NCBI GenBank assembly: GCA_026391695.1
Contig: JAPLDP010000037.1
Coordinates: 62,001 to 126,000 of the forward strand
Reading direction: 5' to 3'
DNA from: Bacteroidota bacterium
GTDB lineage: Bacteria > Bacteroidota > Bacteroidia > Bacteroidales > JAGONC01
Length of the DNA stretch: 64,000 nt
This document shows positions 1 through 64,000 of the stretch, piece after piece (positions within the stretch are counted from its first letter, which is position 1; the number at the start of each line of letters is the position of its first letter). Under the pieces are notes generated by a model, which saw only the letters and a list, made by a program, of their open reading frames with translations, was not told the DNA's origin and did no database searches. Both the position numbers and the translations under genes were made by a program.

Positions 1-1046
1 CGGTTATAAAAGTCAGCCGATCCCAAATAAGCTTTAACCTGCCTGCCGGCATTTTCGACGACAATAGCCGCTGCATTAGTAATTCCTAGATGACGTACTT
101 GTTTGATGTACTCTATTGTAAGGTTTTCTATGCGTGACTGAATGGACCGGTCGATATAAGTAAATATTTGATCTTGTCCGGAATTTTCGGAGTGCAGCCG
201 GATGGCTAAGTGCGGTGTTAATCGTGGGGGGGCATGTCGTAAAGCATCAAGTGGTTCTTTCATAGCATCCAGCGTTGCTGTCTCAGCAAAAAATCCTCGG
301 CTATGAAAATATTCAAGCCACATATTCCGCACTTTTTCAATCTCGGGATTATCTTTTCCTAATACTAGTCCTCTTGGGTCATTAGGAATGACAGACAGGG
401 TAACCACCTGTGCCAGGCTAAGATTTTGGGGCTTTTGCTGAAAATATATTAATGCTGCAGCTTTCACACCTTCAACATTGCCACCGTATGGGATCATATT
501 CAGGTACAACTGGAGTATCTCATTTTTTGAAAGGTGCCATTCAAGTTGTAAAGCTCTGAACATCTCAATGATTTTATTGCGGTATGTTCTAGGCTTTGGT
601 TCCAGTAGCCTGGCCACCTGCATGGTAATAGTTGAGGCACCCGATACCCGTTCTTTCCTTATCATGTTTTTCACAACAGCACGAATCACAGCTACTGGAT
701 TTACACCAAAATGGTAATAAAAGTATTTATCTTCTTTAAAGGTTATAGTTTTTTTCAGGTCATCAGTAATCTCATCTGGTAAGGCTTTCAGGCGCCATTT
801 ATCATCTTTGCCCAGGAAAACATAAAGAAGTGAGCTATCCTGAGCCAGGATTTCCTGAGAGTATGGGATTTCGGTATTGACAGGATAAAGATGATCCAGA
901 ATAATAAATAGTCCAAAAAAAATGACTATACAAACTGATAAAATGACAATTGAGCGCGGCAGGCGCCTTATTGTATCAGTCGCCAACTGGCGATATCTGC
1001 TTATATCACTTATTAATGACTTTAATCTTTCCTTCACCCTTTTCAT
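1..1046 (-). CDS. pbpC: penicillin-binding protein 1C (N-terminal part, cut by left edge)
   Basis: Inner-membrane bifunctional peptidoglycan glycosyltransferase/transpeptidase of the PBP1C type. Only the first ~348 residues are in the window; the C-terminus runs off the left edge. After a short cytoplasmic N-terminus comes one membrane helix (IVILSVCIVIFFGLFII). A GT51 domain follows, with the catalytic-glutamate motif EDKYFYYHFG, the GASTITMQ motif, and the LYLNMIPYGGNVEG stretch typical of PBP1C. The visible end (AAAIVVENAGRQVKAYLGSADF) is the start of the transpeptidase domain, so the SxxK serine is not seen. The ATG at 1046 (MKRVKERLKSL) lies inside the upstream selD-fusion gene, giving a 41-base overlap in another frame, so translation is probably coupled. 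The family call is firm from motif order. Confidence 0.9.
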   Translation of the reverse strand, partial: MKRVKERLKSLISDISRYRQLATDTIRRLPRSIVILSVCIVIFFGLFIILDHLYPVNTEIPYSQEILAQDSSLLYVFLGKDDKWRLKALPDEITDDLKKTITFKEDKYFYYHFGVNPVAVIRAVVKNMIRKERVSGASTITMQVARLLEPKPRTYRNKIIEMFRALQLEWHLSKNEILQLYLNMIPYGGNVEGVKAAALIYFQQKPQNLSLAQVVTLSVIPNDPRGLVLGKDNPEIEKVRNMWLEYFHSRGFFAETATLDAMKEPLDALRHAPPRLTPHLAIRLHSENSGQDQIFTYIDRSIQSRIENLTIEYIKQVRHLGITNAAAIVVENAGRQVKAYLGSADFYN

Positions 1047-3231
1047 TAAATTGTCCAATAATAGCAGCAGAATGAAGACCTTTCTGATGGAGTTGTTCTA
1101 TAAGATGGTCTATATGCGGATCCGGGACAGCGAGCAGGAGACCACCGGAAGTTTGCGGATCACTAAGAATCAGTTGCAATGGCAATGTAATCGAGTTATC
1201 CCAGTCCAGCCAGGGTGCAACAAAATCCAGATTATTCTTTGCACCTCCAGGAAAAATATTTGAGGGAATAACATCCCACACTTCGCTGATGACAGGTACT
1301 TTATCATAGTAGATAGTTGCATCGACCTTGCTTGAACGAGACATTTCAGACAGATGACCGGTTAACCCAAAGCCTGTGACGTCTGTACATGCATGTATTT
1401 GATATCCGCTACAAACCTCAAAAGCCGTGCGGTTCAGTTCACACATTATTTGCACTATTTTCGCTTCCGTTGCTTTATTCACCATTCCTTTTTTGAGTGC
1501 GGTTGACAGTATGCCTAATCCCAGTGGTTTGGTCAGAACAATCCAGTCACCGGGTTGAGCTGTGGAATTCCTCCATATTTTATCAATGTTTATGATCCCC
1601 GTAACAGCGAGTCCAAATTTGGGTTCATCGTCTTCGATAGTATGGCCACCGATAATGGCCACATCAGCCTGCTTAGTGATATCTGCGGCACCTTTCAGGA
1701 TAGTTGAGAGTATACTGATTGGCAGCCTTCTGGATGGAAAAGCGACGATGCTAAGTGCAAATCTGGGCTGTCCTCCCATGGCATAGATATCGCTCAATGA
1801 GTTGGCGGCGGCAATAGCTCCAAAATAATATGGGTCATCCACAACCGGAGTGAGGAAGTCAAGGGTTTGAACAATGGCCGTTGTTTCATTAATTCTGTAA
1901 ACAGCCGCATCATCAGATGTGTTCAGGCCAACCAGGACATGGGCATCATCAGGCAGAGGCATATTTTTGAGGACCTGTTCCAGATCCTGTGGTTTCAACT
2001 TGCAGGCACACCCCAAACCATGAGTCAGCTGAGTTAACCTGACATCGGTTGATACTTCATTTCTGGACTCCATGTTATCTGAAGGAGTAAATTTCCTGAC
2101 TGCTGTTATAATTTCATCAGAAGCCTTTTCTATTTCTGCTAAAGTTGTGTATTTACCGACTGAAAAACGGACTGTTCCCATTGCATATAAAGCCGGCACA
2201 TTCATAGCCTTAAGTACTGGAGATATTTCTTCGGTTCCGGTATGGCAAGCAGCACCGGCCGATGCCGCCACCCGATTCATTTCAGAAAGCAGCAGGTTGG
2301 CCTCTATCTGTCTGAAGCCAATACTGAGTGTATTGGGTAATCGTAATTCAGGATGACCATTCAAATGGATATCATGTATGGATTCCAGCAGTCGGTTATG
2401 TAACAGATCGCGCATTTGCTGCATATGGTTGATATTCTTATCGAAATCGCGAAGGGCAATTTCAGAGGCTTTACCCAATCCAACTATTTCCATGACATTT
2501 TCAGTGCCTGCCCTCCTGTTCATTTCATGATCAGCGCCATGCATATATTTTTCTAAATTCGTACCACGTCGCACATACAAAGCACCGACACCTTTTGGGG
2601 CGTACATTTTATGACCTGCCAATGATAATAAATCCACATCCAGTTCTCTGACATCAGTTTTAATCTTTCCCACCGATTGTGCAGCATCAGTATGGAAAGG
2701 AACCGAATGCTCATGACAAATTCTTGCCAGCTCGCCAATAGGTTGTATGCTGCCGGTTTCATTGTTAGCATGCATTATGGTCACCAGAATTGTTCCGGGC
2801 AAGATCATTTTATGCAGGTCAGCGGGATTCACTATTCCATATTCATTGACAGGCAAATAGGTGATCCTGAAACCATTTTTCGCAAGATACCTGCATACTT
2901 CACTAACGGCCGGATGCTCAATAGCGCTTGTTATGATATGATTGCCTTTATGCTTGTTAAGGTTAGCAATACCTTTTATGGCTAGGTTATTCGACTCGGT
3001 TCCGCCACTTGTGAAAATAACTTCATCAGCTGAGCAGTTGAGCAAATCCGCCACCTGGATTCTGGCTTGTTCCACAGCTTTCCTGGCCTGAATGCCATAG
3101 TAATGAGAACTAGATGGATTGCCAAAAGCAGAATCCAGAAATGGCATCATAGCATCTATTACTTCCACATCAACCGGTGTAGTGGCATTGTAATCAAGAT
3201 AGACCGGTAATATATTATCCACTATATTCAT
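1006..3231 (-). CDS. selD: bifunctional cysteine desulfurase / selenide, water dikinase (NifS-SelD fusion)
   Basis: 741 residues made of two enzymes. Residues 1-~385 are a NifS/IscS-like PLP cysteine desulfurase: LDYNATTP near 12, PLP lysine K208 in GHKMYAPKG, nucleophile C329 in GAACHTG. Residues ~395-741 are SelD, with the active site GCACK (C408, C410, K411) and a following TSDDAAVY metal/ATP-binding stretch. The position that is selenocysteine in some SelDs is an ordinary cysteine codon here. The desulfurase half can release selenium from selenocysteine or deliver it, and SelD makes selenophosphate from selenide and ATP. The gene is 25 bases downstream of mnmH, the user of selenophosphate for tRNA wobble uridine. 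No selA, selB or selC is in view, so the visible selenium trait is 2-selenouridine. The start is the ATG at 3231. Fusions of this kind are known in other bacteria. Confidence 0.93.
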   Translation of the reverse strand: MNIVDNILPVYLDYNATTPVDVEVIDAMMPFLDSAFGNPSSSHYYGIQARKAVEQARIQVADLLNCSADEVIFTSGGTESNNLAIKGIANLNKHKGNHIITSAIEHPAVSEVCRYLAKNGFRITYLPVNEYGIVNPADLHKMILPGTILVTIMHANNETGSIQPIGELARICHEHSVPFHTDAAQSVGKIKTDVRELDVDLLSLAGHKMYAPKGVGALYVRRGTNLEKYMHGADHEMNRRAGTENVMEIVGLGKASEIALRDFDKNINHMQQMRDLLHNRLLESIHDIHLNGHPELRLPNTLSIGFRQIEANLLLSEMNRVAASAGAACHTGTEEISPVLKAMNVPALYAMGTVRFSVGKYTTLAEIEKASDEIITAVRKFTPSDNMESRNEVSTDVRLTQLTHGLGCACKLKPQDLEQVLKNMPLPDDAHVLVGLNTSDDAAVYRINETTAIVQTLDFLTPVVDDPYYFGAIAAANSLSDIYAMGGQPRFALSIVAFPSRRLPISILSTILKGAADITKQADVAIIGGHTIEDDEPKFGLAVTGIINIDKIWRNSTAQPGDWIVLTKPLGLGILSTALKKGMVNKATEAKIVQIMCELNRTAFEVCSGYQIHACTDVTGFGLTGHLSEMSRSSKVDATIYYDKVPVISEVWDVIPSNIFPGGAKNNLDFVAPWLDWDNSITLPLQLILSDPQTSGGLLLAVPDPHIDHLIEQLHQKGLHSAAIIGQFNEKGEGKIKVINK

Positions 3232-3256
3232 AAAGTTTTCTATGTTTTCATCGCAT

Positions 3257-4294
3257 TTAATGGAAGCTGAGGGAGCGTTGATAAAATATCCTTATTTGGT
3301 CAGCATTCTCTGAAGGATTATCCGTTTCCAAAAGGAGATGAAGTTTGGGTTGATTTATCCTCGACTCAATGCTGTATGTGTATGTTTTATCATAATAAGA
3401 GAGAACGATCTCAATGGCTTTCCTGAAATCTCCCTGTTCTATTGCTTCTAATACAATTTTTGTGTTGACACCGCCAAGACGTTTGCTGATTCGCAAAACT
3501 GCATTTTTAAGTTGAAGTTGATTCATATTGGCGTATTCTTTTTCTAGTCTGTCGATTCTCTGTGATTTTTCTGTTTCCAGGATCAGCAAGGGACTTCTTA
3601 ACAACTGTGCAAAGAGGACATCCGGGATTCTGTCAAATCCGATAGACTGGCTTTCATCCTCGATCCAAGTTGTCCGTGATAAGTCGAGATTCATCCACTC
3701 CCAATGGAGATCATTCTCAAATTGTTCATTAGTTGGTTGTCCGGGCAAACCCAGAGATCCGAATGCAGATCCCTTGTGCTTAGCAATATCTTCGAGGTCA
3801 ATAATCTGTTCTCCTGATGTTTTTAAGGCATTAAGAATTAATGTTTTACCACTTCCGGTCATTCCTCCGATGACGACGAACTGAGCTATTCTTAAAAAAT
3901 CCTGTCGAATAAATCTTCTATAGGCTTTATATCCTCCCTTAATAACAGTAATATTCAATCCTGCCACATCCAGCAACCATGCCATAGCCTCGCTGCGCAT
4001 ACCTCCACGCCAACAATGGATTATCAGTTGCTTTCCTTTAGCTATTACCAGCGCTTCTCTTACCAATTCCGGGATTCGTGGTCCGACAAATTCAAGCCCG
4101 GTGAAAACGGCAGAATCCCTACCTGATTTATTGTACATTAATCCTATCCTGGCTCGTTCGTCATCACTCAATAAAGGTATATTATATGCACCAGTTATAT
4201 GTCCACGGCTGAATTCAGCTGGTGACCGAACATCAATAACGGGAATCGTTCCCAATAGTCCGGCTATTTGATCAATATCTGAATATCTGATCAT
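3257..4294 (-). CDS. mnmH: tRNA 2-selenouridine synthase MnmH (SelU)
   Basis: 345 residues, the usual length. An N-terminal rhodanese domain carries the active-site loop CWRGGMRS (C94). A C-terminal P-loop domain begins with Walker A GGMTGSGKT at 143-151. MnmH replaces the sulfur of 2-thiouridine at wobble position 34 of Lys, Glu and Gln tRNAs with selenium from selenophosphate, via a geranylated intermediate. It lies directly upstream of the NifS-SelD fusion, which supplies the donor, and 41 bases downstream of the AddA-like helicase gene, so the three probably share a transcript. Both active-site signatures are intact. ATG start at 4294. Confidence 0.94.
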   Translation of the reverse strand: MIRYSDIDQIAGLLGTIPVIDVRSPAEFSRGHITGAYNIPLLSDDERARIGLMYNKSGRDSAVFTGLEFVGPRIPELVREALVIAKGKQLIIHCWRGGMRSEAMAWLLDVAGLNITVIKGGYKAYRRFIRQDFLRIAQFVVIGGMTGSGKTLILNALKTSGEQIIDLEDIAKHKGSAFGSLGLPGQPTNEQFENDLHWEWMNLDLSRTTWIEDESQSIGFDRIPDVLFAQLLRSPLLILETEKSQRIDRLEKEYANMNQLQLKNAVLRISKRLGGVNTKIVLEAIEQGDFRKAIEIVLSYYDKTYTYSIESRINQPKLHLLLETDNPSENADQIRIFYQRSLSFH

Positions 4295-4335
4295 GAATTT
4301 ATCAAAGCAGGATTAAGAATATTAAGGACATTACC

Positions 4336-7300
4336 TTACCCATTGACTTCAACGACTTTATCGGGTCGTTCAATATAAAGAAGAAATTTTCTGATATTCC
4401 CGTATCCCATTTTAGCCAAGGTATGAGCATAGGTATTGATCTGCATTTCATGCTTTTCATCGGGGCTGCCTGTTTTATAATCAAAAATCAATGTTGCATC
4501 GGAATTAAGCACAAGTCGGTCGGGACGATAAGTCAGGCCTGAAGGCAATAATACTTCTGATTCGGTGAGTACGTTTAATCCCGGTTTAAAGTAATCATTT
4601 ATAACCGGATCCTTTACTAAATCCAATATCAACCCGCTGAGTTCAATTTTTTGTTCCCCATCAATAATTCCTGACCTGACATAATCGGATAACACTGGAT
4701 CAACATCATCCTGAGTCAAGATTTTAGAAAGGATAGAATGAATGAGATTCCCCCGTTTCCGACTTCTTTCAGGATCCGTAATGTCCCAGATTTCAGGGGC
4801 TTGTGTGCTCAATAGTATAGTATGAGTCCATTCGCCAGTAGTCAAAGGTCTCAGGTTATAATTCCTGTCATCTTTCTCTTTTCTTATATCCTGACAGACT
4901 ACTTTACTTCCAAATGTATAAACCGTACGGTCCTCACTCCAGAAGCCACGTTTTTCGAGATAATAACGCAATATTGATGGGACTGATTTCACCTCTTTGG
5001 ATTTTAAAGGCGGCATTACTGAAATGATGTATAATCTATCGACCGGCCTGGTCATCACCACATATAGCAAATTGATCATATCCAACATTGACTTTTCATT
5101 TTCCTCGTCATACAGCGGGCCGAATTTGGATTCTTTTAATTGGGAGGTGACCGGAATCAAGGCTGTATTAAGTCCAGGTAACTTCTTCTCTTCCAGGTCA
5201 GTCCAGACATTATTTTTCGCCAATTTAAGCTTTTCGTCAGCAAATGGAAAAATGACAACAGGGAACTCCAGACCTTTTGCTTTGTGTATGGTCATGACAC
5301 GAACGGCATCCGAACCCTCGGGGATCTGAATAGAAAGCTTTTCGTTGTTTTCATTCCACCAGTCAAGAAATCCATAGATGCCCGAGTTGTATTTGACAGT
5401 ATATTTCAAAACAGCATCAAGATAAAACTGTAAATATGGATTATCATGCCTATTCATATGGAAAAAACGGATCAACTCCTCGTTCAGGTCGTACACAGGC
5501 AATTTCAGAAGGCAGGATGGATCAATTTCAATTTTCAGACTTTTAAGAAAGGATAAAAACCGGTCGTGAGTGTATGGCTTTTCTTCAGAGATAAAAAAAT
5601 TATTATTCAAATAAGAATCCAGGGTCATATCCGGAAGAAACTTATTAATCAATAAATAATTGACTATCTCTATTTCAAGTATTGCTCCCGGCGAAAGTAG
5701 ATATTCAGTAAACGCAATAAGAAAACGGATATCGGGTGAGTTTTTTAACAACAATGATTCATATGAAACAACATCTATTCCTTCTTCCAGTAAATATCTT
5801 GCCAAATCACTGGCATCATCATTCTTCCGACATAAGATAGCAATATCCTTTAAGTGAAATTCATCATTCTGAAGTTCCGCGATTAACTCCTTCACCCTGG
5901 AAAAATTATATTCCTCAAATGAATCAGTTGCATTCTCTTTACTATGGAACTCGCATTGCAAATAGCCACCGATGTTTTCAGGCTGATATTGCTGATCATG
6001 CTGGTCATAAATCTTCCTGAAATCATCTGAAAGAAGTTGTTTTATTACGGTGAAAAAATCATTATTAAAGCTGACAATCTCAGCTTTAGAACGGAAATTC
6101 TGTTTAAGATGCAATATTTCATGATTTTGAAGGATACTCCCTTCAACCTCCGATAAAGAAGGATTATTCTCTTTCTTAAAAACTTCAGGCAATTTGATGA
6201 ATTGTTCGACTTCACCGTTTCTCCATCGATAAATTGCCTGTTTACCGTCACCGACAAGCATATTCAAGTTTCCGTACGATAGCGAATTATGCAAGAGGGG
6301 CAGGAGATTTTGCCACTGGAGGATGGAAGTATCCTGAAACTCATCGATGAGGAAATGCCTGTATTTTTCACCAAGTCGCTCATAAATGAATGGTACAGGT
6401 TCGCTGACAACAAATGATGCTAGCCTCTTGTTGAACTCTGATATATGAATAAACCTGTTACGCAATTTCATCTCATTCATCACCTTCTCAATTTCATTAA
6501 GAAGGGCCATTGGGAAAATATTGCGCTTCAATATTTTACTTACTAAATATTCCTGGTAATTACGTTCCCTAATTACTCTGATTTTATGGTAAGCATCCAA
6601 CAAATACGGTTTTAACATTTCGATGGAGGCTTTATCATCAGTTGTCGCTGAATTGCTGCACCACCGGTCGCTGTCGATTGTCTCCCTGACACGTTGGTTG
6701 GGTTCCAGTTTATCAAATTCCTTACGGAAGATATACTCGAAATACTTTATCAATCCCTGTGTATGATAATAAAAAGCACTCCGCTGGATGTGATTATCAT
6801 CAATTTTTTCCAGAACTGCCGAAGCAAGGCCAAATAGTGAATTCTCAAAAGTATAGACTATTTCGCCAAGTGTTCTGTTGATCTGCATGAAGTCATCGAA
6901 GGAAAGATTCTTCAATTTCTCCAGATACTTCTCCCCTTCTTCGTTTAAAATAGCTTCGGTAAACTTCTGCAGGTCATAATCGATTTGCCAGCTATCTTCC
7001 TGGCTGACTTTTGTTTCAATAAAATCCATGAGCACCCTGGTCAGGTTGGACTCAGTACCTGCCTGGCTGATCAGAAGGTCAATGGTCTTAGATTTAAGAT
7101 TATCCGTATCCAGTTCAACATCAAAGTCATAAGGAAGGTGAATATCATGAGCAAATGTTCTGATGATTCTGTAAACAAAGCTGTCGATAGTGGAAATGGC
7201 AAAATCTGAATAATGATGCAAAATAAGCGTCAGCGCATCTGAAGCTCTTTGAGTGACGGTTGAGGCATTCATGCCTGTTTTTTCCATGATTTCCGGTAAC

Positions 7301-7524
7301 AGAAACCTCACGGCAACAGATTGTTTAAACTGCTCCGGATCAGAAAGCTGCCTGAGATAAAGAAGCACACGCTCCTTCATCTCATTAGCTGCTTTATTTG
7401 TAAAGGTGATGGCCAGTATATTCCTGAAGCGGGATGGATCAGAAATCACCAGTTCCAGGTACTTTTTAACCAGTGTGAAAGTTTTCCCCGATCCGGCAGA
7501 CGACCGGTAGATCAACAGGCTCAT
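4336..7524 (-). CDS. UvrD/RecB-type helicase-nuclease (AddA/RecB-like)
   Basis: 1062 residues, the length expected for an AddA/RecB-like double-strand-break resection subunit. Superfamily 1A helicase motifs are complete: Walker A SSAGSGKT (8-15), AITFTNKAANEM (motif Ia, ~38-49), DEFQDT (394-399, Walker B), VGDGKQAIYRWR (424-435) and VMTIHKAKGLEFPVVI (motif V region). The C-terminal ~65 residues carry a PD-(D/E)XK nuclease signature: YRPDRLV, then IFDYKTG near 1014, and a downstream Gln. The usual partner nuclease (AddB-like) is not next to it; the upstream neighbour is a divergent C1 peptidase. Residues NPSLSEVEGS (about 6139-6162) look like an in-frame insertion of a dispersed Bacteroidota repeat. 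ATG at 7524. Confidence 0.88.
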   Translation of the reverse strand: MSLLIYRSSAGSGKTFTLVKKYLELVISDPSRFRNILAITFTNKAANEMKERVLLYLRQLSDPEQFKQSVAVRFLLPEIMEKTGMNASTVTQRASDALTLILHHYSDFAISTIDSFVYRIIRTFAHDIHLPYDFDVELDTDNLKSKTIDLLISQAGTESNLTRVLMDFIETKVSQEDSWQIDYDLQKFTEAILNEEGEKYLEKLKNLSFDDFMQINRTLGEIVYTFENSLFGLASAVLEKIDDNHIQRSAFYYHTQGLIKYFEYIFRKEFDKLEPNQRVRETIDSDRWCSNSATTDDKASIEMLKPYLLDAYHKIRVIRERNYQEYLVSKILKRNIFPMALLNEIEKVMNEMKLRNRFIHISEFNKRLASFVVSEPVPFIYERLGEKYRHFLIDEFQDTSILQWQNLLPLLHNSLSYGNLNMLVGDGKQAIYRWRNGEVEQFIKLPEVFKKENNPSLSEVEGSILQNHEILHLKQNFRSKAEIVSFNNDFFTVIKQLLSDDFRKIYDQHDQQYQPENIGGYLQCEFHSKENATDSFEEYNFSRVKELIAELQNDEFHLKDIAILCRKNDDASDLARYLLEEGIDVVSYESLLLKNSPDIRFLIAFTEYLLSPGAILEIEIVNYLLINKFLPDMTLDSYLNNNFFISEEKPYTHDRFLSFLKSLKIEIDPSCLLKLPVYDLNEELIRFFHMNRHDNPYLQFYLDAVLKYTVKYNSGIYGFLDWWNENNEKLSIQIPEGSDAVRVMTIHKAKGLEFPVVIFPFADEKLKLAKNNVWTDLEEKKLPGLNTALIPVTSQLKESKFGPLYDEENEKSMLDMINLLYVVMTRPVDRLYIISVMPPLKSKEVKSVPSILRYYLEKRGFWSEDRTVYTFGSKVVCQDIRKEKDDRNYNLRPLTTGEWTHTILLSTQAPEIWDITDPERSRKRGNLIHSILSKILTQDDVDPVLSDYVRSGIIDGEQKIELSGLILDLVKDPVINDYFKPGLNVLTESEVLLPSGLTYRPDRLVLNSDATLIFDYKTGSPDEKHEMQINTYAHTLAKMGYGNIRKFLLYIERPDKVVEVNG

Positions 7525-7690
7525 GTATCATAATTTGCGCCAATAAAATTACGCAAATTTCTGATCGGTCTAATCTTTATATGATCTGCTTTTTATGGAT
7601 GCAGTGTTGAAAGGGAAGTCATCAATGTTGGTAAAAAAATCTGTACTTTAGCCAAGCATAAAAATGATACAAACTTTCAATTTTATTCAG

Positions 7691-8935
7691 ATGAACAGAA
7701 AAATTTCTATTTTATTTTTATTGTGCATCCTCTTCAACTCATCTTTAACAATCGCACAGGTAAAACCAGCTAAGGACACAGGTGTATATAAAGAAAAGCA
7801 ATCCGGATATTTCAGGGATGTTATCCTGAAATCCATTAATAAAGATGACCAAAAGGATGGGGAGTCAGGATCTTCAACATACTTTACGGTTGATTTCACC
7901 GGGTATAATTTCCCAAACGACATCACGAAGTATACCACATTCTGGCATAATCCACCCCTTTCGCAGGGTATAACAGGCACGTGCTGGTGTTTCGCAGGAA
8001 TATCCTTTTTCGAATCAGAAATAAATCGTCTTGCAGGTATTCAAGTAAAGCTATCGGAAATGTATATTGTATACTGGGAATATGTTGAGCGTGCCAGAGC
8101 ATTCGTAAGGAACAAAGGAGATATATATTTTGCCGAAGGTTCTGAAGCCAATGCTGTCATCAGGACCATGAAAACTTACGGAGCTATACCATTCGATGCT
8201 TACACGGGCAAGCCAAAAGATCAGGAATTTCATGACCATGGCAAAATGGTTGATGAGATGAACAAGTTTCTGACTTTTGTCAAAGAGAATAACTTCTGGA
8301 ATGAAAAAACCATTATTGAAACCATTCAGTCCATCTTAAAAAGTTATATGGGCGAACCACCTCAAAAATTTACATTTCAGGGAAAAGAATTTACACCGGG
8401 ACAATTCCTTACAGATGTGCTCAAATTAAACCTATATGATTATTATAGTTTTATGTCGACAATGGAATTGCCCTATAATGAAAGAGGAGAATTGGTTGAA
8501 CCTGATAACTGGTGGCATTCAACAGACTATTACAATGTGTCGCTGGAGGATTATTTTAGTATTATCACCAATTCTGTTTCAAAAGGATACACAGTTAGTA
8601 TTTGCGGTGATGTAAGCGAGCCCGGCCATAGCAGCAGGGAAAAAGTATCGGTCATCCCATCTTTTGATATACCTGCTGATTTTATCAATGCCTCTTCACG
8701 GCAATTACGACTGGTCAATCAGAGTACAACCGATGACCACTGCATTCATATTGTCGGTTACACGATTCAAGATGGAACATACTGGTTTCTGGTAAAAGAT
8801 TCAGGCAGCGGAGCATTTGATGCGCCCCCACAAGGGTACAGATTCATGCACCAGGATTATATCAGGCTGAAAATGATGAACATCCTTGTGCATAAGGATG
8901 TGGCGAAACCTGTACTTGATAAGATTATCAAATAA
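7691..8935 (+). CDS. secreted C1-family (papain/bleomycin-hydrolase-like) cysteine peptidase
   Basis: About 414 residues with a cleavable signal peptide (MNRKISILFLLCILFNSSLTIAQ). The open frame extends 27 bases upstream to another ATG at 7664, but the ATG at 7691 puts the signal peptide at the N-terminus and is preferred. Papain-fold signatures are the oxyanion Gln and catalytic Cys in QGITGTCWCF, the catalytic His in DDHCIHIVGY, and the third-residue motif YWFLVKDSGSG. In most C1 enzymes that last motif reads KNSWG; here the Asn is Asp and the Trp is Gly. Related proteins occur in Bacteroidota as exported aminopeptidase-C-like enzymes. It is divergent from the AddA-like gene and convergent with the next gene. 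Whether the Asp substitution leaves activity intact cannot be judged from sequence. Confidence 0.82.
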   Translation: MNRKISILFLLCILFNSSLTIAQVKPAKDTGVYKEKQSGYFRDVILKSINKDDQKDGESGSSTYFTVDFTGYNFPNDITKYTTFWHNPPLSQGITGTCWCFAGISFFESEINRLAGIQVKLSEMYIVYWEYVERARAFVRNKGDIYFAEGSEANAVIRTMKTYGAIPFDAYTGKPKDQEFHDHGKMVDEMNKFLTFVKENNFWNEKTIIETIQSILKSYMGEPPQKFTFQGKEFTPGQFLTDVLKLNLYDYYSFMSTMELPYNERGELVEPDNWWHSTDYYNVSLEDYFSIITNSVSKGYTVSICGDVSEPGHSSREKVSVIPSFDIPADFINASSRQLRLVNQSTTDDHCIHIVGYTIQDGTYWFLVKDSGSGAFDAPPQGYRFMHQDYIRLKMMNILVHKDVAKPVLDKIIK

Positions 8936-8951
8936 TGGAAAATCAATGGTA

Positions 8952-10028
8952 TCACTTAACAATTAATCGCTGAAAATATAGAGCATTTTCATTCCGTAAA
9001 ACAACCAGATAAATACCATTGCTCTGCTCCAACTTGCTGATATTAATACTTATAACCGGGTTTCCCGCAGGAACATGGTGATAATCCCTTTGCAATAGAA
9101 TCTGGCCTGTGACAGAATAAATCTCAATTTTAAAAGGACCCTGTTTAAATCCGGCAGTATTCACATAGAATAAATCATCGCAGGGATTTGGATATAATTC
9201 CAGAAATCCGGTTTTGTATTCATCAGACTGGATATGAGTTAATATTCGCAGTGAATCAATATATTTGACTGTGGTCACAAGTCCTTCCTGGGTAACCTGT
9301 AAAAGTGGTTCGCCAAATCCATTCGCCATCCATTTGTATTCAGTCAGTGTTCTGTTAATGGGGAAGCCGATATTCAGGGTATCAATATAGAGACTATCAT
9401 TAATCTGAAGATCTGACTTTATGCGGAGTGTTTCAAAGGTTCCAAAGGGAGTGGTCAATGTTCCCCAGCCATCGACAGTATTTTTCCGATGCCGGGATGT
9501 ACTGTAAAAACCAAATCCCGGGACGCCAATGCTATAAGCCGAAGAAGATGAATCCACATCCCCGTATTCAACAGGGAAATTATAATAGACATCAGGGTCA
9601 TCATATTTTAGAGGCAATGGTATCCCATTCACAGTGAAAGCATAACCTGCTTCCCAGAAGGCGCTGTTTGATCCTTTATAATAATTATATACATCCGTCA
9701 CCTGCAAGCCCGGGATAAGATCAAAATTTGCCTGTTTCTGGGCTACTGTTGCAACAATCGGGTAGAAAAAAATAAGCTGATAAACCAAAGGTGTCGACCA
9801 TACGCTGACAAATGTGTCGACTTGCTGGTAAAGAACACTCAGAGTCGAAAAATCCCAGGTATAATCCTCACCTGTAAGAGTGAAGTCAACAGTACCCGTT
9901 GTGAGAGTATTGCTTGACCGGATTGTATCACCTACTTCAAGCATATCATCCGAAGTAATGGTTATTTGTGGTAAACCAGATATTGAAAAAAGCACTACCC
10001 AAAAGGAAAGGAAAAGAAATCGTTTCAT
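8952..10028 (-). CDS. secreted protein with T9SS type A sorting domain
   Basis: 358 residues of unknown function. A signal peptide (MKRFLFLSFWVVLFSISGLPQ) is followed by a beta-rich body without a recognised enzyme motif. The last ~85 residues are a T9SS C-terminal sorting domain: ELYPNPCDDLFYV, then IYSVTGQILLQRDY, then NGIYLVVLRN and a final LIVK. Such proteins cross the outer membrane by T9SS and are released or attached to the surface. ATG at 10028. It is convergent with the C1 peptidase, with only 16 bases between stops. Related Bacteroidota proteins are mostly annotated as hypothetical. Confidence 0.8.
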   Translation of the reverse strand: MKRFLFLSFWVVLFSISGLPQITITSDDMLEVGDTIRSSNTLTTGTVDFTLTGEDYTWDFSTLSVLYQQVDTFVSVWSTPLVYQLIFFYPIVATVAQKQANFDLIPGLQVTDVYNYYKGSNSAFWEAGYAFTVNGIPLPLKYDDPDVYYNFPVEYGDVDSSSSAYSIGVPGFGFYSTSRHRKNTVDGWGTLTTPFGTFETLRIKSDLQINDSLYIDTLNIGFPINRTLTEYKWMANGFGEPLLQVTQEGLVTTVKYIDSLRILTHIQSDEYKTGFLELYPNPCDDLFYVNTAGFKQGPFKIEIYSVTGQILLQRDYHHVPAGNPVISINISKLEQSNGIYLVVLRNENALYFQRLIVK

Positions 10029-10092
10029 AAATATATTGTAATAAAGATAGTGACGCTAAAATACAAATATTTTGTCAGGTCAAGATATGTTA

Positions 10093-13000
10093 CTAACGAA
10101 GTACGACTTTATTAACTGCTTCGGCTTTCTTACGTTTTCTTTGGAACAGATCGCCGAATCGATTAAAATCCTTCCGATATGACACGCCGACACCTTGTGT
10201 ATACGGTGCGTTATCATTCGAAAGGTCGATGGTGTTACTTTTATTATATGCTCTGACCCTGAATCGTCCATCAGGTGTGATTTTAGCCTCGATGAGTACA
10301 TCGCCGACAACCTGACTGGCATTATTTGCCGAATTCTGATACCCTCCAAAACCAACAGAACCGTTTATCAGAACACGATCATTAAATAATTGTGTTGAAA
10401 GAGCGAGTTCCAGCTGTTCAGGCGACATGGCATCACCTTTAACATAATTTACACCGATATTAAATTCGTCACTTATCTGTGAAAGCCAGTTGCTAAGCTG
10501 ATTGGCAAGTATTTCGTACGTATTTATTCCCATACCTGACATCACGTTATTTCCTCCTGTACTAAAGCTAAAGCTGTTTAGCACCAGAAGTGAAAGCACC
10601 TGCCGGGTCATTGACATCTCATTGGTTGTGTCGATAGCAGAATAAACGATATTCCTGACATCTTCGGATGCATCCGGAAGGTCAATGCTAAAATGGATAT
10701 CCGGGTTAAAAAGGCTCCCTGTTAATCCGATGGTGCAGTTCACAGGAATACGTTGTGAAAGAGCAGACGTATCACCTGTCGTTACCGGCAGACCGCTCAA
10801 ACTTGGTCTGACCTGATAAATGGCTTTCAAGTTGACACGTGCATCATAGATATCACCAGTCCAGGATATAGTGCCTCCCTCCTGAATTTTAAAAGTCCTG
10901 CTAATCAGGTTTTTCATTGTAAAGTAAAATAAACCTGAGTTCATAATGTACGTTCCGTTTATATTGAACTCACCATTGGGATTTATACCCAGTTTCATCA
11001 AACCATCACCGGAAACCTTAATATTACCCATCTGCATGGGTAGAAAAATCTGAATAACTGCATCGTTGGTCACATCAAGCTCAAAATTCATTGTCAATCC
11101 ACTGATCCCAGGATCATGGAGAGGGGCAGGTCTTCCAAAATCCTCACTTGACCTGAATCGGATAAAATTATTCTCCGACACATCGGCCGTGTAACTGATA
11201 GGGATGAAAACCCTGGTACCTTTTTCTGTTTTCGCCTTAATATCAAACATAATATTTTCAACAGGGCCGGTGATTTTGACTACTCCTGATGCCAATGCGT
11301 CCCCATAAAAAAGAGGACTTTGTGACGGAGTGTTACTCATACCCATAAAATCTGATGGTGATATCGCAAGATCCAAACGGATATCACTGAAAAATTTATG
11401 ATATATTTTGCCATTGACGATGGCTGAACGTCCCAATGTATCATAGACAGTGACATTATTAAAACCAATATAATCAGTGCCAAATTCTATATTGTCGGAC
11501 AGTGAATAGAGCGTATTCAGAAAACCAATCCTAAACTCTGTCCTGCGGACCTTTACATTACCTGTAAGCTTCGGTGATGACTTGCTGCCCTTGAGATATA
11601 GATTGCCTGAAGCATAACCGTTAAAGGAGCTGAAGAATGATGCGAAGAAAGGATATAGTGTGTGAAGTTTATAATTATAAATATTAATGGTAAAATCGAA
11701 TGTATGTTCATTATCATTGGGGTAATAGGCGCCAGTCACCTCTAAAGTCCTTGAGACAGTATCGGTGCCTTGATAAAGAATTTCAACAGTAGTCGTCAGC
11801 TTTGATGCCACATTATCCCAATTCGTTTTGAGTGTCATAACCCCAAGTTCTTCCTGGTTGAAATTGAACTTCCTTACAGTCAGATCACCAATAATGTTTG
11901 GTGCATTGATAAGATTTGCAAATGTTACTTGACCGTTTATAACACCCTTCATATTAATTCCTTTATTCTTAAGAAGAAGGTTAAAATATGAGATGTCAAA
12001 CTGATCAAATTTTACTGTTAGCTGGTCGGAAGGATTTCCTGATACAGTGCCGTCGATTTCCAATCCTACATGAGGGCCAGATACTGTAAGCTGTTTAATT
12101 GTGACGGCGTTGGAGTCGATCAAAATCTGGTTATCCGGTCTTATTGTCCAGGCGGAATCATTAATGACCATTGATCCTGAGGCAATCCGGCAATCAATCA
12201 AAGGATATTGGGTTAAAGAAATTAATCCATCAATATTACCGGAATTTCTGGAATAAGTCAACGAATCATTCCAGTATAAACCAATACGAACGCTGTCGCT
12301 GGCAAACCTGGTATTTATTTTAAGGGCATCAATACCCAGTTGGAGAGTATCACCAGGACTCGCTTCCTTAAACCATAAATGGCTTGCCCCTGTCATAATT
12401 TCGAAGTAATCGTCTGTTGTATGCCCATTCAGATAATAATTTTCAAATTTTCGACCTGCTGCAACAACTGACTGAGAGTTGAATAAAACTTCCATTTGAC
12501 CGGTCCTTGAATCAAAAGTCCCGGTCAAAGTCGAATTTGGCGATATAGTTATTCCTGGAAAAAACAATTCAGATATTATTGAAATGTCCTTTAAATTAAC
12601 TGACAGATCAAATCTCTGGGGGTTAACTGTCATTTTAGTAACAGAATCCTCTGGAATAAGGTGTGTTAAGTACCTATCAAAGACTTTTGTAAATGCCTGA
12701 GGCAATTTCGTGAGATAAAATTCACCTTCAATACTGGCATCAATAAAATCAGAAACCAGGGTGATCTTTCGAAATGTTGAATTCGGACTGGATGCAATAA
12801 GTTCCAAATTATTCAGCCTGTATTCCTTTTGATGTTCTATGTAAATTGTGTTGCTGAGTTTTGCCTTTCCGATAAGATTATCCAGATCATTACCGGCCAT
12901 ATTAACTTCAATATATGTTGAAAACATAGCCAGTGTATCTCTTTTACTGAGTCCCAGGTCAAAAAGCCTGGCATGCTGAATATCCGCGATAAAATCAAAC

Positions 13001-14607
13001 TGGGGACTTTTACCGTTGAAATCGATTAGTCCTGTGAAATTCAAGCCAATAAAGGGATCATCAACGCTTAAAAGACCATTGAATTTTTTCTTGGAATAGT
13101 CACCTGCAATTTTGATTTGTTTATACTTATGATTCCTGAATTCCAGGGTGTCAATCAGTACATCCATTTTAACATCGACAGTATTATTATTAAGTCCGTG
13201 GCCGGTAACGGAGGCAACCATATCCATCCTTCCAAAATCCTGCGATAAACCCGTCAGGATACCCAGATTGAGGTCTATGGCCTCAAGTTTACCACTGTAT
13301 CCAACTATTTTGGCAGCCCGGTTATTTTTTAGCAGAATATCGGTGGATAGGGTACCAATTTCAGTGTAAAATGTTGCCTTTGTAACAAAATCATCATAAA
13401 ATCCTGCAAATGTGCCAATGACACGAATATTTCCCAACACATTCAATATGTCAGGTAAGTCAAGATGGTTGTCAGCATTTCCCGGAAGGTAAAACTGTTC
13501 AATATCTCCGGCATTTGTTGATAGTTCTTTAATTTTAAGCTGTACATATGTCTCTTCAATATTGGGTAGTCCTGATACATTAATGTTGCCTGAAAAATAG
13601 GTTGAGCTCCCAAATAATAAAAGGAAGTCACGCAATTTAAGGTTGGACACCGGACCCGATATCTTTCCTGACAAAGTGATTTTATTATTCATACCATTCA
13701 AAGCAGATGAAAAATAGGCAATATCCTCCATAAAGACTTCCGAGTGCCGGATTTCTGCTTTGATAGTTACCGCATTAAGGAAATCCCCGAATCCGGTAAA
13801 TCCATTGTACGTCAAACCCAGGTCCAGATCAAGCAAGGAATTATTCGTTTCAATTTTAAGATTTTTAGCATCCAAACCTGCAGGACTAAAACAAATCCCT
13901 GCAGAAAATCCCCGTAAGTCAAATCCGCTCCGATCTTTGAAGGATAAGTTCTTGATGTTACACCATATCGTATCTTCAATCATTTTCAGGTCGGTCAGGC
14001 TGATGTTCAATCCATTGAGGTCAAGATTAGAAAAATCAATAAACCGCGAACTGTCTGGTTCTGTCTGGAGTACCTCATTTTTAAGTATAAAATGGCAATT
14101 CTTCAGATTCACTCCAGTACATGTCACTGTCCATTTCTTACTTATTGGAATGTTCTGTAATGTATCAGTGGCTGTTAAAATATTAAAGATAAACTGCAAA
14201 TTGTACAGGCTGTCGCTGCGGTATGTCCTGAGTGCGATCAGGCTCTCCTCAAGGGTGACCGAATTCAGCTCAATAATGTGATCCCTGATTTTTATCCTTC
14301 GCAAATCAAGACGTATTTTCTTGGCATCCAAAATTTTATTGCTACGAAGGTCATCAATGGAAAGATCAGTAACAACAATATCCAGGAAGCCACCGATGTG
14401 TATGGTTCCAACTGAAATGGCAGTATTGAGTTTTTTCGACAAGTAGGATGCGGTTTTTTTTGCGGCATAAGTCTGAACAGCAGGAATCTGGAAAAGACCA
14501 TAAAGAATAATCAGAAGCGCAATGACGGCAAGCACGAAGTAAAGGAACACCCTAAGTATCCTTTTTTTTATACTTTTGCGTTTGATATGATTGTTAGCCT
14601 CTTCCAC
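10093..14607 (-). CDS. TamB/DUF490-like translocation and assembly module protein (AsmA superfamily)
   Basis: About 1504 residues from the GTG at 14607. One N-terminal membrane helix (VFLYFVLAVIALLIILYGLF) precedes a long repetitive beta-rich body of the AsmA/TamB type. The C-terminal TamB/DUF490 domain contains GLMKLGINPNGEFNINGTY and, near the end, INGSVGFGGYQNSANNASQ. Proteins of this family bridge the envelope and are implicated in outer-membrane lipid transport or protein assembly. No in-frame ATG exists upstream of the membrane helix. The frame stays open to a GTG at 14676, but that lies inside tsaD on the other strand; GTG 14607 or TTG 14616 are more likely starts. The gene is divergent from tsaD. 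Family confident, start uncertain. Confidence 0.85.
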   Translation of the reverse strand: MEEANNHIKRKSIKKRILRVFLYFVLAVIALLIILYGLFQIPAVQTYAAKKTASYLSKKLNTAISVGTIHIGGFLDIVVTDLSIDDLRSNKILDAKKIRLDLRRIKIRDHIIELNSVTLEESLIALRTYRSDSLYNLQFIFNILTATDTLQNIPISKKWTVTCTGVNLKNCHFILKNEVLQTEPDSSRFIDFSNLDLNGLNISLTDLKMIEDTIWCNIKNLSFKDRSGFDLRGFSAGICFSPAGLDAKNLKIETNNSLLDLDLGLTYNGFTGFGDFLNAVTIKAEIRHSEVFMEDIAYFSSALNGMNNKITLSGKISGPVSNLKLRDFLLLFGSSTYFSGNINVSGLPNIEETYVQLKIKELSTNAGDIEQFYLPGNADNHLDLPDILNVLGNIRVIGTFAGFYDDFVTKATFYTEIGTLSTDILLKNNRAAKIVGYSGKLEAIDLNLGILTGLSQDFGRMDMVASVTGHGLNNNTVDVKMDVLIDTLEFRNHKYKQIKIAGDYSKKKFNGLLSVDDPFIGLNFTGLIDFNGKSPQFDFIADIQHARLFDLGLSKRDTLAMFSTYIEVNMAGNDLDNLIGKAKLSNTIYIEHQKEYRLNNLELIASSPNSTFRKITLVSDFIDASIEGEFYLTKLPQAFTKVFDRYLTHLIPEDSVTKMTVNPQRFDLSVNLKDISIISELFFPGITISPNSTLTGTFDSRTGQMEVLFNSQSVVAAGRKFENYYLNGHTTDDYFEIMTGASHLWFKEASPGDTLQLGIDALKINTRFASDSVRIGLYWNDSLTYSRNSGNIDGLISLTQYPLIDCRIASGSMVINDSAWTIRPDNQILIDSNAVTIKQLTVSGPHVGLEIDGTVSGNPSDQLTVKFDQFDISYFNLLLKNKGINMKGVINGQVTFANLINAPNIIGDLTVRKFNFNQEELGVMTLKTNWDNVASKLTTTVEILYQGTDTVSRTLEVTGAYYPNDNEHTFDFTINIYNYKLHTLYPFFASFFSSFNGYASGNLYLKGSKSSPKLTGNVKVRRTEFRIGFLNTLYSLSDNIEFGTDYIGFNNVTVYDTLGRSAIVNGKIYHKFFSDIRLDLAISPSDFMGMSNTPSQSPLFYGDALASGVVKITGPVENIMFDIKAKTEKGTRVFIPISYTADVSENNFIRFRSSEDFGRPAPLHDPGISGLTMNFELDVTNDAVIQIFLPMQMGNIKVSGDGLMKLGINPNGEFNINGTYIMNSGLFYFTMKNLISRTFKIQEGGTISWTGDIYDARVNLKAIYQVRPSLSGLPVTTGDTSALSQRIPVNCTIGLTGSLFNPDIHFSIDLPDASEDVRNIVYSAIDTTNEMSMTRQVLSLLVLNSFSFSTGGNNVMSGMGINTYEILANQLSNWLSQISDEFNIGVNYVKGDAMSPEQLELALSTQLFNDRVLINGSVGFGGYQNSANNASQVVGDVLIEAKITPDGRFRVRAYNKSNTIDLSNDNAPYTQGVGVSYRKDFNRFGDLFQRKRKKAEAVNKVVLR
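14571..14578 (+). promoter_or_regulatory. -7 promoter box for tsaD (TAnnTTTG match)
   Basis: TACTTTTG is an exact match to the Bacteroidota -7 consensus and sits 37 bases before the tsaD ATG. No convincing -33 TTG partner is seen. It lies inside the 5' part of the divergent tamB-like gene, which fits a compact divergent arrangement. Confidence 0.45.
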
Positions 14608-14615
14608 AAGTTGCA

Positions 14616-15635
14616 ATGGATATTTATATTTTGGGCATAGAATCCTCTTGTGATGACACTTCAGCAGCTGTAACACATAACAACGTCATCCTTTCCAATG
14701 TTATTGCCAACCAGGATGTGCATCGGAAATATGGTGGTGTTGTGCCTGAGTTAGCTTCACGGGCACATCAGCAGAATATCATTCCTGTTATTGAACAGGC
14801 GCTGCACTTAGCAAAGATAAATAAAAAACAATTGCAAGCCATTGCATTTACAAGAGGACCGGGGCTTCTGGGCTCTCTTATCGTGGGTACGAGCTTTGCA
14901 AAATCCTTTGCGATGGGATTAGGCATACCGCTTATAGAAATAGATCACCTGGATGCACATGTTCTGGCTCATTTTATCCAAAGAGAAGATCTGCAGCATG
15001 ATGTACCTTCCTTTCCATTTTTGTGTATGACTGTATCAGGTGGTCATACTCAAATCGTCCTGGTAAAGGATTATTTTGACATGGAGATCATAGGCCGAAC
15101 GCTTGATGATGCTGCCGGGGAGGCGTTCGATAAAGCAGCAAAAATCATGGGACTCCCCTATCCTGGTGGGCCAATGGTCGACAAATTGGCTAAAGAAGGA
15201 CACGCTGATGCTTTTAAATTTCCTAAACCCAGTATCCCTGATCTGGACTATAGCTTCAGTGGGTTAAAGACTTCATTCCTGTATTTCCTGCGCGATCGGT
15301 TAACTGAGGATCCTGATTTTATAGAAAAAAACAAGTCCAATCTTTGCGCATCTCTTCAGTTCACCATTGTGGAGATTCTGATGGAAAAATTGACGAAGGC
15401 TTCTGATATTACCGGCATTAAGGAAATCGCTATTGCTGGTGGCGTTTCGGCTAATTCAGCATTAAGAAAAACTATCCTTTCAAAGCAAGTATCCCATGGA
15501 TGGAGGACTTATCTGCCACGTTTCGAGTATAGCACAGACAATGCGGCCATGATTGCGGTGGCAGGATATTTCAAGTATCTGAGAAGGCAGTTTGCCGGGC
15601 AGGATGTATCGCCCTATTCACGAAGCGGGAGATAA
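14616..15635 (+). CDS. tsaD: tRNA N6-adenosine threonylcarbamoyltransferase TsaD
   Basis: 339 residues, standard for bacterial TsaD/Gcp. It transfers the threonylcarbamoyl group to A37 of ANN-decoding tRNAs (t6A) together with TsaB, TsaC and TsaE. The N-terminal phosphate loop reads GIESSCDDTSAAV. Metal-binding histidines H111 and H115 are in HLDAHVLAHF, followed by VSGGHTQIV, and the C-terminal nucleotide-binding stretch is IAGGVSANSALR. ATG at 14616, divergent from the TamB-like gene and convergent with a DUF1858 gene. No other tsa genes are in the window. The protein is complete and all key motifs are intact. Confidence 0.96.
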   Translation: MDIYILGIESSCDDTSAAVTHNNVILSNVIANQDVHRKYGGVVPELASRAHQQNIIPVIEQALHLAKINKKQLQAIAFTRGPGLLGSLIVGTSFAKSFAMGLGIPLIEIDHLDAHVLAHFIQREDLQHDVPSFPFLCMTVSGGHTQIVLVKDYFDMEIIGRTLDDAAGEAFDKAAKIMGLPYPGGPMVDKLAKEGHADAFKFPKPSIPDLDYSFSGLKTSFLYFLRDRLTEDPDFIEKNKSNLCASLQFTIVEILMEKLTKASDITGIKEIAIAGGVSANSALRKTILSKQVSHGWRTYLPRFEYSTDNAAMIAVAGYFKYLRRQFAGQDVSPYSRSGR

Positions 15636-15659
15636 TAACGATTATTCACTATAACCAAT

Positions 15660-15962
15660 TTAAACCTGCCCGGAAGGATTGTCACCTGAGGGTGAATATT
15701 TCTTAAAGTTGAATACCCTATTACTTCTTCGTTCATAGTTTTCCTCACGCATGGCCATCAAGCGTAATTCATGGATAAACTGATCGATGGTGGTGTCATC
15801 AAAGCCTTTTTCCCTGGCAGCATCTTCCAGTGTCAGCCATAAAGGCTCTCCGCAAGCGATACACCGTATACCTTTCTGGGATAAATAGTGTAATGTAAAT
15901 GGATATAAAGTCACAAGGTCATCAATTGAAATATCACGTGTTATTTGTGTTTGATTTTTCAT
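15660..15962 (-). CDS. DUF1858-domain small protein
   Basis: 100 residues. The first ~70 match the DUF1858 domain: a helical hairpin with the signature YPFTLHYLSQKGIRCIACGEP, in which two cysteines are separated by two residues (CIAC). The domain is often found near redox or iron-sulfur proteins and may form a disulfide or bind a metal; the exact function is unknown. ATG at 15962. It lies 33 bases downstream of the DUF4301 gene on the same strand, so the two may be co-transcribed. No transmembrane segment or signal peptide. Confidence 0.75.
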   Translation of the reverse strand: MKNQTQITRDISIDDLVTLYPFTLHYLSQKGIRCIACGEPLWLTLEDAAREKGFDDTTIDQFIHELRLMAMREENYERRSNRVFNFKKYSPSGDNPSGQV

Positions 15963-15995
15963 TTCAATGATGAATTTTCAGTGTTATAATTTTCA

Positions 15996-17555
15996 TTATC
16001 TTCCCTGATGTTCCTCTCTCAACAGGTCATTCACAGTTTTAACGGGATTGAATGTAATCACAGGCACCTCAACAAAAATAGTTATCCATTGGGCCATGGC
16101 GCCATTCCATAAACCGGGTAATTCCTGAGCTTTGATATCCCTGCCATCTTTCGATTTTATAGATATAAATCCTGTGGATGGATCTATATATTTTAACAGG
16201 TCAATGGGTTCTCCTTTGTAGTTCTTTACACCACATACGATGTCCACAGGATTAAAATGAGTTGATCCATTGAGGATATCTCTCTGGGCAGGATTATTAC
16301 TGTCAATCTGTGATGTTTCAACAATCTGCAGGGATATGGTGCCTTTTTCATTTTTCACCCAGAATGGTCCTCCTCCAGGTTCACCGAGATTTTTCACCAT
16401 ACCACATATGCGGATTGGCCGGTTCAAAAGATCAAATAGATGGGAAATTTTTTCTGGTTTTGTAAGACGCCCAAAATCTTCACTTATGTCCTGCATCAAT
16501 TCCTGACGACAGAAATGACATATTGAAGCGATCTGCTCCTCGCTAACCGGTGATTCCATTATCCTTAAAAAATCTGACATATCTCTTTGTAATAGAAGCA
16601 GATATCCACCAAACGCTTTCTTATACAGGATGGTTTCATTTAACAGCCTTTCAGGAACAACATTGTCAATATTTTTAATAAAAATAATATCACCTTTCAA
16701 ATCGTTTAAGTTCTCGATAAGTGCACCATGTCCGGCCGGACGAAAAAACAGGTTGCCATTCTTATCGCGGAATGGTCTGTTATCCATGTCGACAGCGATA
16801 GTATCTGTAGATGATTTCTGTAAGGAAAAGCTGATATCATATTTTACACCAAACTTTTTTTCATACTTATCTTTAACAAGTGTGGCATGTTCGGTGAATT
16901 TATCCATATGCTCAGGCGACACAGTGAAATGAACATTAACCTGATTTTTGCTATCCCGGCAATAATTTGCTCCTTCAACAAGATGCTCCTCAAGAGGTGT
17001 CCTTGCGCCATTAGGATAATAATGAAATTTTAACACACCTTTTGGAAGATTGGAATAATTCAGACCATTCCGGGTCAGGAGGGAATTAACAATGGACTTA
17101 TAATCACCACTTTCCAATGATCTTTCTATATCTCCTCCATTTGCCTTCATTATCTTTTCCAAATCGGGAAAGAAGGCAAACTGATGAATATCCTGAATAA
17201 ACCGGTATATAGAATGAAAGCCCTTATCTTTCACAAAGTGCTCATAAACATGTTTACCATCCCTTATTCTCTCGGTAAACTCAAACAAATGTTTGAACAT
17301 TCGGCTGGCGGCTCCGGAAGCAGGAATAAATTTTATCAAATGGCATTTCTGAAAATTTTCATCATAATAATCAATGTATTTATTAATTTCAGATTCATTA
17401 AAAGCCTTGATGCCGTGCTTCACAGTAGCAGGGGCTATAAGGTCAACAAAAGGAAAACCATGAATAAAATTTTCAATCTGGGTTTCAATTTTGTCCAGAT
17501 CAATGCCTAATGAACTGATTTGATTAAAATCCCTTGGGGATAAAGAGAGAGACAT
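15996..17555 (-). CDS. DUF4301 family protein
   Basis: 519 residues from the ATG at 17555. The frame continues 18 bases upstream to a TTG at 17573, which is less likely. It matches the DUF4301 family of Bacteroidota, with the hallmark FIPASGAASRMFK near residue 80 and the later VKNLGEPGGGPFWV and RPAGHGALIENLN. The glycine-rich N-terminal signature and the GHGAL motif recall nucleotidyltransferase-type sugar-nucleotide enzymes, but no activity has been assigned that I can name. Cytosolic, no signal peptide. The two tRNA-Leu genes lie on the opposite strand immediately upstream. Confidence 0.8.
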   Translation of the reverse strand: MSLSLSPRDFNQISSLGIDLDKIETQIENFIHGFPFVDLIAPATVKHGIKAFNESEINKYIDYYDENFQKCHLIKFIPASGAASRMFKHLFEFTERIRDGKHVYEHFVKDKGFHSIYRFIQDIHQFAFFPDLEKIMKANGGDIERSLESGDYKSIVNSLLTRNGLNYSNLPKGVLKFHYYPNGARTPLEEHLVEGANYCRDSKNQVNVHFTVSPEHMDKFTEHATLVKDKYEKKFGVKYDISFSLQKSSTDTIAVDMDNRPFRDKNGNLFFRPAGHGALIENLNDLKGDIIFIKNIDNVVPERLLNETILYKKAFGGYLLLLQRDMSDFLRIMESPVSEEQIASICHFCRQELMQDISEDFGRLTKPEKISHLFDLLNRPIRICGMVKNLGEPGGGPFWVKNEKGTISLQIVETSQIDSNNPAQRDILNGSTHFNPVDIVCGVKNYKGEPIDLLKYIDPSTGFISIKSKDGRDIKAQELPGLWNGAMAQWITIFVEVPVITFNPVKTVNDLLREEHQGR

Positions 17556-17621
17556 AAATCTACTGTTATTCAAAAAACAAAGATATATAAAATATAAAAT
17601 TTTTATTTTGGATTTTTTTCG

Positions 17622-17629
17622 TATTTTTG
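17622..17629 (+). promoter_or_regulatory. -7 promoter box of the tRNA-Leu pair
   Basis: TATTTTTG, followed by C, matches TAnnTTTG exactly and lies 10 bases before the first tRNA-Leu nucleotide, the right distance for transcription to start at or just before the tRNA. The sequence upstream is strongly AT-rich with no clear -33 TTG at consensus spacing. Confidence 0.55.
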
Positions 17630-17639
17630 CACTCCCTTT

Positions 17640-17726
17640 GCCCAGGTGGTGGAATTGGTAGACACGCTACTTTGAGGGGGTAGTGTCCGGTCGGACGTGC
17701 AAGTTCGAGTCTTGTCCTGGGCACCA
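17640..17726 (+). tRNA. tRNA-Leu (anticodon GAG)
   Basis: Full cloverleaf with a long variable arm. The acceptor stem GCCCAGG pairs with CCTGGGC, the anticodon stem CTACT/GGTAG has loop TTGAGGG giving GAG, the variable stem is TCCGGTCGGA, and the T arm is GTTCGAGTC. CCA is encoded (17724-17726). It reads CUU/CUC leucine codons. It is the first of two adjacent tRNA-Leu genes with two bases between them. Confidence 0.95.
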
Positions 17727-17728
17727 AT

Positions 17729-17812
17729 GCCCAAGTGGTGAAATTGGTAGACACGCTACATTCAGGGTGTAGTGGCCTTAAGGCCTTGCAAGTTCGAGTC
17801 TTGTCTTGGGCA
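17729..17812 (+). tRNA. tRNA-Leu (anticodon CAG)
   Basis: The acceptor stem GCCCAAG pairs with CTTGGGC. The anticodon stem CTACA/TGTAG encloses loop TTCAGGG, giving CAG for CUG codons. The variable arm GGCCTTAAGGCC is a strong stem. Most of the sequence is shared with the preceding tRNA-Leu, so the pair arose by duplication with anticodon change. Unlike its neighbour, the gene does not encode CCA (the bases after the discriminator are CCC). Confidence 0.95.
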
Positions 17813-17824
17813 CCCTGAGATTTA

Positions 17825-17850
17825 AAAACCCCGAAACTTTTCGGGGTTTT
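17825..17850 (+). terminator. intrinsic terminator after the tRNA-Leu pair
   Basis: A perfect 11-bp stem (AAAACCCCGAA/TTCGGGGTTTT) with a four-base loop sits 12 bases after the second tRNA; the 3' arm ends in T4. It ends only 16 bases before the ATG of the next coding sequence. Confidence 0.85.
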
Positions 17851-17865
17851 CTTATAAATACATCC

Positions 17866-20223
17866 ATGTCAGAAAGACTTCTCATTGCCTGGTTTTTTTG
17901 TTCAGCATTATTTTCCCCATTCAAGGCTTTTCAACAGGAAAATATTCTCATCGACACTGTCATTCATGAAACTGTTCATTATAATCTCCACAATGAAATC
18001 CACCACAAGGATCCGATCATCAATCATTTTATCAAGATTATCTCCGAAAGCATCAATAAAGACACTTACTCGACGGTATTTACCTGCTCTTTATCACACC
18101 GGGAAAAACTGAGCTCTGTAAACGATACGACTCTTATCTTCCATATTACCATTAACAGAAAAAACTGTTCAGGCGATACCTTCTATAAGGATTTCAATAT
18201 CTCAGAGTATTTATACCCCTCCTGTGTAAGTTTTAATGTGAATATTACTTCAAATGGAGTGGTGTCACTTTATAAAATCCATTTTTCAAACATCTTTTTC
18301 AATAATAGCGATGTCTTTGATACGAGTTTGGAACTGATAAATTATGTTGATACCAGCGCATTTCAAATCATTTTTTCGGATCTGTCACTCAGCTTCAGAA
18401 CAGAGGATCTGGAAAAATTTGATGATAAAATAATGGAAATCAATAATTATTATGTTTCAGGCAGTATCATTGACACTGCCATGAGAATCATTGACAAATG
18501 TGAATTATTTCCAAATAACAGGCTTCCTGAAGTATTTACACACTATATAGTGACAGATCAAATCATTCACCACCTGACCAACAATCACTTTGGTGTGGAA
18601 CTTGGCATTGAAATGCATGACACGATAAAATATTATGACCGTCTGGATCTGCTCATGCGTCGGCAGGTCCTACTAGGGGACTTTCTGAAAGAAAAGATGG
18701 CTTTTTCACATCCGGCATTGTCCAGACAATTTTTCCTGAATCTGATCGGCCATTATATTGACCATTTGCTGTCGTTTTTCGATCAGGCGAAAAAGTCCGA
18801 CTTACTTTCCGGGTCGATTTACTATGAATATGGTAAGACGGAATTTACAAATTCGAACCTGGCAAAATATGTCAGCCTTATTAAACCGGCCACTTACAAT
18901 GAAAAACACAGCATTGCGATATCAGTTTTATTGAAACAAATCACTAATATATACTACACCCTGTGTCTTCATAAAGCTGACTCATTAATCAGCGAGGGTA
19001 GCTATTACGAAGCATGCGACCTGATATTAAATTCCACCAGTCTTTGTGAACATTATGGCGGTCAGAAGTACAATGAAGAGATGTTTATAAGGTTATCGCA
19101 GGCAGCCTATGGAATGCATGATTTTTATATCCTTTTATCCCGGAAGGCTATGGAAGCCGGAAACACAGACCTTTCAGAAAATTACCTGGAAAAAGCAGCA
19201 AAAATTCAGGAAGAAAACAGTATGTACATCATTTCTGCAGAGGCCGTCAGAACAGGGTATAAGATCATTTTTGATACATACATAACAAAAGCATTCCAGG
19301 AAGCCGGCTATGTTCCTAATGATACGCTGCTGACTATTCTCGGGGAAGCAGAAAAACTATCGTTACGCTACGGTTTGGAAAAGGATCCCCGATTTGATTC
19401 CTTGATTATGAATGCAGGAAAAACACCCATCCTGCAGAAGCTGAGCATAGCAAGGATGCACATCTGGGGCAATGAACCGGAAAAATCACAAACTCTCTAT
19501 GATGAATGTCTCGTGATGACCAGCACCTACCGGTTAACTGAAGATCAGGAAATTTCTGCTGCACTTTCAGACCTCAAGGAGATGATCAAAAAAAGAAGAT
19601 GCTTAAATGCTGAGCAGGGTTATATCGACTTGCTACTTGATGCAGAAGATGTTATCATGAACAATAATTATCTGACACTGGAATCCATATTGAAAAAGGC
19701 AATAAATCTATCTCAGGACGACACCTCGTGTATTATAAATGTTGATGCTGCGATCGCATTGTCACAAAAGTATTCACCGGCCATCAGCTATAAAAAAATG
19801 ACCGCTCTTTTGCCAGAAGCTGTCATAGAAGGCAACTGCAAGAAAGCCATCAAACTGTTCATTGAAAGCAAGTGCTTTTATGAGGAAAAAAATATCGCTT
19901 CATTTGGGATGGAGATGGTCACTCTATCAGAAATATGTAAAAGCTATGGCAGTAATGAAACGCTATTATGCTTAGCTAAGGAATTAATCGATCTTAAATA
20001 TCCGGAAAATACTCTTTCGATATTACATCATTTAGAAGACAGACAATTTCCTGATAAAGAAACCCTTACTATACAACAAAGACTCGGCAGAGAGCTGGCA
20101 TCGGAGGATCAGAAGCTTTATCCCGATATTAATCCTTTAATTAAAATCAAGGATTATGTCAATGGGAAAAAATGGTTCAGTGTCTTTCAAAAAGCTTATC
20201 TTAGCACCTGGGAGCAAAAATAG
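17866..20223 (+). CDS. secreted alpha-helical repeat (TPR-like) protein of unknown function
   Basis: 785 residues starting at the ATG at 17866; the open frame extends upstream through the tRNA and terminator, so that part is not coding. A signal peptide (MSERLLIAWFFCSALFSPFKAFQ) is followed by a mixed N-terminal region with many Asp/Ser/Tyr residues. From about residue 360 on there is a long alpha-helical region with TPR-like periodicity (ADSLISEGSYYEACDLI, AMEAGNTDLSENYLEKAAKI). I do not recognise the family. The start is just past a strong terminator. The next gene, a polytopic membrane protein 24 bases downstream, is probably in the same transcript. Confidence 0.6.
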   Translation: MSERLLIAWFFCSALFSPFKAFQQENILIDTVIHETVHYNLHNEIHHKDPIINHFIKIISESINKDTYSTVFTCSLSHREKLSSVNDTTLIFHITINRKNCSGDTFYKDFNISEYLYPSCVSFNVNITSNGVVSLYKIHFSNIFFNNSDVFDTSLELINYVDTSAFQIIFSDLSLSFRTEDLEKFDDKIMEINNYYVSGSIIDTAMRIIDKCELFPNNRLPEVFTHYIVTDQIIHHLTNNHFGVELGIEMHDTIKYYDRLDLLMRRQVLLGDFLKEKMAFSHPALSRQFFLNLIGHYIDHLLSFFDQAKKSDLLSGSIYYEYGKTEFTNSNLAKYVSLIKPATYNEKHSIAISVLLKQITNIYYTLCLHKADSLISEGSYYEACDLILNSTSLCEHYGGQKYNEEMFIRLSQAAYGMHDFYILLSRKAMEAGNTDLSENYLEKAAKIQEENSMYIISAEAVRTGYKIIFDTYITKAFQEAGYVPNDTLLTILGEAEKLSLRYGLEKDPRFDSLIMNAGKTPILQKLSIARMHIWGNEPEKSQTLYDECLVMTSTYRLTEDQEISAALSDLKEMIKKRRCLNAEQGYIDLLLDAEDVIMNNNYLTLESILKKAINLSQDDTSCIINVDAAIALSQKYSPAISYKKMTALLPEAVIEGNCKKAIKLFIESKCFYEEKNIASFGMEMVTLSEICKSYGSNETLLCLAKELIDLKYPENTLSILHHLEDRQFPDKETLTIQQRLGRELASEDQKLYPDINPLIKIKDYVNGKKWFSVFQKAYLSTWEQK

Positions 20224-20247
20224 AATAATCAAATTTTCTATTAGGTT

Positions 20248-21996
20248 ATGTCTAAAAAGGAGACTCTCATCTTCCATTTGGTCTTTCTCGGCTTATTCAT
20301 TATTGCAATTCTTTTAAGTGAGGAAAGACTTTATGCCGACGCAGGCTACTACCTGTCACGGGTAATTAATGCCAGGAGCTTTTGGATAGAACATGGCCGC
20401 GTTGTGCTGGCCTTTTCACAGATAATCCCTTTAGCGGGTGTCATATTACATATCCCTCTCAAGGTAATCATCATTATCTATTCACTAGGGCACGTCCTCT
20501 ATTTTTATATTTTGTCGCTCTTCACATATTACTATCTCAAAAACAGATATGCCATAATAGCACTCATAGTGATGCAATTGGCAGGTATTACCCACGGTTA
20601 TTTTTGTCCGCAGTTTGAAATGTATTATGGCGTAGGATTGCTGGTCGTTTTTTATGCTTTATTACAAAAAATCCCTTTAAAGAAATGGGAACTTATTCTG
20701 TTGGTGATTTTGGCTATTCTGATCTTGACCAGCCACCCGGTGAGTATACTTCTTTTAGCATTTACCATCCTACTTGACATAATTGTTAAAGAGAGAGGTA
20801 TCAAAAGACTTCATATTTTTCTGTTGATTCTTGTTATTGCCGGAATCGTCTTCAAATCCCTCACAATGAGTGATTATGAAGGCGAAAAAATAAACTATCT
20901 CTTTAGTTTTAACCGGCACCACCATCATCTACAGATTATCAGCCTTTCCTATATGGCGAAATTGTCCATTTATCTCATTACATATTACTGGGATCTGATA
21001 ATGATCTTCATTTTGTCAATGATTTACCTTTATTTCTCCAAAAAATCACTTCAAGCCGCACTTATCGTACTTTTTTTATCAGGTTACATCATTCTTATTA
21101 ATATTACCAGTGATGGTCTCCAGACAGGCAGATATATGCAACAGGTATATTTTCCGATAGTTCCCATACTGGTGATACCATTCATCTTTGAAGTCTTCAG
21201 AAACACAAAAGGAATCAGTCACATTTCAAGTATAGTAGTCATTGCCTCTATTGTTATCTTTAGGATAATACAAATCGTTGAAGCGGGAGAGGTTTTCGGG
21301 CAAAGGGTCGCATATATCAAAGGTCTGGCAGCTTATGGCAGGCAAATGCCGGGAGATAAATTTTTCATAAACGAAAATGAAGACAAAAATCTGACAATGC
21401 CTTTCGGCTGGTCATTGCCGGTCGAATCTATATTGTACTCTTCTGAGAAAGGAAGAGATTTCACAGTATCACTGATCACTCAATCTGATTTAAACTTCAG
21501 GGATAACAGGATGAATCTGAAACCTGGCCAGTTTATATTCCAGCAGTGGGATATTTGTGAAGTAAGCTATCTTAATCCTAACTACTTCACACTTTGTAAT
21601 GGCCTTTACCGGGAACTTGAAATGATTCCGATAAACATGACATCATTCGGTAAAAATTTGAAACTTTCATTTCATTATTCCAGATTATATACATTTAAAA
21701 CCGGTGAAGCTGTCTATCTGCCGGTTAATATTGAGAATCTTAATAGTACTCCTATTACAGGTGATTTGCAAAAGAAAATAAAGATAGCTTATCACTGGTA
21801 CAAAAATAAAGAACTCATTGAATGGGATGGTATCAGAACACCATTGAAAAGTTACATCATAAAAAAATCCGAACAGGATATACTTGTCATCACTCCTGAT
21901 CAACCCGGAAGATACAGATTAGTCATTGAGATGCTTATTGAGGATCAGGCCTGGTTTGGGAATAATGTTGAGAGAGAAGTGGAGATTACTCAATGA
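20248..21996 (+). CDS. polytopic membrane protein, possibly glycosyltransferase-like (GT-C type)
   Basis: 582 residues. Roughly eleven hydrophobic segments fill the first ~370 residues, including HLVFLGLFIIAILL, IIIIYSLGHVLYFYIL and IFILSMIYLYF. A soluble C-terminal domain of ~210 residues follows, ending in a beta-sandwich-like stretch (YRLVIEMLIE). An acidic site after the first helix (YADAGYY) is reminiscent of the Asp-containing first loop of GT-C glycosyltransferases, but no family signature is certain. The gene is 24 bases downstream of the secreted TPR-like gene. The stop codon lies inside a short direct repeat (21990-22013). Function unknown. Confidence 0.6.
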   Translation: MSKKETLIFHLVFLGLFIIAILLSEERLYADAGYYLSRVINARSFWIEHGRVVLAFSQIIPLAGVILHIPLKVIIIIYSLGHVLYFYILSLFTYYYLKNRYAIIALIVMQLAGITHGYFCPQFEMYYGVGLLVVFYALLQKIPLKKWELILLVILAILILTSHPVSILLLAFTILLDIIVKERGIKRLHIFLLILVIAGIVFKSLTMSDYEGEKINYLFSFNRHHHHLQIISLSYMAKLSIYLITYYWDLIMIFILSMIYLYFSKKSLQAALIVLFLSGYIILINITSDGLQTGRYMQQVYFPIVPILVIPFIFEVFRNTKGISHISSIVVIASIVIFRIIQIVEAGEVFGQRVAYIKGLAAYGRQMPGDKFFINENEDKNLTMPFGWSLPVESILYSSEKGRDFTVSLITQSDLNFRDNRMNLKPGQFIFQQWDICEVSYLNPNYFTLCNGLYRELEMIPINMTSFGKNLKLSFHYSRLYTFKTGEAVYLPVNIENLNSTPITGDLQKKIKIAYHWYKNKELIEWDGIRTPLKSYIIKKSEQDILVITPDQPGRYRLVIEMLIEDQAWFGNNVEREVEITQ

Positions 21997-22013
21997 TCAA
22001 TTATCAATGATCA
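21990..22013. repeat. 10-bp direct repeat TCAATGATCA x2
   Basis: TCAATGATCA occurs at 21990-21999 and 22004-22013, separated by TATC-rich spacer sequence and spanning the stop of the preceding gene. A related CAATGATCAAT occurs near 62342. Short repeats of this look are common between genes in Bacteroidota. Confidence 0.5.
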
Positions 22014-22034
22014 GATATGAGAGAGGAATTATCG

Positions 22035-22751
22035 TTATTTGTCATTTATTATCTTCAGTAATTGCTTCAGTTCTGCTTCGATTTCTTTACGCATGTACAC
22101 TTCTTTTTCAAATGCAGACCGTAATTCCAATAATTCATTTTCAAGGGCTTCTTTTTCGGCGAGGAGTAACTGATTGGATTCTGAAAATTTCCCGATTTGG
22201 TTACTTACATGTTGTCCCTCTGTTTCCAGCTTCTGGATAATGCTGTTTTGACCGGATATTTGTTTATTTAATCCGGCAAGATAAGTGTCTTTTTCAGAGA
22301 CCAACCTTTTGCGACGCCTGAATTTGAAAATGTAAATAATCGCCACAATTAGAAATGTAAGGAACAGTAAGCAAACGGCTCCCCCTATAAAAAAAAGGAA
22401 ATCAAATAAAAGATGAAGATTTTTGACTTCGGTTTCAGATTTTCCGAGTGATTGCTCTTTTTCAGTTAACTGCTGCTGTAAGAAAATAGTTTTCTCACTG
22501 GCTGTCTGGAGTCTGTTTATCAGATCAGGAAGCACCGAATCGATTATAATATCATCAGTTTTTACGATAGCTTCAAGGCTTTCGGAATAATTCCTCATAT
22601 TGATCCATGTCCGACGTGTCATCGTGTCTTTGATCAGGAGGTAATTCTGGAAAGATTTGCCACGGTAGTAAAGCAATGAATCCATGTCGTGCTGTGATAC
22701 GGCATCAAAGACAGAACAAAAGAGGATGATTGTCAGAATCGCTAATCGCAT
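22035..22751 (-). CDS. membrane-anchored coiled-coil protein of unknown function
   Basis: 238 residues. An N-terminal signal-like segment (MRLAILTIILFCSVFDAVS) precedes a periplasmic helical region (~20-110). One strong membrane helix follows (LFFIGGAVCLLFLTFLIVAIIYIF, written here in part, ~115-138), then basic RRRKR, then a cytoplasmic coiled coil rich in Lys/Glu/Gln (KEALENELLELRSAFEK). No enzymatic motif is seen and I do not recognise the family. ATG at 22751. It is convergent with the polytopic membrane protein and divergent from the TlpA-like gene. Confidence 0.65.
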   Translation of the reverse strand: MRLAILTIILFCSVFDAVSQHDMDSLLYYRGKSFQNYLLIKDTMTRRTWINMRNYSESLEAIVKTDDIIIDSVLPDLINRLQTASEKTIFLQQQLTEKEQSLGKSETEVKNLHLLFDFLFFIGGAVCLLFLTFLIVAIIYIFKFRRRKRLVSEKDTYLAGLNKQISGQNSIIQKLETEGQHVSNQIGKFSESNQLLLAEKEALENELLELRSAFEKEVYMRKEIEAELKQLLKIINDK

Positions 22752-22894
22752 CAGTTCGAATTAATGTTTGTCGGCTCTTTCTCCGGATATCCGTAATGGG
22801 AACAAAGGTTTAAAATCCTATACTAAAATACAAATTTCTGATCATATAACGACATAATGAAGGTAATCACGGCAGAACCTTTATTTAAAATATT

Positions 22895-22902
22895 TACCTT
22901 TG
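22895..22902 (+). promoter_or_regulatory. -7 promoter box before the TlpA-like gene
   Basis: TACCTTTG matches TAnnTTTG exactly, 33 bases before the ATG at 22935. It lies downstream of an earlier in-frame ATG (22857), which supports the later start. Confidence 0.4.
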
Positions 22903-22934
22903 AGAAACTTAAAAATTCATTACCTCCTGTCAAG

Positions 22935-24413
22935 ATGTTGAGAAAGGGAACCGTTTATACTTTACTTATAGTTGCTCTCTGCTCATTATTTGTTGGTGCC
23001 GCCCCTGGAGGGTATAAAATCATTATCAGGATTAACCAATTATCGGATACTGTATGCTTTTTAGCCAGTTATTTCGGTGACAAGACTTTTCTGATCGATA
23101 CAGCCTTTTGCAATTCCTCAGGAGAGTGTGTATTTCAGGGCGATACCACTCTCGATGCCGGAATGTATCTAATAGCCGGACAAAAGAAAAACAAGTTATT
23201 TGACTTCATCATCACCGACAGGCAGAATTTCCGAATTGAAACCGATGCAGCAGATTTTACAAAACAAATGAAGTTCAAAGGATCAGAGGAGAACACCTTG
23301 TTTTATGAATACATCAATTTTTTGTCGAAGAAATATAAAGAAGTGGATTACTGGCAGAATTTGCTAAAGCGACCTTCCCAGGGAGAAGATTCGGTTGTCA
23401 TTATCCGTTCAGAGATTCTAAAGGTAGACAGGGAAGTAAAAGACTACCGGAACAATGTCATTTACCGTCATAGCGGTACTTTTCTTGCCACTTTTCTCAC
23501 AGCTTCCATTGAACCAGAAATACCTCCTGATCCCGGATCGATGAGCGGCAATACAGATTCCTCTTTTGCTTACCGGTATTATAAGCAGCATTATTGGGAT
23601 AATTTTGACCTGAATGATGAGAGGTTATTACGAACCCCCTTATTCCAGAAAAAAATCGATGACTATTTTGCGAAACTTGTCATTCCTGTAGCAGACTCAC
23701 TATGTCAGGAAATTGACCGTTTATTGCTGAATGTTGCAGGTAATAATGAAATCTTCAAATATCTTCTGTGGAATTTTATCGTCAAATATGAGCGTTCAGA
23801 AATCATGGGGATGGATGCTGTTTTCGTTCACCTGGTAAAAAAATATATTCGTCCACAGCGCCTGGATTGGCTTAATGAAACTGTGAGACAAAACCTTATC
23901 GACAGGGCTAAAATACTTGATCCGCTGCTTATCGGCAAGCCGGCTCCTGTTATGATATTGCTGGACACGAATGACATTCCTGTTTCGCTTTATAGCATAA
24001 ATGCACAATACACAATAATATATTTCTGGGAAAAAGATTGTGGTCATTGCCAGAAAGAGACTCCGTTATTAAAAGCCTTCTATAATAACAGCCATGATAG
24101 CCTGAATTTTGAAGTCTATGCAGTATGTATCGACACATCTATCGTAGCATGGAAAAAGTATATCCATGAAAAAGATCTCAGATGGATAAATGTCAATGGC
24201 TACCTAAGCATGACGAGTAATTTTCATGACCTTTATGATGTGCATTCCTCACCTGTTATGTACCTGCTTGATCAAAAGAAGAACATTCTGGCAAAGCGAA
24301 TATTGACGGAACAGATAAAAGAACTCATCCTGAAAAAGGAAAAAATGAAAAATGAAATGTACAAAATAAAATTGATAAAAATGTATAATTATTTTATAAC
24401 CAATGTATTATGA
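22935..24413 (+). CDS. TlpA-like thioredoxin-fold protein (DUF4369/DUF5106 type)
   Basis: 492 residues from the ATG at 22935, which places a signal peptide (MLRKGTVYTLLIVALCSLFVGAA) at the N-terminus. An in-frame ATG at 22857 would add 26 residues before it and lies upstream of the promoter box. The N-terminal ~100 residues are a DUF4369-like beta domain, followed by a helical middle. A thioredoxin/TlpA fold at ~335-480 has the redox motif CGHC after YFWEKD, and the cis-Pro region SSPVMYLLD. Exported, probably a periplasmic thiol-disulfide reductase. Its stop overlaps the next start by 4 bases (ATGA), so the two are translationally coupled. Confidence 0.8.
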   Translation: MLRKGTVYTLLIVALCSLFVGAAPGGYKIIIRINQLSDTVCFLASYFGDKTFLIDTAFCNSSGECVFQGDTTLDAGMYLIAGQKKNKLFDFIITDRQNFRIETDAADFTKQMKFKGSEENTLFYEYINFLSKKYKEVDYWQNLLKRPSQGEDSVVIIRSEILKVDREVKDYRNNVIYRHSGTFLATFLTASIEPEIPPDPGSMSGNTDSSFAYRYYKQHYWDNFDLNDERLLRTPLFQKKIDDYFAKLVIPVADSLCQEIDRLLLNVAGNNEIFKYLLWNFIVKYERSEIMGMDAVFVHLVKKYIRPQRLDWLNETVRQNLIDRAKILDPLLIGKPAPVMILLDTNDIPVSLYSINAQYTIIYFWEKDCGHCQKETPLLKAFYNNSHDSLNFEVYAVCIDTSIVAWKKYIHEKDLRWINVNGYLSMTSNFHDLYDVHSSPVMYLLDQKKNILAKRILTEQIKELILKKEKMKNEMYKIKLIKMYNYFITNVL

Positions 24414-25624
24414 TTAAAATGAAAATATCTAACAAGTGGTTTCTGCTTCATGTTCTCTTTCTTATATCGACGATGGTATATTCACAGCGTGGATGGACTC
24501 CCCAGAGTTCTGGGATCACAAAAACACTCACAGATGTGCACTTTGAGAGCAGCACTAAAGGTTGGGTGGTCGGATACAATGGAACAATCCTTAAAACAAC
24601 AGATGGCGGAGAGAACTGGGAACTGCAAATACTCCAGCCATCCACCTATTGGGAAGGTGTTTGGTTCACCAGTGATACTACCGGCTGGGTATGCGGAACA
24701 ATGGGCAAAATTTATCATACAATGGATGGTGGTAACACCTGGACCGAACAGATTAACGAATATATCGTTGACCTTTATGATGTTTGTTTTATAAATTCAA
24801 ACACTGGCTGGATTGTCGGCGATAATGGTGTCATTTTAAATACCAACGATGGAGGTGAACATTGGTACTTCCAGTTCTCAGGTACCATGCAGAAATTATT
24901 ATCCGTATCATTCAGCGATGTGAACAATGGATGGGCAACAGGTGGAACTGAGATCGGAGTACTGATTCATACTTTAAATGGCGGCGATGTATGGACCATC
25001 AGGGATCCAGGTATAAATGAATTGTTGTACTCGGTATTTTTCATCAATCCTTACATAGGATGGGTTGGACTGAATAATATGATTGTACATTCGACCGATG
25101 TTGGTGATCACTGGACTGAACAGCTGCCTGAAGGGGCTGACGGACCTATTACCGCTCTTTTTTTTATAAATGAGAACAAAGGTTGGGCTCTTCAGGGAGA
25201 TAAGCTTTATTATACCACTACAAGCGGGGCACAATGGACACAGCAATTTTCAGCACCAGCATATAAGTTTTTCAATGGGATCCATTTCAGTGATGAAAAC
25301 AATGGATGGGTCGTTGGTAAAGATGGGATCATCTTTCATACTACCGATGGGGGAATAAGTGATATAACAACCCTATTGTCTAATATGTGGAATATTTTTC
25401 CTAATCCCGGAAACGGATTATACACCATTTCTCCAGACAATAGCATTTGTTTCAAAGATAATTTCATTCAGGTGTATGACGCAGAAGGGCATCCAATATT
25501 GAAGCCTTTTTCCGTTAATGGAAATAAATCTATATTAGATCTGATGGATTATCCTGATGGGATATATTACGTTCAGATTGGAAATAAATCGGAATCAACA
25601 GTTAAAAAGGTGATCAAATTCTGA
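24410..25624 (+). CDS. YCF48/BNR-repeat beta-propeller protein with T9SS sorting domain
   Basis: 404 residues. A signal peptide (MKISNKWFLLHVLFLISTMVYSQ, second ATG at 24419 possible) is followed by seven or so repeats of the YCF48 type, each with GWVVG-like and HTTDGG-like segments (KGWVVGYNGTILKTTDGG, TGWVCGTMGKIYHTMDGG), forming a beta propeller. The last ~75 residues are a T9SS sorting domain (NIFPNPGNGLYTI, then PDGIYYVQIGN). Predicted secreted or surface protein; ligand unknown. Coupled to the upstream TlpA-like gene by a 4-base overlap and convergent with rplT, with one base between stops. Confidence 0.85.
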   Translation: MIKMKISNKWFLLHVLFLISTMVYSQRGWTPQSSGITKTLTDVHFESSTKGWVVGYNGTILKTTDGGENWELQILQPSTYWEGVWFTSDTTGWVCGTMGKIYHTMDGGNTWTEQINEYIVDLYDVCFINSNTGWIVGDNGVILNTNDGGEHWYFQFSGTMQKLLSVSFSDVNNGWATGGTEIGVLIHTLNGGDVWTIRDPGINELLYSVFFINPYIGWVGLNNMIVHSTDVGDHWTEQLPEGADGPITALFFINENKGWALQGDKLYYTTTSGAQWTQQFSAPAYKFFNGIHFSDENNGWVVGKDGIIFHTTDGGISDITTLLSNMWNIFPNPGNGLYTISPDNSICFKDNFIQVYDAEGHPILKPFSVNGNKSILDLMDYPDGIYYVQIGNKSESTVKKVIKF

Positions 25625-25625
25625 A

Positions 25626-25973
25626 TCAGCTTTTAACAGCATCAACGATAGCTTTGAACGCTTCAGGATTATTCATGGCTAGGTCGGCCATGACCTTACG
25701 GCTGATCCTTATATTTTTCTCATTCAGCATACCTATGAATTCCGAATATGATAATCCATACTCTCTGACCCCGGCGTTTATTCGGGTAATCCACAGACTG
25801 CGGAAATTTCTTTTCTTCTTGCGTCTGTCGGTGTATGCATACTGAAGGCTTTTCTCGTAAGCATTCTTTGCTACTGTCCAAACATTCTTTCTGGCCCCAA
25901 ACTGGCCTTTGACCCGCTTGAGGACTTTTTTTCGTCTCGCTCTTGAAGCGACTGAGTTAACTGATCGTGGCAT
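25626..25973 (-). CDS. rplT: 50S ribosomal protein L20
   Basis: 115 residues, full length. Basic N-terminus [19 protein letters not shown], the conserved [11 protein letters not shown] segment and [17 protein letters not shown]20 binds 23S rRNA domain II early in 50S assembly. It is the last gene of the thrS-infC-rpmI-rplT operon. In other bacteria L20 represses this operon; whether it does here is not evident. No terminator is visible after it; the stop is one base from the convergent YCF48 gene's stop. Confidence 0.98.
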
Positions 25974-26055
25974 TTTTGTTCTTTTTTTACTTCAGCGTTC
26001 CGGATCAAGGAAACTTAGGTGCTGAGAGTAAGTTAATAATTAAATTTATTACCGC

Positions 26056-26250
26056 TTACCGGACAAGCATCTGTTTGACTTTTCCAGCATCCGTTTTATC
26101 CACAATGGTAAAATAACCGAGATTGCGTTTACGTTTCTTGGATTTCTTTGTCAGGATGTGGCTCTTGAAAGCATGTTTCCTTTTCAGCTTGCCGGTACCG
26201 GTGAAAGAAAATCGTTTCTTGGCACCGGATTTCGTCTTCATCTTTGGCAT
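26056..26250 (-). CDS. rpmI: 50S ribosomal protein L35
   Basis: 64 residues, full length. [14 protein letters not shown] start, [14 protein letters not shown] in the middle. Third gene of the thrS-infC-rpmI-rplT operon, 33 bases after infC and 82 bases before rplT. Confidence 0.98.
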
Positions 26251-26283
26251 TTCCTGCGTGTATTTATGGTTTTAATTCAGTTT

Positions 26284-26838
26284 CTATTTTTTAGGTGTAA
26301 TGATCAGGGTCATACGTTTTCCTTCCAACCTGGGCAATTGCTCGACTTTTCCATATTCAGTCAGGTCATGTGCAAACCTAAGCAGGATAATTTCCCCTTG
26401 TTCTTTATAAACGATTGAACGACCTCTGAAAAATACATCGACTTTCACTTTTGCACCCTCCTGAAGGAATTTTATTGCATGTTTCAACTTAAAGTTGAAG
26501 TCATGATCATCTGTATTTGGGCCTAACCTGATCTCTTTAACAATGATTTTCGCCGTCTTTGCCCTCATTTCTTTAAGCTTCTTTTTCTGGTCATAAAGAA
26601 ACTTCTTATAATCAATGACTTTACAAACAGGTGGATTAGCTGTCGGAGATATTTCCACCAGATCAAGGTCAAGGCTTTCAGCTATTCTGATTGCATCACG
26701 GATGTTATAAATACCCTGTTCAATATTTTCTCCTACAACTCGTACTACAGGCGATCTGATTCCCTCGTTTACCCTGTATTTATCTTCCTTTTTGGTAATA
26801 TTCCTTTGTCCTCCAGGATTATTGAACGTTGTTGCTAT
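26284..26838 (-). CDS. infC: translation initiation factor IF-3 (AUA start codon)
   Basis: 184 residues if begun at the ATA at 26838. The N-terminal domain includes [28 protein letters not shown] and the linker lysines; the C-terminal domain includes [20 protein letters not shown] and [12 protein letters not shown]. An in-frame TAA lies two codons before the ATA, and there is no ATG, GTG or TTG between that stop and the middle of the N-terminal domain (first GTG at about residue 61). Start candidates are therefore the ATA, with a perfect AGGAGG eight bases upstream, or an ATT 13 codons later, with GGAGG ten bases upstream. The ATA gives an N-terminus ([12 protein letters not shown]) of the usual Bacteroidota kind. 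A rare start codon in infC is the known basis of IF-3 autoregulation. 42 bases after thrS. Confidence 0.93.
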
Positions 26839-26846
26839 TGTTTATT

Positions 26847-26852
26847 CCTCCT
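26847..26852 (-). promoter_or_regulatory. strong Shine-Dalgarno of infC
   Basis: AGGAGG on the minus strand, eight bases before the ATA start. It stands out because most genes in this window have no recognisable Shine-Dalgarno, and it decides the otherwise unusual start. Confidence 0.7.
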
Positions 26853-26880
26853 ATCGTTTTGTTAATAAATGAATTAAATA

Positions 26881-28821
26881 TTAATTATCTAATACTTTCT
26901 CAATCTCTTCCTTCACGCGGCGTGCAAAATCAGCAACTGTAAAAACACCTATATCACCCACTCCCTGCTTTCTAACAGAAATCATGGCCTGCACCTCTTC
27001 TTTTTCACCGACAATAAGCATGTAGGGAATCTTACTGACCTCAGCATCACGGATCTTCTTTCCCGCCTTTTCATTTCTCTCGTCAATTCGGGCGCGAATA
27101 TCGCAATTATTCAGCAAATCTAAAACTTTTTTTGCATAATCAAGATATTTTTCGCTGATTGGCAATATGATAGCCTGATCGGGAGTAAGCCATAACGGGA
27201 ATTTACCGCTGGTATGTTCAATCAACAGTGCAACGAATCGTTCCATTGAGCCAAAGGGGGCACGATGGATCATGATCGGTCTGTGCTTTTGATTATCACT
27301 GCCTGTATACTCCAGTTCAAAACGTTCAGGGAGATTGTAATCGACCTGTATGGTTCCAAGCTGCCATTTTCTCCCGAGTGCATCTTTAACCATGAAGTCC
27401 ATCTTTGGTCCATAAAATGCAGCTTCGCCATACTCGATGACAATATCAGGCAGGTTTTTTTCTTTTGCTACCTCCAGAATGGCATTTTCTGCTTTTTCCC
27501 AATTCTCGTCAGATCCTATATACTTTTCTTTATTACTGGGATCACGTAGCGATATTTGGGTGGTAAAATCATTAAAATCCAATGCCTTGAATATCGTATA
27601 CACGATATCCATCACGCCTACAAATTCCTCTTTAAGCTGATCGGGACGGCAGAAGATATGTGCATCATCCTGAGTAAAACCTCTGACACGAGTAAGACCG
27701 TGAAGTTCACCACTCAGTTCATAACGGTAGACGGTTCCAAATTCGGCATAACGTATCGGAAGGTCTTTATAGGAATGTGGACGGTCTTTGTAAATCTCAC
27801 AATGATGCGGACAGTTCATCGGTTTAAGGAAAAATTGTTCGCCCTCTTCAGGGGTTGATATCGGCTGAAATGAATTTTTACCATATTTTTCGAAATGACC
27901 AGAAATCTTATACAGTTCAACATTGCCGATATGAGGAGTTACAACCGGTAAATAACCTGCCTTCTTTTGCAATTTTTTCAGATAATTTTCCAGACGCTCA
28001 CGAAGCTGCGCACCACGTGGTAACCACAATGGCAGTCCAGATCCCACATTCTGTGAGAATGTAAACAGTTCAAGTTCTTTCCCAAGCTTACGGTGGTCTC
28101 TTTTCTTTGCTTCTTCCAATAGTTCCAGGAAATCGGTCAGGTCTTTCTGCTTGGAAAATGTGATGCCATAAATCCGTGTCAGTTGCTTTCGCTTAATATT
28201 GCCTCTCCAGTATGCACCGGCAATAGTCAGCAGTTTAACAGCCCGGATAAAGCTTGTATCAGGGAGGTGAGGACCTCTGCACAGATCGGTAAAAGTGCCC
28301 GATTTATAAAAGGTAATAGATCCTTCCTGAAGGTCATTGATCAGCTCAAGTTTATATTCATCGCCCTTTGCAGTAAAATATTTTGTCGCCTCAGCTTTTG
28401 TGACTTCTTCCCGGATGAATGTCTGGTTTTCCCTGGCCAATTCAAGCATTTTGTTTTCGATCTTCCTCAAATCATCTTCGGTAATGGAATAATCCATAAA
28501 GTCGACATCATAATAGAAGCCATTTTCAATATTCGGGCCGATGCCAAATTTTACCCCTGGATAAAGGCTTTCGATGGCTTCAGCCATCAGGTGTGCAGAG
28601 GAATGCCACATGGTGGCTTTACCTTCCTCATCGTCCCAGGTCAACAGGCGAAAAGTAGAATCATGGTATAGGGGCCGGGAAGCATCCCACACTTCACCAT
28701 TAATTTTGGCTGAAAGAACTCTTCGGGCCAGACCTTCACTGATGCCGGATGCAATATCTATGGCCGTAACACCTTCAGGGTATTGCTTAACGGAATGATC
28801 AGGAAAAGTAATATTAATCAT
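26881..28821 (-). CDS. thrS: threonine--tRNA ligase
   Basis: 646 residues from the ATG at 28821 ([17 protein letters not shown]). The frame also opens at a TTG 21 bases upstream, which is unlikely. Domains in order: TGS (1-60), editing domain with [11 protein letters not shown] and a downstream DLCRGPHLP, class II catalytic core with [22 protein letters not shown] and [13 protein letters not shown], and the anticodon-binding domain ending in [10 protein letters not shown]. Complete editing and catalytic zinc-ligand motifs. First gene of the thrS-infC-rpmI-rplT operon. Confidence 0.98.
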
Positions 28822-28852
28822 GACTATATGTCTGCTTTTCAAAAATTGGGTG

Positions 28853-28860
28853 CAAAGATA
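28853..28860 (-). promoter_or_regulatory. -7 promoter box of the thrS operon
   Basis: TATCTTTG (minus strand), exact TAnnTTTG match followed by CA, 31 bases before the thrS ATG. It leaves a short leader, so no T-box-like RNA precedes thrS. Confidence 0.5.
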
Positions 28861-28896
28861 AGGATTTTATTATAAGAGAATTGTAAGGAATTATCA

Positions 28897-29934
28897 TTAA
28901 GCGTCAAATATTTTTGCCCATTCCCATTTGCGGCGATTTTTCCATGTTCCTTTATGATAACAATAACTAAATATAAGAGGCAGGACAGTAGTAGCTTCTG
29001 CAAAGACCATCTGTTCATATACGGTATCCACTTTACCCCATGATGAGGCCTCCTTAAGTGTCGAACTGGAACAGGCTCCGTCACGGGCATCAGCAACAGT
29101 TATTTGGACAGCATACTTATGCATGGGTACATTAAAACCAAGAACTTCAGCACAAACAACTGTATCCTGGGCAAAGTTTTTAGGCACTCCCCCTCCGACC
29201 ATAAACAAACCTGTACTCTGTGCTTTCATCTTGATTTTAGTCAGCTCCAAAAAATCCCTGACCGAATCAATGGTAACATGTTTATCAGGATTTTCCCACT
29301 GATGCTTGACTAAACCAAAACCTGCACTGCTATCGATAAATGCCGGGCAGAAGATGGGGACATTATTTTCAAAAGCAGCCTGTACCAGGGAGTCCTTTTT
29401 TTTCGAATATCTTACCAGGAAACGTCCCATTTCCCTGATAAATTCACGTGAAGAATAGGGTTTTGGCTCGAGAACTTCAGCTATTTTTTGAATCGCACTG
29501 TCGCACATTTGCAATTCTTCTTCATCAATATAGGTATCATAAATCCTGTCGATATATAATTCTCTCAGCGTCTTATCATTGACAAAAGGAGAACCTTTAT
29601 AATGTTTGAAACCCAATGCCTCAAAGAAATCCATGTCAACTATGGATGCTCCTGTTGCAACGATCACATCGATCATGTTATTTTTCACCAAATCCACATA
29701 TACCTGCATACAACCGGCAGCGCTGGTGCTTCCTGCCAGTGTAAGGATGACTGTGCAATCCTTATCGTCCAGCATCCGTTCAAAAATGTCAGCCGCAGAA
29801 GCTGTATCGCGGGATGAGAAGCCCATGTCGCGCATGGCAACGATAATAGGTGTGGCATCAAAAGACTTAATGTCAATGTGTTTGATAGTTTCTTTCAGAA
29901 AAAATTTCTTTTCTTTCGTCATGTGAATTTTCAT
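28897..29934 (-). CDS. deoxyhypusine synthase-like protein (probable polyamine aminobutyltransferase)
   Basis: 345 residues of the deoxyhypusine synthase superfamily. NAD-binding and active-site features: AGSTSAAG (~67-74), VATGASIVDMD (~92-102), the VGGGVPKNF loop (~246-254), DARDGACSSST and the catalytic-lysine motif EASSWGK (K301). Bacteria lack eIF5A, so the substrate is not a hypusine precursor; bacterial homologues make homospermidine or spermidine-like products from putrescine using the same aminobutyl transfer. It is three bases after agmatinase in an operon that makes putrescine from arginine, which supports a role as the next step. ATG at 29934; an alternative ATG lies four codons on. 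Confidence 0.85.
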   Translation of the reverse strand: MKIHMTKEKKFFLKETIKHIDIKSFDATPIIVAMRDMGFSSRDTASAADIFERMLDDKDCTVILTLAGSTSAAGCMQVYVDLVKNNMIDVIVATGASIVDMDFFEALGFKHYKGSPFVNDKTLRELYIDRIYDTYIDEEELQMCDSAIQKIAEVLEPKPYSSREFIREMGRFLVRYSKKKDSLVQAAFENNVPIFCPAFIDSSAGFGLVKHQWENPDKHVTIDSVRDFLELTKIKMKAQSTGLFMVGGGVPKNFAQDTVVCAEVLGFNVPMHKYAVQITVADARDGACSSSTLKEASSWGKVDTVYEQMVFAEATTVLPLIFSYCYHKGTWKNRRKWEWAKIFDA

Positions 29935-29937
29935 TTT

Positions 29938-30780
29938 TCAAAGACAGAACTTATAGCTAAGCATTTTATATACGAGTTTTGCAGCAAGAAAATCAGAAGA
30001 TTTATTAGCAGGATTGGGGCATAGTTCAACAACATCAAAGCCTACAACATTTAGCGATTCATTAACTTTCCTGAGAAGGGTGATCATCTGATAATATTCC
30101 AATCCGCCTGGTTCCGGTGTACCTGTGGAAGAAAGGACTGACGGATCAAATACATCAAGGTCAAGGGTGATGTAAACATTTTTTGAAAGCTGACCTATGA
30201 CGTCATTCATCCATTCACTCCGGTCATAGAGATCTTTGGCAAAAAACACATGGTGTCCAGTCATAAATGGTTTTTCATCCACATCCATACTTCTTATACC
30301 AACCTGCACATAGGGGCATATTTCTCTTACCCTGGCCATCACACAAGCATGGTTGTAAATGCTGCCTTCGTATTCGTGACGGATGTCGGCATGAGCATCC
30401 AGTTGCAGAACACTGAAATCGGAAAATGATTCAGCATGGGCGATAATTGAACCAATACTGACGGAATGTTCTCCACCAAGAGTCACCACAAATTTCCCAG
30501 ACTTAATATAGTTATTCACCAACTTGTATACTGAATGCACCATTTTTTTGGGAGTGCTATCGTGACTTATAGGATCAGAAGTATAAATACCAAACCGAAA
30601 GACCTCACTATCGGTTTCAATGTCATATAATTCCATATTTGCTGATGCTTCGATGATAGCTTCCGGACCTTTATCAGATCCTTTGATCCAGGTACTTGTT
30701 TTATCGTATGGAACAGGTAATACTACAATGCGCGATGTTTCCAGTCGCGAAAATTCATCTGGAATACCAGCAAAATTCAT
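29938..30780 (-). CDS. speB: agmatinase (ureohydrolase family)
   Basis: 280 residues. Binuclear manganese-site motifs are complete: GGEHSVSIG (H105), LDAHADIRHEYEG (D128, H130, D132) and TLDLDVFDPS (D207, D209), then GTPEPGGL. Agmatinase hydrolyses agmatine to putrescine and urea. It sits between the arginine decarboxylase gene (11 bases upstream) and the deoxyhypusine-synthase-like gene (3 bases downstream). That context favours agmatinase over formiminoglutamase or arginase, which share the fold. Confidence 0.93.
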   Translation of the reverse strand: MNFAGIPDEFSRLETSRIVVLPVPYDKTSTWIKGSDKGPEAIIEASANMELYDIETDSEVFRFGIYTSDPISHDSTPKKMVHSVYKLVNNYIKSGKFVVTLGGEHSVSIGSIIAHAESFSDFSVLQLDAHADIRHEYEGSIYNHACVMARVREICPYVQVGIRSMDVDEKPFMTGHHVFFAKDLYDRSEWMNDVIGQLSKNVYITLDLDVFDPSVLSSTGTPEPGGLEYYQMITLLRKVNESLNVVGFDVVELCPNPANKSSDFLAAKLVYKMLSYKFCL

Positions 30781-30791
30781 TGGTATTGTGC

Positions 30792-31409
30792 TTAAATGGA
30801 CTGTTTGAAAATGCTGTCATTACCATTTTTGGATAGCACCGGATAAAGGTAGTTCGTAAAGCAAAGAGCCACCAGTGCTGTACCATACTTTTTCCCTGGA
30901 ATAAATGATTCAGTAATAATTCGTTTTTCTTTCAGGGAATAGTCTTCCTCAAATCCATTGATGTATAATTCATTCAGGCTATCCTTAAGAAGAAGTTCGA
31001 TTTCGTCAGTTGAGTAATTGCCATTATGTTCACACACCAGTCCGCCGAATTTTTCATTACTTCTTCTGTCATAGAGCCAACCCAGGATGATACCGGCGCT
31101 GACGCGTTCACCTTGTAATGAGTTACCGACAGCCATGATGGATTCCATCACAGATCCATGTACAAGGTTTTTAGGTCTTTCGATTTCCTGAGCTATGGCA
31201 GGCATGATAGAAGAATAGGTCATGATATTGACCCGTTCTATTCCGGCGGCACGGAGAGCCAAATGATATGAACCGGCATGAACCGTGATATCACTTTCTC
31301 CGGAACCTTTGGTAACGAAATACTCTCTGGGAATACGATTCCCGATCACCATTCCATTAAGGCCATTTACCTTCGGAAAGGATATTAAAGGTAACGTTTG
31401 AGTAATCAT
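30792..31409 (-). CDS. pdaD: pyruvoyl-dependent arginine decarboxylase
   Basis: 205 residues. Family motifs: GNRIPREYFVTKGSGESDI, AGSYHLALRAAGIE and MTYSSIMPAIA. The Ser-Ser pair S66-S67 is the expected self-cleavage point that yields a beta subunit and a pyruvoyl-capped alpha subunit. The enzyme decarboxylates arginine to agmatine; no PLP is used. First gene of a three-gene polyamine operon (pdaD, speB, DHS-like). The ATG at 31409 has no clear Shine-Dalgarno and is preceded by a leader with extensive predicted structure (31443-31594). Confidence 0.92.
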   Translation of the reverse strand: MITQTLPLISFPKVNGLNGMVIGNRIPREYFVTKGSGESDITVHAGSYHLALRAAGIERVNIMTYSSIMPAIAQEIERPKNLVHGSVMESIMAVGNSLQGERVSAGIILGWLYDRRSNEKFGGLVCEHNGNYSTDEIELLLKDSLNELYINGFEEDYSLKEKRIITESFIPGKKYGTALVALCFTNYLYPVLSKNGNDSIFKQSI

Positions 31410-31442
31410 CTGTGCACATAAAATTAACTTTGTTTGTTAAAA

Positions 31443-31464
31443 GGGTATATTTTCTGGTCTACCC
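31443..31464 (-). terminator. short hairpin followed by U4 in the pdaD leader (possible attenuator)
   Basis: On the minus strand GGGTA pairs with TACCC around a 12-base loop and is followed directly by TTTTAA. It ends 34 bases before the pdaD ATG and lies between the large folded domain and the start codon. It is weak as a terminator (five base pairs, four U). Confidence 0.3.
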
Positions 31465-31477
31465 GTTAACTACCAAC

Positions 31478-31594
31478 GTATATAATTGATTGCCAGATGA
31501 TTACCCAACCATATGTCCTGCCTTTTATCCGTTTTGGCTATGGATGTCGGTTATGTGGCACAACCCTCTGAAAGGCTGGTAACCAATTATATAC
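31478..31594 (-). ncRNA. candidate structured leader RNA upstream of the polyamine operon
   Basis: A 19-bp helix closes a 117-base domain. Minus-strand 31594-31576 pairs with 31496-31478, with one G-U and one A-C. Inside, CCTTT (31575-31571) can pair with AAAGG (31525-31521). That loop holds a 7-bp hairpin (GGTTGTG/CATAACC, 31549-31565) and an ATCC/GGAT stem (31542-31545 with 31527-31530). A CCATA/TATGG pairing (31543-31539 with 31513-31509) offers an alternative or a pseudoknot. The only visible -7 box upstream (31630-31637) would place the whole domain in the pdaD 5' leader. I match it to no known riboswitch. It could instead be a short inverted-repeat (MITE-like) element; no target-site duplication is evident. 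Confidence 0.4.
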
Positions 31595-31629
31595 AATAAA
31601 AAAAGCAAAAACACTTGCTATAAAGTCTG

Positions 31630-31637
31630 CAAAAATA
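31630..31637 (-). promoter_or_regulatory. -7 promoter box of the polyamine operon
   Basis: TATTTTTG followed by CA on the minus strand, exact TAnnTTTG match. It would start a leader of about 210 bases before pdaD that contains the folded domain at 31478-31594. The rest of 31595-31715 is AT-rich with no other signal seen. Confidence 0.4.
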
Positions 31638-31715
31638 AAGGTATTTTTCTATATAATAGTTAAAAAAATATAGAAATAATATTAGAATTTTACTAACAAG
31701 GAATTTGCCAGAGAA

Positions 31716-33665
31716 TTATTGAGCGCCTATTATCTTAAATTCAGTTCTGCGGTTGTGATTTCTACCTTCAGGTGTATCATTGCTGTCGATGGGCTGCGAG
31801 GAACCATATCCCCGGTAATCCAAACGAGATGAAGGAATTCCGCATTTTACCAGAAAATCGTACACTGCCTTGGCTCTTCGCTCAGATAAGTCACTATTAT
31901 AGGATAAATTTCCGACATTATCCGTATGCCCTGAAATTTCGATTTTTAGATTTCGGTTTTCTTCAAGAAAACTGATCAATTTTTGAAGTTCAGATTGTGA
32001 CTCATCTTTGATGTCTGATTTATCAAAATCAAAAAATATATTGTTGAGAACGACCGTCTCGCCAGGTTTCAACGGCTTCAAGGGAATGTCTTTAAAAAAA
32101 GGCGAAAGCTCGGTATTTCTGCCTATCAGGGTAAAATTATCTGAATAAAAAAGATATTTATCTTTTGCCACATGCAGAGAATAGTTTTTATCGGAGGGAA
32201 GGCAGAGAATAAATTCGCCTGTGACAGGATCAGAATTGGATTCCACGAGTGTATCACCTGTTTTCAGATCAATGAGTGTAAAGGATGATCCAAGCCGGAT
32301 ATTCGTTATGGCATCATAAACAACTCCTTTAAGATAAGTCACCGGAACAGGCTTAATACTTGAATCAATGACAAAGCTGTAGATATCACTTTTTCCTGAG
32401 CCTCCTGACATTCCAGATGAAAAATAGGCATTCAGGCCAGTTGCATCAATAATGATATTGATTTCATCGGCCCACGTGTTGAGAGGATACCCAAGATTGA
32501 CCGGCATTGACCACTCCCCTTTAACATCTTTCCGTGAAATAAACAGGTCATATCCACCCATTCCCATATGCCCCCTGGAAGAGAAATAAAGAGTTTGCCC
32601 GTCGGGATGGATGTATGGTGCCATCTCATCCTCTGAAGTATTGACAAGATCACCAAGATTTTCAGGTCGACTCCATTTCCCGTCAGGTTGTATGGTTGAT
32701 TTCCAAATATCTGATTTTCCTATACCTCCTTTTCGAGTACTACAAAAATAGAGAGTTCGTCCATCTGAAGAGAAACAAGGTTGTGATTCCCAGGTAGAAG
32801 AATTTATGACGGGACCCAGGTTTTGGGAAGTTGTCCACCCCTCTCCAACCTTTTTACTGAAATACAAATCGCAACTTCCATAACCATCATCCCTGTTACA
32901 GGCAGCAAAAAATATATATTTACCATCAGGAGAAATACATAAAGCCCCTTCATTATCGATTGTATTTACAGACGGTCCCAGCGACGTGGCCTTTCTCCAG
33001 AAACCGGCATCATTTTCAGATACATAAAAATCCTCATTAACCACATAGCGATTCGCTTCCCCGGCTATTTGGTCAGGTTTTCTCCTTGTCAGGTATAATT
33101 TTTTCCCATCAACAGTTATAGCGTTGACATATTCATCATCAGGCGTATTAATGCTATCACCCAGGTTCACCGGCTCAAAGACAACCGGATTTTGTTGCAA
33201 TTTAATGGCAAAATCGCAGTCACCAATGTATTTCGCAATAATTGATTTTTTGGCCTGAGAAATTTCCGGATAATTCCGGCATACTGTGAAATGTTCCCTG
33301 GCCTTTTCATATAAACCTGAGCCGAGTTCAAGTTTGCCTATGAGAAGGTAAACTTCCGGATAAAAATCCGGATTTATCCCAATAGCAGCAGTGTAAGCAT
33401 CAATAGCCTTGGCATATTCTTTAAGCTCTGTGTAAATATCACCTAACAGCAGATATGCCTCGACGAATTGCCGGTCAATGGCAATTGCTTCCAAAGCTGA
33501 TTTTTCAGCCTGGAAATAATCAGATGAAATAATATTTTTTCCGGCAAGGCGATAATACTTAATAGCTCGCTTTGAATCTGTTGTCAGGATTTCCTTGTTA
33601 ACCTGGCAATAAACTGGATAGGAGAAATAAAATGCCAGGCAAAATAATATTACAAGGGATTTCAT
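31716..33665 (-). CDS. PorE-like OmpA-family protein (TPR, PD40 propeller, CRD, OmpA)
   Basis: 649 residues. Domain order: signal peptide (1-20), TPR repeats (~30-140, EAYLLLGDIYTELKEYAKAIDAY), a PD40/WD40-like beta propeller (~165-420; ISPDGKYIFFAA, SSDGRTLYFCST, HPDGQTLYFSSRG), a carboxypeptidase-regulatory-like fold (~430-525), and an OmpA-like peptidoglycan-binding domain (~530-649; ISGHTDNVGN, SERRAKAVYDFLV). This is the arrangement of PorE, the T9SS periplasmic protein that ties the machine to peptidoglycan. The signal ends in YPVYCQ, a poor lipobox, whereas PorE is a lipoprotein, and several paralogues of this architecture occur in Bacteroidota. It may therefore be a PorE relative rather than PorE itself. 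ATG at 33665. Confidence 0.82.
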   Translation of the reverse strand: MKSLVILFCLAFYFSYPVYCQVNKEILTTDSKRAIKYYRLAGKNIISSDYFQAEKSALEAIAIDRQFVEAYLLLGDIYTELKEYAKAIDAYTAAIGINPDFYPEVYLLIGKLELGSGLYEKAREHFTVCRNYPEISQAKKSIIAKYIGDCDFAIKLQQNPVVFEPVNLGDSINTPDDEYVNAITVDGKKLYLTRRKPDQIAGEANRYVVNEDFYVSENDAGFWRKATSLGPSVNTIDNEGALCISPDGKYIFFAACNRDDGYGSCDLYFSKKVGEGWTTSQNLGPVINSSTWESQPCFSSDGRTLYFCSTRKGGIGKSDIWKSTIQPDGKWSRPENLGDLVNTSEDEMAPYIHPDGQTLYFSSRGHMGMGGYDLFISRKDVKGEWSMPVNLGYPLNTWADEINIIIDATGLNAYFSSGMSGGSGKSDIYSFVIDSSIKPVPVTYLKGVVYDAITNIRLGSSFTLIDLKTGDTLVESNSDPVTGEFILCLPSDKNYSLHVAKDKYLFYSDNFTLIGRNTELSPFFKDIPLKPLKPGETVVLNNIFFDFDKSDIKDESQSELQKLISFLEENRNLKIEISGHTDNVGNLSYNSDLSERRAKAVYDFLVKCGIPSSRLDYRGYGSSQPIDSNDTPEGRNHNRRTEFKIIGAQ

Positions 33666-33688
33666 GCGCTCAAGTCAATAGTTATTTT

Positions 33689-34339
33689 CTACGGGATACC
33701 AATATATTTATGACTCTGTAATGAGATCCTCCATTCAGGATGCTGCATAATGTAATCAGTTATTATTGGAATTATGGTAGTACGCCTGCTCCACTCAGAT
33801 TGAAGCAGCAAGTTACAATTCTCCTTCACTTTAGAGGCGCACTCTTCTGCCCATTCAAAATCACTAATATCAGAAATAATAACTTTCAATTCATTCGCTT
33901 TATTATATAATTCATGTAATGAGTTTCTATTCTTTTTGGGTGATAGGCATATCCAGTCCCAGACACCGCTGAGAGGATAAGCACCTGAAGTTTCAAGGAA
34001 GGTTCTGACACCAGATTTTCTGACACCATTGCATAGAAGATCAAGGTTATATAAAAGTGGCTCTCCACCGGTCACGACCACTGCCCTGGCTTTGCAGGAT
34101 ATAATATGACTGACGATTTCCTCAACGGGTGTTAAGGGGTGAATTGCAGGATTCCAGGATTCTTTCTCATCACACCAGTGACAACCAATATCACAGCCTC
34201 CAATCCGCACAAAATATGCTGCGCTTCCGGTATTCATACCCTCGCCCTGGATACTATAAAACTCTTCCATTAACGGAAGCAGTCTCCCTTGACGGAGAGG
34301 TTCAGTGACTATGAAATTCTGCAACTTTGAAAACACCAT
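33689..34339 (-). CDS. queE: 7-carboxy-7-deazaguanine synthase QueE
   Basis: 216 residues from the ATG at 34339 (a TTG 9 bases upstream is unlikely). Radical-SAM enzyme of queuosine synthesis converting carboxytetrahydropterin to CDG. It has the CX3CX2C cluster motif CDIGCHWC (C49, C53, C56), preceded by EEFYSIQGEGMNTG, the family's substrate-binding N-terminus, and followed by VVTGGEPLLY. Other que genes are not in the window. Located 23 bases downstream of the PorE-like gene start region and 42 bases after the preceding T9SS gene's stop, same strand. Confidence 0.93.
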   Translation of the reverse strand: MVFSKLQNFIVTEPLRQGRLLPLMEEFYSIQGEGMNTGSAAYFVRIGGCDIGCHWCDEKESWNPAIHPLTPVEEIVSHIISCKARAVVVTGGEPLLYNLDLLCNGVRKSGVRTFLETSGAYPLSGVWDWICLSPKKNRNSLHELYNKANELKVIISDISDFEWAEECASKVKENCNLLLQSEWSRRTTIIPIITDYIMQHPEWRISLQSHKYIGIP

Positions 34340-34381
34340 TAAGATCAATATCAGTTTGGATGCCGGAGAATTGCTTTAAAA

Positions 34382-35629
34382 TCATTCAATTATAAGCTTT
34401 TTCAATATGAACTGGTCTGCCGATGTGACTTTGATAAAGTAAGTGCCGTGTGTAAAATCCTGGGTTAAAATATTCAATGAATAAGTCTGTTGCGGGGATA
34501 CAAAAACCGTGTCATCATTATAGACTTTCTCGCCATCGGTATTAAATATATCTATCACAAGGCATGAATCAGGGAGATCGGAAACCAGCAGGGATGCTTT
34601 TTCATTTTTAAGAGGATACAAAACTTTGACTTTAAAGGGATCAGGTAAATCATAAGCCAGATCACTCCTTACCGGGGAAGTCCATCGCCCGGTATTGACC
34701 CTGAAAATACACTGCGGAACAGAAGACTGCTCTGTTGATATGAGAATATTTTCATTATCGGTATAAGCAACACTTTCAGTTTTTGTGACAAGAAGACCTG
34801 GAAAATCAATTCTCCGTTTATTACCAGAAAAAAAATCATTGGTTTTATAGCCGAACAATATGGTTATAAATGATTGAAAATCAGAACACCCAACAAGTGT
34901 TAAGTGTTTACCATCCGGACTTAATCCTGCACCAGTAATAAGTCCCTTCACATTATAGCTATTACGTGGAGATATCTCATAGACGCCAGGCATAATTGGT
35001 AAGGTATAAACTTTTGTGGCATTGTCTTCCCAGTTTTTAGTAAAAAGAAAGAGGCTGTCATCCTTGCAGACCAAAGCCTCGCAATCAAAATTATGATGAT
35101 ACGGATTGAACTTGTAGTTTCTCTGATCAATGTAAGTAAAATAAATGACTTCAGTTTTTACAGTTGCATTGCCTTTTTCGGGTATTTGCCGTTTGGATAC
35201 TTTATAAATACATAAATCTTTCCTGTTGCCTGCTTTATTTCCAAAATCACCGATATAAAGGAAAGAAGAGTCCTGAGTAATATCCTCCCAGTCCTTGTTA
35301 CTGGTATTTTTTAAAATGATCGTTTGTATCACTTTACCTGTAATAGTATCGATCTTATAAATTTCAGCTTCTCCTCCACTGTCATTGATGGTCCATAATC
35401 CACCCTTAAAAAAAACCAGACCTGATGTTTCGCTGACTTTGTCATCGAGTTTTCGTATATAAAGAGGGGGGGAATAATTTGTCGGCCCATACAGGCATGA
35501 ACCATCATTCTCAACAGCGTCAGACCGGAAGTTGATAGCATGGGGGTCGGTACATCCGATAATCTGCGTGTAGCCATTTAAAGATGACACCAATAAAACA
35601 ACAATGATGAATATCTTTTTAATTAGCAT
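34382..35629 (-). CDS. secreted T9SS cargo protein of unknown function
   Basis: 415 residues from the ATG at 35629, which gives a clean signal peptide (MLIKKIFIIVVLLVSSLNGYTQ). The frame extends upstream into folD and that part is not likely coding. After the signal comes a short cysteine motif GCTDPHAINF...DGSC, seen in many Bacteroidota exported proteins. Then a ~300-residue domain with WTINDSGGEAEIYKID and WEDITQDSSFLYIGDFGN, which looks like a beta propeller. The last ~75 residues resemble a T9SS sorting domain (IDIFNTDGEKVYNDD, GTYFIKVTS, LKKLIIE). No enzyme assignment. Confidence 0.75.
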   Translation of the reverse strand: MLIKKIFIIVVLLVSSLNGYTQIIGCTDPHAINFRSDAVENDGSCLYGPTNYSPPLYIRKLDDKVSETSGLVFFKGGLWTINDSGGEAEIYKIDTITGKVIQTIILKNTSNKDWEDITQDSSFLYIGDFGNKAGNRKDLCIYKVSKRQIPEKGNATVKTEVIYFTYIDQRNYKFNPYHHNFDCEALVCKDDSLFLFTKNWEDNATKVYTLPIMPGVYEISPRNSYNVKGLITGAGLSPDGKHLTLVGCSDFQSFITILFGYKTNDFFSGNKRRIDFPGLLVTKTESVAYTDNENILISTEQSSVPQCIFRVNTGRWTSPVRSDLAYDLPDPFKVKVLYPLKNEKASLLVSDLPDSCLVIDIFNTDGEKVYNDDTVFVSPQQTYSLNILTQDFTHGTYFIKVTSADQFILKKLIIE

Positions 35630-35675
35630 GAATAACTGATAGACTAATCTGAAGTCAGACCTGCATTCTAAAACT

Positions 35676-36566
35676 TTAATCTTCACTCTTATAAACTTCA
35701 TTTTTAAAAGCCTTCAATGTATTGACAAGGAGGGCGGCTCTGGTCATGGGGCCAACGCCTCCGGGCACCGGAGAAATAAAACTGCATTTTTCGGAAACCT
35801 CATCAAATTTCACATCCCCTACCAGCGCAAATCCTGAACTTTTAGAATCATCGCGCACGCGGTTAGTTCCGACGTCAATAACCACAGCATTCTTTTTTAC
35901 CATATACTCCCGCACAAATTCCGGTCTACCAATTGCAGCTATAAGGATATCAGCTCTTTTGCAGATTTCCTCAATATTTTTTGATTTACTGTGACAAAGT
36001 GTAACAGTGCAGTTTCCAGGATATCTTTTTTTTGAGAGCAGGATACTAAGCGGGGATCCCACAATATGACTCCGTCCCAGAATAACGCATTCCTTACCTT
36101 CTGTCTCTATTTGATATCTTTCCATCAGTTGAAGGATACCAAAGGGTGTAGCTGGCAAGTAAGCAGGCATATCAAGAGCAAGCCGGCCGATGTTAACAGG
36201 GTGAAAGCCATCCACATCCTTCGATGGTTTAATGTGTTCAATGATCCTGTTCCAGGAGATATGAGCTGGCAAAGGAAGCTGAACTATCATTCCATTGACA
36301 TCGTCATCCTTATTGATAAAGTCGACCGCTTGAAGTAGTTCTTTTTCCGAAATTGTGGAGGGATATTTATATATAGAAGAAATTATACCCACTTCCAGGC
36401 AGTCTTTTTCTTTGTTTCTCACATAGGTCTGGCTGGCAGGATCATCGCCCACGAGAACAGCAGCCAGGTGGGGAGTGGTGCCCTGCTGGTCGATACATGC
36501 TGCCACTTCTCTGGCGATTTCGGCTCTTATTTCAGAAGCCATCCGTTTACCGTCAATTAATTCCAT
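35676..36566 (-). CDS. folD: bifunctional methylenetetrahydrofolate dehydrogenase / cyclohydrolase
   Basis: 296 residues, full length. Motifs: YVRNKEKDC (catalytic lysine of the YxxxK type), the VQLPLPAHI loop, GRSHIVGSP (NADP-binding) and ISPVPGGVGPMT near the C-terminus. Cytosolic enzyme interconverting methylene-, methenyl- and formyl-tetrahydrofolate. It follows ffh by 17 bases on the same strand, so co-transcription is likely. Confidence 0.97.
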   Translation of the reverse strand: MELIDGKRMASEIRAEIAREVAACIDQQGTTPHLAAVLVGDDPASQTYVRNKEKDCLEVGIISSIYKYPSTISEKELLQAVDFINKDDDVNGMIVQLPLPAHISWNRIIEHIKPSKDVDGFHPVNIGRLALDMPAYLPATPFGILQLMERYQIETEGKECVILGRSHIVGSPLSILLSKKRYPGNCTVTLCHSKSKNIEEICKRADILIAAIGRPEFVREYMVKKNAVVIDVGTNRVRDDSKSSGFALVGDVKFDEVSEKCSFISPVPGGVGPMTRAALLVNTLKAFKNEVYKSED

Positions 36567-36583
36567 TCCTATTCAGATTAATT

Positions 36584-37918
36584 TTATCTTCGAGGTCTGT
36601 TGCGCATCATTCGCATCATATTCTTCGCCCCGCCTGTTGTTACCATCTTCATCATCTTACGTGTATCATCAAATTGTTTGATAAGCCTGTTGACCTCCTG
36701 TATCGAAGTACCGCTGCCAAATGCAATGCGTTTCCTGCGGCTGCCATTGATAATGGATGGATCCTGGCGTTCCTGAGGAGTCATTGAAAAAATTATAGCT
36801 TCCAATCCTTTAAAGGCATTATCATCAAGATCCACGTCTCTAAGGGCTTTGCCCATGCCTGGCAACATTCCGACAAGGTCTTTGACATTTCCCATCTTCT
36901 TGATTTGTTTAATCTGCGACAGGAAATCGTCAAAATTAAACTGGTTTCTGGCAATCTTCTTTTGAAGCTTTTTGGCTTCAACTTCGTCATATTGTTCCTG
37001 GGCACGCTCTACCAATGAAACTATATCGCCCATACCCAATATTCTGTCAGCCATTCTTTCCGGGTAAAAAACATCAATAGCGTCCATCTTCTCGCCGACA
37101 CCGACAAATTTGATAGATTTATTTACTACAGCTTTAATTGTAAGGGCTGCACCACCCCGTGTGTCGCCGTCGAGTTTAGTAAGAATGACTCCATCGTAAT
37201 CCAGCCGGTCATTGAATGCCTTTGCTGTGTTCACAGCATCCTGTCCTGTCATGGCATCAACGACAAATAGTGTTTCCTGTGGTTTGACAGCCGATTTAAT
37301 GGCTGCGATCTCGTTCATCATTTCCTCATCTACAGCCAGACGACCTGCTGTATCAATAATAACGGTATTATAGCCCCTGCTTTGTGCATAGGACACTGCG
37401 TTCCGGGCGATCTTGACCGGATCGCGGTTGTCGTCCTCAATATAAACATCCACACTGATTTGCTCTGCAAGTATTTTGAGCTGTTCCACAGCTGCAGGGC
37501 GGTATACGTCACATGCAACAAGCAAAGGGCTTCGCCCCCTTTTTGTTTTAAGATAATTGGCCAGCTTTGCACTAAAGGTGGTCTTACCGGAGCCATTAAG
37601 GCCGGCCATAAGAATGATGACTGGTGCACCTTTGAGATTCAGTTCGGCTTTTTCCCCGCCCATAAGGGCTGCAAGTTCGTCATGCACTATTTTTACCATA
37701 AGCTGCCCCGGCGATACTGCACTTAATATCTTTTGTCCAAGAGCCTTATCTTTGACCTGATCGGTAAACTGCCTGGCAATCCTAAAGCTGACATCTGCAT
37801 CCAGCAATGCCTTCCGAACATCTTTCAATGTTTCGGCAACATTAATCTCAGTAATATAACCCTGACCTTTCAGTATCTTGAAAGCCCTGTCAAGCCTGTC
37901 ACTTAAATTCTCAAACAT
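36584..37918 (-). CDS. ffh: signal recognition particle protein Ffh
   Basis: 444 residues, full length. N-terminal helical domain, then GTPase G1 GLNGSGKTTFSAKLA, G3 DTAGRLAVDEEMM, G4 TKLDGDTRGGA. Then a methionine-rich M domain (KKMGNVKDLVGMLPGMGKAL, TPQERQDPSIINGSRRKRIAFGSG) ending MMRMMRNRP. It binds 4.5S RNA and hydrophobic signal sequences and docks with FtsY. No SRP RNA gene was seen nearby. Confidence 0.98.
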   Translation of the reverse strand: MFENLSDRLDRAFKILKGQGYITEINVAETLKDVRKALLDADVSFRIARQFTDQVKDKALGQKILSAVSPGQLMVKIVHDELAALMGGEKAELNLKGAPVIILMAGLNGSGKTTFSAKLANYLKTKRGRSPLLVACDVYRPAAVEQLKILAEQISVDVYIEDDNRDPVKIARNAVSYAQSRGYNTVIIDTAGRLAVDEEMMNEIAAIKSAVKPQETLFVVDAMTGQDAVNTAKAFNDRLDYDGVILTKLDGDTRGGAALTIKAVVNKSIKFVGVGEKMDAIDVFYPERMADRILGMGDIVSLVERAQEQYDEVEAKKLQKKIARNQFNFDDFLSQIKQIKKMGNVKDLVGMLPGMGKALRDVDLDDNAFKGLEAIIFSMTPQERQDPSIINGSRRKRIAFGSGTSIQEVNRLIKQFDDTRKMMKMVTTGGAKNMMRMMRNRPRR

Positions 37919-37946
37919 CGCGCTGTTTACATTATCAAATGGCAGG

Positions 37947-37954
37947 CAAAATTA
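37947..37954 (-). promoter_or_regulatory. -7 promoter box of ffh-folD
   Basis: TAATTTTG on the minus strand, exact TAnnTTTG match followed by CC, 28 bases before the ffh ATG. It lies in the 151-base divergent region shared with the DUF362 gene. Confidence 0.45.
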
Positions 37955-38040
37955 ATAATTTTTAAGGTTGATGGATTTGCTGTTTATAAATCAACTAAAA
38001 ATATTGAATCTGTAAACATTATCTATTCTGATGAATTCGA

Positions 38041-38048
38041 TAAATTTG
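38041..38048 (+). promoter_or_regulatory. -7 promoter box of the DUF362 gene
   Basis: TAAATTTG, exact TAnnTTTG match, 21 bases before the ATG at 38070. Confidence 0.4.
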
Positions 38049-38069
38049 AAAAGACAAATCTGATGTAAT

Positions 38070-39254
38070 ATGAAAGCATCACGCGATAGTTCAAAATTAA
38101 GCCGCCGCCGGTTCTTTCATCTGGCCGGATTGGGCAGTATGGCATTGATGATCACACTATCATTCTTCAGGAAATCCGTTGCACAGGATGTTACTGAGAA
38201 GAAAAAACCGTCAACAAATATCAAGGATGCTTTAGCGTTTCCCAGAAAGGATACTTCCTTACCGGGTAAATTTCCTGGCAAAGTAGTTAAAGTTCATCAT
38301 GAGAGCTGCATTGCAGGGAATAAGATTGATCAAAAGGCAGCAGCAAAAATGGTGGAAAAAGCTTTGCTACAATTGACAGATATGACGACTATTGCTGAAG
38401 CATGGAGGATGTTTGTTTCCCCTGGCGATGTCGTCGCATTAAAGGTCAATCCGATTGGTGGCAAAGTATTATCAACAAGTCTTGAGATCACAGAGGCGAT
38501 CATTTCACAACTCGAGCAGTCAGGCGTGCCACGACAGAACATCGTTATCTTCGACAGACGTGAATTCGAACTGTTTGATGCAGGTTTTACCAAAGAACGG
38601 TTTCCCGGAATAAAACTTAAAGGAACAGAACTGAAAGATAAGGATGGTTCCTTTTATGATCAGGATGGACGCTTATACAGTGAGCAAATGATTGATAAAG
38701 AATGGTTTTACTGGGCTGATGTGGAAGGGGAATATGATTCGGAGACTATGCCATATATGATTAATGGAGGTAAATATTCGTATTTCAGCAAGGTTGTTAC
38801 TCAGGAAGTCGATAAGATCATCAACGTACCTGTCCTGAAAAACGCGGGCACATCCGTGACACTATGCCTGAAAAATCTGGCTTATGGCTGTGTAACCAAT
38901 ACGGGGCGATTGCATAAAGATTTGTGGAGTGACACCTTAGCAGAAGCATGCGCCTTCCCTCCCATCAGGGATAAGGTCGTACTGAATATTGTCGACGGCA
39001 TTAGAGGTTGTCATGAGGGCGGACCCGGCGCTGATCCGCAATATATTTCAGAATTCAAAACACTTTTGGTTGGAACTGATCCCGTTGCCGTTGACCGGAT
39101 TGGTTATGAGATGATACTTAAGAAACGGATAGAAACAGGCATCCAGCAAAAAGAGACACAAAGGGGAAAAGAATTTATGTTCATGGCTGAAAACCTCAAC
39201 CTTGGTATTGCCAACCTGGACAATATTAAGGTTGAATCACTTGATCTGGTTTGA
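38070..39254 (+). CDS. Tat-exported DUF362 protein
   Basis: 394 residues. A twin-arginine signal (SRRRFFHLAGLGSMALMITLSFF) is followed by a DUF362 domain: VALKVNPIGGK near 130, NVPVLKNAGTSVTLCLKNLAYG (shown in part) near 260, DGIRGCHEGGPGA near 310, and GTDPVAVDRIGYEM near 340. Tat export suggests folding, possibly with a cofactor, before transport. DUF362 proteins are often found fused to or near iron-sulfur proteins, but no cluster motif is visible here. It is 31 bases before the DUF6599-like gene, with which it probably forms an operon. Confidence 0.82.
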   Translation: MKASRDSSKLSRRRFFHLAGLGSMALMITLSFFRKSVAQDVTEKKKPSTNIKDALAFPRKDTSLPGKFPGKVVKVHHESCIAGNKIDQKAAAKMVEKALLQLTDMTTIAEAWRMFVSPGDVVALKVNPIGGKVLSTSLEITEAIISQLEQSGVPRQNIVIFDRREFELFDAGFTKERFPGIKLKGTELKDKDGSFYDQDGRLYSEQMIDKEWFYWADVEGEYDSETMPYMINGGKYSYFSKVVTQEVDKIINVPVLKNAGTSVTLCLKNLAYGCVTNTGRLHKDLWSDTLAEACAFPPIRDKVVLNIVDGIRGCHEGGPGADPQYISEFKTLLVGTDPVAVDRIGYEMILKKRIETGIQQKETQRGKEFMFMAENLNLGIANLDNIKVESLDLV

Positions 39255-39285
39255 AATAGTCTATAACGATACATCCATTTTTAAA

Positions 39286-40155
39286 ATGAGATTATATTTA
39301 AGCGCACTTTTTCTAAGCCTGGCGTGTACTATTAGCCTAATGGCACAAAGACCTGACAAAACACCTTTTATTGAACCAAAGGATATTTCCGGTGGAACAA
39401 TAGTCCGATCTTCGGTTTATGAAGGTAATGCCTTATGGGGATATATCGACGGCGGTGCAGATATATATCTGGAATATGGATTTTTAAGGGTCTTCGTTCA
39501 GGAAATAGACTGGCAAGGCAAGGTCATCAAGATAGACGTCTTTGAAATGTCAGATAAGGAAGCAGCTTTGGGGATTTTTTCTCTCCACCGTAATAATTGT
39601 GAAACCATTGACTCACTGCCTGTTCAACACTGTTACAATCCATATCAGCTCATTATCTTAAAAGGATGTTATTATATTTCCATAATCATCTCAAAGCCAC
39701 AGAATCAGCAGATTATGGTACTCCTAGCCAGGATTGTCACTGATAAAATACCTGATGATACGATCATCTTCCCTGATCTTTTAACAAATGAACCACTAAA
39801 GCAACACTTACCATTATTAAGATTCTTCAGGGGAAAAATCGGTTTAATGAATGGCTATCCTCAATTTGAAGAGCTGTTTGGCAATTACCAGGGAATAAAT
39901 ATCTATGTAATACCCGTCAAAAAAGGTGATACCATCATCGATATAGCTTATATTATCTTTAGCACACCACAGGATATGCAGCGATTTTGCGAAGCCAATG
40001 AATTTCTTGAAAGTGAATACGGCTACTTTTATTCGAGAACAGAAAACGGTCTTACGAGGAAAGCAAAACTCTTTCTTCCCAAGGCTATGCTCTATATGGA
40101 AACCAATACAGTTGACTCCCGGTTTGCCGGCCCTTATTTAAGGCTGTTTGATTGA
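39286..40155 (+). CDS. secreted DUF6599-like protein
   Basis: 289 residues from the ATG at 39286. The open frame begins upstream inside the DUF362 gene, which is not coding. Signal peptide MRLYLSALFLSLACTISLMAQ. The conserved core YIDGGADIYLEYGF near residue 55 matches the DUF6599 pattern as I remember it, followed by mixed alpha/beta sequence with MSDKEAALGIFSLHR. Function unknown. Its operon position after a Tat-exported DUF362 protein is the best clue. Confidence 0.65.
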   Translation: MRLYLSALFLSLACTISLMAQRPDKTPFIEPKDISGGTIVRSSVYEGNALWGYIDGGADIYLEYGFLRVFVQEIDWQGKVIKIDVFEMSDKEAALGIFSLHRNNCETIDSLPVQHCYNPYQLIILKGCYYISIIISKPQNQQIMVLLARIVTDKIPDDTIIFPDLLTNEPLKQHLPLLRFFRGKIGLMNGYPQFEELFGNYQGINIYVIPVKKGDTIIDIAYIIFSTPQDMQRFCEANEFLESEYGYFYSRTENGLTRKAKLFLPKAMLYMETNTVDSRFAGPYLRLFD

Positions 40156-40265
40156 TTTGAAAATTTCAGGATAATGCTTAATTTTATCACATTAATACTC
40201 CGGAAACCAGGTAAAAATTGTCATAATGTGATCCACCCTTAAAGAAATCATTTTGGCCCTTTTAT

Positions 40266-41399
40266 ATGAGGAAGAATATCTATATCAAAGAAATTAGTTC
40301 TACCAGGGAATTAAAGCAGTTCATCCAGTTCCCGCTATACCTTTACAGGGGGAATAAAAATTACGTTCCTCCGCTCATCTTTAAGGAAAGATCCACACTG
40401 GATTCGAGGAAGAATCCTGCCTTTGAATTTTGCCAAGCGAAATATTGGCTGGCTTATAAGAATGACAAGATAGCTGGCCGAATAGCCGGAATAGTGAACC
40501 ACAAGTACGTTGAAAAAAGCAATGAAAAATGTGGCCGGTTCAGCTGGTTTGATTTTATAGATGATGAACAAGTTGCTGCGGCATTAATTGAAACAGCCGA
40601 AAACTGGGCCAAACACATGGGCATGGTAAAAATTTACGGGCCTTACGGATTTACCAATCTTGATAAACACGGTATGCTCGTGGAGGGATTTGATTATTTG
40701 GCTACATCTTCGTCTAACTATAACTTTCCATATTATCCTGAGATTATTGAAAAATTTGGTTACCAAAGAGATACTGAATTTGTTGAGTACAGTTTTAACC
40801 TTCCGGAGAATGTTCCCCAAAAAATTGAACAGATTGCTCACATTGCCATGGACCGGTATAACCTCAGAAGTGGTGTAGTGCGGAATAAAAAGGATATGCT
40901 GAAGTACAAAAAGGGGTTCTTCAGCCTTCTTAACGACGTCTATAGCACATTTTCGTCGGCTGTCAGACTAACTGAAGAACAGATAGAACTTGTCATGGAA
41001 GGATATTATAAATTTCTGGACCCGGATTTTGTATCATTTGTACTGGATAAAAATGACAGAGTTGTGGCTTTTGGCATCACCATGCCCTCGCTATCAAAGG
41101 CTCTGCAGAAAACCAAAGGCCGCTTGTTTCCCACAGGATTTTATCCTTTATGGAAAGCCCTTAAGAAAAACGACACTCTTGATCTTTTACTTATTGGAGT
41201 AAATACTGAATATCAAAGTAAAGGTGCCAATGCCATTGTCATTTCTGAATTGGTCAATTCTTCCATTAAACGAGGGATCAAATATATTAATGTCACACAG
41301 ATGCAAGCCGATAATGTCAAAGTACTTTCACAATGGAAATATTTTGAAAACAGCCAGTTAAATAAGAGATTCAGGTGCTATAATAAAAATCTGACCTGA
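40266..41399 (+). CDS. GNAT-like acyltransferase (YghO-like)
   Basis: 377 residues, cytosolic, no signal peptide. It resembles the family annotated as YghO-like or GNAT-fold N-acetyltransferases of Bacteroidota: conserved NKNYVPPLIFKE near 37, KIYGPYGFTNLDKHGMLVEGFD near 125 (shown in part), and a C-terminal acetyltransferase-like region with LLIGVNTEYQSKGANAIVISEL. Substrate unknown. It stands alone between the DUF6599-like gene (110 bases, no clear signal) and the GH3 gene (47 bases downstream). Confidence 0.7.
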   Translation: MRKNIYIKEISSTRELKQFIQFPLYLYRGNKNYVPPLIFKERSTLDSRKNPAFEFCQAKYWLAYKNDKIAGRIAGIVNHKYVEKSNEKCGRFSWFDFIDDEQVAAALIETAENWAKHMGMVKIYGPYGFTNLDKHGMLVEGFDYLATSSSNYNFPYYPEIIEKFGYQRDTEFVEYSFNLPENVPQKIEQIAHIAMDRYNLRSGVVRNKKDMLKYKKGFFSLLNDVYSTFSSAVRLTEEQIELVMEGYYKFLDPDFVSFVLDKNDRVVAFGITMPSLSKALQKTKGRLFPTGFYPLWKALKKNDTLDLLLIGVNTEYQSKGANAIVISELVNSSIKRGIKYINVTQMQADNVKVLSQWKYFENSQLNKRFRCYNKNLT

Positions 41400-41446
41400 T
41401 CCGGATGCAGATTTCTGCTGAATAAAAAATTAAATAGAATTAACAG

Positions 41447-43696
41447 ATGAAAACCAAAAAAATCCATTTCTATTCTATCATCCTGTCAGGGATATTCGTT
41501 TTTATTTTTATAGCCGGATGCAAAAACAACAAAAGAGAAACTATATTCTCTGATAAGATGACAGAATTGAAGATCGACTCTATTCTGTCGCTCATGACCC
41601 TTGAAGAAAAGATTGGACAGATGACATTATTTACAAGTGATTGGGACGTAACAGGGCCTACCATGCAAAGCGGATATAAGGAAAACATCAGACGAGGGCG
41701 TGTAGGGGCAATATTTAATGCCTATGGTGTAAGATATGTCAGGGATATGCAACGGCTGGCGGTTGACAGCACACGTTTACATATTCCTCTGATGTTCGGT
41801 TATGACGTGATTCACGGATATAAGAGCATATTCCCCATTCCTTTAGGTGAAGCAGCAAGCTGGGATATGGAAGCTATTGAGAAATCAGCAAGGATAGCTG
41901 CAATTGAAGCTTCTGCAGAAGGCCTCAACTGGACATTTGCACCAATGGTAGATATTGCCCGTGATCCTCGCTGGGGCAGGATTTCAGAAGGGGCCGGGGA
42001 AGACCCTTATCTGGGCTCTATGATTGCAAAAGCACGGGTTAAAGGATTTCAAAATAATGATTTGGCGGCAAATAATACACTTTTGGCTTGCGCTAAACAC
42101 TATGTAGCCTATGGAGCCGCTATCGCAGGACGCGATTACAACACTGTTGATATTTCTGACCGGACTCTCCGGGAGACATACCTCCCACCTTTCCATGCCG
42201 CTGTTGAAGCAGGCGTCGGAACGATCATGTCAGCGTTTAATGAAATCAATGGCATCCCGGCCACAGGTAATAGATATACGTTGAGGGTCATTTTAAAAGA
42301 TGAATGGAAATTTCAGGGTTTTGTTGTTACCGACTATACATCAATTAATGAGATGGTACCTCACGGCATTGTTGCAAATGAAAAAGAAGCTGGCGAGCTG
42401 GCCCTAAATGCCGGTGTTGATATGGACATGCAGGGTGCAGTATATAATAACTACCTCTCCGGGTCAATCAAAGAAGGAAAAGTTGATATAAAATTTGTGG
42501 ACGATGCTGTGAGACGTATATTACGTATGAAATATGCGCTGGGACTTTTTGATGATCCATACAGGTATTGCGATGAACAAAGGGAAAAGGAATTGGTCAT
42601 GTCAAAAGACAACCTCGAATTTGCGCGCAAAATAGCTAAAAAATCAATTGTGCTGTTAAAAAATAAAGGGCATCTATTACCTCTGAGGAAGGAAACCGGA
42701 GTTATCGCAGTTATAGGCCCGCTTGCCGACAATAAAAAAGAACTCATTGGGTCATGGTCGGCTGCAGGTGATTATAACAAATGCATAACATTGCTTAAAG
42801 GGATCGAACGTAAAGTCGCACCCGAAACGAAGATCATTTATTCAAAAGGATGTAATATCGACGATGATTCAACGACAAGATTCGATGAAGCCATTGCAGC
42901 AGCCAGACAGGCTGATGTTGTCATTGTTGCTGTCGGCGAAGGTGCATGGATGAGCGGTGAGGCTGCCAGCCGATCATCGCTCAGAATACCAGGTGTGCAG
43001 GAAGACCTGGTCAAAAGGATATACGAAACAGGAAAACCAGTTGTTGTTGTGCTGATGAATGGCCGGCCGCTAACTATTGCATGGATGGACAGCTATATCC
43101 CGGCCATTCTCGAAACATGGTTTCTCGGTACAATGGCAGGTGATGCCATTGCCGATGTGCTATTCGGTGATTACAACCCTTCAGGCAAGCTGCCCGTCTC
43201 ATTTCCAAGAAGTATTGGCCAGGTTCCGCTATACTATAATTTCAAAAATACGGGCCGCCCTATATCTGAAAGCAAATGGACCAGTAAATATCTCGATATG
43301 CCCAATACCCCGCTTTATCCTTTCGGTTATGGACTCAGCTATACGGATTTCAAATATTCAGAGATCACTTTAAGCGATAGCGTAATGAACATGAATGGTA
43401 CACTTAAAATTTCTGTTACTGTAGCTAATACAGGTCAAAAAGAGGGTGAGGAAACAGTTCAGCTTTATATCAGAGACATGGTTGCAAGCATCACCCGACC
43501 TGTTAAAGAACTTAAAGGATTCAGGAAAATATCGCTGAAACCGGGCGAATCAAGGCAAGTGGATTTCGAGATCTTAGCAAAAGATCTGATGTTTTATGAC
43601 AGTGAAATGAAATTAATCGCAGAATCCGGGGAATTCAAAGTATTTGTCGGCACAGATTCAGAGAATACTAAAAAGGCCGGATTTGTTCTTAAATAA
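41447..43696 (+). CDS. bglX: GH3 beta-glucosidase lipoprotein (BglX-like)
   Basis: 749 residues. Lipoprotein signal with IAGC (C25). An N-terminal GH3 barrel contains GYDVIHGYKSIFPIPLGEA and FAPMVDIARDPRWGRISEG, the substrate-binding KHYVAYGAAIAGRDYN, and the nucleophile in GFVVTDY (D296). An alpha/beta sandwich domain and a C-terminal fibronectin-III-like domain (VANTGQKEGEETVQLYI) follow. Hydrolyses terminal beta-glucosyl (or beta-xylosyl) residues; length and order match E. coli BglX. Being a lipoprotein it probably acts in the periplasm or at the outer membrane. No SusC/SusD pair is nearby, so it is not part of a visible polysaccharide utilisation locus. Confidence 0.92.
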   Translation: MKTKKIHFYSIILSGIFVFIFIAGCKNNKRETIFSDKMTELKIDSILSLMTLEEKIGQMTLFTSDWDVTGPTMQSGYKENIRRGRVGAIFNAYGVRYVRDMQRLAVDSTRLHIPLMFGYDVIHGYKSIFPIPLGEAASWDMEAIEKSARIAAIEASAEGLNWTFAPMVDIARDPRWGRISEGAGEDPYLGSMIAKARVKGFQNNDLAANNTLLACAKHYVAYGAAIAGRDYNTVDISDRTLRETYLPPFHAAVEAGVGTIMSAFNEINGIPATGNRYTLRVILKDEWKFQGFVVTDYTSINEMVPHGIVANEKEAGELALNAGVDMDMQGAVYNNYLSGSIKEGKVDIKFVDDAVRRILRMKYALGLFDDPYRYCDEQREKELVMSKDNLEFARKIAKKSIVLLKNKGHLLPLRKETGVIAVIGPLADNKKELIGSWSAAGDYNKCITLLKGIERKVAPETKIIYSKGCNIDDDSTTRFDEAIAAARQADVVIVAVGEGAWMSGEAASRSSLRIPGVQEDLVKRIYETGKPVVVVLMNGRPLTIAWMDSYIPAILETWFLGTMAGDAIADVLFGDYNPSGKLPVSFPRSIGQVPLYYNFKNTGRPISESKWTSKYLDMPNTPLYPFGYGLSYTDFKYSEITLSDSVMNMNGTLKISVTVANTGQKEGEETVQLYIRDMVASITRPVKELKGFRKISLKPGESRQVDFEILAKDLMFYDSEMKLIAESGEFKVFVGTDSENTKKAGFVLK

Positions 43697-43823
43697 ACGT
43701 TTTAATTATTTAATACCCAATACATTTTCCTGGCAGAATAAGATTTAAATATAGTCAGCCGAAAAGGTGAGGTACAGTATTTCTTAAAGGCATTGATTTT
43801 TAAAAGAATACATTACACGCCCA

Positions 43824-44540
43824 TCAGTTCCCCGATAACAATACACATTTAAAAACGGCTCTTTTATCCATCTCCAATACATAATAGTATATTCCAGGGG
43901 GTAATCGATCACCTTTACCATCTCTTCCATCCCATTTAATAATTCCCCTCACTGTGCCGGATAATTCAAATGATCTGACCACCTGTCCGAAAGCATTAAA
44001 AATGAACATTTGTTGCTGACTATTCAAAGGAGATGAATACTGAATACATGTTGCATTCTTAAAGGGATTTGGATAATTCTGTGAAAGTCGTGAATTCCCG
44101 TCATTTTCATCTGAATTTATTCCAACTCCCCCATAACAATCGCTCTGATATTGATCGATAATATTTATTGTATCGCGTAATGCCGACTTTGAAATAGTAA
44201 ATGATGTAGAACCATCATAAAAAAGGGTGTCAGGAGCGCTAATTTCCGTATGATACACATCAGCAGAATAAATTCCCGGTGAAAGCGGACCGACCGTCAC
44301 AGACATATCAAAATAACATAAACAGAAAGCCGCTAAACCAGTATCTTGCTGTAACCATTGCAAATGGTAGTCATTGAGTGTACACTGCATCATATAAAGA
44401 GCACCGCAGTTACGTTCAGCATTGGTCTGCCATAAGGTTACTTCATTTCCATTGACTTCGGCATAGATATTCCTATCCTGCCCCATTACTAATAAAGAAG
44501 TCAACACAAATACTGCAAGAAAAATCATTTTTTTCATCAT
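43824..44540 (-). CDS. small secreted protein with T9SS/FlgD-like C-terminal domain
   Basis: 238 residues. A signal peptide (MMKKMIFLAVFVLTSLLVMGQ) precedes a ~125-residue beta-rich domain with several cysteines. The C-terminal sorting domain of the T9SS type reads LSQNYPNPFKNATCIQY, then FNAFGQVVRSFEL, then PPGIYYYVLEMD. Function unknown. ATG at 44540 (a second ATG is the next codon). Confidence 0.78.
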   Translation of the reverse strand: MMKKMIFLAVFVLTSLLVMGQDRNIYAEVNGNEVTLWQTNAERNCGALYMMQCTLNDYHLQWLQQDTGLAAFCLCYFDMSVTVGPLSPGIYSADVYHTEISAPDTLFYDGSTSFTISKSALRDTINIIDQYQSDCYGGVGINSDENDGNSRLSQNYPNPFKNATCIQYSSPLNSQQQMFIFNAFGQVVRSFELSGTVRGIIKWDGRDGKGDRLPPGIYYYVLEMDKRAVFKCVLLSGN

Positions 44541-44681
44541 GCTTTTTATTTAAAGGAATGAGAATCATAAAGGTACAACAATGCACATTGAATTCCAAGT
44601 GCAATTAGAAAAAATTTATAACAGGAAATGCTATCGAAAAAAAATAGTTCTCTGATTTTGAAATCTCAGATAAAGGAATAC

Positions 44682-45128
44682 TTATATGAATTTGTTGGGA
44701 GCTGTTTCATTAAAGGTCAACCAGTAAAGTCCAAGATATTTAATGGCCTCAATAAATTTCTGAAAATCAACTGGTTTCCGGATATAACTATTAGCGCCCA
44801 TATCATAACATCTGACGATGTCATGTTCTTCCTTTGATGACGTTAGAATAACAACCGGTAAGTGTTTTGTACGATCTTTCGTGCGAATCATTCGTAGAAC
44901 TTCAAAACCATCAACCTTCGGGAGTTTCAGATCAAGAAGCACCACGGCAGGTAACGAAGGTTGTGTGATACCCGGATTGTTACTTTCTCCAAAAAGGTAA
45001 TCAACAGCTTCAGCACCATCAGTCTTTATCACGACTTTGTTTTTTATATTATTCTTCTTCAATGCCCTAAGCGTAAGTTCCACGTCATCAGGGTTATCTT
45101 CAACAAGCAAAATGATTTTTTCTTTCAT
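44682..45128 (-). CDS. single-domain CheY/Rcp1-like response regulator
   Basis: 148 residues from the ATG at 45128; an upstream in-frame ATG would add 15 unlikely residues. Receiver domain only: acidic pocket VEDNPDD, phosphoacceptor D66 in LLDLKLPKVDG, the TSS segment, and K in YIRKPVDF. The extended insertion after the second helix and the sequence VEDNPDDVEL are typical of Rcp1-type regulators, which receive phosphate from phytochrome-like or hybrid kinases. No kinase is adjacent, so it is an orphan here. 141 bases upstream of it toward 44541 hold nothing obvious. Confidence 0.88.
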   Translation of the reverse strand: MKEKIILLVEDNPDDVELTLRALKKNNIKNKVVIKTDGAEAVDYLFGESNNPGITQPSLPAVVLLDLKLPKVDGFEVLRMIRTKDRTKHLPVVILTSSKEEHDIVRCYDMGANSYIRKPVDFQKFIEAIKYLGLYWLTFNETAPNKFI

Positions 45129-45316
45129 TTTTATCATCAGTTTTAAAAGTAAAATACAATGTGGCATCCTCACCTGTATCTCGGTTCGTGAGATCTTTGC
45201 GAGATTCAGCAGGTCATCTCAATAAAGATAAGCATATGCTCACTAAAAATACAATTTAATCTACCAATTAATAAATATCGGGCCGAAATCCTATTATTTA
45301 CATTCGAAATAAATAA

Positions 45317-45346
45317 AAAGAGGCAAGCCCAGGTGCCTGCCTCTTT
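45317..45346 (-). terminator. intrinsic terminator of the C25 protease-like gene
   Basis: Minus-strand AAAGAGGCA pairs with TGCCTCTTT (9 bp, 12-base inner sequence with further G-C pairs) and is followed by TTATTTATTT. It lies 70 bases after the stop of the C25 gene. The remaining bases of 45129-45415 hold no other signal I can support. Confidence 0.75.
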
Positions 45347-45415
45347 GTCACCCTTTCCTATGAAAAGCCCCTTACCTGGATAGGGGATGACCGTAGACTA
45401 TCCCTTTGTCCTATA

Positions 45416-48400
45416 CTATTGCAATATAATCCTTTGCACTGTTGATGTTTGTTCTCCATCAGCTTTGAAGAAATACATTCCCTCAGGAAGAAATGATAGA
45501 TCCAGCATTCCGGAATAGTTCTTTTTGCTTTCAACTTTATCAGACTGTAATACCAGCTTACCATTTAAATCAAGAACCTGGTATCTGAAGTTTTCATTTC
45601 TGTCAGAGGACATTTCATAAAAAACCACACCTGGAGAGGGATTGGGATATACATTGAGCGATATGCCCGAATTATCCCGGTTCTGCTCGAAAGTTATGTT
45701 AATAGTTTTCTCGTTCACACAACCATTATTTCCTGTGACATAAAGCTTTATTTTCTGCAATCCCACTCCGATTCCTGTAGAATCTACGAAGAGACTTGAA
45801 GCTGTTTGTTCATAAGGCAACCATAGATAGTTTGCAATATCTTCTCCATATGCATCCAGGACAATGTTTTGATTTACATCCAGAATTGTATCAGGAATAC
45901 TGTTAATCGCAGGAAGTGCCATAAAGTCTAACACCATTTCATCAGAAACGATCGTTTCAGCATAGGCATTAATGGCTTCAAGTTTCAGGAGGACATAACC
46001 TTGTTTGACATCATCAACGCCAGGAATATATAGAGTGCTAAGTGCTTTATCATCAATAAAATATCCATTTCCGTATGTTGTCCAGAGAAGAGATGTATAG
46101 TTATTTGCGTAACCAGATAATTCATAGTTTCTGTCGGCACATATCGTAGCATCTTTACCCGCAAATGCGCTGATACTATCATTATCTGGGAGGTAAAGAT
46201 CATCAATCCAGGCACCGTCCATTCCTGATGTACCTTCTTCATCTTTTATATACTTCCACTCAAGTGTATGCATTCCCTGAGGAACGGGATAGGTATATTC
46301 TGACCACTCTATTTCACCGCTGTATTCAGCAATGATGATACCGTCGACCAGAAGCTGCAGTTTATCTTTATTTAGCTCACACGATACTTTAGCCCAGAAT
46401 CCGACATAGTCGTCATCCAACGCGTTATAGTCATAAAGTATGGACGAGTATTCATTATCGGTGACAATTCCGGAGTGAGCTGAGAAACGCCCGCTTTGAG
46501 CATAGGTTTCATCAATTTCCCAACCGGATGTACCGGCGAAATCCCACAACTCCCTGATTAAACCAGAGTTTTCAAAAGTTTCATCAGGCACTGAATTAAC
46601 AGTAAATTCCCAAATATTGCCTTCTGCCAAGCCATTTGCATTAACCGCATCCACCTTCCAGTAGTACACTTGTTCATATGACAAGGGGTTATTCAGAGTG
46701 ATAATCGTATCACTTACTATCTGACCATTGATCAAATTAGATGGGGGATTATCCGTACCAAAATATACAATATAATAAGCGGGTCGTGCCCCAAACCCCT
46801 TTTCCCAATTTAGTTTAGTATATGGGGATACCATCTTGCTGTGGTTCTCAGGAAAAGGATTAACGGCAACTGTCGGGTATTTGATAACCGGAATCCGACT
46901 GATAAAAGGGATATGATTAAATGAAGTCACAGCGATTGTAATGCTGTCGGACTGAATAGTTTTATTAAAAAGAATGGTGGCTGAGCCATCAGAAATATAT
47001 CCTGAACCGATGATTTCACCTTGTGAAGTAAAGGTAGCCAAACCATTATTTACATTCGCAATAATTGTAATCTGTTCACAGTCGAAGGCAATTGCAGCGG
47101 GATGCTGAACATCCATAACCGATGGATTATCAGTTCTGATCTGTAATGAAGGATCACCAAAAACGACCCATGTGTCAGTTGCTTTGTACCCGGCCTGATA
47201 ATATTTATCATTCATAGCCATGCATCCACTTGCTGTTAAGCCACCAAAGGTGAATTTCATATTAGCGGGTACATTTGAAGTAAGGATGTCAATCATTTCA
47301 TCCTGCGCAGCCATTGGTGGATACCAGCTCTGCGTAGACGTCGACATAAATGCAGCCACAGCGCCTGTCGGGTTACCATTTTTTGACGCTCTCAACCATA
47401 TTTCAGCCATACAAGTACCATTGACAAAATTACCTGCAAGGCATCCGACCGAAATGATGAACGGGTATTTACCATTGTTGTTAAGAGTATTTATATGGTC
47501 GTTATTAAAATTTGATGTCGACCAGTTGGATGTGCTGCTAATGCCGGTATACAATAGCAGACCGGCACCATTATTAATTCTGTCAGCCACCATTTCCCAT
47601 GTCGGATTGCCATTCTGGTCGTTATTTCCCTGGGAACCATCGAATAATTCAAAATTTGAAGTATAGGTAAAGTTGATCAGATCATTTTGCATATTTCTCA
47701 CATGCTGGTAGTCACGTTCATTATCATCACCGGGACCCAGTGAAGAAGCGATTCCAACAGAGTTTTTCAACCATTCTCCTGAAGAGTAAGGATATCTCTC
47801 ATAGTTGATTGTTTTTTGAACCTGGACTCTGAGTTGATCTGAGTTCTCAGCAGAAAAGCGGCCAACAAACAAATCCGGATAATGGTCTTGTCCTGCAACA
47901 AAAGCATAGCTGATATCCGAAGCACCCGATTCAGACATATATGGAGGCACCTGCTGGGCATCACCTACAATGAGAAGGTATGTCAGTCCATTATTATTAT
48001 AATAATTCTCAACATACGTTTTGATGGCATTTGCATCTCCAATGGTAGCCACGTCAACCATTTCAGTTGGGATTCCTATAGTTTTTTTCCATTCAATAAA
48101 TGGTGCCATTGTTTGCATAAAGGGACCATAAGAAATGATGAGCATCATTCCATTTTCTGATACAAATTCATAACGCTTATCAGTGGCATTGCCGGAATTT
48201 AGGAAATGGTGATTATATAACGCCAGGAATTCAGGTTGAATAGCTGTTAATGCGCTGGTTCTTAATAATGGATTTTTCCCTTCCCTGCCAGTAGAAGTTA
48301 TCTGAACCGTTATTTCATCATAGACCCTTAATATTTTCGTGACCGGATTATACTGAAAAGGATATACAATCACGGTTTGGCCACGGAAATCCCTCATAAT

Positions 48401-48919
48401 GAAGGGATCGCTAATTTCGGCCAGGTTACCCGGAAAGAAGGCATCCGTAGTATAGACGTCACTATATTCAAACTGTACCCCAGACGGATTTAAATTTCTT
48501 GAAAGGTCTCCTTTTGACGGGATTATATCTATATTAATGTAATCAGTATAATGAGAAGAGAGAATGCTCACAGCCATTTCATCCTTATCGGGGATAATGA
48601 CGGAGGAAGTTAGTTTTACGAGATCAGGGCAGCCAGACAGTAAAAGCGGTGTGGAATTTTCAAGACGGACATAGGAAGCATTTCCTCTCTGCGACATGGC
48701 ATCATTCAATATAAAGCCATCAATTGTAAAACTGATGGTGGAGGTAGTGATATCAGAAGTCAATAAATTGATCCTGGCCGGAGTAGCTTCAGGTGAATTG
48801 ATCACTGTCCAATTAGAACCTGAAATAACTGTAGAGTATAATAAAACTGCCCAGAGGATTTTAATTCGAAGAAAAGCGCGGAGTATTTTTGCAGTGGAAA
48901 TCATAACTTTAAATGTCAT
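45416..48919 (-). CDS. gingipain-type C25 peptidase homologue lacking the canonical catalytic His, T9SS cargo
   Basis: 1167 residues. Signal peptide, C25 propeptide-like N-terminal domain (~40-220), C25 core (~225-590), an Ig-like/fibronectin region (~690-760), a MAM/jelly-roll-like module (~775-900), a further beta domain and a T9SS sorting domain (NVYPNPSPGVVFYEM, VLDLNGKLVLQ, PEGMYFFKADG). The catalytic Cys is present at C493 in SVGCLAGNF. The catalytic His motif, normally GHGS before a Trp, reads TGISSTSNW, with Ile (ATT, 47540-47542) where His is expected. The surrounding sequence aligns well, so this is a substitution and not a frameshift. It may be an inactive or structural relative. 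ATG at 48919. Upstream lie two perfect inverted repeats. Confidence 0.88.
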   Translation of the reverse strand: MTFKVMISTAKILRAFLRIKILWAVLLYSTVISGSNWTVINSPEATPARINLLTSDITTSTISFTIDGFILNDAMSQRGNASYVRLENSTPLLLSGCPDLVKLTSSVIIPDKDEMAVSILSSHYTDYINIDIIPSKGDLSRNLNPSGVQFEYSDVYTTDAFFPGNLAEISDPFIMRDFRGQTVIVYPFQYNPVTKILRVYDEITVQITSTGREGKNPLLRTSALTAIQPEFLALYNHHFLNSGNATDKRYEFVSENGMMLIISYGPFMQTMAPFIEWKKTIGIPTEMVDVATIGDANAIKTYVENYYNNNGLTYLLIVGDAQQVPPYMSESGASDISYAFVAGQDHYPDLFVGRFSAENSDQLRVQVQKTINYERYPYSSGEWLKNSVGIASSLGPGDDNERDYQHVRNMQNDLINFTYTSNFELFDGSQGNNDQNGNPTWEMVADRINNGAGLLLYTGISSTSNWSTSNFNNDHINTLNNNGKYPFIISVGCLAGNFVNGTCMAEIWLRASKNGNPTGAVAAFMSTSTQSWYPPMAAQDEMIDILTSNVPANMKFTFGGLTASGCMAMNDKYYQAGYKATDTWVVFGDPSLQIRTDNPSVMDVQHPAAIAFDCEQITIIANVNNGLATFTSQGEIIGSGYISDGSATILFNKTIQSDSITIAVTSFNHIPFISRIPVIKYPTVAVNPFPENHSKMVSPYTKLNWEKGFGARPAYYIVYFGTDNPPSNLINGQIVSDTIITLNNPLSYEQVYYWKVDAVNANGLAEGNIWEFTVNSVPDETFENSGLIRELWDFAGTSGWEIDETYAQSGRFSAHSGIVTDNEYSSILYDYNALDDDYVGFWAKVSCELNKDKLQLLVDGIIIAEYSGEIEWSEYTYPVPQGMHTLEWKYIKDEEGTSGMDGAWIDDLYLPDNDSISAFAGKDATICADRNYELSGYANNYTSLLWTTYGNGYFIDDKALSTLYIPGVDDVKQGYVLLKLEAINAYAETIVSDEMVLDFMALPAINSIPDTILDVNQNIVLDAYGEDIANYLWLPYEQTASSLFVDSTGIGVGLQKIKLYVTGNNGCVNEKTINITFEQNRDNSGISLNVYPNPSPGVVFYEMSSDRNENFRYQVLDLNGKLVLQSDKVESKKNYSGMLDLSFLPEGMYFFKADGEQTSTVQRIILQ

Positions 48920-49036
48920 GATACCTCTATGCCAAAATACATGCCAGGATTTAGAACATTCTATTTAAATATTGATTGTCAATTTATTAGATTAATTTTT
49001 TTATTTAATTTTAACTGAATTATTACTTAATAAGTC

Positions 49037-49067
49037 ATTATATTTAATGATTATCATTAAATATAAT
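49037..49067. promoter_or_regulatory. perfect 14-bp inverted repeat upstream of the C25 gene
   Basis: ATTATATTTAATGA and its exact reverse complement flank a three-base TTA spacer, 118 bases before the C25 start. It could be an operator for a dimeric regulator or a hairpin; the arms are almost all A/T. The rest of 48920-49197 shows no gene. Confidence 0.45.
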
Positions 49068-49069
49068 AC

Positions 49070-49104
49070 AAAATAATAGTACTCTCAACAAGTACTATTA
49101 TTTT
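49070..49104 (-). terminator. 13-bp AT-rich hairpin with U-run (terminator for the gene at 49198-49728)
   Basis: AAAATAATAGTAC and its perfect complement flank TCTCAACAA. On either strand the stem ends in a T-run. On the minus strand it follows the stop of the upstream gene by about 94 bases and would terminate it. It lies two bases from another perfect inverted repeat. Confidence 0.55.
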
Positions 49105-49197
49105 TGTGTCATAAGGTTTATGTGAACAATAAATCGAACGTTTCGTAATGGTCAAAAGACCATGGAAAAGATTCCAGAGATGGAATTAATTCGGTTA

Positions 49198-49728
49198 TTA
49201 AGGTTTATTTGAAGGATTCACTTTAGTCGGTTCGAACATCCATTCTTCGATGCGTTCGGGTGGAGCAAGGATTAGCATACCTGGGGTTGAATACATATTA
49301 CCCGGCATACACAAATCCTCATTGGATTTGTCAGTACCTGCAGTGGGAGTTTTATAGCTTAAGAGCTGAGATGTACCATAAAGTTTACAAGGTGTGCCCT
49401 GAGGTGTATTGCAGGTTGTCTTCAACACATAACTTTTAGTATTCCAATTAAGGGAAATAAAATCTCCTGTCTGAACCTCTCCACGACCAATTGGTAGTGA
49501 AACGACTCCATTCTGATCAGTCAGCGGATTATGAAGCTCACAATATACAATCTCACCATTCACTCCGGTTTCTATTATCGTAATTTTAATAGTAACAGTC
49601 TGATTGGGAATAATCTTACCATCTTTATCTTTTATTGTCGACTGTAAAGATATCTCAACAGGCAACTGACTATATAAATAAGCAACTGAAAAAAGAAGCA
49701 GTGTAAAAGTAAGTATCGCTTTTCTCAT
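49198..49728 (-). CDS. secreted protein with tail-fibre-like N-terminal domain
   Basis: 176 residues from the ATG at 49728 (a GTG ten codons upstream is less likely). Signal peptide MRKAILTFTLLLFSVAYLYSQ. The body has the pattern found at the N-terminus of many long exported Bacteroidota adhesin- or tail-like proteins: VTIKITIIETGVNGEIVYCE, then GVVSLPIGRGE, then ISLNWNTKSYVLK, then GTSQLLSYK. Those proteins continue with long C-terminal regions; here the protein stops soon after, with a proline-rich end. It may be a truncated or minimal version. Function unknown. Confidence 0.65.
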   Translation of the reverse strand: MRKAILTFTLLLFSVAYLYSQLPVEISLQSTIKDKDGKIIPNQTVTIKITIIETGVNGEIVYCELHNPLTDQNGVVSLPIGRGEVQTGDFISLNWNTKSYVLKTTCNTPQGTPCKLYGTSQLLSYKTPTAGTDKSNEDLCMPGNMYSTPGMLILAPPERIEEWMFEPTKVNPSNKP

Positions 49729-49948
49729 TTTCTGATTGTTATTTTGGTTAGTTTTCACTTTGATTAAATAATTATGGCGTCTTCTTCAGGCAACTATTAT
49801 ACCATTTAATTAAAAAATGTATTTCTCTTCTAATATATTGAATATATGATAGTTAGCTATCAAAATTCGACAAACTTCTGATAGCACCATTGCAATAACC
49901 ATTATATTACATGGTTTTTGTGAATAATCATGGAAAAAATCAAGGTAG

Positions 49949-51529
49949 CTATGATTGCTTACGGACAGGTTTTCTGATATCAAGTTTTCGCATCCTTGAC
50001 CGCAATGTTTCGGGGTGCATATCCAGTATCCTTGCTGCTCCATCCTGGCCTTCAATTTTCCAGTATGTTTCTTCAAGGACATCTGTGATATAATTTTTCT
50101 CAAGTTCCTCAAGCGTGGGACGCCGGGTATCCTCATTCTTACCTGATTCAGCAGTATCAAGTTTATCGGAGAGAACAAGGGTATTGCTTCTTGAGGTAAT
50201 CATGGCCCGTTCAATGATATTCTCAAGTTCCCTGATATTTCCGGGCCATGCATAATTCATGAGAGCCCTCATAGTTCTCTGTGGTATGCGATCAATGGAC
50301 TTTCCTACTTTTTTATTGAACCGGTTGATGAAATGATTGACCAGCAGGGGAATGTCATCTTTTCGCTCACGTAATGGTGGGACTGTGATGGGATAAACAT
50401 TGAGACGGAAGTAAAGATCTTCCCTGAAGCGACCTTCCTTTACCTCATTCAGGAGTGTTCTGTTAGTGGCAGCGATAATCCTGACATCGACTTTATGTGT
50501 ATGGGGGCTGCCAAGCCGTTCAAATTCGCCATTTTGAATGACACGTAATAGTTTAACCTGCAATTCCAGTGGTAATTCACCAATTTCGTCAAGAAAAATA
50601 GTGCCTTTATCGGCCAGTTCAAAGCGGCCCATCTGTGATTTGACAGCACCTGTAAAAGCGCCCTTTTCGTATCCGAACAACTCGCTTTCGATAAGGTTAG
50701 CCGGCAACGCTGCGCAACTTAATTTCAAAAGAGGCCGGTCTTTCCGCGGGCTTTCATGGTGAATAGCCCGGGCGAAAAGCTCTTTCCCCACTCCTGTTTC
50801 TCCTTCAATAAGCACTGATGTATCGGTGGGGGCAACCCTTTCAACTTTCGACAGAGCATGGCGTAATGTATCACTCACGCCAATAATTTCCTCAAAATTA
50901 TGTTCCAGCATGATTTCTTCGCGCAGCACGATATTTTCTGCTTCAACCTGCTCTTTTAATAGCCGGACATCGGATAATGCTTTACTTAATTCAATTTCTT
51001 TCTCCTGGAGATTATCCACTGCCAGCCTTAATTCATTATTCAGGTCTTCAAGTTTTTTATTGACATCTGTGAGCTGACTGGTTCTCTCTCTCACCTGATG
51101 TTCAAGCCACTGATTGACTTCTTTAAGCTTTTTCCGGTTCGATCTGATCTCCAGTTGGGTTTTTACGCGGGCAAGAAGCTCACGGATATCAAAAGGTTTG
51201 GTCACATAATCCTGGGCACCCAATTCAAAACCTTCGAGAATACTTTCTTTTTCGACCTTGGCAGTGAGAAAGATAATGGGGACGTCATCATACTGCTGAA
51301 CTTTCCGGATTTTTTCACAAACCTCAAATCCGGACATTCCAGGCATCATGACATCAAGAAGAATAAGATCAAATTCTTTTTTTTCAATCCAGGTAAGGGC
51401 TTTTTCACCGTCTAAAGCAAATTCAACTTTATATTCATTTTGTTTGAGAGTACTGCCTAATAATTGAAGATTCTTGGGGGTATCATCAACAATCAGGATT
51501 GTAAAATCATGGCCATCATGTATTTCCAT
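49949..51529 (-). CDS. sigma-54-dependent response regulator (NtrC family)
   Basis: 526 residues from the ATG at 51529; the frame also opens at a TTG three codons earlier. Receiver domain with phosphoacceptor D59 (ILLDVMMPGMSG). A coiled-coil linker (~125-205). AAA+ sigma-54 activator domain with Walker A GETGVGKE (242-249), the sigma-54 contact loop GAFTGA (290-295), and an arginine finger region (RFREDLYFRLNVYP). Fis-type HTH at the C-terminus (GAARILDMHPETLRSRMRKL). Activates sigma-54 promoters when phosphorylated. No partner kinase is adjacent. The 220 bases before 49949 hold no gene that I can support. Confidence 0.94.
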   Translation of the reverse strand: MEIHDGHDFTILIVDDTPKNLQLLGSTLKQNEYKVEFALDGEKALTWIEKKEFDLILLDVMMPGMSGFEVCEKIRKVQQYDDVPIIFLTAKVEKESILEGFELGAQDYVTKPFDIRELLARVKTQLEIRSNRKKLKEVNQWLEHQVRERTSQLTDVNKKLEDLNNELRLAVDNLQEKEIELSKALSDVRLLKEQVEAENIVLREEIMLEHNFEEIIGVSDTLRHALSKVERVAPTDTSVLIEGETGVGKELFARAIHHESPRKDRPLLKLSCAALPANLIESELFGYEKGAFTGAVKSQMGRFELADKGTIFLDEIGELPLELQVKLLRVIQNGEFERLGSPHTHKVDVRIIAATNRTLLNEVKEGRFREDLYFRLNVYPITVPPLRERKDDIPLLVNHFINRFNKKVGKSIDRIPQRTMRALMNYAWPGNIRELENIIERAMITSRSNTLVLSDKLDTAESGKNEDTRRPTLEELEKNYITDVLEETYWKIEGQDGAARILDMHPETLRSRMRKLDIRKPVRKQS

Positions 51530-51760
51530 ATAATACAAAAGGATTGGTGAACACTTGTAAAATAGGGTAAAAACACTTTCGGGTTACGTTGGGGTCGTTA
51601 ATATATGTTAATTAAATACTGTATTTCACATTTTTAAATCATTTAATTCATTTGCTTTACCATATTACGGTATAAAATTATAAAAAATATAATTCATTGA
51701 TCAACATTTTTTTCTGTGTTAAATTTCGAAGTCATTCTCAAGCAGGTCTCATTAAATTAC

Positions 51761-51768
51761 TATTTTTG
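51761..51768 (+). promoter_or_regulatory. -7 promoter box of the cysteine synthase gene
   Basis: TATTTTTG followed by CC, an exact TAnnTTTG match 94 bases before the ATG at 51862. It would give a leader of about 85 bases. The rest of 51539-51760 is AT-rich without a recognisable gene. Confidence 0.45.
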
Positions 51769-51807
51769 CCTGGCAGGTCTATATATCTGTTCGACGGCCC
51801 AACATGT

Positions 51808-51832
51808 GTTAAGAATCTTAACCGGGCTTAAC
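51808..51832 (+). promoter_or_regulatory. mutually exclusive hairpins in the cysteine synthase leader
   Basis: GTTAAG (51808-51813) can pair with CTTAAC at 51817-51822 or with a second CTTAAC at 51827-51832, giving a tight or a wide loop. It lies in the short leader between the -7 box and the start codon. I cannot assign a ligand or protein. Confidence 0.3.
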
Positions 51833-51861
51833 AATGAATTTATCATCCATATCCGGTTACT

Positions 51862-53010
51862 ATGAATTATAAACAGGCAAAAAACATAAAGGGACTTGCC
51901 AGCCTGATAGGCAACACACCTTTATTGGCAATAGAATTCAAATATAAAGGGGAAGACCGTATTATTTATGCAAAGGCTGAGAATCATAACATGACCGGAA
52001 GCATAAAAGACCGGATGGCATTTTATATTTTACAGCAGGCCTATAATAAAGGTTTGTTGCAACCGGGTGACCGCATTATCGAAGCCACCAGCGGTAACAC
52101 AGGGATATCTTTCAGTGCCATTGGCCGGGCTCTTGGCCATCCTGTGACCATATTCATGCCAGATTGGATGAGTAAGGAACGGATAAACCTCATTCGCAGT
52201 TTCGGTGCACAGATTAACCTGGTAAGTAAAGCAGAAGGAGGTTTTCTGGGCAGCATAAGCCGTGCAGAAGAATTGGCAGTATCTGAAGGCCATGCTTTTC
52301 TGCCTCAGCAGTTTTCGAATGCAGATAATATTAAAGCTCATTACATGACGACCGGGCCGGAAATCTGGTGGCAGATAAGGTACCGCAACATCATCCCTGA
52401 TGCCTTTATCGCAGGTGTCGGAACAGGTGGAACTATTATGGGTGCAGGACGATACCTGAAAGAAATGAATCCTCAAATCAAGTTACATCCGCTTGAGCCT
52501 GCAAGCTCCCCAACACTATCAACAGGTCACAAGGTTGGAAAGCACCGTATTCAGGGAATATCCGATGAATTTATTCCCGCTATTGTCAACCTGAAAGAAC
52601 TGGATGAGGTCGTGGCAGTCGACGATGGAGATAGTATCATCATGGCACAAAAGTTAGCGGTTATGGGACTTGGTGTCGGCATTTCATCCGGAGCCAATTT
52701 CATAGGAGCATTAAAAATACAGAATGAGTTAGGGAAAAATGCCGTCGTAGTGACCGTATTTGCTGACGATAATAAAAAGTACCTAAGCACAGACCTCTTC
52801 ATGGATGAACCCATCAAAGACAATTTGCTTTCACCACATGTTCAACTCCTGGGGTTCAGATCATTCAAAAGGATCTGTTATACATGTTGTGATCCAATCG
52901 ACTGCATTGAAGCCAATTTTCCGGATCCCGAATTCAAATATCCCCTTCCCTATTGTCCGAGAAGAGCATCGTCAAATGAAGAAGTAAAGAAATCAGAAAG
53001 GATGGATTAG
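51862..53010 (+). CDS. cysteine synthase family protein with Cys-rich C-terminal tail
   Basis: 382 residues. Fold-type II PLP enzyme of the O-acetylserine sulfhydrylase family: PLP-lysine motif [10 protein letters not shown], phosphate/substrate loop [10 protein letters not shown], glycine loop [11 protein letters not shown]. It probably makes cysteine from O-acetylserine and sulfide; cystathionine beta-synthase-like or related activities cannot be excluded. After the catalytic domain comes a ~50-residue tail with cysteines C339, C342, C343, C348 and C365 ([10 protein letters not shown] and PYCPRR), which is not part of classical CysK and could bind metal. No cysE is adjacent. The next 53 bases lead into the border repeat of the accessory island. 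Confidence 0.85.
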
Positions 53011-53062
53011 TACTTTTTCCCAATGGAGGAACTTTGCGATTCAGCAACTTAATTTCGGTTTA

Positions 53063-53078
53063 TGAACCGGGAGGGAGT
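53063..53078. repeat. direct-repeat copy of the tRNA-Arg 3' end (putative att site, left border)
   Basis: TGAACCGGGAGGGAGT matches 15 of 16 bases of the tRNA-Arg 3' end at 57434-57449 (TGAACCTGGAGGGAGT) in the same orientation. A 16-mer with one mismatch is not expected by chance in ~4 kb. It fits attL/attR of an element that integrated at the tRNA 3' end. No integrase lies between the copies. Confidence 0.6.
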
Positions 53079-53193
53079 ACTCTCCTATTCACCAATATAT
53101 TATTATTCAATTTATTATGATTTATTGTTAATCCAATCCGTGAAGTTTTCGTGAAGTGGTTGCTTTTGTCTTTTTTCTCCGTTAAAATCTGAA

Positions 53194-53201
53194 TATCTTT
53201 G
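53194..53201 (+). promoter_or_regulatory. -7 promoter box of the three-TM protein gene
   Basis: TATCTTTG, exact TAnnTTTG match followed by TG, 23 bases before the ATG at 53224. A TTTG at 53165-53168 is 25 bases upstream, longer than the usual spacing. Confidence 0.5.
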
Positions 53202-53223
53202 TGTTAATTTTATAACATAATAC

Positions 53224-53760
53224 ATGGAATTATCACCTTATCTTCAAAAAAATTGGTCAAAAATTGAGATTGATCATTTAAAATTCATCCTTGAACAGGC
53301 TGAAAAAACACTCAATGCAACTGTGGAAACAGCAAATGGTCATTCAAAAAAATCGGCCTGGATATTCGGACTTTTTTTAAGTATATTAATTGTTGTATTG
53401 GGATCATGGATTACTGGCGAAGTATCTGGTGAATATATGATATCCGGTATTCCATTCATCTGTAATGTAATCCTGATTTTATATTTTTCATTCCGTGCTC
53501 AAAAAATGTATTCAATCAATATACCGGGAACGAGAGCTGAAGGATTATTGACTGATGAATTCTTTGAACCATTTGAAGACCCTGCATTAGCCTATAAAAA
53601 TATGATTCTATCAAAATGTATTGATTATGATGAATCAATTGTTGAAAACAGAATCATTAACAATCGACGCTTACAACGATTAGAGAAAGCAAGTAAGATG
53701 ATTCTCATCATTCCTTGTTCAGTGCTTTTGAGCTTTCTCTTGTATCTACTCCTTTATTAG
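53224..53760 (+). CDS. membrane protein of unknown function (three TM segments)
   Basis: 178 residues. An amphipathic N-terminal helix (IEIDHLKFILEQAEKTL) is followed by two membrane helices (WIFGLFLSILIVVLGSWI ~46-63, and IPFICNVILILYFSF ~77-91). A soluble loop of ~60 residues with acidic stretches follows, and a C-terminal membrane helix (MILIIPCSVLLSFLLYLLLY ~159-178). The layout of helix, paired TMs and short cytoplasmic parts recalls small membrane effectors of immunity loci, but I recognise no family and claim none. It is the only plus-strand gene of the island and overlaps a small minus-strand ORF at its 3' end by 53 bases. Confidence 0.6.
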   Translation: MELSPYLQKNWSKIEIDHLKFILEQAEKTLNATVETANGHSKKSAWIFGLFLSILIVVLGSWITGEVSGEYMISGIPFICNVILILYFSFRAQKMYSINIPGTRAEGLLTDEFFEPFEDPALAYKNMILSKCIDYDESIVENRIINNRRLQRLEKASKMILIIPCSVLLSFLLYLLLY

Positions 53761-53851
53761 CACCAGCTCCCGACCTGTCTTCTTTTTCCTTACGCGGAAG
53801 ATGAACTGGTTTTGGAATTGGTTTTGATGGCTGAGTTTTTTTAATGGCCAT
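53708..53851 (-). CDS. small basic Pro/Lys-rich protein (47 residues)
   Basis: ATG at 53851, TGA at 53708-53710. The protein begins MAIKKTQPSKPIPKPVHLPR and continues with charged residues. It starts 12 bases after the stop of the TPR/zinc-ribbon gene on the same strand, which fits an operon, and its 3' half is antisense to the end of the three-TM gene. The composition is low-complexity, so it could be non-coding; the position and clean start make it plausible. Confidence 0.35.
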   Translation of the reverse strand: MAIKKTQPSKPIPKPVHLPRKEKEDRSGAGANKGVDTRESSKALNKE

Positions 53852-53863
53852 ATTTCATCTGGA

Positions 53864-54586
53864 TTAAGGTTTTAAGTCTTTAATAAGATATTTCTCCATC
53901 AATTTTATACCGCTTTCTAAACCACATTCGGTGAAGGGATTACTTTCAAACGCCTTAGTATAATATTCGATAGCTGGTTCCTGATGTTTTTTAATGGCTT
54001 CGGCTTGTTTTGCTGAACTGGACCATGAACTCATTTGGAGTGGTATCATTTCATAACATCTGGCAATCAGGAATAATGTTATCTGTTGTTTACTAATCTC
54101 TAAGGATAATTTTAAACTTTCAATCGCTTCATTAAATCGATTCAATAAATAATAAATAAATCCTTTTTGATAATAAGATTTAGCCTTAAGTATTTTATTA
54201 GTGAAAGTCATTTCTTTTTCAGGAATTGTTATTTGGATAGTACCGGAAAATGCATTAGATAGGTTAAGGAGCTCAAGGCATTGATTATATGATATATCGA
54301 AGCTTGCTTTTATTGAGTTTATTATACTTTCATATTGCGCCAGTTGTTGTGTTCCTGATGATGGTTTTAACTTTTTCGCATCTTCAATTTCATTTTTTAT
54401 CACTTCAAATTGTGCATAGTGATTATAAGCTGAAAGCAGATACCAATACCCTTGCCTATCATTGACTGATAGGTTGGGATAGTTAAGGCTTAGGTCATTC
54501 GGATTTAATGGTTTTAGATTACCACATTGTTTACAAGTCTTAACCCTCTCATCATTTTCAAAAAAACATGAACAGATCCATTCCAT
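53864..54586 (-). CDS. zinc-ribbon plus TPR-like protein of unknown function
   Basis: 240 residues. The N-terminus has a zinc-ribbon/RanBP2-like motif: W-x-C-x-C then C-x2-C (MEWICSCFFENDERVKTCKQCG). From ~55 on it is alpha-helical with TPR-like units (YQKGFIYYLLNRFNEAIESLKLSLEI, shown in part, ~140-165). Cytosolic, no TM. Such proteins often act as adaptors. The next gene (secreted 134-residue protein) starts 25 bases upstream on the same strand. AT-rich, within the tRNA-bordered island. Confidence 0.6.
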   Translation of the reverse strand: MEWICSCFFENDERVKTCKQCGNLKPLNPNDLSLNYPNLSVNDRQGYWYLLSAYNHYAQFEVIKNEIEDAKKLKPSSGTQQLAQYESIINSIKASFDISYNQCLELLNLSNAFSGTIQITIPEKEMTFTNKILKAKSYYQKGFIYYLLNRFNEAIESLKLSLEISKQQITLFLIARCYEMIPLQMSSWSSSAKQAEAIKKHQEPAIEYYTKAFESNPFTECGLESGIKLMEKYLIKDLKP

Positions 54587-54610
54587 AATTGATAATATTA
54601 AAAGAATAAA

Positions 54611-55015
54611 TTATTTAAGCATTTCCTTTTGCGTTGCTGCATCGAAGTCGATGAATGGCTTTTTTAATAAGAAATGATATACATAAACGTTTGACTCACC
54701 AATTAGATAGGCTTGTACAAATTCCCATCCATCTTTTCCCATAAAATTTAAAGCATCAATCATTGAATTAAAGACAACCGGGTTTCCGGTTACCGGATCC
54801 TTGAGTTTTCGATTTTCAAAAAATTTTGTTTTTTGTCCAAAATCAATTTCTATTGTAACTTTATTGCTTAACATCTTGCTTTGACCGACTATTTCACAAT
54901 ATAGATATTTAGGAGGATTTTTTATGGTATTTGTATCAATCTGAATTGGTTCCTGGCTAAATAACTTACTAATTCCCCAAACCAGGAATATAGATAAGAT
55001 TAGAATTCTTTTCAT
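54611..55015 (-). CDS. small secreted protein of unknown function
   Basis: 134 residues. Signal peptide MKRILILSIFLVWGISKLFSQ. The body contains YCEIVGQSKML, VTIEIDFGQ and, near the C-terminus, MIDALNFMGKDGWEFVQAYL, a pattern recurrent in small Bacteroidota exported proteins and reminiscent of DUF4177-like folds. Function unknown. Two bases after the stop of the nuclease gene, so very likely co-transcribed with it. Confidence 0.6.
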   Translation of the reverse strand: MKRILILSIFLVWGISKLFSQEPIQIDTNTIKNPPKYLYCEIVGQSKMLSNKVTIEIDFGQKTKFFENRKLKDPVTGNPVVFNSMIDALNFMGKDGWEFVQAYLIGESNVYVYHFLLKKPFIDFDAATQKEMLK

Positions 55016-55017
55016 AA

Positions 55018-56082
55018 TCAGTCTTTTATAAAGGTTTTTGCGATGGTAATCAATTGATCAGAATATTTATAAATATCATCAAGTGATGTCATTTCTGATT
55101 TGACTTCTTTTTTATTCTCATCGATGAATGCAATCTGTTTACTATTTTTGGTCAGATAAAGGCGGCAAACCGTATTCCTGATGGAGTTATCGATTAATAT
55201 ACTAAAAAATCTCTGAAAATCGCGATAGAATATCCGACTTGGATCTATACTTTGCCGGAGTATTGACTTAATGATGTAATAACCTTCAATCTCTTCCTCT
55301 GTTGTTTCAATGAGATTTTCTTTCGGTTGTTCAATTATTAATTTTTCCTCTTCCTGTTTGCCAGATTCTTTTTCTTTTATAAGTGCTGTTTTTAAGCGTT
55401 CGGTAATAATATCACTGATAAATTGTTGACATGAATTTTTAGTGATCTCGGTAAAAAGACCAATTACCTTTGTGGTTGCCTTCCCATCATAAACCTTAGC
55501 AATCATATACCTTATAAATTGTTCGGATGGTTGCCTGAATTCATTGGTAAGTAAATTTTTTATCTCATTTGAATATTTGAGAAAGCTTGCTGTATTGACA
55601 ATATTATCAATGTTAAAATATGATTTATGGAATTTCTTCAGTTCCTCGACTTGAGAATCTTTGATTTCTAAAATATTAATATCAAGGAATGGCTTTTCAT
55701 CCATCATATTTGATTGATCTAAATCAGTATAGAAGCGGTAGATGATACCATTAGTCAGTATGGCAAATTTTGCCCTGGTTACATTAAAATACCGGAGTAA
55801 TTGGGTATTATGCACATCCAATTCATCTTTCCAATATTTACATTCGATAAGAATAATGGGGTGACCTCCACTCATAATGGCATAATCAACCTTTTCTCCT
55901 TTTTTAATTCCAATATCCGAGATAAATTCAGGTATAACTTCCTGGGGATTGAAAACATCATATCCTAATGCCTGAATAAATGGCATAATGAATGCATTTT
56001 TTGTAGCTTCTTCAGTAAAGGTAAGATCTCTGAGTTTTTCAACACGGTCGGCTAATTGTTTTAATTGGTCTTTGAAGTCCAT
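55018..56082 (-). CDS. stand-alone HsdR_N-type restriction-endonuclease-like protein
   Basis: 354 residues. The N-terminal ~150 match the type I restriction HsdR N-terminal nuclease: FIMPFIQALGYDVFNPQEVIPEF, then the PD-(D/E)XK residues D66 in KVDYAIM and E80-x-K82 in LIECKYW. The C-terminal part (~265-354) has the GYYIIKSILRQ and RLYLTKNSKQIAF patterns seen in related orphan restriction-like proteins. There is no helicase/translocase domain and no hsdM or hsdS nearby, so it is not a classical type I enzyme. It could cleave foreign DNA on its own or with an unknown partner. Located mid-island, ATG at 56082. Confidence 0.8.
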   Translation of the reverse strand: MDFKDQLKQLADRVEKLRDLTFTEEATKNAFIMPFIQALGYDVFNPQEVIPEFISDIGIKKGEKVDYAIMSGGHPIILIECKYWKDELDVHNTQLLRYFNVTRAKFAILTNGIIYRFYTDLDQSNMMDEKPFLDINILEIKDSQVEELKKFHKSYFNIDNIVNTASFLKYSNEIKNLLTNEFRQPSEQFIRYMIAKVYDGKATTKVIGLFTEITKNSCQQFISDIITERLKTALIKEKESGKQEEEKLIIEQPKENLIETTEEEIEGYYIIKSILRQSIDPSRIFYRDFQRFFSILIDNSIRNTVCRLYLTKNSKQIAFIDENKKEVKSEMTSLDDIYKYSDQLITIAKTFIKD

Positions 56083-56147
56083 GATATTATTTTTAAATGA
56101 ATAAATAGGTCATTCTAAGCACTCCTTTAGCGTGGCTCTGAAATTTG

Positions 56148-56344
56148 CTAATGGCATTTATTTAATTCCTTTTCGAGATGTTCAAATTTTTTGATTGAGC
56201 AATGATCGTACTCTTGTCTTTGATTATCTCTTTAAGTTGCTCTATTAATTGTACCCGGTCATATTTTGATTCAAATTCCTGTCAGGTTTTTTCTTCTTCC
56301 TGCGCTAAATCGGAGGTATCATCTTCAAACCAGCTTACATTGCT
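56148..56344 (-). pseudogene. decayed coding remnant (charged, helical)
   Basis: The minus strand reads SNVSWFEDDTSDLAQEEE, then an in-frame TGA after KT, then QEFESKYDRVQLIEQLKE. Near the end a frame change is needed to continue as KKFEHLEKELNKCH before a stop. The reading looks like real amphipathic protein broken by a stop and a shift. No start is seen. The rest of the 56083-56383 gap holds no feature. Call is tentative. Confidence 0.3.
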
Positions 56345-56383
56345 CAAAAGTTAGCTACAACCTTAAAAGACGACAGTAACTGC

Positions 56384-56860
56384 TTAATCGCAAATTATGA
56401 TAAAGCCATCCTTACCATTATAAATAAAATTCCAGTGGATTAAAATATCCCGCCCTATTAAGACATCAAAAGGTCCCTTAAGTGGACAGCATACAACCTG
56501 GACATCCTTTCCTTTACCCCAGTTAAATTGCAATCTGGCAAAATAAGCCGGTTGACTTTCCTCATTGTTTACTGATGTGACTTTTTGAAATCCTGTTTGA
56601 ACAAGATTAAGTTGCTGAGCAATATCTGGAGTAATTACACAGCCAAAAGCACCAGTATCAATCAATGCACGGACTTGTATTGCCGGAACTGGCTTTCCAT
56701 CTATAATGAGTTGATCGGCAACCGACTTTGGATGTGTAATTATAACTGGAATTATCGGGCCTCCATTCTGTAAAATAACATGTGGCGGTAATGGCCTAAG
56801 GACTTTTTTACCATCCTTCTCGACTTGTTGAAGTCCACCAAAATGAAAGGTATTTATCAT
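56384..56860 (-). CDS. retropepsin-like aspartic protease
   Basis: 158 residues. One catalytic aspartate in the motif ALIDTGAFGCVI (DTG at 68-70) and a downstream hydrophobic-Gly IGRDIL near 140, the hallmark of retropepsin-type clan AA proteases, which act as dimers. Single chain, no signal peptide or TM, so it is cytosolic. ATG at 56860 overlaps the stop of the DUF5678-like gene by four bases, so the two are translationally coupled. The substrate is unknown. Confidence 0.75.
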   Translation of the reverse strand: MINTFHFGGLQQVEKDGKKVLRPLPPHVILQNGGPIIPVIITHPKSVADQLIIDGKPVPAIQVRALIDTGAFGCVITPDIAQQLNLVQTGFQKVTSVNNEESQPAYFARLQFNWGKGKDVQVVCCPLKGPFDVLIGRDILIHWNFIYNGKDGFIIICD

Positions 56861-57096
56861 AATATAGCGGCTGAAATAAAGTTTACCGGATTGGTTTCGG
56901 TTACATAGTGAACAAGGAAACTACCATCAATCCCATATGCTTTAATACCTTCTTCAGCAGCCACTTCATAAGTATCAAATGACCCGACAACTTCTTGCTT
57001 ATACACAAGAATATATTTGTTTTTGTAAAGATTTAGAAGTTTTTCAAGGTTTTTATTCACAAACTCTTGGTTCTTGGTTAAGTTTTCGTTTGACAT
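56857..57096 (-). CDS. small DUF5678-like protein
   Basis: 79 residues. The core KYILVYKQEVVGSFDTYEVAAEEG with a following FLVHYVT strand (shown in part) resembles DUF5678, a short domain often encoded next to retropepsin-like proteases. Here its stop overlaps the protease start (ATGA), supporting a functional pair. ATG at 57096. The 337 bases from 57097 to 57433 hold no gene or terminator I can support beyond a 6-bp stem (CCCTTA/TAAGGG, 57370-57386). Confidence 0.65.
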   Translation of the reverse strand: MSNENLTKNQEFVNKNLEKLLNLYKNKYILVYKQEVVGSFDTYEVAAEEGIKAYGIDGSFLVHYVTETNPVNFISAAIL

Positions 57097-57433
57097 TTGA
57101 CGATTTTTTATTTTACAATTTCAAAGTACAAATATACTATAAAAAAATTGATAAACCTAACCCTCAAAAAACTCTCATAAACCATGACTGACACTGTATT
57201 TAACTGAAAATAAATGCAGCAGCCAACAGACAGGTTTCTGTAATGCAGGTGGATATCCATACCTTTTTTTGTAATCCTCTCTGATTATGATTTTTATCCG
57301 TGGCATAAAATCCCGTGACGTTTTTGTGAAGCAAAATGGCAATAAACTTTAAGAATTGTATTTCAGAATCCCTTATGTGGTAAGGGGTTGAAATGCGCGC
57401 TTTCTCAGAGCGGTGAGAGATTTGTGAGTGGAG

Positions 57434-57449
57434 TGAACCTGGAGGGAGT
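57434..57449. repeat. 3' end of tRNA-Arg, right-border copy of the island repeat
   Basis: The last 16 bases of the tRNA-Arg gene (plus-strand TGAACCTGGAGGGAGT, covering discriminator, acceptor 3' strand and part of the T arm) are the intact copy of the direct repeat at 53063-53078. Integration into a tRNA 3' end that leaves the gene complete is the usual mode of tyrosine-recombinase elements. Confidence 0.6.
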
Positions 57450-57507
57450 CGAACCCCCAACCTTCTGATCCGTAGTCAGATGCTCTATCCAATTAAGCTA
57501 CAGGTCC
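57434..57507 (-). tRNA. tRNA-Arg (anticodon ACG)
   Basis: Cloverleaf on the minus strand: acceptor GGACCTG/CAGGTTC with one G-U, D arm with AGCTTAATTGGATAGAGC, anticodon stem TCTGA/TCAGA around CTACGGA giving ACG, T arm GGGGGTTCGACTCCC. CCA is not encoded. ACG is the arginine anticodon that TadA edits to ICG. The gene borders an accessory island at its 3' end. Confidence 0.95.
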
Positions 57508-57516
57508 TATTGAGTG

Positions 57517-57524
57517 CAAATATA
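57517..57524 (-). promoter_or_regulatory. -7 promoter box of tRNA-Arg
   Basis: TATATTTG on the minus strand, exact TAnnTTTG match, ten bases before the first tRNA nucleotide, as for the tRNA-Leu pair. Confidence 0.5.
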
Positions 57525-57572
57525 CAATTTTTTTTACAAGTTACGAATGATTCATTTTCTGTATTGATTCCG

Positions 57573-57580
57573 TATTTTTG
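57573..57580 (+). promoter_or_regulatory. -7 promoter box before the alpha/beta hydrolase gene
   Basis: TATTTTTG followed by C, exact TAnnTTTG match. It covers the most upstream TTG of the hydrolase frame (57578), which argues that translation starts further downstream. Confidence 0.4.
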
Positions 57581-57607
57581 CAATATCAAGGTCAATATCA
57601 TATTCCG

Positions 57608-58540
57608 TTGGTAAATCAATTGACGTTTACTTTCAAAGATCACACCGGGCTGGATATATACTGCTATAAATGGCATATTGTTACAGCAGGCGCTCCGCGG
57701 GCTATTATTCAGATTTCCCATGGAATGATGGAACATGCCGGCCGATATGCGTCGTTTGCGGAATTCCTGGTCAGGAATGGATATATCGTATATGCCAATG
57801 ATCATCCCGGACATGGCAGGACGGCACGAAAACCTGAGGAACTTGGATATTTTGAAGGTAAAAAAGGTTGGTCACAGGTTATTGAAAATATGCATACCCT
57901 GGCCGCAATCATCAAGAAAGAAAATCCCGATATTCCTGTTTTCCTTTTCGGACACAGTATGGGAAGCCTGTTGTCGAGGTACTATATTTTCTCGAATCAG
58001 GATAAAATCGATGGTTTAATATTATCCGGTACAAACTATTCTCCAAAAATTCTTACCCTGTTGGGCACTGGTCTGGCTGCGGTGACAAGAGTACTCTGTG
58101 GCAAGCACCACCGGGACTATTTAATAAATTATCTGGCTTACAAACAATTTAACCGGCATTTCAAACCGTCGGAGACAGATTTTGACTGGCTCAGCTGCGA
58201 TAAGGAATCGGTAAGGCGTTATGTCCATGATAATTTATGCGGATATCCGTCTACATCTGCGTTTTATTCTGGATTATTTTATGGTATGAGGGAGATCATT
58301 AAAAGAAAAAATATCAGCCGGATACCTAAGGATCTTCCGGTTTTTATCCTGTCAGGTGCATCGGATCCTGTCGGGGACTTTACAAAAGGAGTACTTAAAG
58401 TCAGAGATTTATACAGTCAGGCCGGATTAATAAATCTTACACTAAAAATATATTCTGACGGCAGGCATGAAATGTTGAATGAACTCAATAAAGAAGATGT
58501 CTACCATGATGTGATGATGTGGATCGAAAAACAGCTCTGA
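57608..58540 (+). CDS. alpha/beta hydrolase (monoacylglycerol lipase-like)
   Basis: About 310 residues. Serine hydrolase fold of the lysophospholipase/monoacylglycerol lipase type: ISHGMMEHAGRY (oxyanion region), NDHPGHGRT, nucleophile elbow FGHSMGS, acid in GASDPVGD, and the catalytic His in DGRHEMLNE. No ATG occurs before residue ~39, so the start must be a TTG: 57578, 57608 or 57620 are available. A promoter box over 57578 and the family's usual N-terminus favour 57608 or 57620. Cytosolic. 48 bases before the HD gene, same strand. Confidence 0.8.
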   Translation: MVNQLTFTFKDHTGLDIYCYKWHIVTAGAPRAIIQISHGMMEHAGRYASFAEFLVRNGYIVYANDHPGHGRTARKPEELGYFEGKKGWSQVIENMHTLAAIIKKENPDIPVFLFGHSMGSLLSRYYIFSNQDKIDGLILSGTNYSPKILTLLGTGLAAVTRVLCGKHHRDYLINYLAYKQFNRHFKPSETDFDWLSCDKESVRRYVHDNLCGYPSTSAFYSGLFYGMREIIKRKNISRIPKDLPVFILSGASDPVGDFTKGVLKVRDLYSQAGLINLTLKIYSDGRHEMLNELNKEDVYHDVMMWIEKQL

Positions 58541-58588
58541 TAATAATTCATTAATTGTAAATCACCGACAACACAAAGGATATTTCGG

Positions 58589-59155
58589 ATGACATCTTTT
58601 GAAATTTTTGATAAATACTATCCGGAGGGTTCAGAAGCCCGGAAATATCTTTATATTCACAGCATCAGGGTGATGGAAGCAGCTTTGCTGATAGCGGAAA
58701 TGAACGCCCACATGAATCCTGATCATGAAGTGATCCGCAGTTCTGCATTATTGCATGATATTGGAATCTTTATGACCGACGCTCCGGATATTGGCTGTCG
58801 CGGAACCTACCCATATATAGCCCATGGTTTTCTTGGCAGGGAGATACTTGAAAAAGAAGGATTAAAAAAGATTGCACCGGTATGTGAGCGGCATATCGGG
58901 GTGGGTATCTCCAAACAGGATATTCTGAAAAACGACCTGCCTCTCCCCCATCGAAACATGCTTCCGGTGACAGTCGAAGAAAAGATTGTCTGCTATGCAG
59001 ATAAATTCTTTTCCAAGTCAGCAACAGATCTGACCCATCCCAAACCGATTGAAAAGATAAGGACAAGCTTACTCAAATATGGTGAAGATAAATGGATGCG
59101 ATTTGAGGAGATGATGACCATGTTCGGAGTAAATTACCTGTATAATGACCTGTGA
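58589..59155 (+). CDS. HD-domain phosphohydrolase
   Basis: 188 residues. HD superfamily metal ligands H24 (YIHSIRV), H56-D57 (ALLHDIG) and D138 (CYADKFFSK), in the spacing of small stand-alone HD hydrolases that act on nucleotides or nucleic acids. No fused signalling domain. Downstream of the alpha/beta hydrolase in the same direction and convergent with the amidohydrolase. Substrate unknown. Confidence 0.85.
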   Translation: MTSFEIFDKYYPEGSEARKYLYIHSIRVMEAALLIAEMNAHMNPDHEVIRSSALLHDIGIFMTDAPDIGCRGTYPYIAHGFLGREILEKEGLKKIAPVCERHIGVGISKQDILKNDLPLPHRNMLPVTVEEKIVCYADKFFSKSATDLTHPKPIEKIRTSLLKYGEDKWMRFEEMMTMFGVNYLYNDL

Positions 59156-59197
59156 TAAAGGATAGACAGCGCGATGCCTGTCATTTCCGGTTAAAAA

Positions 59198-60850
59198 CTA
59201 TTTCTCCCAGCCTTCATCAAAAACAAGCTCACCATTGACGAAGGTTTTAATGACCCTGACCGAAGGGATTTCTGCCTCGGGTATTGTCATGATGTCTTTA
59301 TCCAGGATAACAAAATCGGCACATTTTCCCTCTATGATGCTTCCTGTTTCATTTTCCATGAAGCTACCTTTCGCAGCCCAGATGGTCATTGATTTCAGGG
59401 CTTCTTCGCGTGTCAGGGCATTTTCAGGCTGGAATCCACCCGGTGGGTATCCTTTGAGGTCTTTTCTGGTCACAGCGGCATAGAAAGTAAACAGCGGATT
59501 AATATTCTCTACCGGGAAATCCGTGCCATTCACCAGCCAACCATTTTGTGCCAGCAGATCATGATAGGCGTACGCACCTTTAATCCTATCTTTGCCGAGA
59601 CGATCCTCAGCCCAGTACATGTCGGATGTAGCATGAGTGGCCTGAATTGAAGGGATGATATGATACTGGCCAAACAGCTTGAAATCTTCCTTTTTGACCA
59701 CCTGGGCATGTTCAATGCGCCAACGGCGGTCATTAGGACCCATAAGGATATCCGCATAGACATGGAGCATGCATCTCACTCCGGAATCGCCGATGGCATG
59801 AGTATTGACCTGGTAATTTGCTGCATATGCTTTCTCACACATCGTTTTATAATAGGCCGGTGACTCTATCATCAGTCCATGACTATCAGGCTGGTCAGAA
59901 TACGGTTCCAGGAGGACTGCACCGCGGGAACCCAGAGCTCCGTCGGCATACAATTTGACAGAACCCACGCGAAGCCGCTCAGTCTTATATACACCTTTAT
60001 CCATAAATTGGGCGACATTCTCATCTGATGGTTCCATCATGGCATCGATGCGCATTTTAACGATTCCGGCTTGCTGAAGTGAATCGATAAGGTTTATTAC
60101 ACGATTCGACAAGCCGGCATCAGCGACCATGGTCAGTCCATATTTAAAACAATCATTTTGAGCAGTTTTCAATGCATCAATTTCCGTCTGACGGTTAGTT
60201 TCAGGTATTACTTTTGTGACCAGGTCAATGGCATTATCGGTAAGTATGCCGGTCAGTTGTCCATTTAAAATCTCTACTGTTCCGTCATTGACCCTCGTAT
60301 CAGGGATTATACCGGCTCTTTTCAGGGCTTCGCTGTTTGCCAGGGCGGCATGTCCATCAACACGGGTTATCAGTACAGGTATGTTTGGAAAGACACTGTC
60401 GAGTCCGGTTTTATCAGGGAATTGTTTTACTGTCCAGACATTCTGATCCCATCCTCTTCCGCGAATCCATCCGCCGGTTGAATTCTGGTGGTGTTTTTTC
60501 AGTATATCCAGGATTTCCTGAAAAGAACCGGTACCCCGAAGGTTAGTCATGGTAAGAACATCAATGCCATACCCATAAAAATGGCAGTGACCGTCGATGA
60601 AGCCCGGGAAAATATATTTTTCTTTTGCATCTATCATTTGATCCGATGTGAACTTCTTCAGGATTTCTTTGTTTGAACCGGAAGCGGCGATTTTGCCATT
60701 TATCACTGCGAAGCTTTCTGCAAAAGGTGCTTTATCATCCAAGGTACAGACATGGGCATTGAAAATGATCAGGTCAGATCTCTCCCTGTGAGAGCATGAT
60801 ATTGTGAGCATGATTAAAAAATATATCAGGACAAAATATTTTTTCTTCAT
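59198..60850 (-). CDS. amidohydrolase lipoprotein (YtcJ/AepA-like)
   Basis: 550 residues. Lipoprotein signal with TISC (C19). Metal-dependent amidohydrolase with HxH in FIDGHCHFYG (H88, H90), later IEHAQVVKKED and NTHAIGDSG, and the C-terminal GTDFPVENINP. The sub-family includes YtcJ and the AepA-like group; substrates are mostly unknown. ATG at 60850. Probably anchored in the outer membrane facing the periplasm. Convergent with the HD gene, with 42 bases between stops. Confidence 0.85.
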   Translation of the reverse strand: MKKKYFVLIYFLIMLTISCSHRERSDLIIFNAHVCTLDDKAPFAESFAVINGKIAASGSNKEILKKFTSDQMIDAKEKYIFPGFIDGHCHFYGYGIDVLTMTNLRGTGSFQEILDILKKHHQNSTGGWIRGRGWDQNVWTVKQFPDKTGLDSVFPNIPVLITRVDGHAALANSEALKRAGIIPDTRVNDGTVEILNGQLTGILTDNAIDLVTKVIPETNRQTEIDALKTAQNDCFKYGLTMVADAGLSNRVINLIDSLQQAGIVKMRIDAMMEPSDENVAQFMDKGVYKTERLRVGSVKLYADGALGSRGAVLLEPYSDQPDSHGLMIESPAYYKTMCEKAYAANYQVNTHAIGDSGVRCMLHVYADILMGPNDRRWRIEHAQVVKKEDFKLFGQYHIIPSIQATHATSDMYWAEDRLGKDRIKGAYAYHDLLAQNGWLVNGTDFPVENINPLFTFYAAVTRKDLKGYPPGGFQPENALTREEALKSMTIWAAKGSFMENETGSIIEGKCADFVILDKDIMTIPEAEIPSVRVIKTFVNGELVFDEGWEK

Positions 60851-60874
60851 ATATTCCTACTATTTGGAGGGCTT

Positions 60875-60882
60875 CAAATTTA
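60875..60882 (-). promoter_or_regulatory. -7 promoter box of the amidohydrolase gene
   Basis: TAAATTTG on the minus strand, exact TAnnTTTG match, 24 bases before the ATG; a second match (TAATTTTG) lies two bases further upstream at 60884-60891. Confidence 0.4.
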
Positions 60883-60951
60883 ACAAAATTATAAGCCTGT
60901 ACCTGTTCATTAAATTTTAATAACCATTCACCGGTTTTTCAAATGAAATGT

Positions 60952-60959
60952 TAACTTTG
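60952..60959 (+). promoter_or_regulatory. -7 promoter box of the DUF6580 gene
   Basis: TAACTTTG, exact TAnnTTTG match, 30 bases before the ATG at 60989. Confidence 0.4.
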
Positions 60960-60988
60960 TCAGGTGTTCCAAACAAATATCTTTTATC

Positions 60989-61546
60989 ATGAATACTAAA
61001 TTATTCACTCCCCGGTTTTTTTATATCATAGCTGTTATACTTCTTGCAGCTATAGCCCGTCTTATCCCTCACTGGCCAAACTTCACTCCTATTGCAGCCA
61101 TAGCTTTATTTGGAGGTACTTATCTTGGGAAAAAATATCTGTCGTTTGTTGTTCCTCTGGCAGCGATGTTCCTAAGCGATGCCATAATAGGTTTTCATGG
61201 GACCATGGTACCTGTTTATGTCAGTTTTGCTTTCATTGTCATGATAGGTTTCATTCTGAGCAGGAAGATCACACTCAGCACAGTCTTAGCGGCTTCATTA
61301 GGATCTTCGGTACTGTTCTTCCTGATCACAAACTTTGGTGCATGGATAGGCAGTCCCCTATATCCGCAGACTTTCCAGGGCCTTATACAAAGTTACATAG
61401 CAGGGCTGGCCTTTTTCAATAATGGAAATAATGGCATTTCCTTTTTCCTGAACGAAGTTGCCGGAAGTCTGTTTTATAATGGTATTCTTTTCGGGAGCTT
61501 TTATTTTGTCAGTACAAGGTTTCCTGTTTTTGCCCGGAATGCATGA
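60989..61546 (+). CDS. DUF6580-type membrane protein
   Basis: 185 residues with five or six membrane helices. N-terminal FTPIAAIALFGGTYLGKK and the later NFGAWIGSPLYPQTFQGL match the DUF6580 family, which resembles the substrate-binding S components of ECF transporters. No ECF A/T components are adjacent and no cobalamin or other riboswitch is seen upstream, so the substrate is open. ATG at 60989. Followed by a terminator. Confidence 0.78.
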   Translation: MNTKLFTPRFFYIIAVILLAAIARLIPHWPNFTPIAAIALFGGTYLGKKYLSFVVPLAAMFLSDAIIGFHGTMVPVYVSFAFIVMIGFILSRKITLSTVLAASLGSSVLFFLITNFGAWIGSPLYPQTFQGLIQSYIAGLAFFNNGNNGISFFLNEVAGSLFYNGILFGSFYFVSTRFPVFARNA

Positions 61547-61547
61547 T

Positions 61548-61568
61548 AAAAGGGATGACATCCCTTTT
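61548..61568. terminator. bidirectional terminator between the DUF6580 and GroES-like genes
   Basis: Perfect 9-bp stem AAAAGGGAT/ATCCCTTTT with loop GAC, flanked by A-run and T-run, just after the DUF6580 stop and 3 bases beyond the convergent GroES-like stop. It serves both genes. Confidence 0.8.
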
Positions 61569-61571
61569 CAA

Positions 61572-61979
61572 CTATTCAAACAACTCCTCATCCCGTTCGA
61601 GCAGAAGAATTGAATATTGCGGCACAAGAAAATATTTTTCCTCGTTATAAACGATCTCTATTGCGCCTTTCTGCAGAAAGATAGCCTTATCTCCCACTTT
61701 TGCCTGCAGTGGGATATATTTTATCTTCTCGCCGGCTTTTTTCCACGGTTCATCTATATCTTCACCAGTTGGTATTGGATAGCCAGGACCGACCTTAATC
61801 ACATAACCCGTATGTATCTCTTCTTTTTCCTTATAGCCCGGAGGGAGGAAAAGCCCACCCTTGGATTTATCTGACAATTGCACCGGCCTGATGAGAACCC
61901 TGTCGCCAACGACGATAAGCTTTTCGGGAGAATCCTTTAGCGAGTTATTCACAGTCATGTCATTTGAAGTATTGAACAT
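61572..61979 (-). CDS. GroES-like (Cpn10) protein
   Basis: About 135 residues from the ATG at 61979; a further ATG at 61958 is also possible and fits the promoter better. Chaperonin-10 fold: VVGDRVLIRPVQ, KSKGGLFLPP, GYVIKVGPG, KVGDKAIFLQKGAIEIVYNEEKYFLV (shown in full motif order) and the final LLLERDE. It is ~40 residues longer than GroES, with an insertion around the IPTGEDIDEPWKK segment, and there is no groEL beside it. It may be a GroES paralogue rather than the housekeeping co-chaperonin. Confidence 0.75.
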   Translation of the reverse strand: MFNTSNDMTVNNSLKDSPEKLIVVGDRVLIRPVQLSDKSKGGLFLPPGYKEKEEIHTGYVIKVGPGYPIPTGEDIDEPWKKAGEKIKYIPLQAKVGDKAIFLQKGAIEIVYNEEKYFLVPQYSILLLERDEELFE

Positions 61980-61985
61980 CTTTTG

Positions 61986-61993
61986 CAAATGTA
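61986..61993 (-). promoter_or_regulatory. -7 promoter box of the GroES-like gene
   Basis: TACATTTG on the minus strand, exact TAnnTTTG match, seven bases before the ATG at 61979 and 28 before the ATG at 61958. Confidence 0.35.
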
Positions 61994-62040
61994 CTAATAA
62001 GTCCGGGCTATAAATTCCGGAGTATTTGAAAAATTATGGA

Positions 62041-62048
62041 TACTTTTG
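62041..62048 (+). promoter_or_regulatory. -7 promoter box of the small membrane protein / mutL
   Basis: TACTTTTG, exact TAnnTTTG match, 17 bases before the ATG at 62065, leaving a very short leader. Confidence 0.4.
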
Positions 62049-62064
62049 TACAAAACAATGCGAA

Positions 62065-62331
62065 ATGAAATTTTTCTTCTTCAAAACGCCAAAGCCAAAA
62101 CAATTTGAATTTAAGACAAGGTACTATGATGCGGAGAAAGACGAGATGGAGCAGCGCAAGCGGAAAATGATGGCGGGAGGCATGAGCAACAGGGAGGCAG
62201 GCATGCGTGATGAGATCCGCAGAAGGTGGCACAATGAGGGCCGCAGATCAAAAAAAAGGTCCGACATGCAGCGCCTGGTCATTTTCCTCGTGATTCTCGC
62301 TGTTTTGATATATTTTATTTTTTTCACGTAA
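62065..62331 (+). CDS. small membrane-anchored basic protein upstream of mutL
   Basis: 88 residues from the ATG at 62065; the open frame starts 13 codons earlier at a less likely ATG upstream of the promoter box. A strongly basic N-terminal part (FKTPKPKQFEFKTRYYD, then RKRKMM and RRRWHNEGRR) precedes a single C-terminal membrane helix (RLVIFLVILAVLIYFIFF). It resembles the small protein commonly found before mutL in Bacteroidales. Function unknown. MutL starts 70 bases downstream. Confidence 0.7.
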   Translation: MKFFFFKTPKPKQFEFKTRYYDAEKDEMEQRKRKMMAGGMSNREAGMRDEIRRRWHNEGRRSKKRSDMQRLVIFLVILAVLIYFIFFT

Positions 62332-62401
62332 GAAGCTTAGACAATGATCAATAATGGTTTGGGGGTGATTTTGGAGTTAGGGATTTGGAATATAAACGCG
62401 T

Positions 62402-64000
62402 ATGCCGGATATCATACATTTATTACCTGATTCGGTTGCTAACCAGATAGCTGCAGGGGAGGTCATTCAGCGGCCGGCATCAGCCATTAAGGAGCTGATG
62501 GAGAATTCCATTGATGCCGGCGCCTCCAGAGTAAATGTTATCGTCAAATCTTCCGGAAAGATATTATTAGAAGTCATTGATGATGGTTGTGGCATGAGTG
62601 AGACCGATGCCCGGCTGAGTTTCGAGCGGCATTCCACGTCGAAAATATCGAATGCAAAGGATCTCATGTCTGTACGTACACTTGGATTTCGCGGAGAAGC
62701 GCTGGCATCCGTTGCGGCTGTTGCCCAAGTAGAATTAAAAACCAAGCGTGTGGAAGATGACCTTGGAACATGTATTGAAATTGAGGGGTCAAAGGTTAAA
62801 AACCAATACCCTTGTTCATGTCAGAACGGCACTTCCATAGCCGTCAAAAACCTCTTCTTCAATGTACCGGCCAGGCGTAACTTCCTGAAATCGGATCCAG
62901 CCGAAATGCGGCATATTATTGAAGAATTCCAGCGTGTTGCCCTTATCCACCCGGATATTGCATTTACACTGCACCATAATAACCAATTAGTCTTCCAACT
63001 GGATAAAACACATCCTAAAGGACGGATTGCAGGTATTATGGGAAATCAATACAGTGAGCGCCTGGTGCCTGTAGAAGAAAAAACCGATATCATTTCCATC
63101 CGGGGATTCATCGGTAAACCACAATTTGCCAGGAAAACCAGAGGTGAACAATATTTCTTTGTCAATAAGCGATTTATCCGGCATGGCTATTTGCATCATG
63201 CCATTGAAAGTGCCTTCGAGGAGGTGATTGCGAAAAATTCCTTTCCTGCCTATTTCATCAGTTTTGACGTTGATCCGGCGACAATAGATGTGAATATCCA
63301 TCCCACCAAAACTGAAATAAATTTCCAAAACCAGCAAATCATTTATGCCGTGCTTCGTTCCGCAGTAAAAAAGGCTTTGGGTATTCACAGCCTGACACCA
63401 TCCATTGATTTCGATGTTGAGCAGAGCATCCGGTTTGAACCATTCTCTTCTGACAGACCTGTTGTACAGCCGAAGATTACGGTAAATCCGGATTATAATC
63501 CCTTTGAAGAGCAGACAGGCGAAGAGCGAAGAGCGAAGAGTGAGGAGAAACCGGGAGGCGACGCTCAGGCTCAAAAAATCATTGAACATGACTGGAGTGA
63601 AGAAGACGATACCATTGCCGGGAAAATCATTTTCCAGATCAGCAACACTTACATCGTGACAATTATCAAATCCGGATTACTGGTCGTGGATCAGAAAGCG
63701 GCTCATCAGCGTATTCTGTATGAACAGTTCATGCAGTGGTTAAATCTGAACCAGGGCGCATCACAGCAGCTCCTCTATCCCCAGACAGTCAAATTTTCCC
63801 CCATCGATACCGAAGTCATCAAAGAGATATTAACAGAGATCAGGATACTGGGATTTGACATCAATGAATTCGGCAAAAATACATTTATTGTCGAGGGAGT
63901 ACCGGCAGGATTGGAAATTAAAGACACCAATGCATTTCTGGAAAATCTCATTGAAAATTATAAGAACAGGCAGACAGATATTGCCATGGATAAGAAGACG
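62402..64000 (+). CDS. mutL: DNA mismatch repair protein MutL (C-terminus cut by right edge)
   Basis: 533 residues visible. GHKL ATPase N-terminus with IAAGEVIQRPASAIKELMENS, DDGCGM and TLGFRGEAL; the transducer domain with VDVNIHPTK-like DVNIHPTKTEI; a charged linker; and the start of the dimerisation domain. The metal-site motif that is DQHA(X)2E(X)4E in endonuclease MutL reads DQKAAHQRILYE, so the His and first Glu differ. The linker contains three tandem CGAAGAG heptamers (63520-63540). ATG at 62402. Coordinates mismatch correction after MutS. Confidence 0.95.
   Translation, partial: MPDIIHLLPDSVANQIAAGEVIQRPASAIKELMENSIDAGASRVNVIVKSSGKILLEVIDDGCGMSETDARLSFERHSTSKISNAKDLMSVRTLGFRGEALASVAAVAQVELKTKRVEDDLGTCIEIEGSKVKNQYPCSCQNGTSIAVKNLFFNVPARRNFLKSDPAEMRHIIEEFQRVALIHPDIAFTLHHNNQLVFQLDKTHPKGRIAGIMGNQYSERLVPVEEKTDIISIRGFIGKPQFARKTRGEQYFFVNKRFIRHGYLHHAIESAFEEVIAKNSFPAYFISFDVDPATIDVNIHPTKTEINFQNQQIIYAVLRSAVKKALGIHSLTPSIDFDVEQSIRFEPFSSDRPVVQPKITVNPDYNPFEEQTGEERRAKSEEKPGGDAQAQKIIEHDWSEEDDTIAGKIIFQISNTYIVTIIKSGLLVVDQKAAHQRILYEQFMQWLNLNQGASQQLLYPQTVKFSPIDTEVIKEILTEIRILGFDINEFGKNTFIVEGVPAGLEIKDTNAFLENLIENYKNRQTDIAMDKKT
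63520..63547 (+). repeat. tandem heptamer CGAAGAG x3 in mutL
   Basis: Three perfect CGAAGAG units (63520-63540) and a degenerate fourth (TGAGGAG) encode part of the linker (EERRAKSEE). Because the unit is seven bases, gain or loss of one copy shifts the mutL frame. Confidence 0.7.

Follow-up and report, generated by a model that had tools for sequence, protein, structure and literature searches.

The locus raises the question of whether the long leader of pdaD, which a preliminary description took for a riboswitch-like RNA, can control the polyamine operon behind it, and by what means.

Genomic context of the pdaD operon

In the window, that is, the whole 64-kb stretch of DNA analysed, the minus strand carries, in this order, an OmpA/TPR/PD40 gene (31716-33665), a 306-bp gap, pdaD, speB, a deoxyhypusine-synthase-like (DHS-like) gene and thrS. 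The genes of polyamine synthesis are the following.

30792..31409, minus strand: pdaD, pyruvoyl-dependent arginine decarboxylase (PF01862)
29938..30780, minus strand: speB, agmatinase family ureohydrolase (TIGR01230, above cut-off)
28897..29934, minus strand: DHS-like gene of the 1,9-bis(guanidino)-5-aza-nonane (caldomycin) synthase type (NF002699, above cut-off)

In the Thermus route, arginine is converted to agmatine, two agmatines are coupled to caldomycin, and hydrolysis yields homospermidine (PMC10981699). Since the DHS-like gene scores 588 bits, above the 500 required for the NCBIfam family of 1,9-bis(guanidino)-5-aza-nonane synthase, the operon probably yields homospermidine from agmatine. 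The likely route encoded by the operon, assigned by protein family and known here from the genes alone, leads from arginine to agmatine and from two agmatines through caldomycin to homospermidine.

pdaD, often together with speB and a DHS-like gene, was also found in metagenome-assembled genomes of Bacteroidota, Deltaproteobacteria, Spirochaetes, Patescibacteria and several archaeal groups, a scattered occurrence that suggests frequent transfer. In the sister genus (three genomes), the OmpA gene is followed by a gap of ~100 bp, speB and the DHS-like gene, with neither pdaD nor the leader; pdaD, speB and the DHS-like gene are all missing from a third genus of the family. Across the sister genus and the third genus, pdaD and the leader are thus co-present or co-absent.

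Promoter and 5' end of the leader

31630..31637, minus strand: putative promoter -7 box TATTTTTG (exact match to TAnnTTTG; no good -33 box)
31597..31620, minus strand: A/T-rich hairpin followed by seven U (AGCAAGTGTTTTTGCTTTTTTT), at the leader 5' end (sequence and folds)

The -7 box proposed earlier at 31630-31637 matches TAnnTTTG exactly, although its -33 region is poor. A promoter position in the gap is supported because an exact TAnnTTTG also lies between the OmpA gene and speB in the three sister genomes. From these sequences we infer that the leader is transcribed from the -7 box without a -33 box. The A/T-rich hairpin with its seven U is possibly the end of the OmpA transcript; the terminator scan made no call at 31597-31620. 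TAnnTTTG stands 41-64 nt upstream of pdaD in 22 of 51 leaders, typical leaders being short. In the window, the box lies 228 nt upstream, and ~170 nt containing helix A and the 5' strand of helix B (both described below) are situated between the promoter and a conserved pdaD element.

A long inverted repeat in the leader

31576..31594, minus strand: helix A, 5' strand (inverted repeat)
31478..31496, minus strand: helix A, 3' strand (inverted repeat)
31497..31575, minus strand: core between the helix A strands, 79 nt, inner fold uncertain (folds)
31439..31464, minus strand: weak 5-bp hairpin GGGTA/TACCC with a 12-nt loop, plus U4 (sequence)

The 19-bp helix reported in the preliminary description between 31478-31496 and 31576-31594 was confirmed on the minus strand in the claimed orientation, with 17 Watson-Crick pairs, one G-U and one A-C, and lies within the 306-bp OmpA-pdaD gap. 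It is the sole repeat of its class (arms of 18, at most two non-Watson-Crick pairs, span 70-200) in the 64-kb window, and such a repeat arose in one of 500 dinucleotide shuffles of the intergenic gap. In a sample of 464 kb from the same genome, ~14 repeats of this class occur, most of them between genes; helix A by itself is therefore unusual rather than unique, and is suggestive rather than decisive.

The complementary letters of the inner stems described before, CCTTT/AAAGG (6 bp), a 7-bp hairpin and ATCC/GGAT, are all present, but their combination is suboptimal: the fold built from them has an energy of -29.8 kcal/mol, against -35.2 kcal/mol for the optimum of this domain, which uses other inner pairs (a difference of 5.4 kcal/mol). 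The hairpin plus U4, taken earlier for an expression platform, comprises only five pairs around its 12-nt loop, is absent from the terminator-scan output and is a weak candidate for that role.

A second helix is predicted to mask the pdaD start codon

31491..31507, minus strand: helix B, 5' (masking) strand, of which 31491-31496 is common with helix A (complementarity)
31399..31416, minus strand: helix B, 3' strand, which holds the pdaD ATG (31409-31407) (complementarity)

A pairing overlooked in the preliminary description joins 31507-31491 to 31416-31399 in 17 bp with one bulge. The energy of this complementarity to the start codon is -27.4 kcal/mol, compared with -14.0 ± 2.4 (minimum -24.5) for shuffled sequences; none of 2000 dinucleotide shuffles of the leader reached it, and a Gumbel estimate gave 8e-4. 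It ranks first among the 286 genes sampled from the same genome, and no other tested pdaD locus reaches its z of -6.3, the next being at -4.0. At a Calditrichia locus (L063), the region of the pdaD start (ATG 4932) likewise has a strong complement upstream (-29.2 kcal/mol, z -4.0), but this locus was rejected as a relative of the window leader, with which it has no sequence in common.

Energies calculated from a single sequence are unreliable over 200 nt, and the fold evidence consists of free, enforced and growing-transcript folds together, the energies obtained by forbidding a helix having been discarded because the constraint removed other pairs as well. In the full fold, the pdaD AUG is paired with probability 1.0, and its unpaired probability, 0 in that fold, rises to 0.44-0.56 when the domain is left out. 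In folds of the growing transcript, helix A is dominant (0.7-0.96) until ~31421 and is then displaced, helix B being complete once the start region is transcribed. An exchange of pairing is therefore predicted, in which helix B takes over the 6 nt common with helix A and covers the AUG. The geometry would also allow helix B and the outer 13 pairs of helix A to coexist as a pseudoknot, an arrangement outside the scored folds.

Translation initiation in Bacteroidetes is independent of Shine-Dalgarno (SD) pairing and sensitive to structure, and in Prevotella a structure of -5.2 kcal/mol at the initiation region lowered expression five-fold (PMC3155529). As a separate observation, a direct near-repeat, TTGCCAGATGATTA (31490-31503) and TTGCCAGAGAATTA (31705-31718), has its second copy touching the stop codon of the OmpA gene; it may be a clue to where the masking strand came from, or a coincidence.

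A conserved element with an upstream AUG precedes most Bacteroidota pdaD genes

31407..31440, minus strand: Bacteroidota pdaD 5' element (TTAACaAA...TTTTATG...G-ATG) (comparison of pdaD upstream sequences)
31357..31419, minus strand: upstream ORF MCTDDYSNVTFNILSEGKWP*, overlapping pdaD out of frame, ATG 31419-31417 (sequence)

Comparison of pdaD upstream sequences revealed an element absent from the preliminary description, consisting of TTAACCAA, a short spacer and TTTATG, with the pdaD ATG 9-19 nt further on, which most Bacteroidota pdaD genes in the comparison carry. In the window it reads TTAACAAA, TTTTATG and 10 nt to the pdaD ATG. The upstream ATG stands there as TTTTATGTGCACAG-ATG, out of frame, within the TTTATG spacing of 9-19 nt and without extending the protein. 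The upstream AUG lies at the edge of helix B and is predicted to be unpaired with a probability of 0.9.

An extra ATG 5-20 nt upstream is present at 37 of 52 distinct Bacteroidota pdaD starts, compared with 25 of 318 control genes (other genes of the same loci); Fisher's test on these full counts gives 1.7e-22, a value that overstates the evidence since related genomes are non-independent. The upstream ATGs of three loci (L083, L087 and L172) are in frame and were rejected as mini-ORFs, being probably the true starts; leaving them out gives 34 of 49. A T immediately precedes the upstream ATG in 32 of 32 aligned cases, and TTATG occurs at the upstream position in 28 of 79 distinct pdaD loci from all phyla and in 2 of 119 control genes. 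The mini-ORF stops before pdaD in 17 cases (M*, MT*, MS*, ML*, MR*, MRSN*) and overlaps pdaD out of frame in another 17.

Across 393 genomes, the strict motif TTAACCAA-TTTATG-ATG occurs at 23 sites, seven of them directly at pdaD. An eighth, identical in sequence to one of the seven, belongs to a pdaD genome in which the contig is broken at pdaD, and the other 15 are scattered, at about the level of the reversed-pattern control. The element-bearing loci besides the window are among L010-L015, L029-L108 and L155-L177, and the element is perhaps the more general discovery. Literature searches on bacterial minimal upstream ORFs and on riboswitches with pyruvoyl-dependent arginine decarboxylases yielded nothing on the pdaD element.

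Search for relatives of the leader domain

The preliminary description took a lack of conservation and covariation upstream of pdaD homologues as evidence against its riboswitch-like reading, and for the 117-base domain neither was found at the pdaD homologues searched. In 393 genomes of the order, taken to be Bacteroidales, there was no homologue of the domain; the matches to the leader (24-34 nt, E about 1e-5 to 1e-3) lie almost without exception at the A/T-rich 5' end of the query and never cover more, and they were not accepted as relatives. No match to the domain was found in 395 genomes of the phylum, in phage, plasmid and viral collections, or, by blastn or covariance model, in 80 pdaD loci of named genomes and further loci of the order. 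A single-sequence covariance model of the domain found only itself in 91 sources and 60 whole genomes, and a match at E 6.4 among 30 further sources, which lies in a stretch sampled from the genome under study, was regarded as chance. An inverted repeat with similar letters at another locus (L135) is coding and unrelated.

These collections represent the own genus by one genome, and the closest pdaD in them is only ~72% identical. The domain formed by helices A and B (A/B domain) is either young or outside the sequences sampled so far. Without relatives in anything searched, there is no covariation and hence no proof of selection on the A/B domain.

The possibility that the domain is a mobile repeat (MITE), with multiple genomic copies and target-site duplications, was not borne out, the domain being single-copy in the genome; an apparent second copy (C19, 26034-26058) is a chance 25-mer within the coding region of a large gene. 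No Rfam family matches the leader. At the gathering score, Rfam returned only tRNAs in the window, and at E up to 10 the leader gave four weak matches, none of them to a riboswitch or the SAM family. With neither an Rfam match nor relatives of the domain, assignment to a known riboswitch class is unsupported.

Alternative origins and functions of the leader

The main rival explanation, in our view doubtful, supposes that an inverted duplication arose recently and has no regulatory role, a fold-back event having copied the pdaD 5' UTR and start, inverted, into the leader. The complementarity would then be a by-product, and poor expression of pdaD may be the result. Consistent with such an event, plus strand 31478-31508 (GTATATAATTGATTGCCAGATGATTACCCAA) reads as UTR followed by ATG ATT ACC CAA (MITQ) and amounts to an inverted near-copy of the helix A 5' strand fused with the pdaD start; few positions distinguish the arms, and no relatives appeared in the searches, as expected for a young accident. 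However, the pdaD reading frame is intact and retains the residues conserved in its relatives, so the gene is probably expressed, and the source sequence is non-contiguous in this genome, so that one step of simple fold-back cannot give the arrangement. Of the three substitutions that separate the arms, two retain pairing as G-U, which argues weakly in the same direction. An inverted duplication would explain why the domain is a singleton and would still be compatible with function.

A different and unlikely reading places the control in the mini-ORF itself: Bacteroidota pdaD genes may be governed by a conserved polyamine- or arginine-sensing micro-ORF, often AUG-stop or AUG-one codon-stop, placed a few nucleotides upstream of the gene in a phylum that does not use Shine-Dalgarno initiation, and to this the window would add a young start-masking RNA switch.

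A true metabolite riboswitch, in which the helix A core binds arginine, agmatine, caldomycin or homospermidine and thereby shifts the balance of helices A and B, appears quite improbable. The competition of the two helices with a 79-nt core inside helix A, the polyamine genes downstream and the occurrence of spermidine riboswitches before speB in other bacteria (PMC10853860) would fit such a sensor. Nevertheless, the leader has no Rfam riboswitch match even at E 10, no conserved core appeared in any relative searched, and the inner fold is unstable and ambiguous. The ligands proposed in the preliminary description from the downstream genes are accordingly putative.

A DNA-level element, either a repeated-box operator for a transcription factor, as the four wTGrTTrCcCA-like boxes in the leader (31585, 31487, 31498 and 31408) might suggest, or an invertible segment between the helix A arms, short invertible segments between inverted repeats being common in Bacteroidales, is highly improbable, given that one box is the pdaD coding start with codons common to its relatives, that the spacer has no exact TAnnTTTG on the coding strand, and that the repeats are imperfect; only one orientation is visible, as a single assembly would show in any case.

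Proposed mechanism and comparison with known systems

The reading we prefer, to which we give an even chance, is that the leader controls translation of the arginine-agmatine-homospermidine operon in cis, a lineage-specific switch having been placed on a conserved mini-ORF element. What is supported of the earlier proposal, and more strongly than it stated, is a structured leader that could control pdaD, through the predicted start-masking 17-bp helix; the riboswitch label is unsupported. In the proposed mechanism, helix A is predicted to prevail while the leader is still being made. As soon as the pdaD start has emerged, helix B would replace at least the inner part of helix A and bury the AUG, probably keeping pdaD translation low in a phylum that initiates without SD pairing. 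Relief might come from a metabolite, a protein or slow transcription that stabilises helix A together with its core, or from ribosomes on the upstream mini-ORF that melt helix B, as with orf34 and speF in Salmonella. The A/B domain (~170 nt) would be a recent lineage-specific addition between the promoter and the older mini-ORF element. The complementarity, its rarity and the conservation of the upstream AUG are established here by computation, and from them we infer masking in the cell, its relief and translation of the mini-ORF. A start masked permanently would be a defect and not a switch, unless something relieves the masking.

By analogy, the speF/orf34 leader is the nearest working precedent. 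In Salmonella, a helix that keeps the speF start inaccessible is opened when orf34 is translated, as established with compensatory mutations (PMC6386406). Both leaders precede a polyamine gene, contain an upstream ORF and can form alternative structures and a long-range helix over the start of the decarboxylase gene, and the placing of an upstream ORF beside a start-sequestering helix has its counterpart in the predicted unpaired AUG at 31419, at the helix B edge. In Salmonella, however, the helix forms between orf34 itself and the ribosome-binding site of speF, which are several hundred nt apart, and the system also involves ornithine, arginine and Rho. In the window, the masking strand precedes the mini-ORF, which overlaps pdaD, and an SD sequence is absent. 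The window leader is likened to speF by arrangement and not by sequence relation, and is not counted as a member.

The spermidine riboswitch, a SAM-I variant, also occupies leaders upstream of polyamine genes including speB (PMC10853860). It has a SAM-I-type aptamer and acts on transcription termination, whereas the window leader has no SAM-type match up to E 10 and its start codon is predicted to be masked instead. In translational riboswitches and similar leaders, two helices compete, one of them over the initiation region. The window differs from these in that the start codon and not an SD sequence is covered, and in that no conserved sensor domain was found in the sequences searched, which include no close pdaD relatives. 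Start-stop or minimal upstream ORFs are known from eukaryotic uORF control, and many Bacteroidota pdaD leaders resemble them, with M*, MT*, MS*, ML* or MR* just upstream, but the Bacteroidota mini-ORFs are bacterial, without scanning ribosomes, and their control function is putative.

Significance

Little is known about translational regulation without SD pairing in Bacteroidota, or about regulation of the arginine-agmatine-homospermidine route. A masked start codon beside a conserved upstream AUG would form a compact system that is testable with reporters, and since the mini-ORF element is common to many genera, one experiment would be informative for many organisms. The case further illustrates that a leader can appear riboswitch-like without having any relatives, which bears on how riboswitch claims from single genomes are judged. 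In summary, the predicted start-masking helix and the conserved mini-ORF suggest that polyamine synthesis may be controlled at the ribosome in this bacterium.

Follow-up and report, generated by a model that had tools for sequence, protein, structure and literature searches.

The window, a stretch of 64,000 nucleotides from a contig of a Bacteroidota bacterium, contains a 4,354-bp AT-rich island (53079–57432) lying between two nearly identical 16-nt sequences. One of these (57434–57449, minus strand) is the 3′ end of the gene for tRNA-Arg(ACG), which ARAGORN places at 57433–57507 on the minus strand and which matches Rfam RF00005 over 57434–57507. The other (53063–53078, minus strand) lies 4.37 kb away in the same orientation. 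Read directly, the distal copy TGAACCGGGAGGGAGT and the tRNA copy TGAACCTGGAGGGAGT form a direct repeat identical at 15 of 16 positions (94%); in the orientation of the tRNA, GTA precedes the distal copy where the tRNA itself has TTCGA. The pattern TGAACCKGGAGGGAGT occurs without mismatch only at these two sites in the 3.63-Mb assembly (both strands), three further places appearing at two mismatches, and replacing K by N with one mismatch allowed again returns only the same two cores. The near-perfect repeat of the tRNA 3′ end reported in the first-pass annotation is thus borne out, with no place in the assembly as close. A first-order Markov simulation of 6.0 Mb produced no match to the 15-mer core at one mismatch or fewer. 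The distal core abuts the cysteine synthase gene, cysK, which is not conserved in the family, and, judged by eye, parts of this core also fold into small hairpins close to where cysK ends.

The DNA between the cores is compositionally foreign, and its genes are patchy or orphan. Its GC content is 0.330 against 0.401 for the rest of the window (z = −5.1 over 1015 overlapping intervals of the same size), and its tetranucleotide distance of 0.285 compares with a maximum of 0.180 among 255 other intervals. GC3 in six island genes is 0.26–0.30, below every one of the 28 other ORFs (0.394 ± 0.028, minimum 0.342), in agreement with the AT-rich content first described. Steps in composition fall near both copies of the core.

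From the cysK side, the island begins with a gene for a 178-aa protein with three hydrophobic stretches, identified by eye (53224–53760, plus strand), which has no Pfam, PHROG or PADLOC family and, among 295 genomes, is present in its own alone. The “tiny basic protein” of the first-pass annotation (53708–53851), encoded antisense to the last part of this gene, has no match in Pfam, PADLOC, NCBIfam or PHROGs, and it is doubtful that this is a real protein gene. There follow, on the minus strand, a 240-aa TPR protein (53864–54586; Pfam TPR_1, 7.9e-8; weak matches only elsewhere), whose cysteine pattern was seen by eye only; a 134-aa protein with a signal-peptide-like start, also by eye (54611–55015; no family above cut-off, weak PHROG matches); and a 354-aa solo HsdR_N nuclease (55018–56082; Pfam HSDR_N, 5.1e-15). 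The segment at 56083–56383, interrupted in all six frames, is probably a decayed ORF, as first proposed; it has no homolog in the loci compared or in PHROGs. Last come a 158-aa retropepsin-like (clan AA) aspartic protease (56384–56860, minus strand; PF13650, 5e-8) and, overlapping its gene, a 79-aa DUF5678 protein (56857–57096, minus strand; Pfam, 1e-5); the literature on this domain yielded a plant paper, to go by its title. The initial gene list stands for the TPR, HSDR_N, clan AA protease and DUF5678 proteins, all over Pfam cut-offs, and is weakened for the tiny basic protein. For the island, PADLOC returned only chance-level matches, and neither the membrane protein nor the protease has a relative in the viral contigs searched.

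The nuclease matches phrog_4225 over residues 1–353 (1.7e-127). Asp66, Glu80, Lys82, Gln94 and Tyr98 are invariant across the 17 aligned sequences and correspond to D...ExK and QxxxY, the motifs of PD-(D/E)XK nucleases, so that the island protein carries the residues of this class. Its best fold match is weak (the HsdR fragment 3h1t, E = 0.012). We rejected a Type I restriction enzyme, which combines HsdR and its helicase with HsdM and HsdS, as the 354-aa protein corresponds to the HSDR_N nuclease part only and the island proteins include neither an M nor an S family. Members of the nuclease family occur in phages, where repressor and integrase genes are often close by: phrog_4225 has 18 phage records, and relatives occur at three loci in viral contigs. 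A further 55 plasmid records contain relatives, and the single context read showed no mobile context. The protein is likeliest an anti-invader nuclease, and defence cargo in the island is plausible. The gene does not mark one conserved island, since 29 homologous loci, with flanks of up to 1.5 kb, lack the other island proteins, and it is the sole gene that the Arg, Met and Lys islands have in common.

The first-pass annotation stated that no integrase remains. In agreement with this, tblastn revealed no integrase remnant in the island beyond chance, and family searches of its seven ORFs revealed no integrase or relaxase family, nor was a mobilisation gene matched. Each end of the island does have an arm-type-like direct repeat of period 11: the left (53138–53156, plus strand) has an exact 8-nt unit, and the right (57313–57331, plus strand) is inexact, failing the exact criterion, and matches the left at 17 of 19 positions. 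These repeats were spotted by eye before any statistical test; among 3000 control pairs, two equalled them when at least the same number of matched G/C was required, and five did so when that condition was dropped. Repeats of period 10–13 bp lie upstream of genes of the family to which the tyrosine integrase at tRNA-Arg(CCT), described below, belongs at 21 of 27 loci, compared with 11% of 189 controls. An exact tandem repeat is absent from 8 of 13 island ends tested.

Similar arrangements occur at other tRNA genes. Five of the 43 tRNAs examined in the same genome have downstream copies of their 3′ ends; the opposite-strand control gave no copies at one mismatch or fewer and two at two mismatches. 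In other genomes, 4 of 46 tRNAs have such copies downstream, and none has one upstream or on the opposite strand. The copies have a common register, with TA before the core in seven of the nine that lack a GIY-YIG gene, the window copy included. An AT-rich tRNA-Met island, with tRNA 3′-end copies and without an integrase, carries the second HsdR_N nuclease of the genome. At tRNA-Arg(CCT), an element with the same register encodes a tyrosine integrase, its att site 191 bp from the gene, and similar element ends are found at tRNA-Arg(CCT) and tRNA-Leu(CAA). One-gene GIY-YIG segments lie between a tRNA and its 3′-end copy in the same genome and in G224; no paper in the library searched combines GIY-YIG genes, tRNA genes, Bacteroidetes and mobility or uses the T-loop/sublocation terms, and we make no claim that such islands are unpublished. 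Segments of 109–176 bp between tRNA and first copy, which we weighed as minimal elements, occur in G028, in G017, at tRNA-Pro(GGG) and at tRNA-Met, and part of the tRNA-Met segment recurs inside the tRNA-Met island.

In three family members, the 5′ side of the tRNA is syntenic and the 3′ side differs. A contig scan with the hydrolase returned seven loci at 27–46% identity, and among 27 other genomes with tRNA-Arg genes, whose downstream DNA is often short, none has a kb-scale island of this type at tRNA-Arg. The suggestion that both flanks are core genes holds for the tRNA/hydrolase side but not for cysteine synthase, which is without a match in two of four family relatives and only weakly matched (25–31% identity) in the other two. 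No empty or differently filled site was seen in a search that covered 41 genomes with the tRNA/hydrolase DNA, none of them congeneric (genus g1), and the flanks of relatives; none of the relatives compared has the left flank at tRNA-Arg(ACG). Genome G026 has an integrase fragment (Arm-DNA-bind_5, Phage_int_SAM_5) directly 3′ of tRNA-Arg(ACG).

Considered together, these data make it probable that 53063–57449 is an integrated, CIME-like element that has kept both att sites, has no integrase and carries a phage-associated HsdR_N nuclease. The observations behind this are the core repeat and its register, the foreign composition, the end repeats, the sister islands and, in the same genome, an integrase whose family targets tRNAs. 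A tyrosine integrase would have recombined the T-loop/3′ end of tRNA-Arg(ACG) with an att site on the element, whose own copy of the core would then have rebuilt the tRNA 3′ end at 57434–57449, leaving the second copy at 53063 beside cysK. Both this route and which core copy is the older are inferred. Any further movement would require a matching integrase in trans or an incoming element joining at an att site. The original proposal of integration at a tRNA 3′ end, with the integrase lost or supplied elsewhere, is supported by the register of the sister copies, the tRNA-Arg(CCT) integrase, the G026 fragment and the end repeats. Against it stand the short, mismatched core, the absence of an integrase remnant, the lack of an empty site in relatives, the poorly conserved cysK next to the distal copy, the by-eye discovery, inexact right copy and orientation of the end repeats, the tested island ends that lack an exact tandem repeat, and the 27 other genomes without such an island at tRNA-Arg.

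An integrase in the same cell could still mobilise the island, as a satellite-like non-autonomous element; this differs from our preferred explanation only in present activity, and we hold it to be the less likely of the two. The island has kept its two cores and its two end repeats in the absence of an integrase gene, the tRNA-Met island lacks one too, and another element of the genome does encode an integrase, with similar element ends at two other tRNAs. However, the known integrase, at tRNA-Arg(CCT), has an att core that differs from the one at tRNA-Arg(ACG); relative to the tRNA, the window's end repeats are opposite in orientation to those of that element, and they have a period of 11 rather than 12; and the core mismatch and decayed ORF suggest age.

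Improbable, in our judgement, is a chance repeat in a variable AT-rich region, with unrelated insertions or deletions next to the tRNA producing the island. The shortness and mismatch of the core, the distal hairpins and the variation, without repeats, on the 3′ side of the tRNA in relatives are in its favor, but the core is unique in the assembly and unmatched in Markov DNA, its register is common to the sister copies, and composition steps and matching end repeats lie near both copies. That the repeat derives from a tRNA cassette of the GIY-YIG type, or from some other tRNA-end duplication independent of an integrase, is very improbable despite the one-gene segments of that type in this genome and G224, as both of those copies keep TTCGA and a longer stretch of tRNA, the copy in the window shares its register with the element that encodes an integrase, and the island proteins tested have no GIY-YIG family match.

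A decayed or cargo-only, CIME-like element remains the most likely identity. We suggest, as a broader and rather unlikely possibility, that this genome and its relatives share a system of cargo islands without integrases, spread over several tRNAs, to which the island in the window belongs. The att sites of such islands would comprise a tRNA 3′ half and arm-type repeats, integrases encoded by elements at other tRNAs would move them in trans, and the solo HsdR_N nuclease would be a recurrent cargo. One genome with several tRNA-bordered islands, with and without an integrase and with one att register, offers a testable system, bearing on whether islands without an integrase are dead or still mobilised in trans, and also on the function of the HsdR_N nuclease widespread in phages and islands.

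The kind of element is already known, and the sister islands in the same genome make it a useful test case. We rejected a phage satellite (PICI/PICMI), as the seven island ORFs include no integrase and no family for phage-dependent induction or packaging; the nuclease matches the phrog_4225 “endonuclease” of temperate phages over its full length, but its gene has no recognisable prophage around it. Tycheposons, tRNA-bordered cargo elements (PMC10872708), resemble the island in the tRNA border, the cargo and the copy of the tRNA 3′ end, but the island has no recombinase gene (one lies at another tRNA of the genome) and the host lineage differs. The Bacteroidetes IMEs described in PMC5704250 integrate at tRNA 3′ ends (NBU1 at tRNA-Leu, NBU2 at tRNA-Ser, and MTnPi4), the same type of site, and the tRNA-Arg(CCT) element likewise encodes a tyrosine integrase. 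The island, in contrast, has neither an integrase of its own nor a matched mobilisation gene, and is not an IME or other autonomous integrative element. The same source portrays CIMEs (cis-mobilizable elements) as having lost integration and transfer genes while keeping attL and attR. Although no parent ICE/IME or transfer remnant was found for it, the island appears to retain attL and attR in the form of a pair of att-like cores bordering a tRNA 3′ end, surrounds cargo genes with them, and has lost integration and transfer genes, judged by tblastn and its seven ORFs; tandem copies at other tRNAs of the genome are as in accretion.

A second copy of the 3′ end of tRNA-Arg(ACG) (57433–57507, minus strand) stands at 53063; it has the same orientation and differs at one of 16 bases, as the first-pass annotation had described. 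The assembly (3.63 Mb) holds no further site within one mismatch of this att-like repeat, and a first-order Markov sequence of 6.0 Mb contained 0 matches to the repeat 15-mer at that threshold. GC is 0.330 over the 4,354 bp between the copies and 0.401 in the rest of the window (z −5.1, 1015 overlapping windows), the tetranucleotide distance exceeds that of all 255 other windows compared, and GC3 is 0.26–0.30 in the island genes versus 0.394 ± 0.028 in 28 other ORFs. The description of the interval as AT-rich is borne out, in GC3 as well as GC.

The sequence on the 3′ side of this tRNA differs between genomes. Two of four family relatives (G001, G004) carry the window's hydrolase, HD protein and amidohydrolase on the 5′ side, and a third (G003) the HD and amidohydrolase genes, but all three have unrelated genes on the 3′ side, so the 3′ side is variable; in the fourth (G002), the contig begins within the tRNA. 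None of these loci contains an empty site or cysK, the left flank of the island. The cysteine synthase gene, annotated as a core flank, has no close match in the four relatives, and that designation is not upheld. Its product (51862–53010) is 63% identical to its nearest relative in 41 genomes, which belongs to another family. In G026, from another family of the order, which by gene content would belong to Bacteroidota, the domains Arm-DNA-bind_5 and Phage_int_SAM_5 mark an ORF that starts 82 bp 3′ of tRNA-Arg(ACG). It is the N-terminal part of an integrase, truncated by the contig end (G026:C119; L053 1–100), which resembles sequencing adapter. Elsewhere in the order, then, an integrase makes use of tRNA-Arg(ACG).

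We surveyed 43 tRNA genes of the island's own genome (Rfam: 44), over 0.3–57 kb downstream of each (677 kb in total). The 3′ 16-mer recurs on the same strand, with at most one mismatch, downstream of Val(TAC) (+390), Arg(CCT) (+7674, +16477), Pro(GGG) (+176) and Met(CAT) (+172, +5217). The Arg(ACG) copy at +4371 has two mismatches in that 16-mer, one at the last base, which falls past the tRNA end given by Rfam. On the opposite strand (793 kb), no copy occurs within one mismatch and two occur at two mismatches. In other genomes, 4 of 46 distinct tRNA genes have a downstream copy and none an upstream or opposite one, a biased rate, as two of the four were chosen for carrying HsdR_N: Lys +2086 (G248), Pro +475 (G224), Arg +109 (G028) and Arg(TCG) +130 (G017). 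Segments of 109–176 bp between a tRNA and an exact 3′ 16-nt copy (L142 18090–18273; L145 1867–2071; L213 1452–1703; L154 11069–11313) contain hairpins and no plausible gene.

Some integrases are known to cross over in tRNA T-loops. Nine copies are separated from the tRNA, or from the preceding copy, by no GIY-YIG gene (window, Met twice, Lys, G028 Arg, G017 Arg, Arg(CCT) twice and Pro(GGG)), and in these identity runs from the T-loop through the tRNA end. The two preceding bases are TA in seven copies; the other two, Pro(GGG) and G017, have AA. At this place the tRNAs read TTCGA or a variant. By eye, terminator-like hairpins follow several copies. Two one-gene cassettes, at tRNA-Val (L189 17095–17560, G000:C21) and tRNA-Pro (L166 8592–9215, G224:C76), retain TTCGA and a longer tRNA stretch. 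Their order is tRNA, terminator-like hairpin, GIY-YIG ORF of 83–87 aa (PF01541, 2.4e-17 and 1e-14) and T-arm/3′-end copy, and they may be mobile GIY-YIG cassettes sited at tRNA 3′ ends.

A tyrosine integrase of 431 aa (Arm-DNA-bind_5, Phage_int_SAM_5, Phage_integrase) is encoded in the 7.7-kb element between tRNA-Arg(CCT) and its first copy; the integrase gene begins 191 bp from that copy, and the element also has an HTH_17 excisionase-like gene. Integrase homologs occur in 103 of 393 genomes (E ≤ 1e-20). The integrase lies directly 3′ of a tRNA in 2 of 30 loci, own included (Val, Leu), and four further loci have a one-mismatch tRNA 3′-end copy (Gln, Asp, Leu and Asp type) ∼170–220 bp upstream of the gene; an arithmetic estimate expects ∼0.8 such matches anywhere in the loci. 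Within the island's own genome, tRNA-Leu(CAA) and tRNA-Arg(CCT) are 88.6% identical over 193 bp of 3′ end and flank, pointing to similar element ends at both. As this flank (L219 1–310, G000:C69) sits at a contig end, an element at tRNA-Leu(CAA) may have been truncated in the assembly. IS21-like genes (Mu-transpos_C_2, IstB_IS21) are found in the second tRNA-Arg(CCT) element (L212 9439–15345, G000:C70), where three tyrosine recombinase genes sit side by side inside the istB-like gene.

GGTGACG is found in pairs, at period 12, inside each end of the tRNA-Arg(CCT) element. In the island the end repeats are CCGTGAAGTTTTCGTGAAG (53138) and CCGTGACGTTTTTGTGAAG (57313), of period 11 and alike at 17 of 19 positions; these were spotted by eye ahead of the test, in which 2 of 3000 random pairs of AT-rich segments from the genome matched as well with at least seven matched G/C (5 of 3000 without that condition). 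GTGA[AC]G-N3-8-GTGA[AC]G occurs five times in 557 kb, once at each end of the island, once at each end of the tRNA-Arg(CCT) element and once on the 3′ side of tRNA-Leu(CAA), a descriptive count since the pattern derives from the same loci. In a separate test, exact repeats of period 10–13 (at least 6 nt, at least 3 G/C, within 350 bp) precede 21 of 27 integrase-family genes, own included, versus 11% of 189 controls; 3 of 30 loci were dropped for short upstream DNA. By a similar criterion applied to 200 bp, 5 of 13 island ends tested carry an exact repeat, against 5.7% of controls. These five are the left end of the tRNA-Arg(ACG) island, the two ends of the first tRNA-Arg(CCT) element, the far end of the second one, and tRNA-Leu(CAA); none was found at the right end of the tRNA-Arg(ACG) island, at one end of the second tRNA-Arg(CCT) element, or at the Met, Pro and Lys ends. 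The repeats of the tRNA-Arg(ACG) island run in the opposite direction, relative to the tRNA, from those of the tRNA-Arg(CCT) element. We infer that the end repeats are putative arm-type integrase sites.

Pfam agrees with the TPR, HsdR_N (5e-15), retropepsin (clan-AA aspartic protease, 5e-8) and DUF5678 (1e-5) gene calls; the membrane protein, the 134-aa protein and the 47-aa ORF match no family above cut-off. Of 393 genomes from the order, own included, 43 have HsdR_N (E ≤ 0.001), 11 the protease (a single close homolog, 66%) and 9 the TPR protein (weak matches in the other eight); among 295 genomes, the membrane protein is confined to its own. No other island protein adjoins HsdR_N in 29 homologous loci (flanks up to 1.5 kb). 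The island genes have separate histories. The protease and DUF5678 genes occupy 56384–57096, and a small ORF (76–114 aa) directly precedes the protease in 6 of 8 homologous loci (L108–L111, L113, L114), matching DUF5678 in three of the six at E < 0.01 and in none above the Pfam cut-off; the pair is likely a two-gene module.

The HsdR_N protein is a full-length match to phrog_4225 and is found in 18 phage records. In four of five phage contexts (Acetoanaerobium, Streptococcus, Corynebacterium and Fusobacterium phages) it lies in the repressor-integrase region, and in a Porphyromonas phage between portal and tail genes. All 17 sequences compared share D66, E80, K82, Q94 and Y98. No solved structure is a sequence relative at E ≤ 0.01; the best structural match of the model (pLDDT 84.5, pTM 0.55) is an HsdR fragment, a weak one (E 0.012, TM 0.24). 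The likeliest role of HsdR_N is that of a putative anti-invader nuclease. The genome's second HsdR_N gene, 54% identical, lies beside tRNA-Met(CAT) in a ∼5-kb stretch of about 28–36% GC. A tRNA 3′-end copy is within reach in 4 of 34 HsdR_N loci (the tRNA-Met locus, the window and 32 others); HsdR_N lies between copies in the window and at tRNA-Met only, and past the copy in G248 and G224.

The island is best read as an element that a tyrosine integrase inserted at tRNA-Arg(ACG) and that now has no integrase. It may be a decayed element or one moved in trans. The set of sister islands within one genome makes the case more valuable. Islands of this kind are already known, and this one resembles a cis-mobilizable element (CIME), in which att sites are kept and integration and transfer genes are lost.
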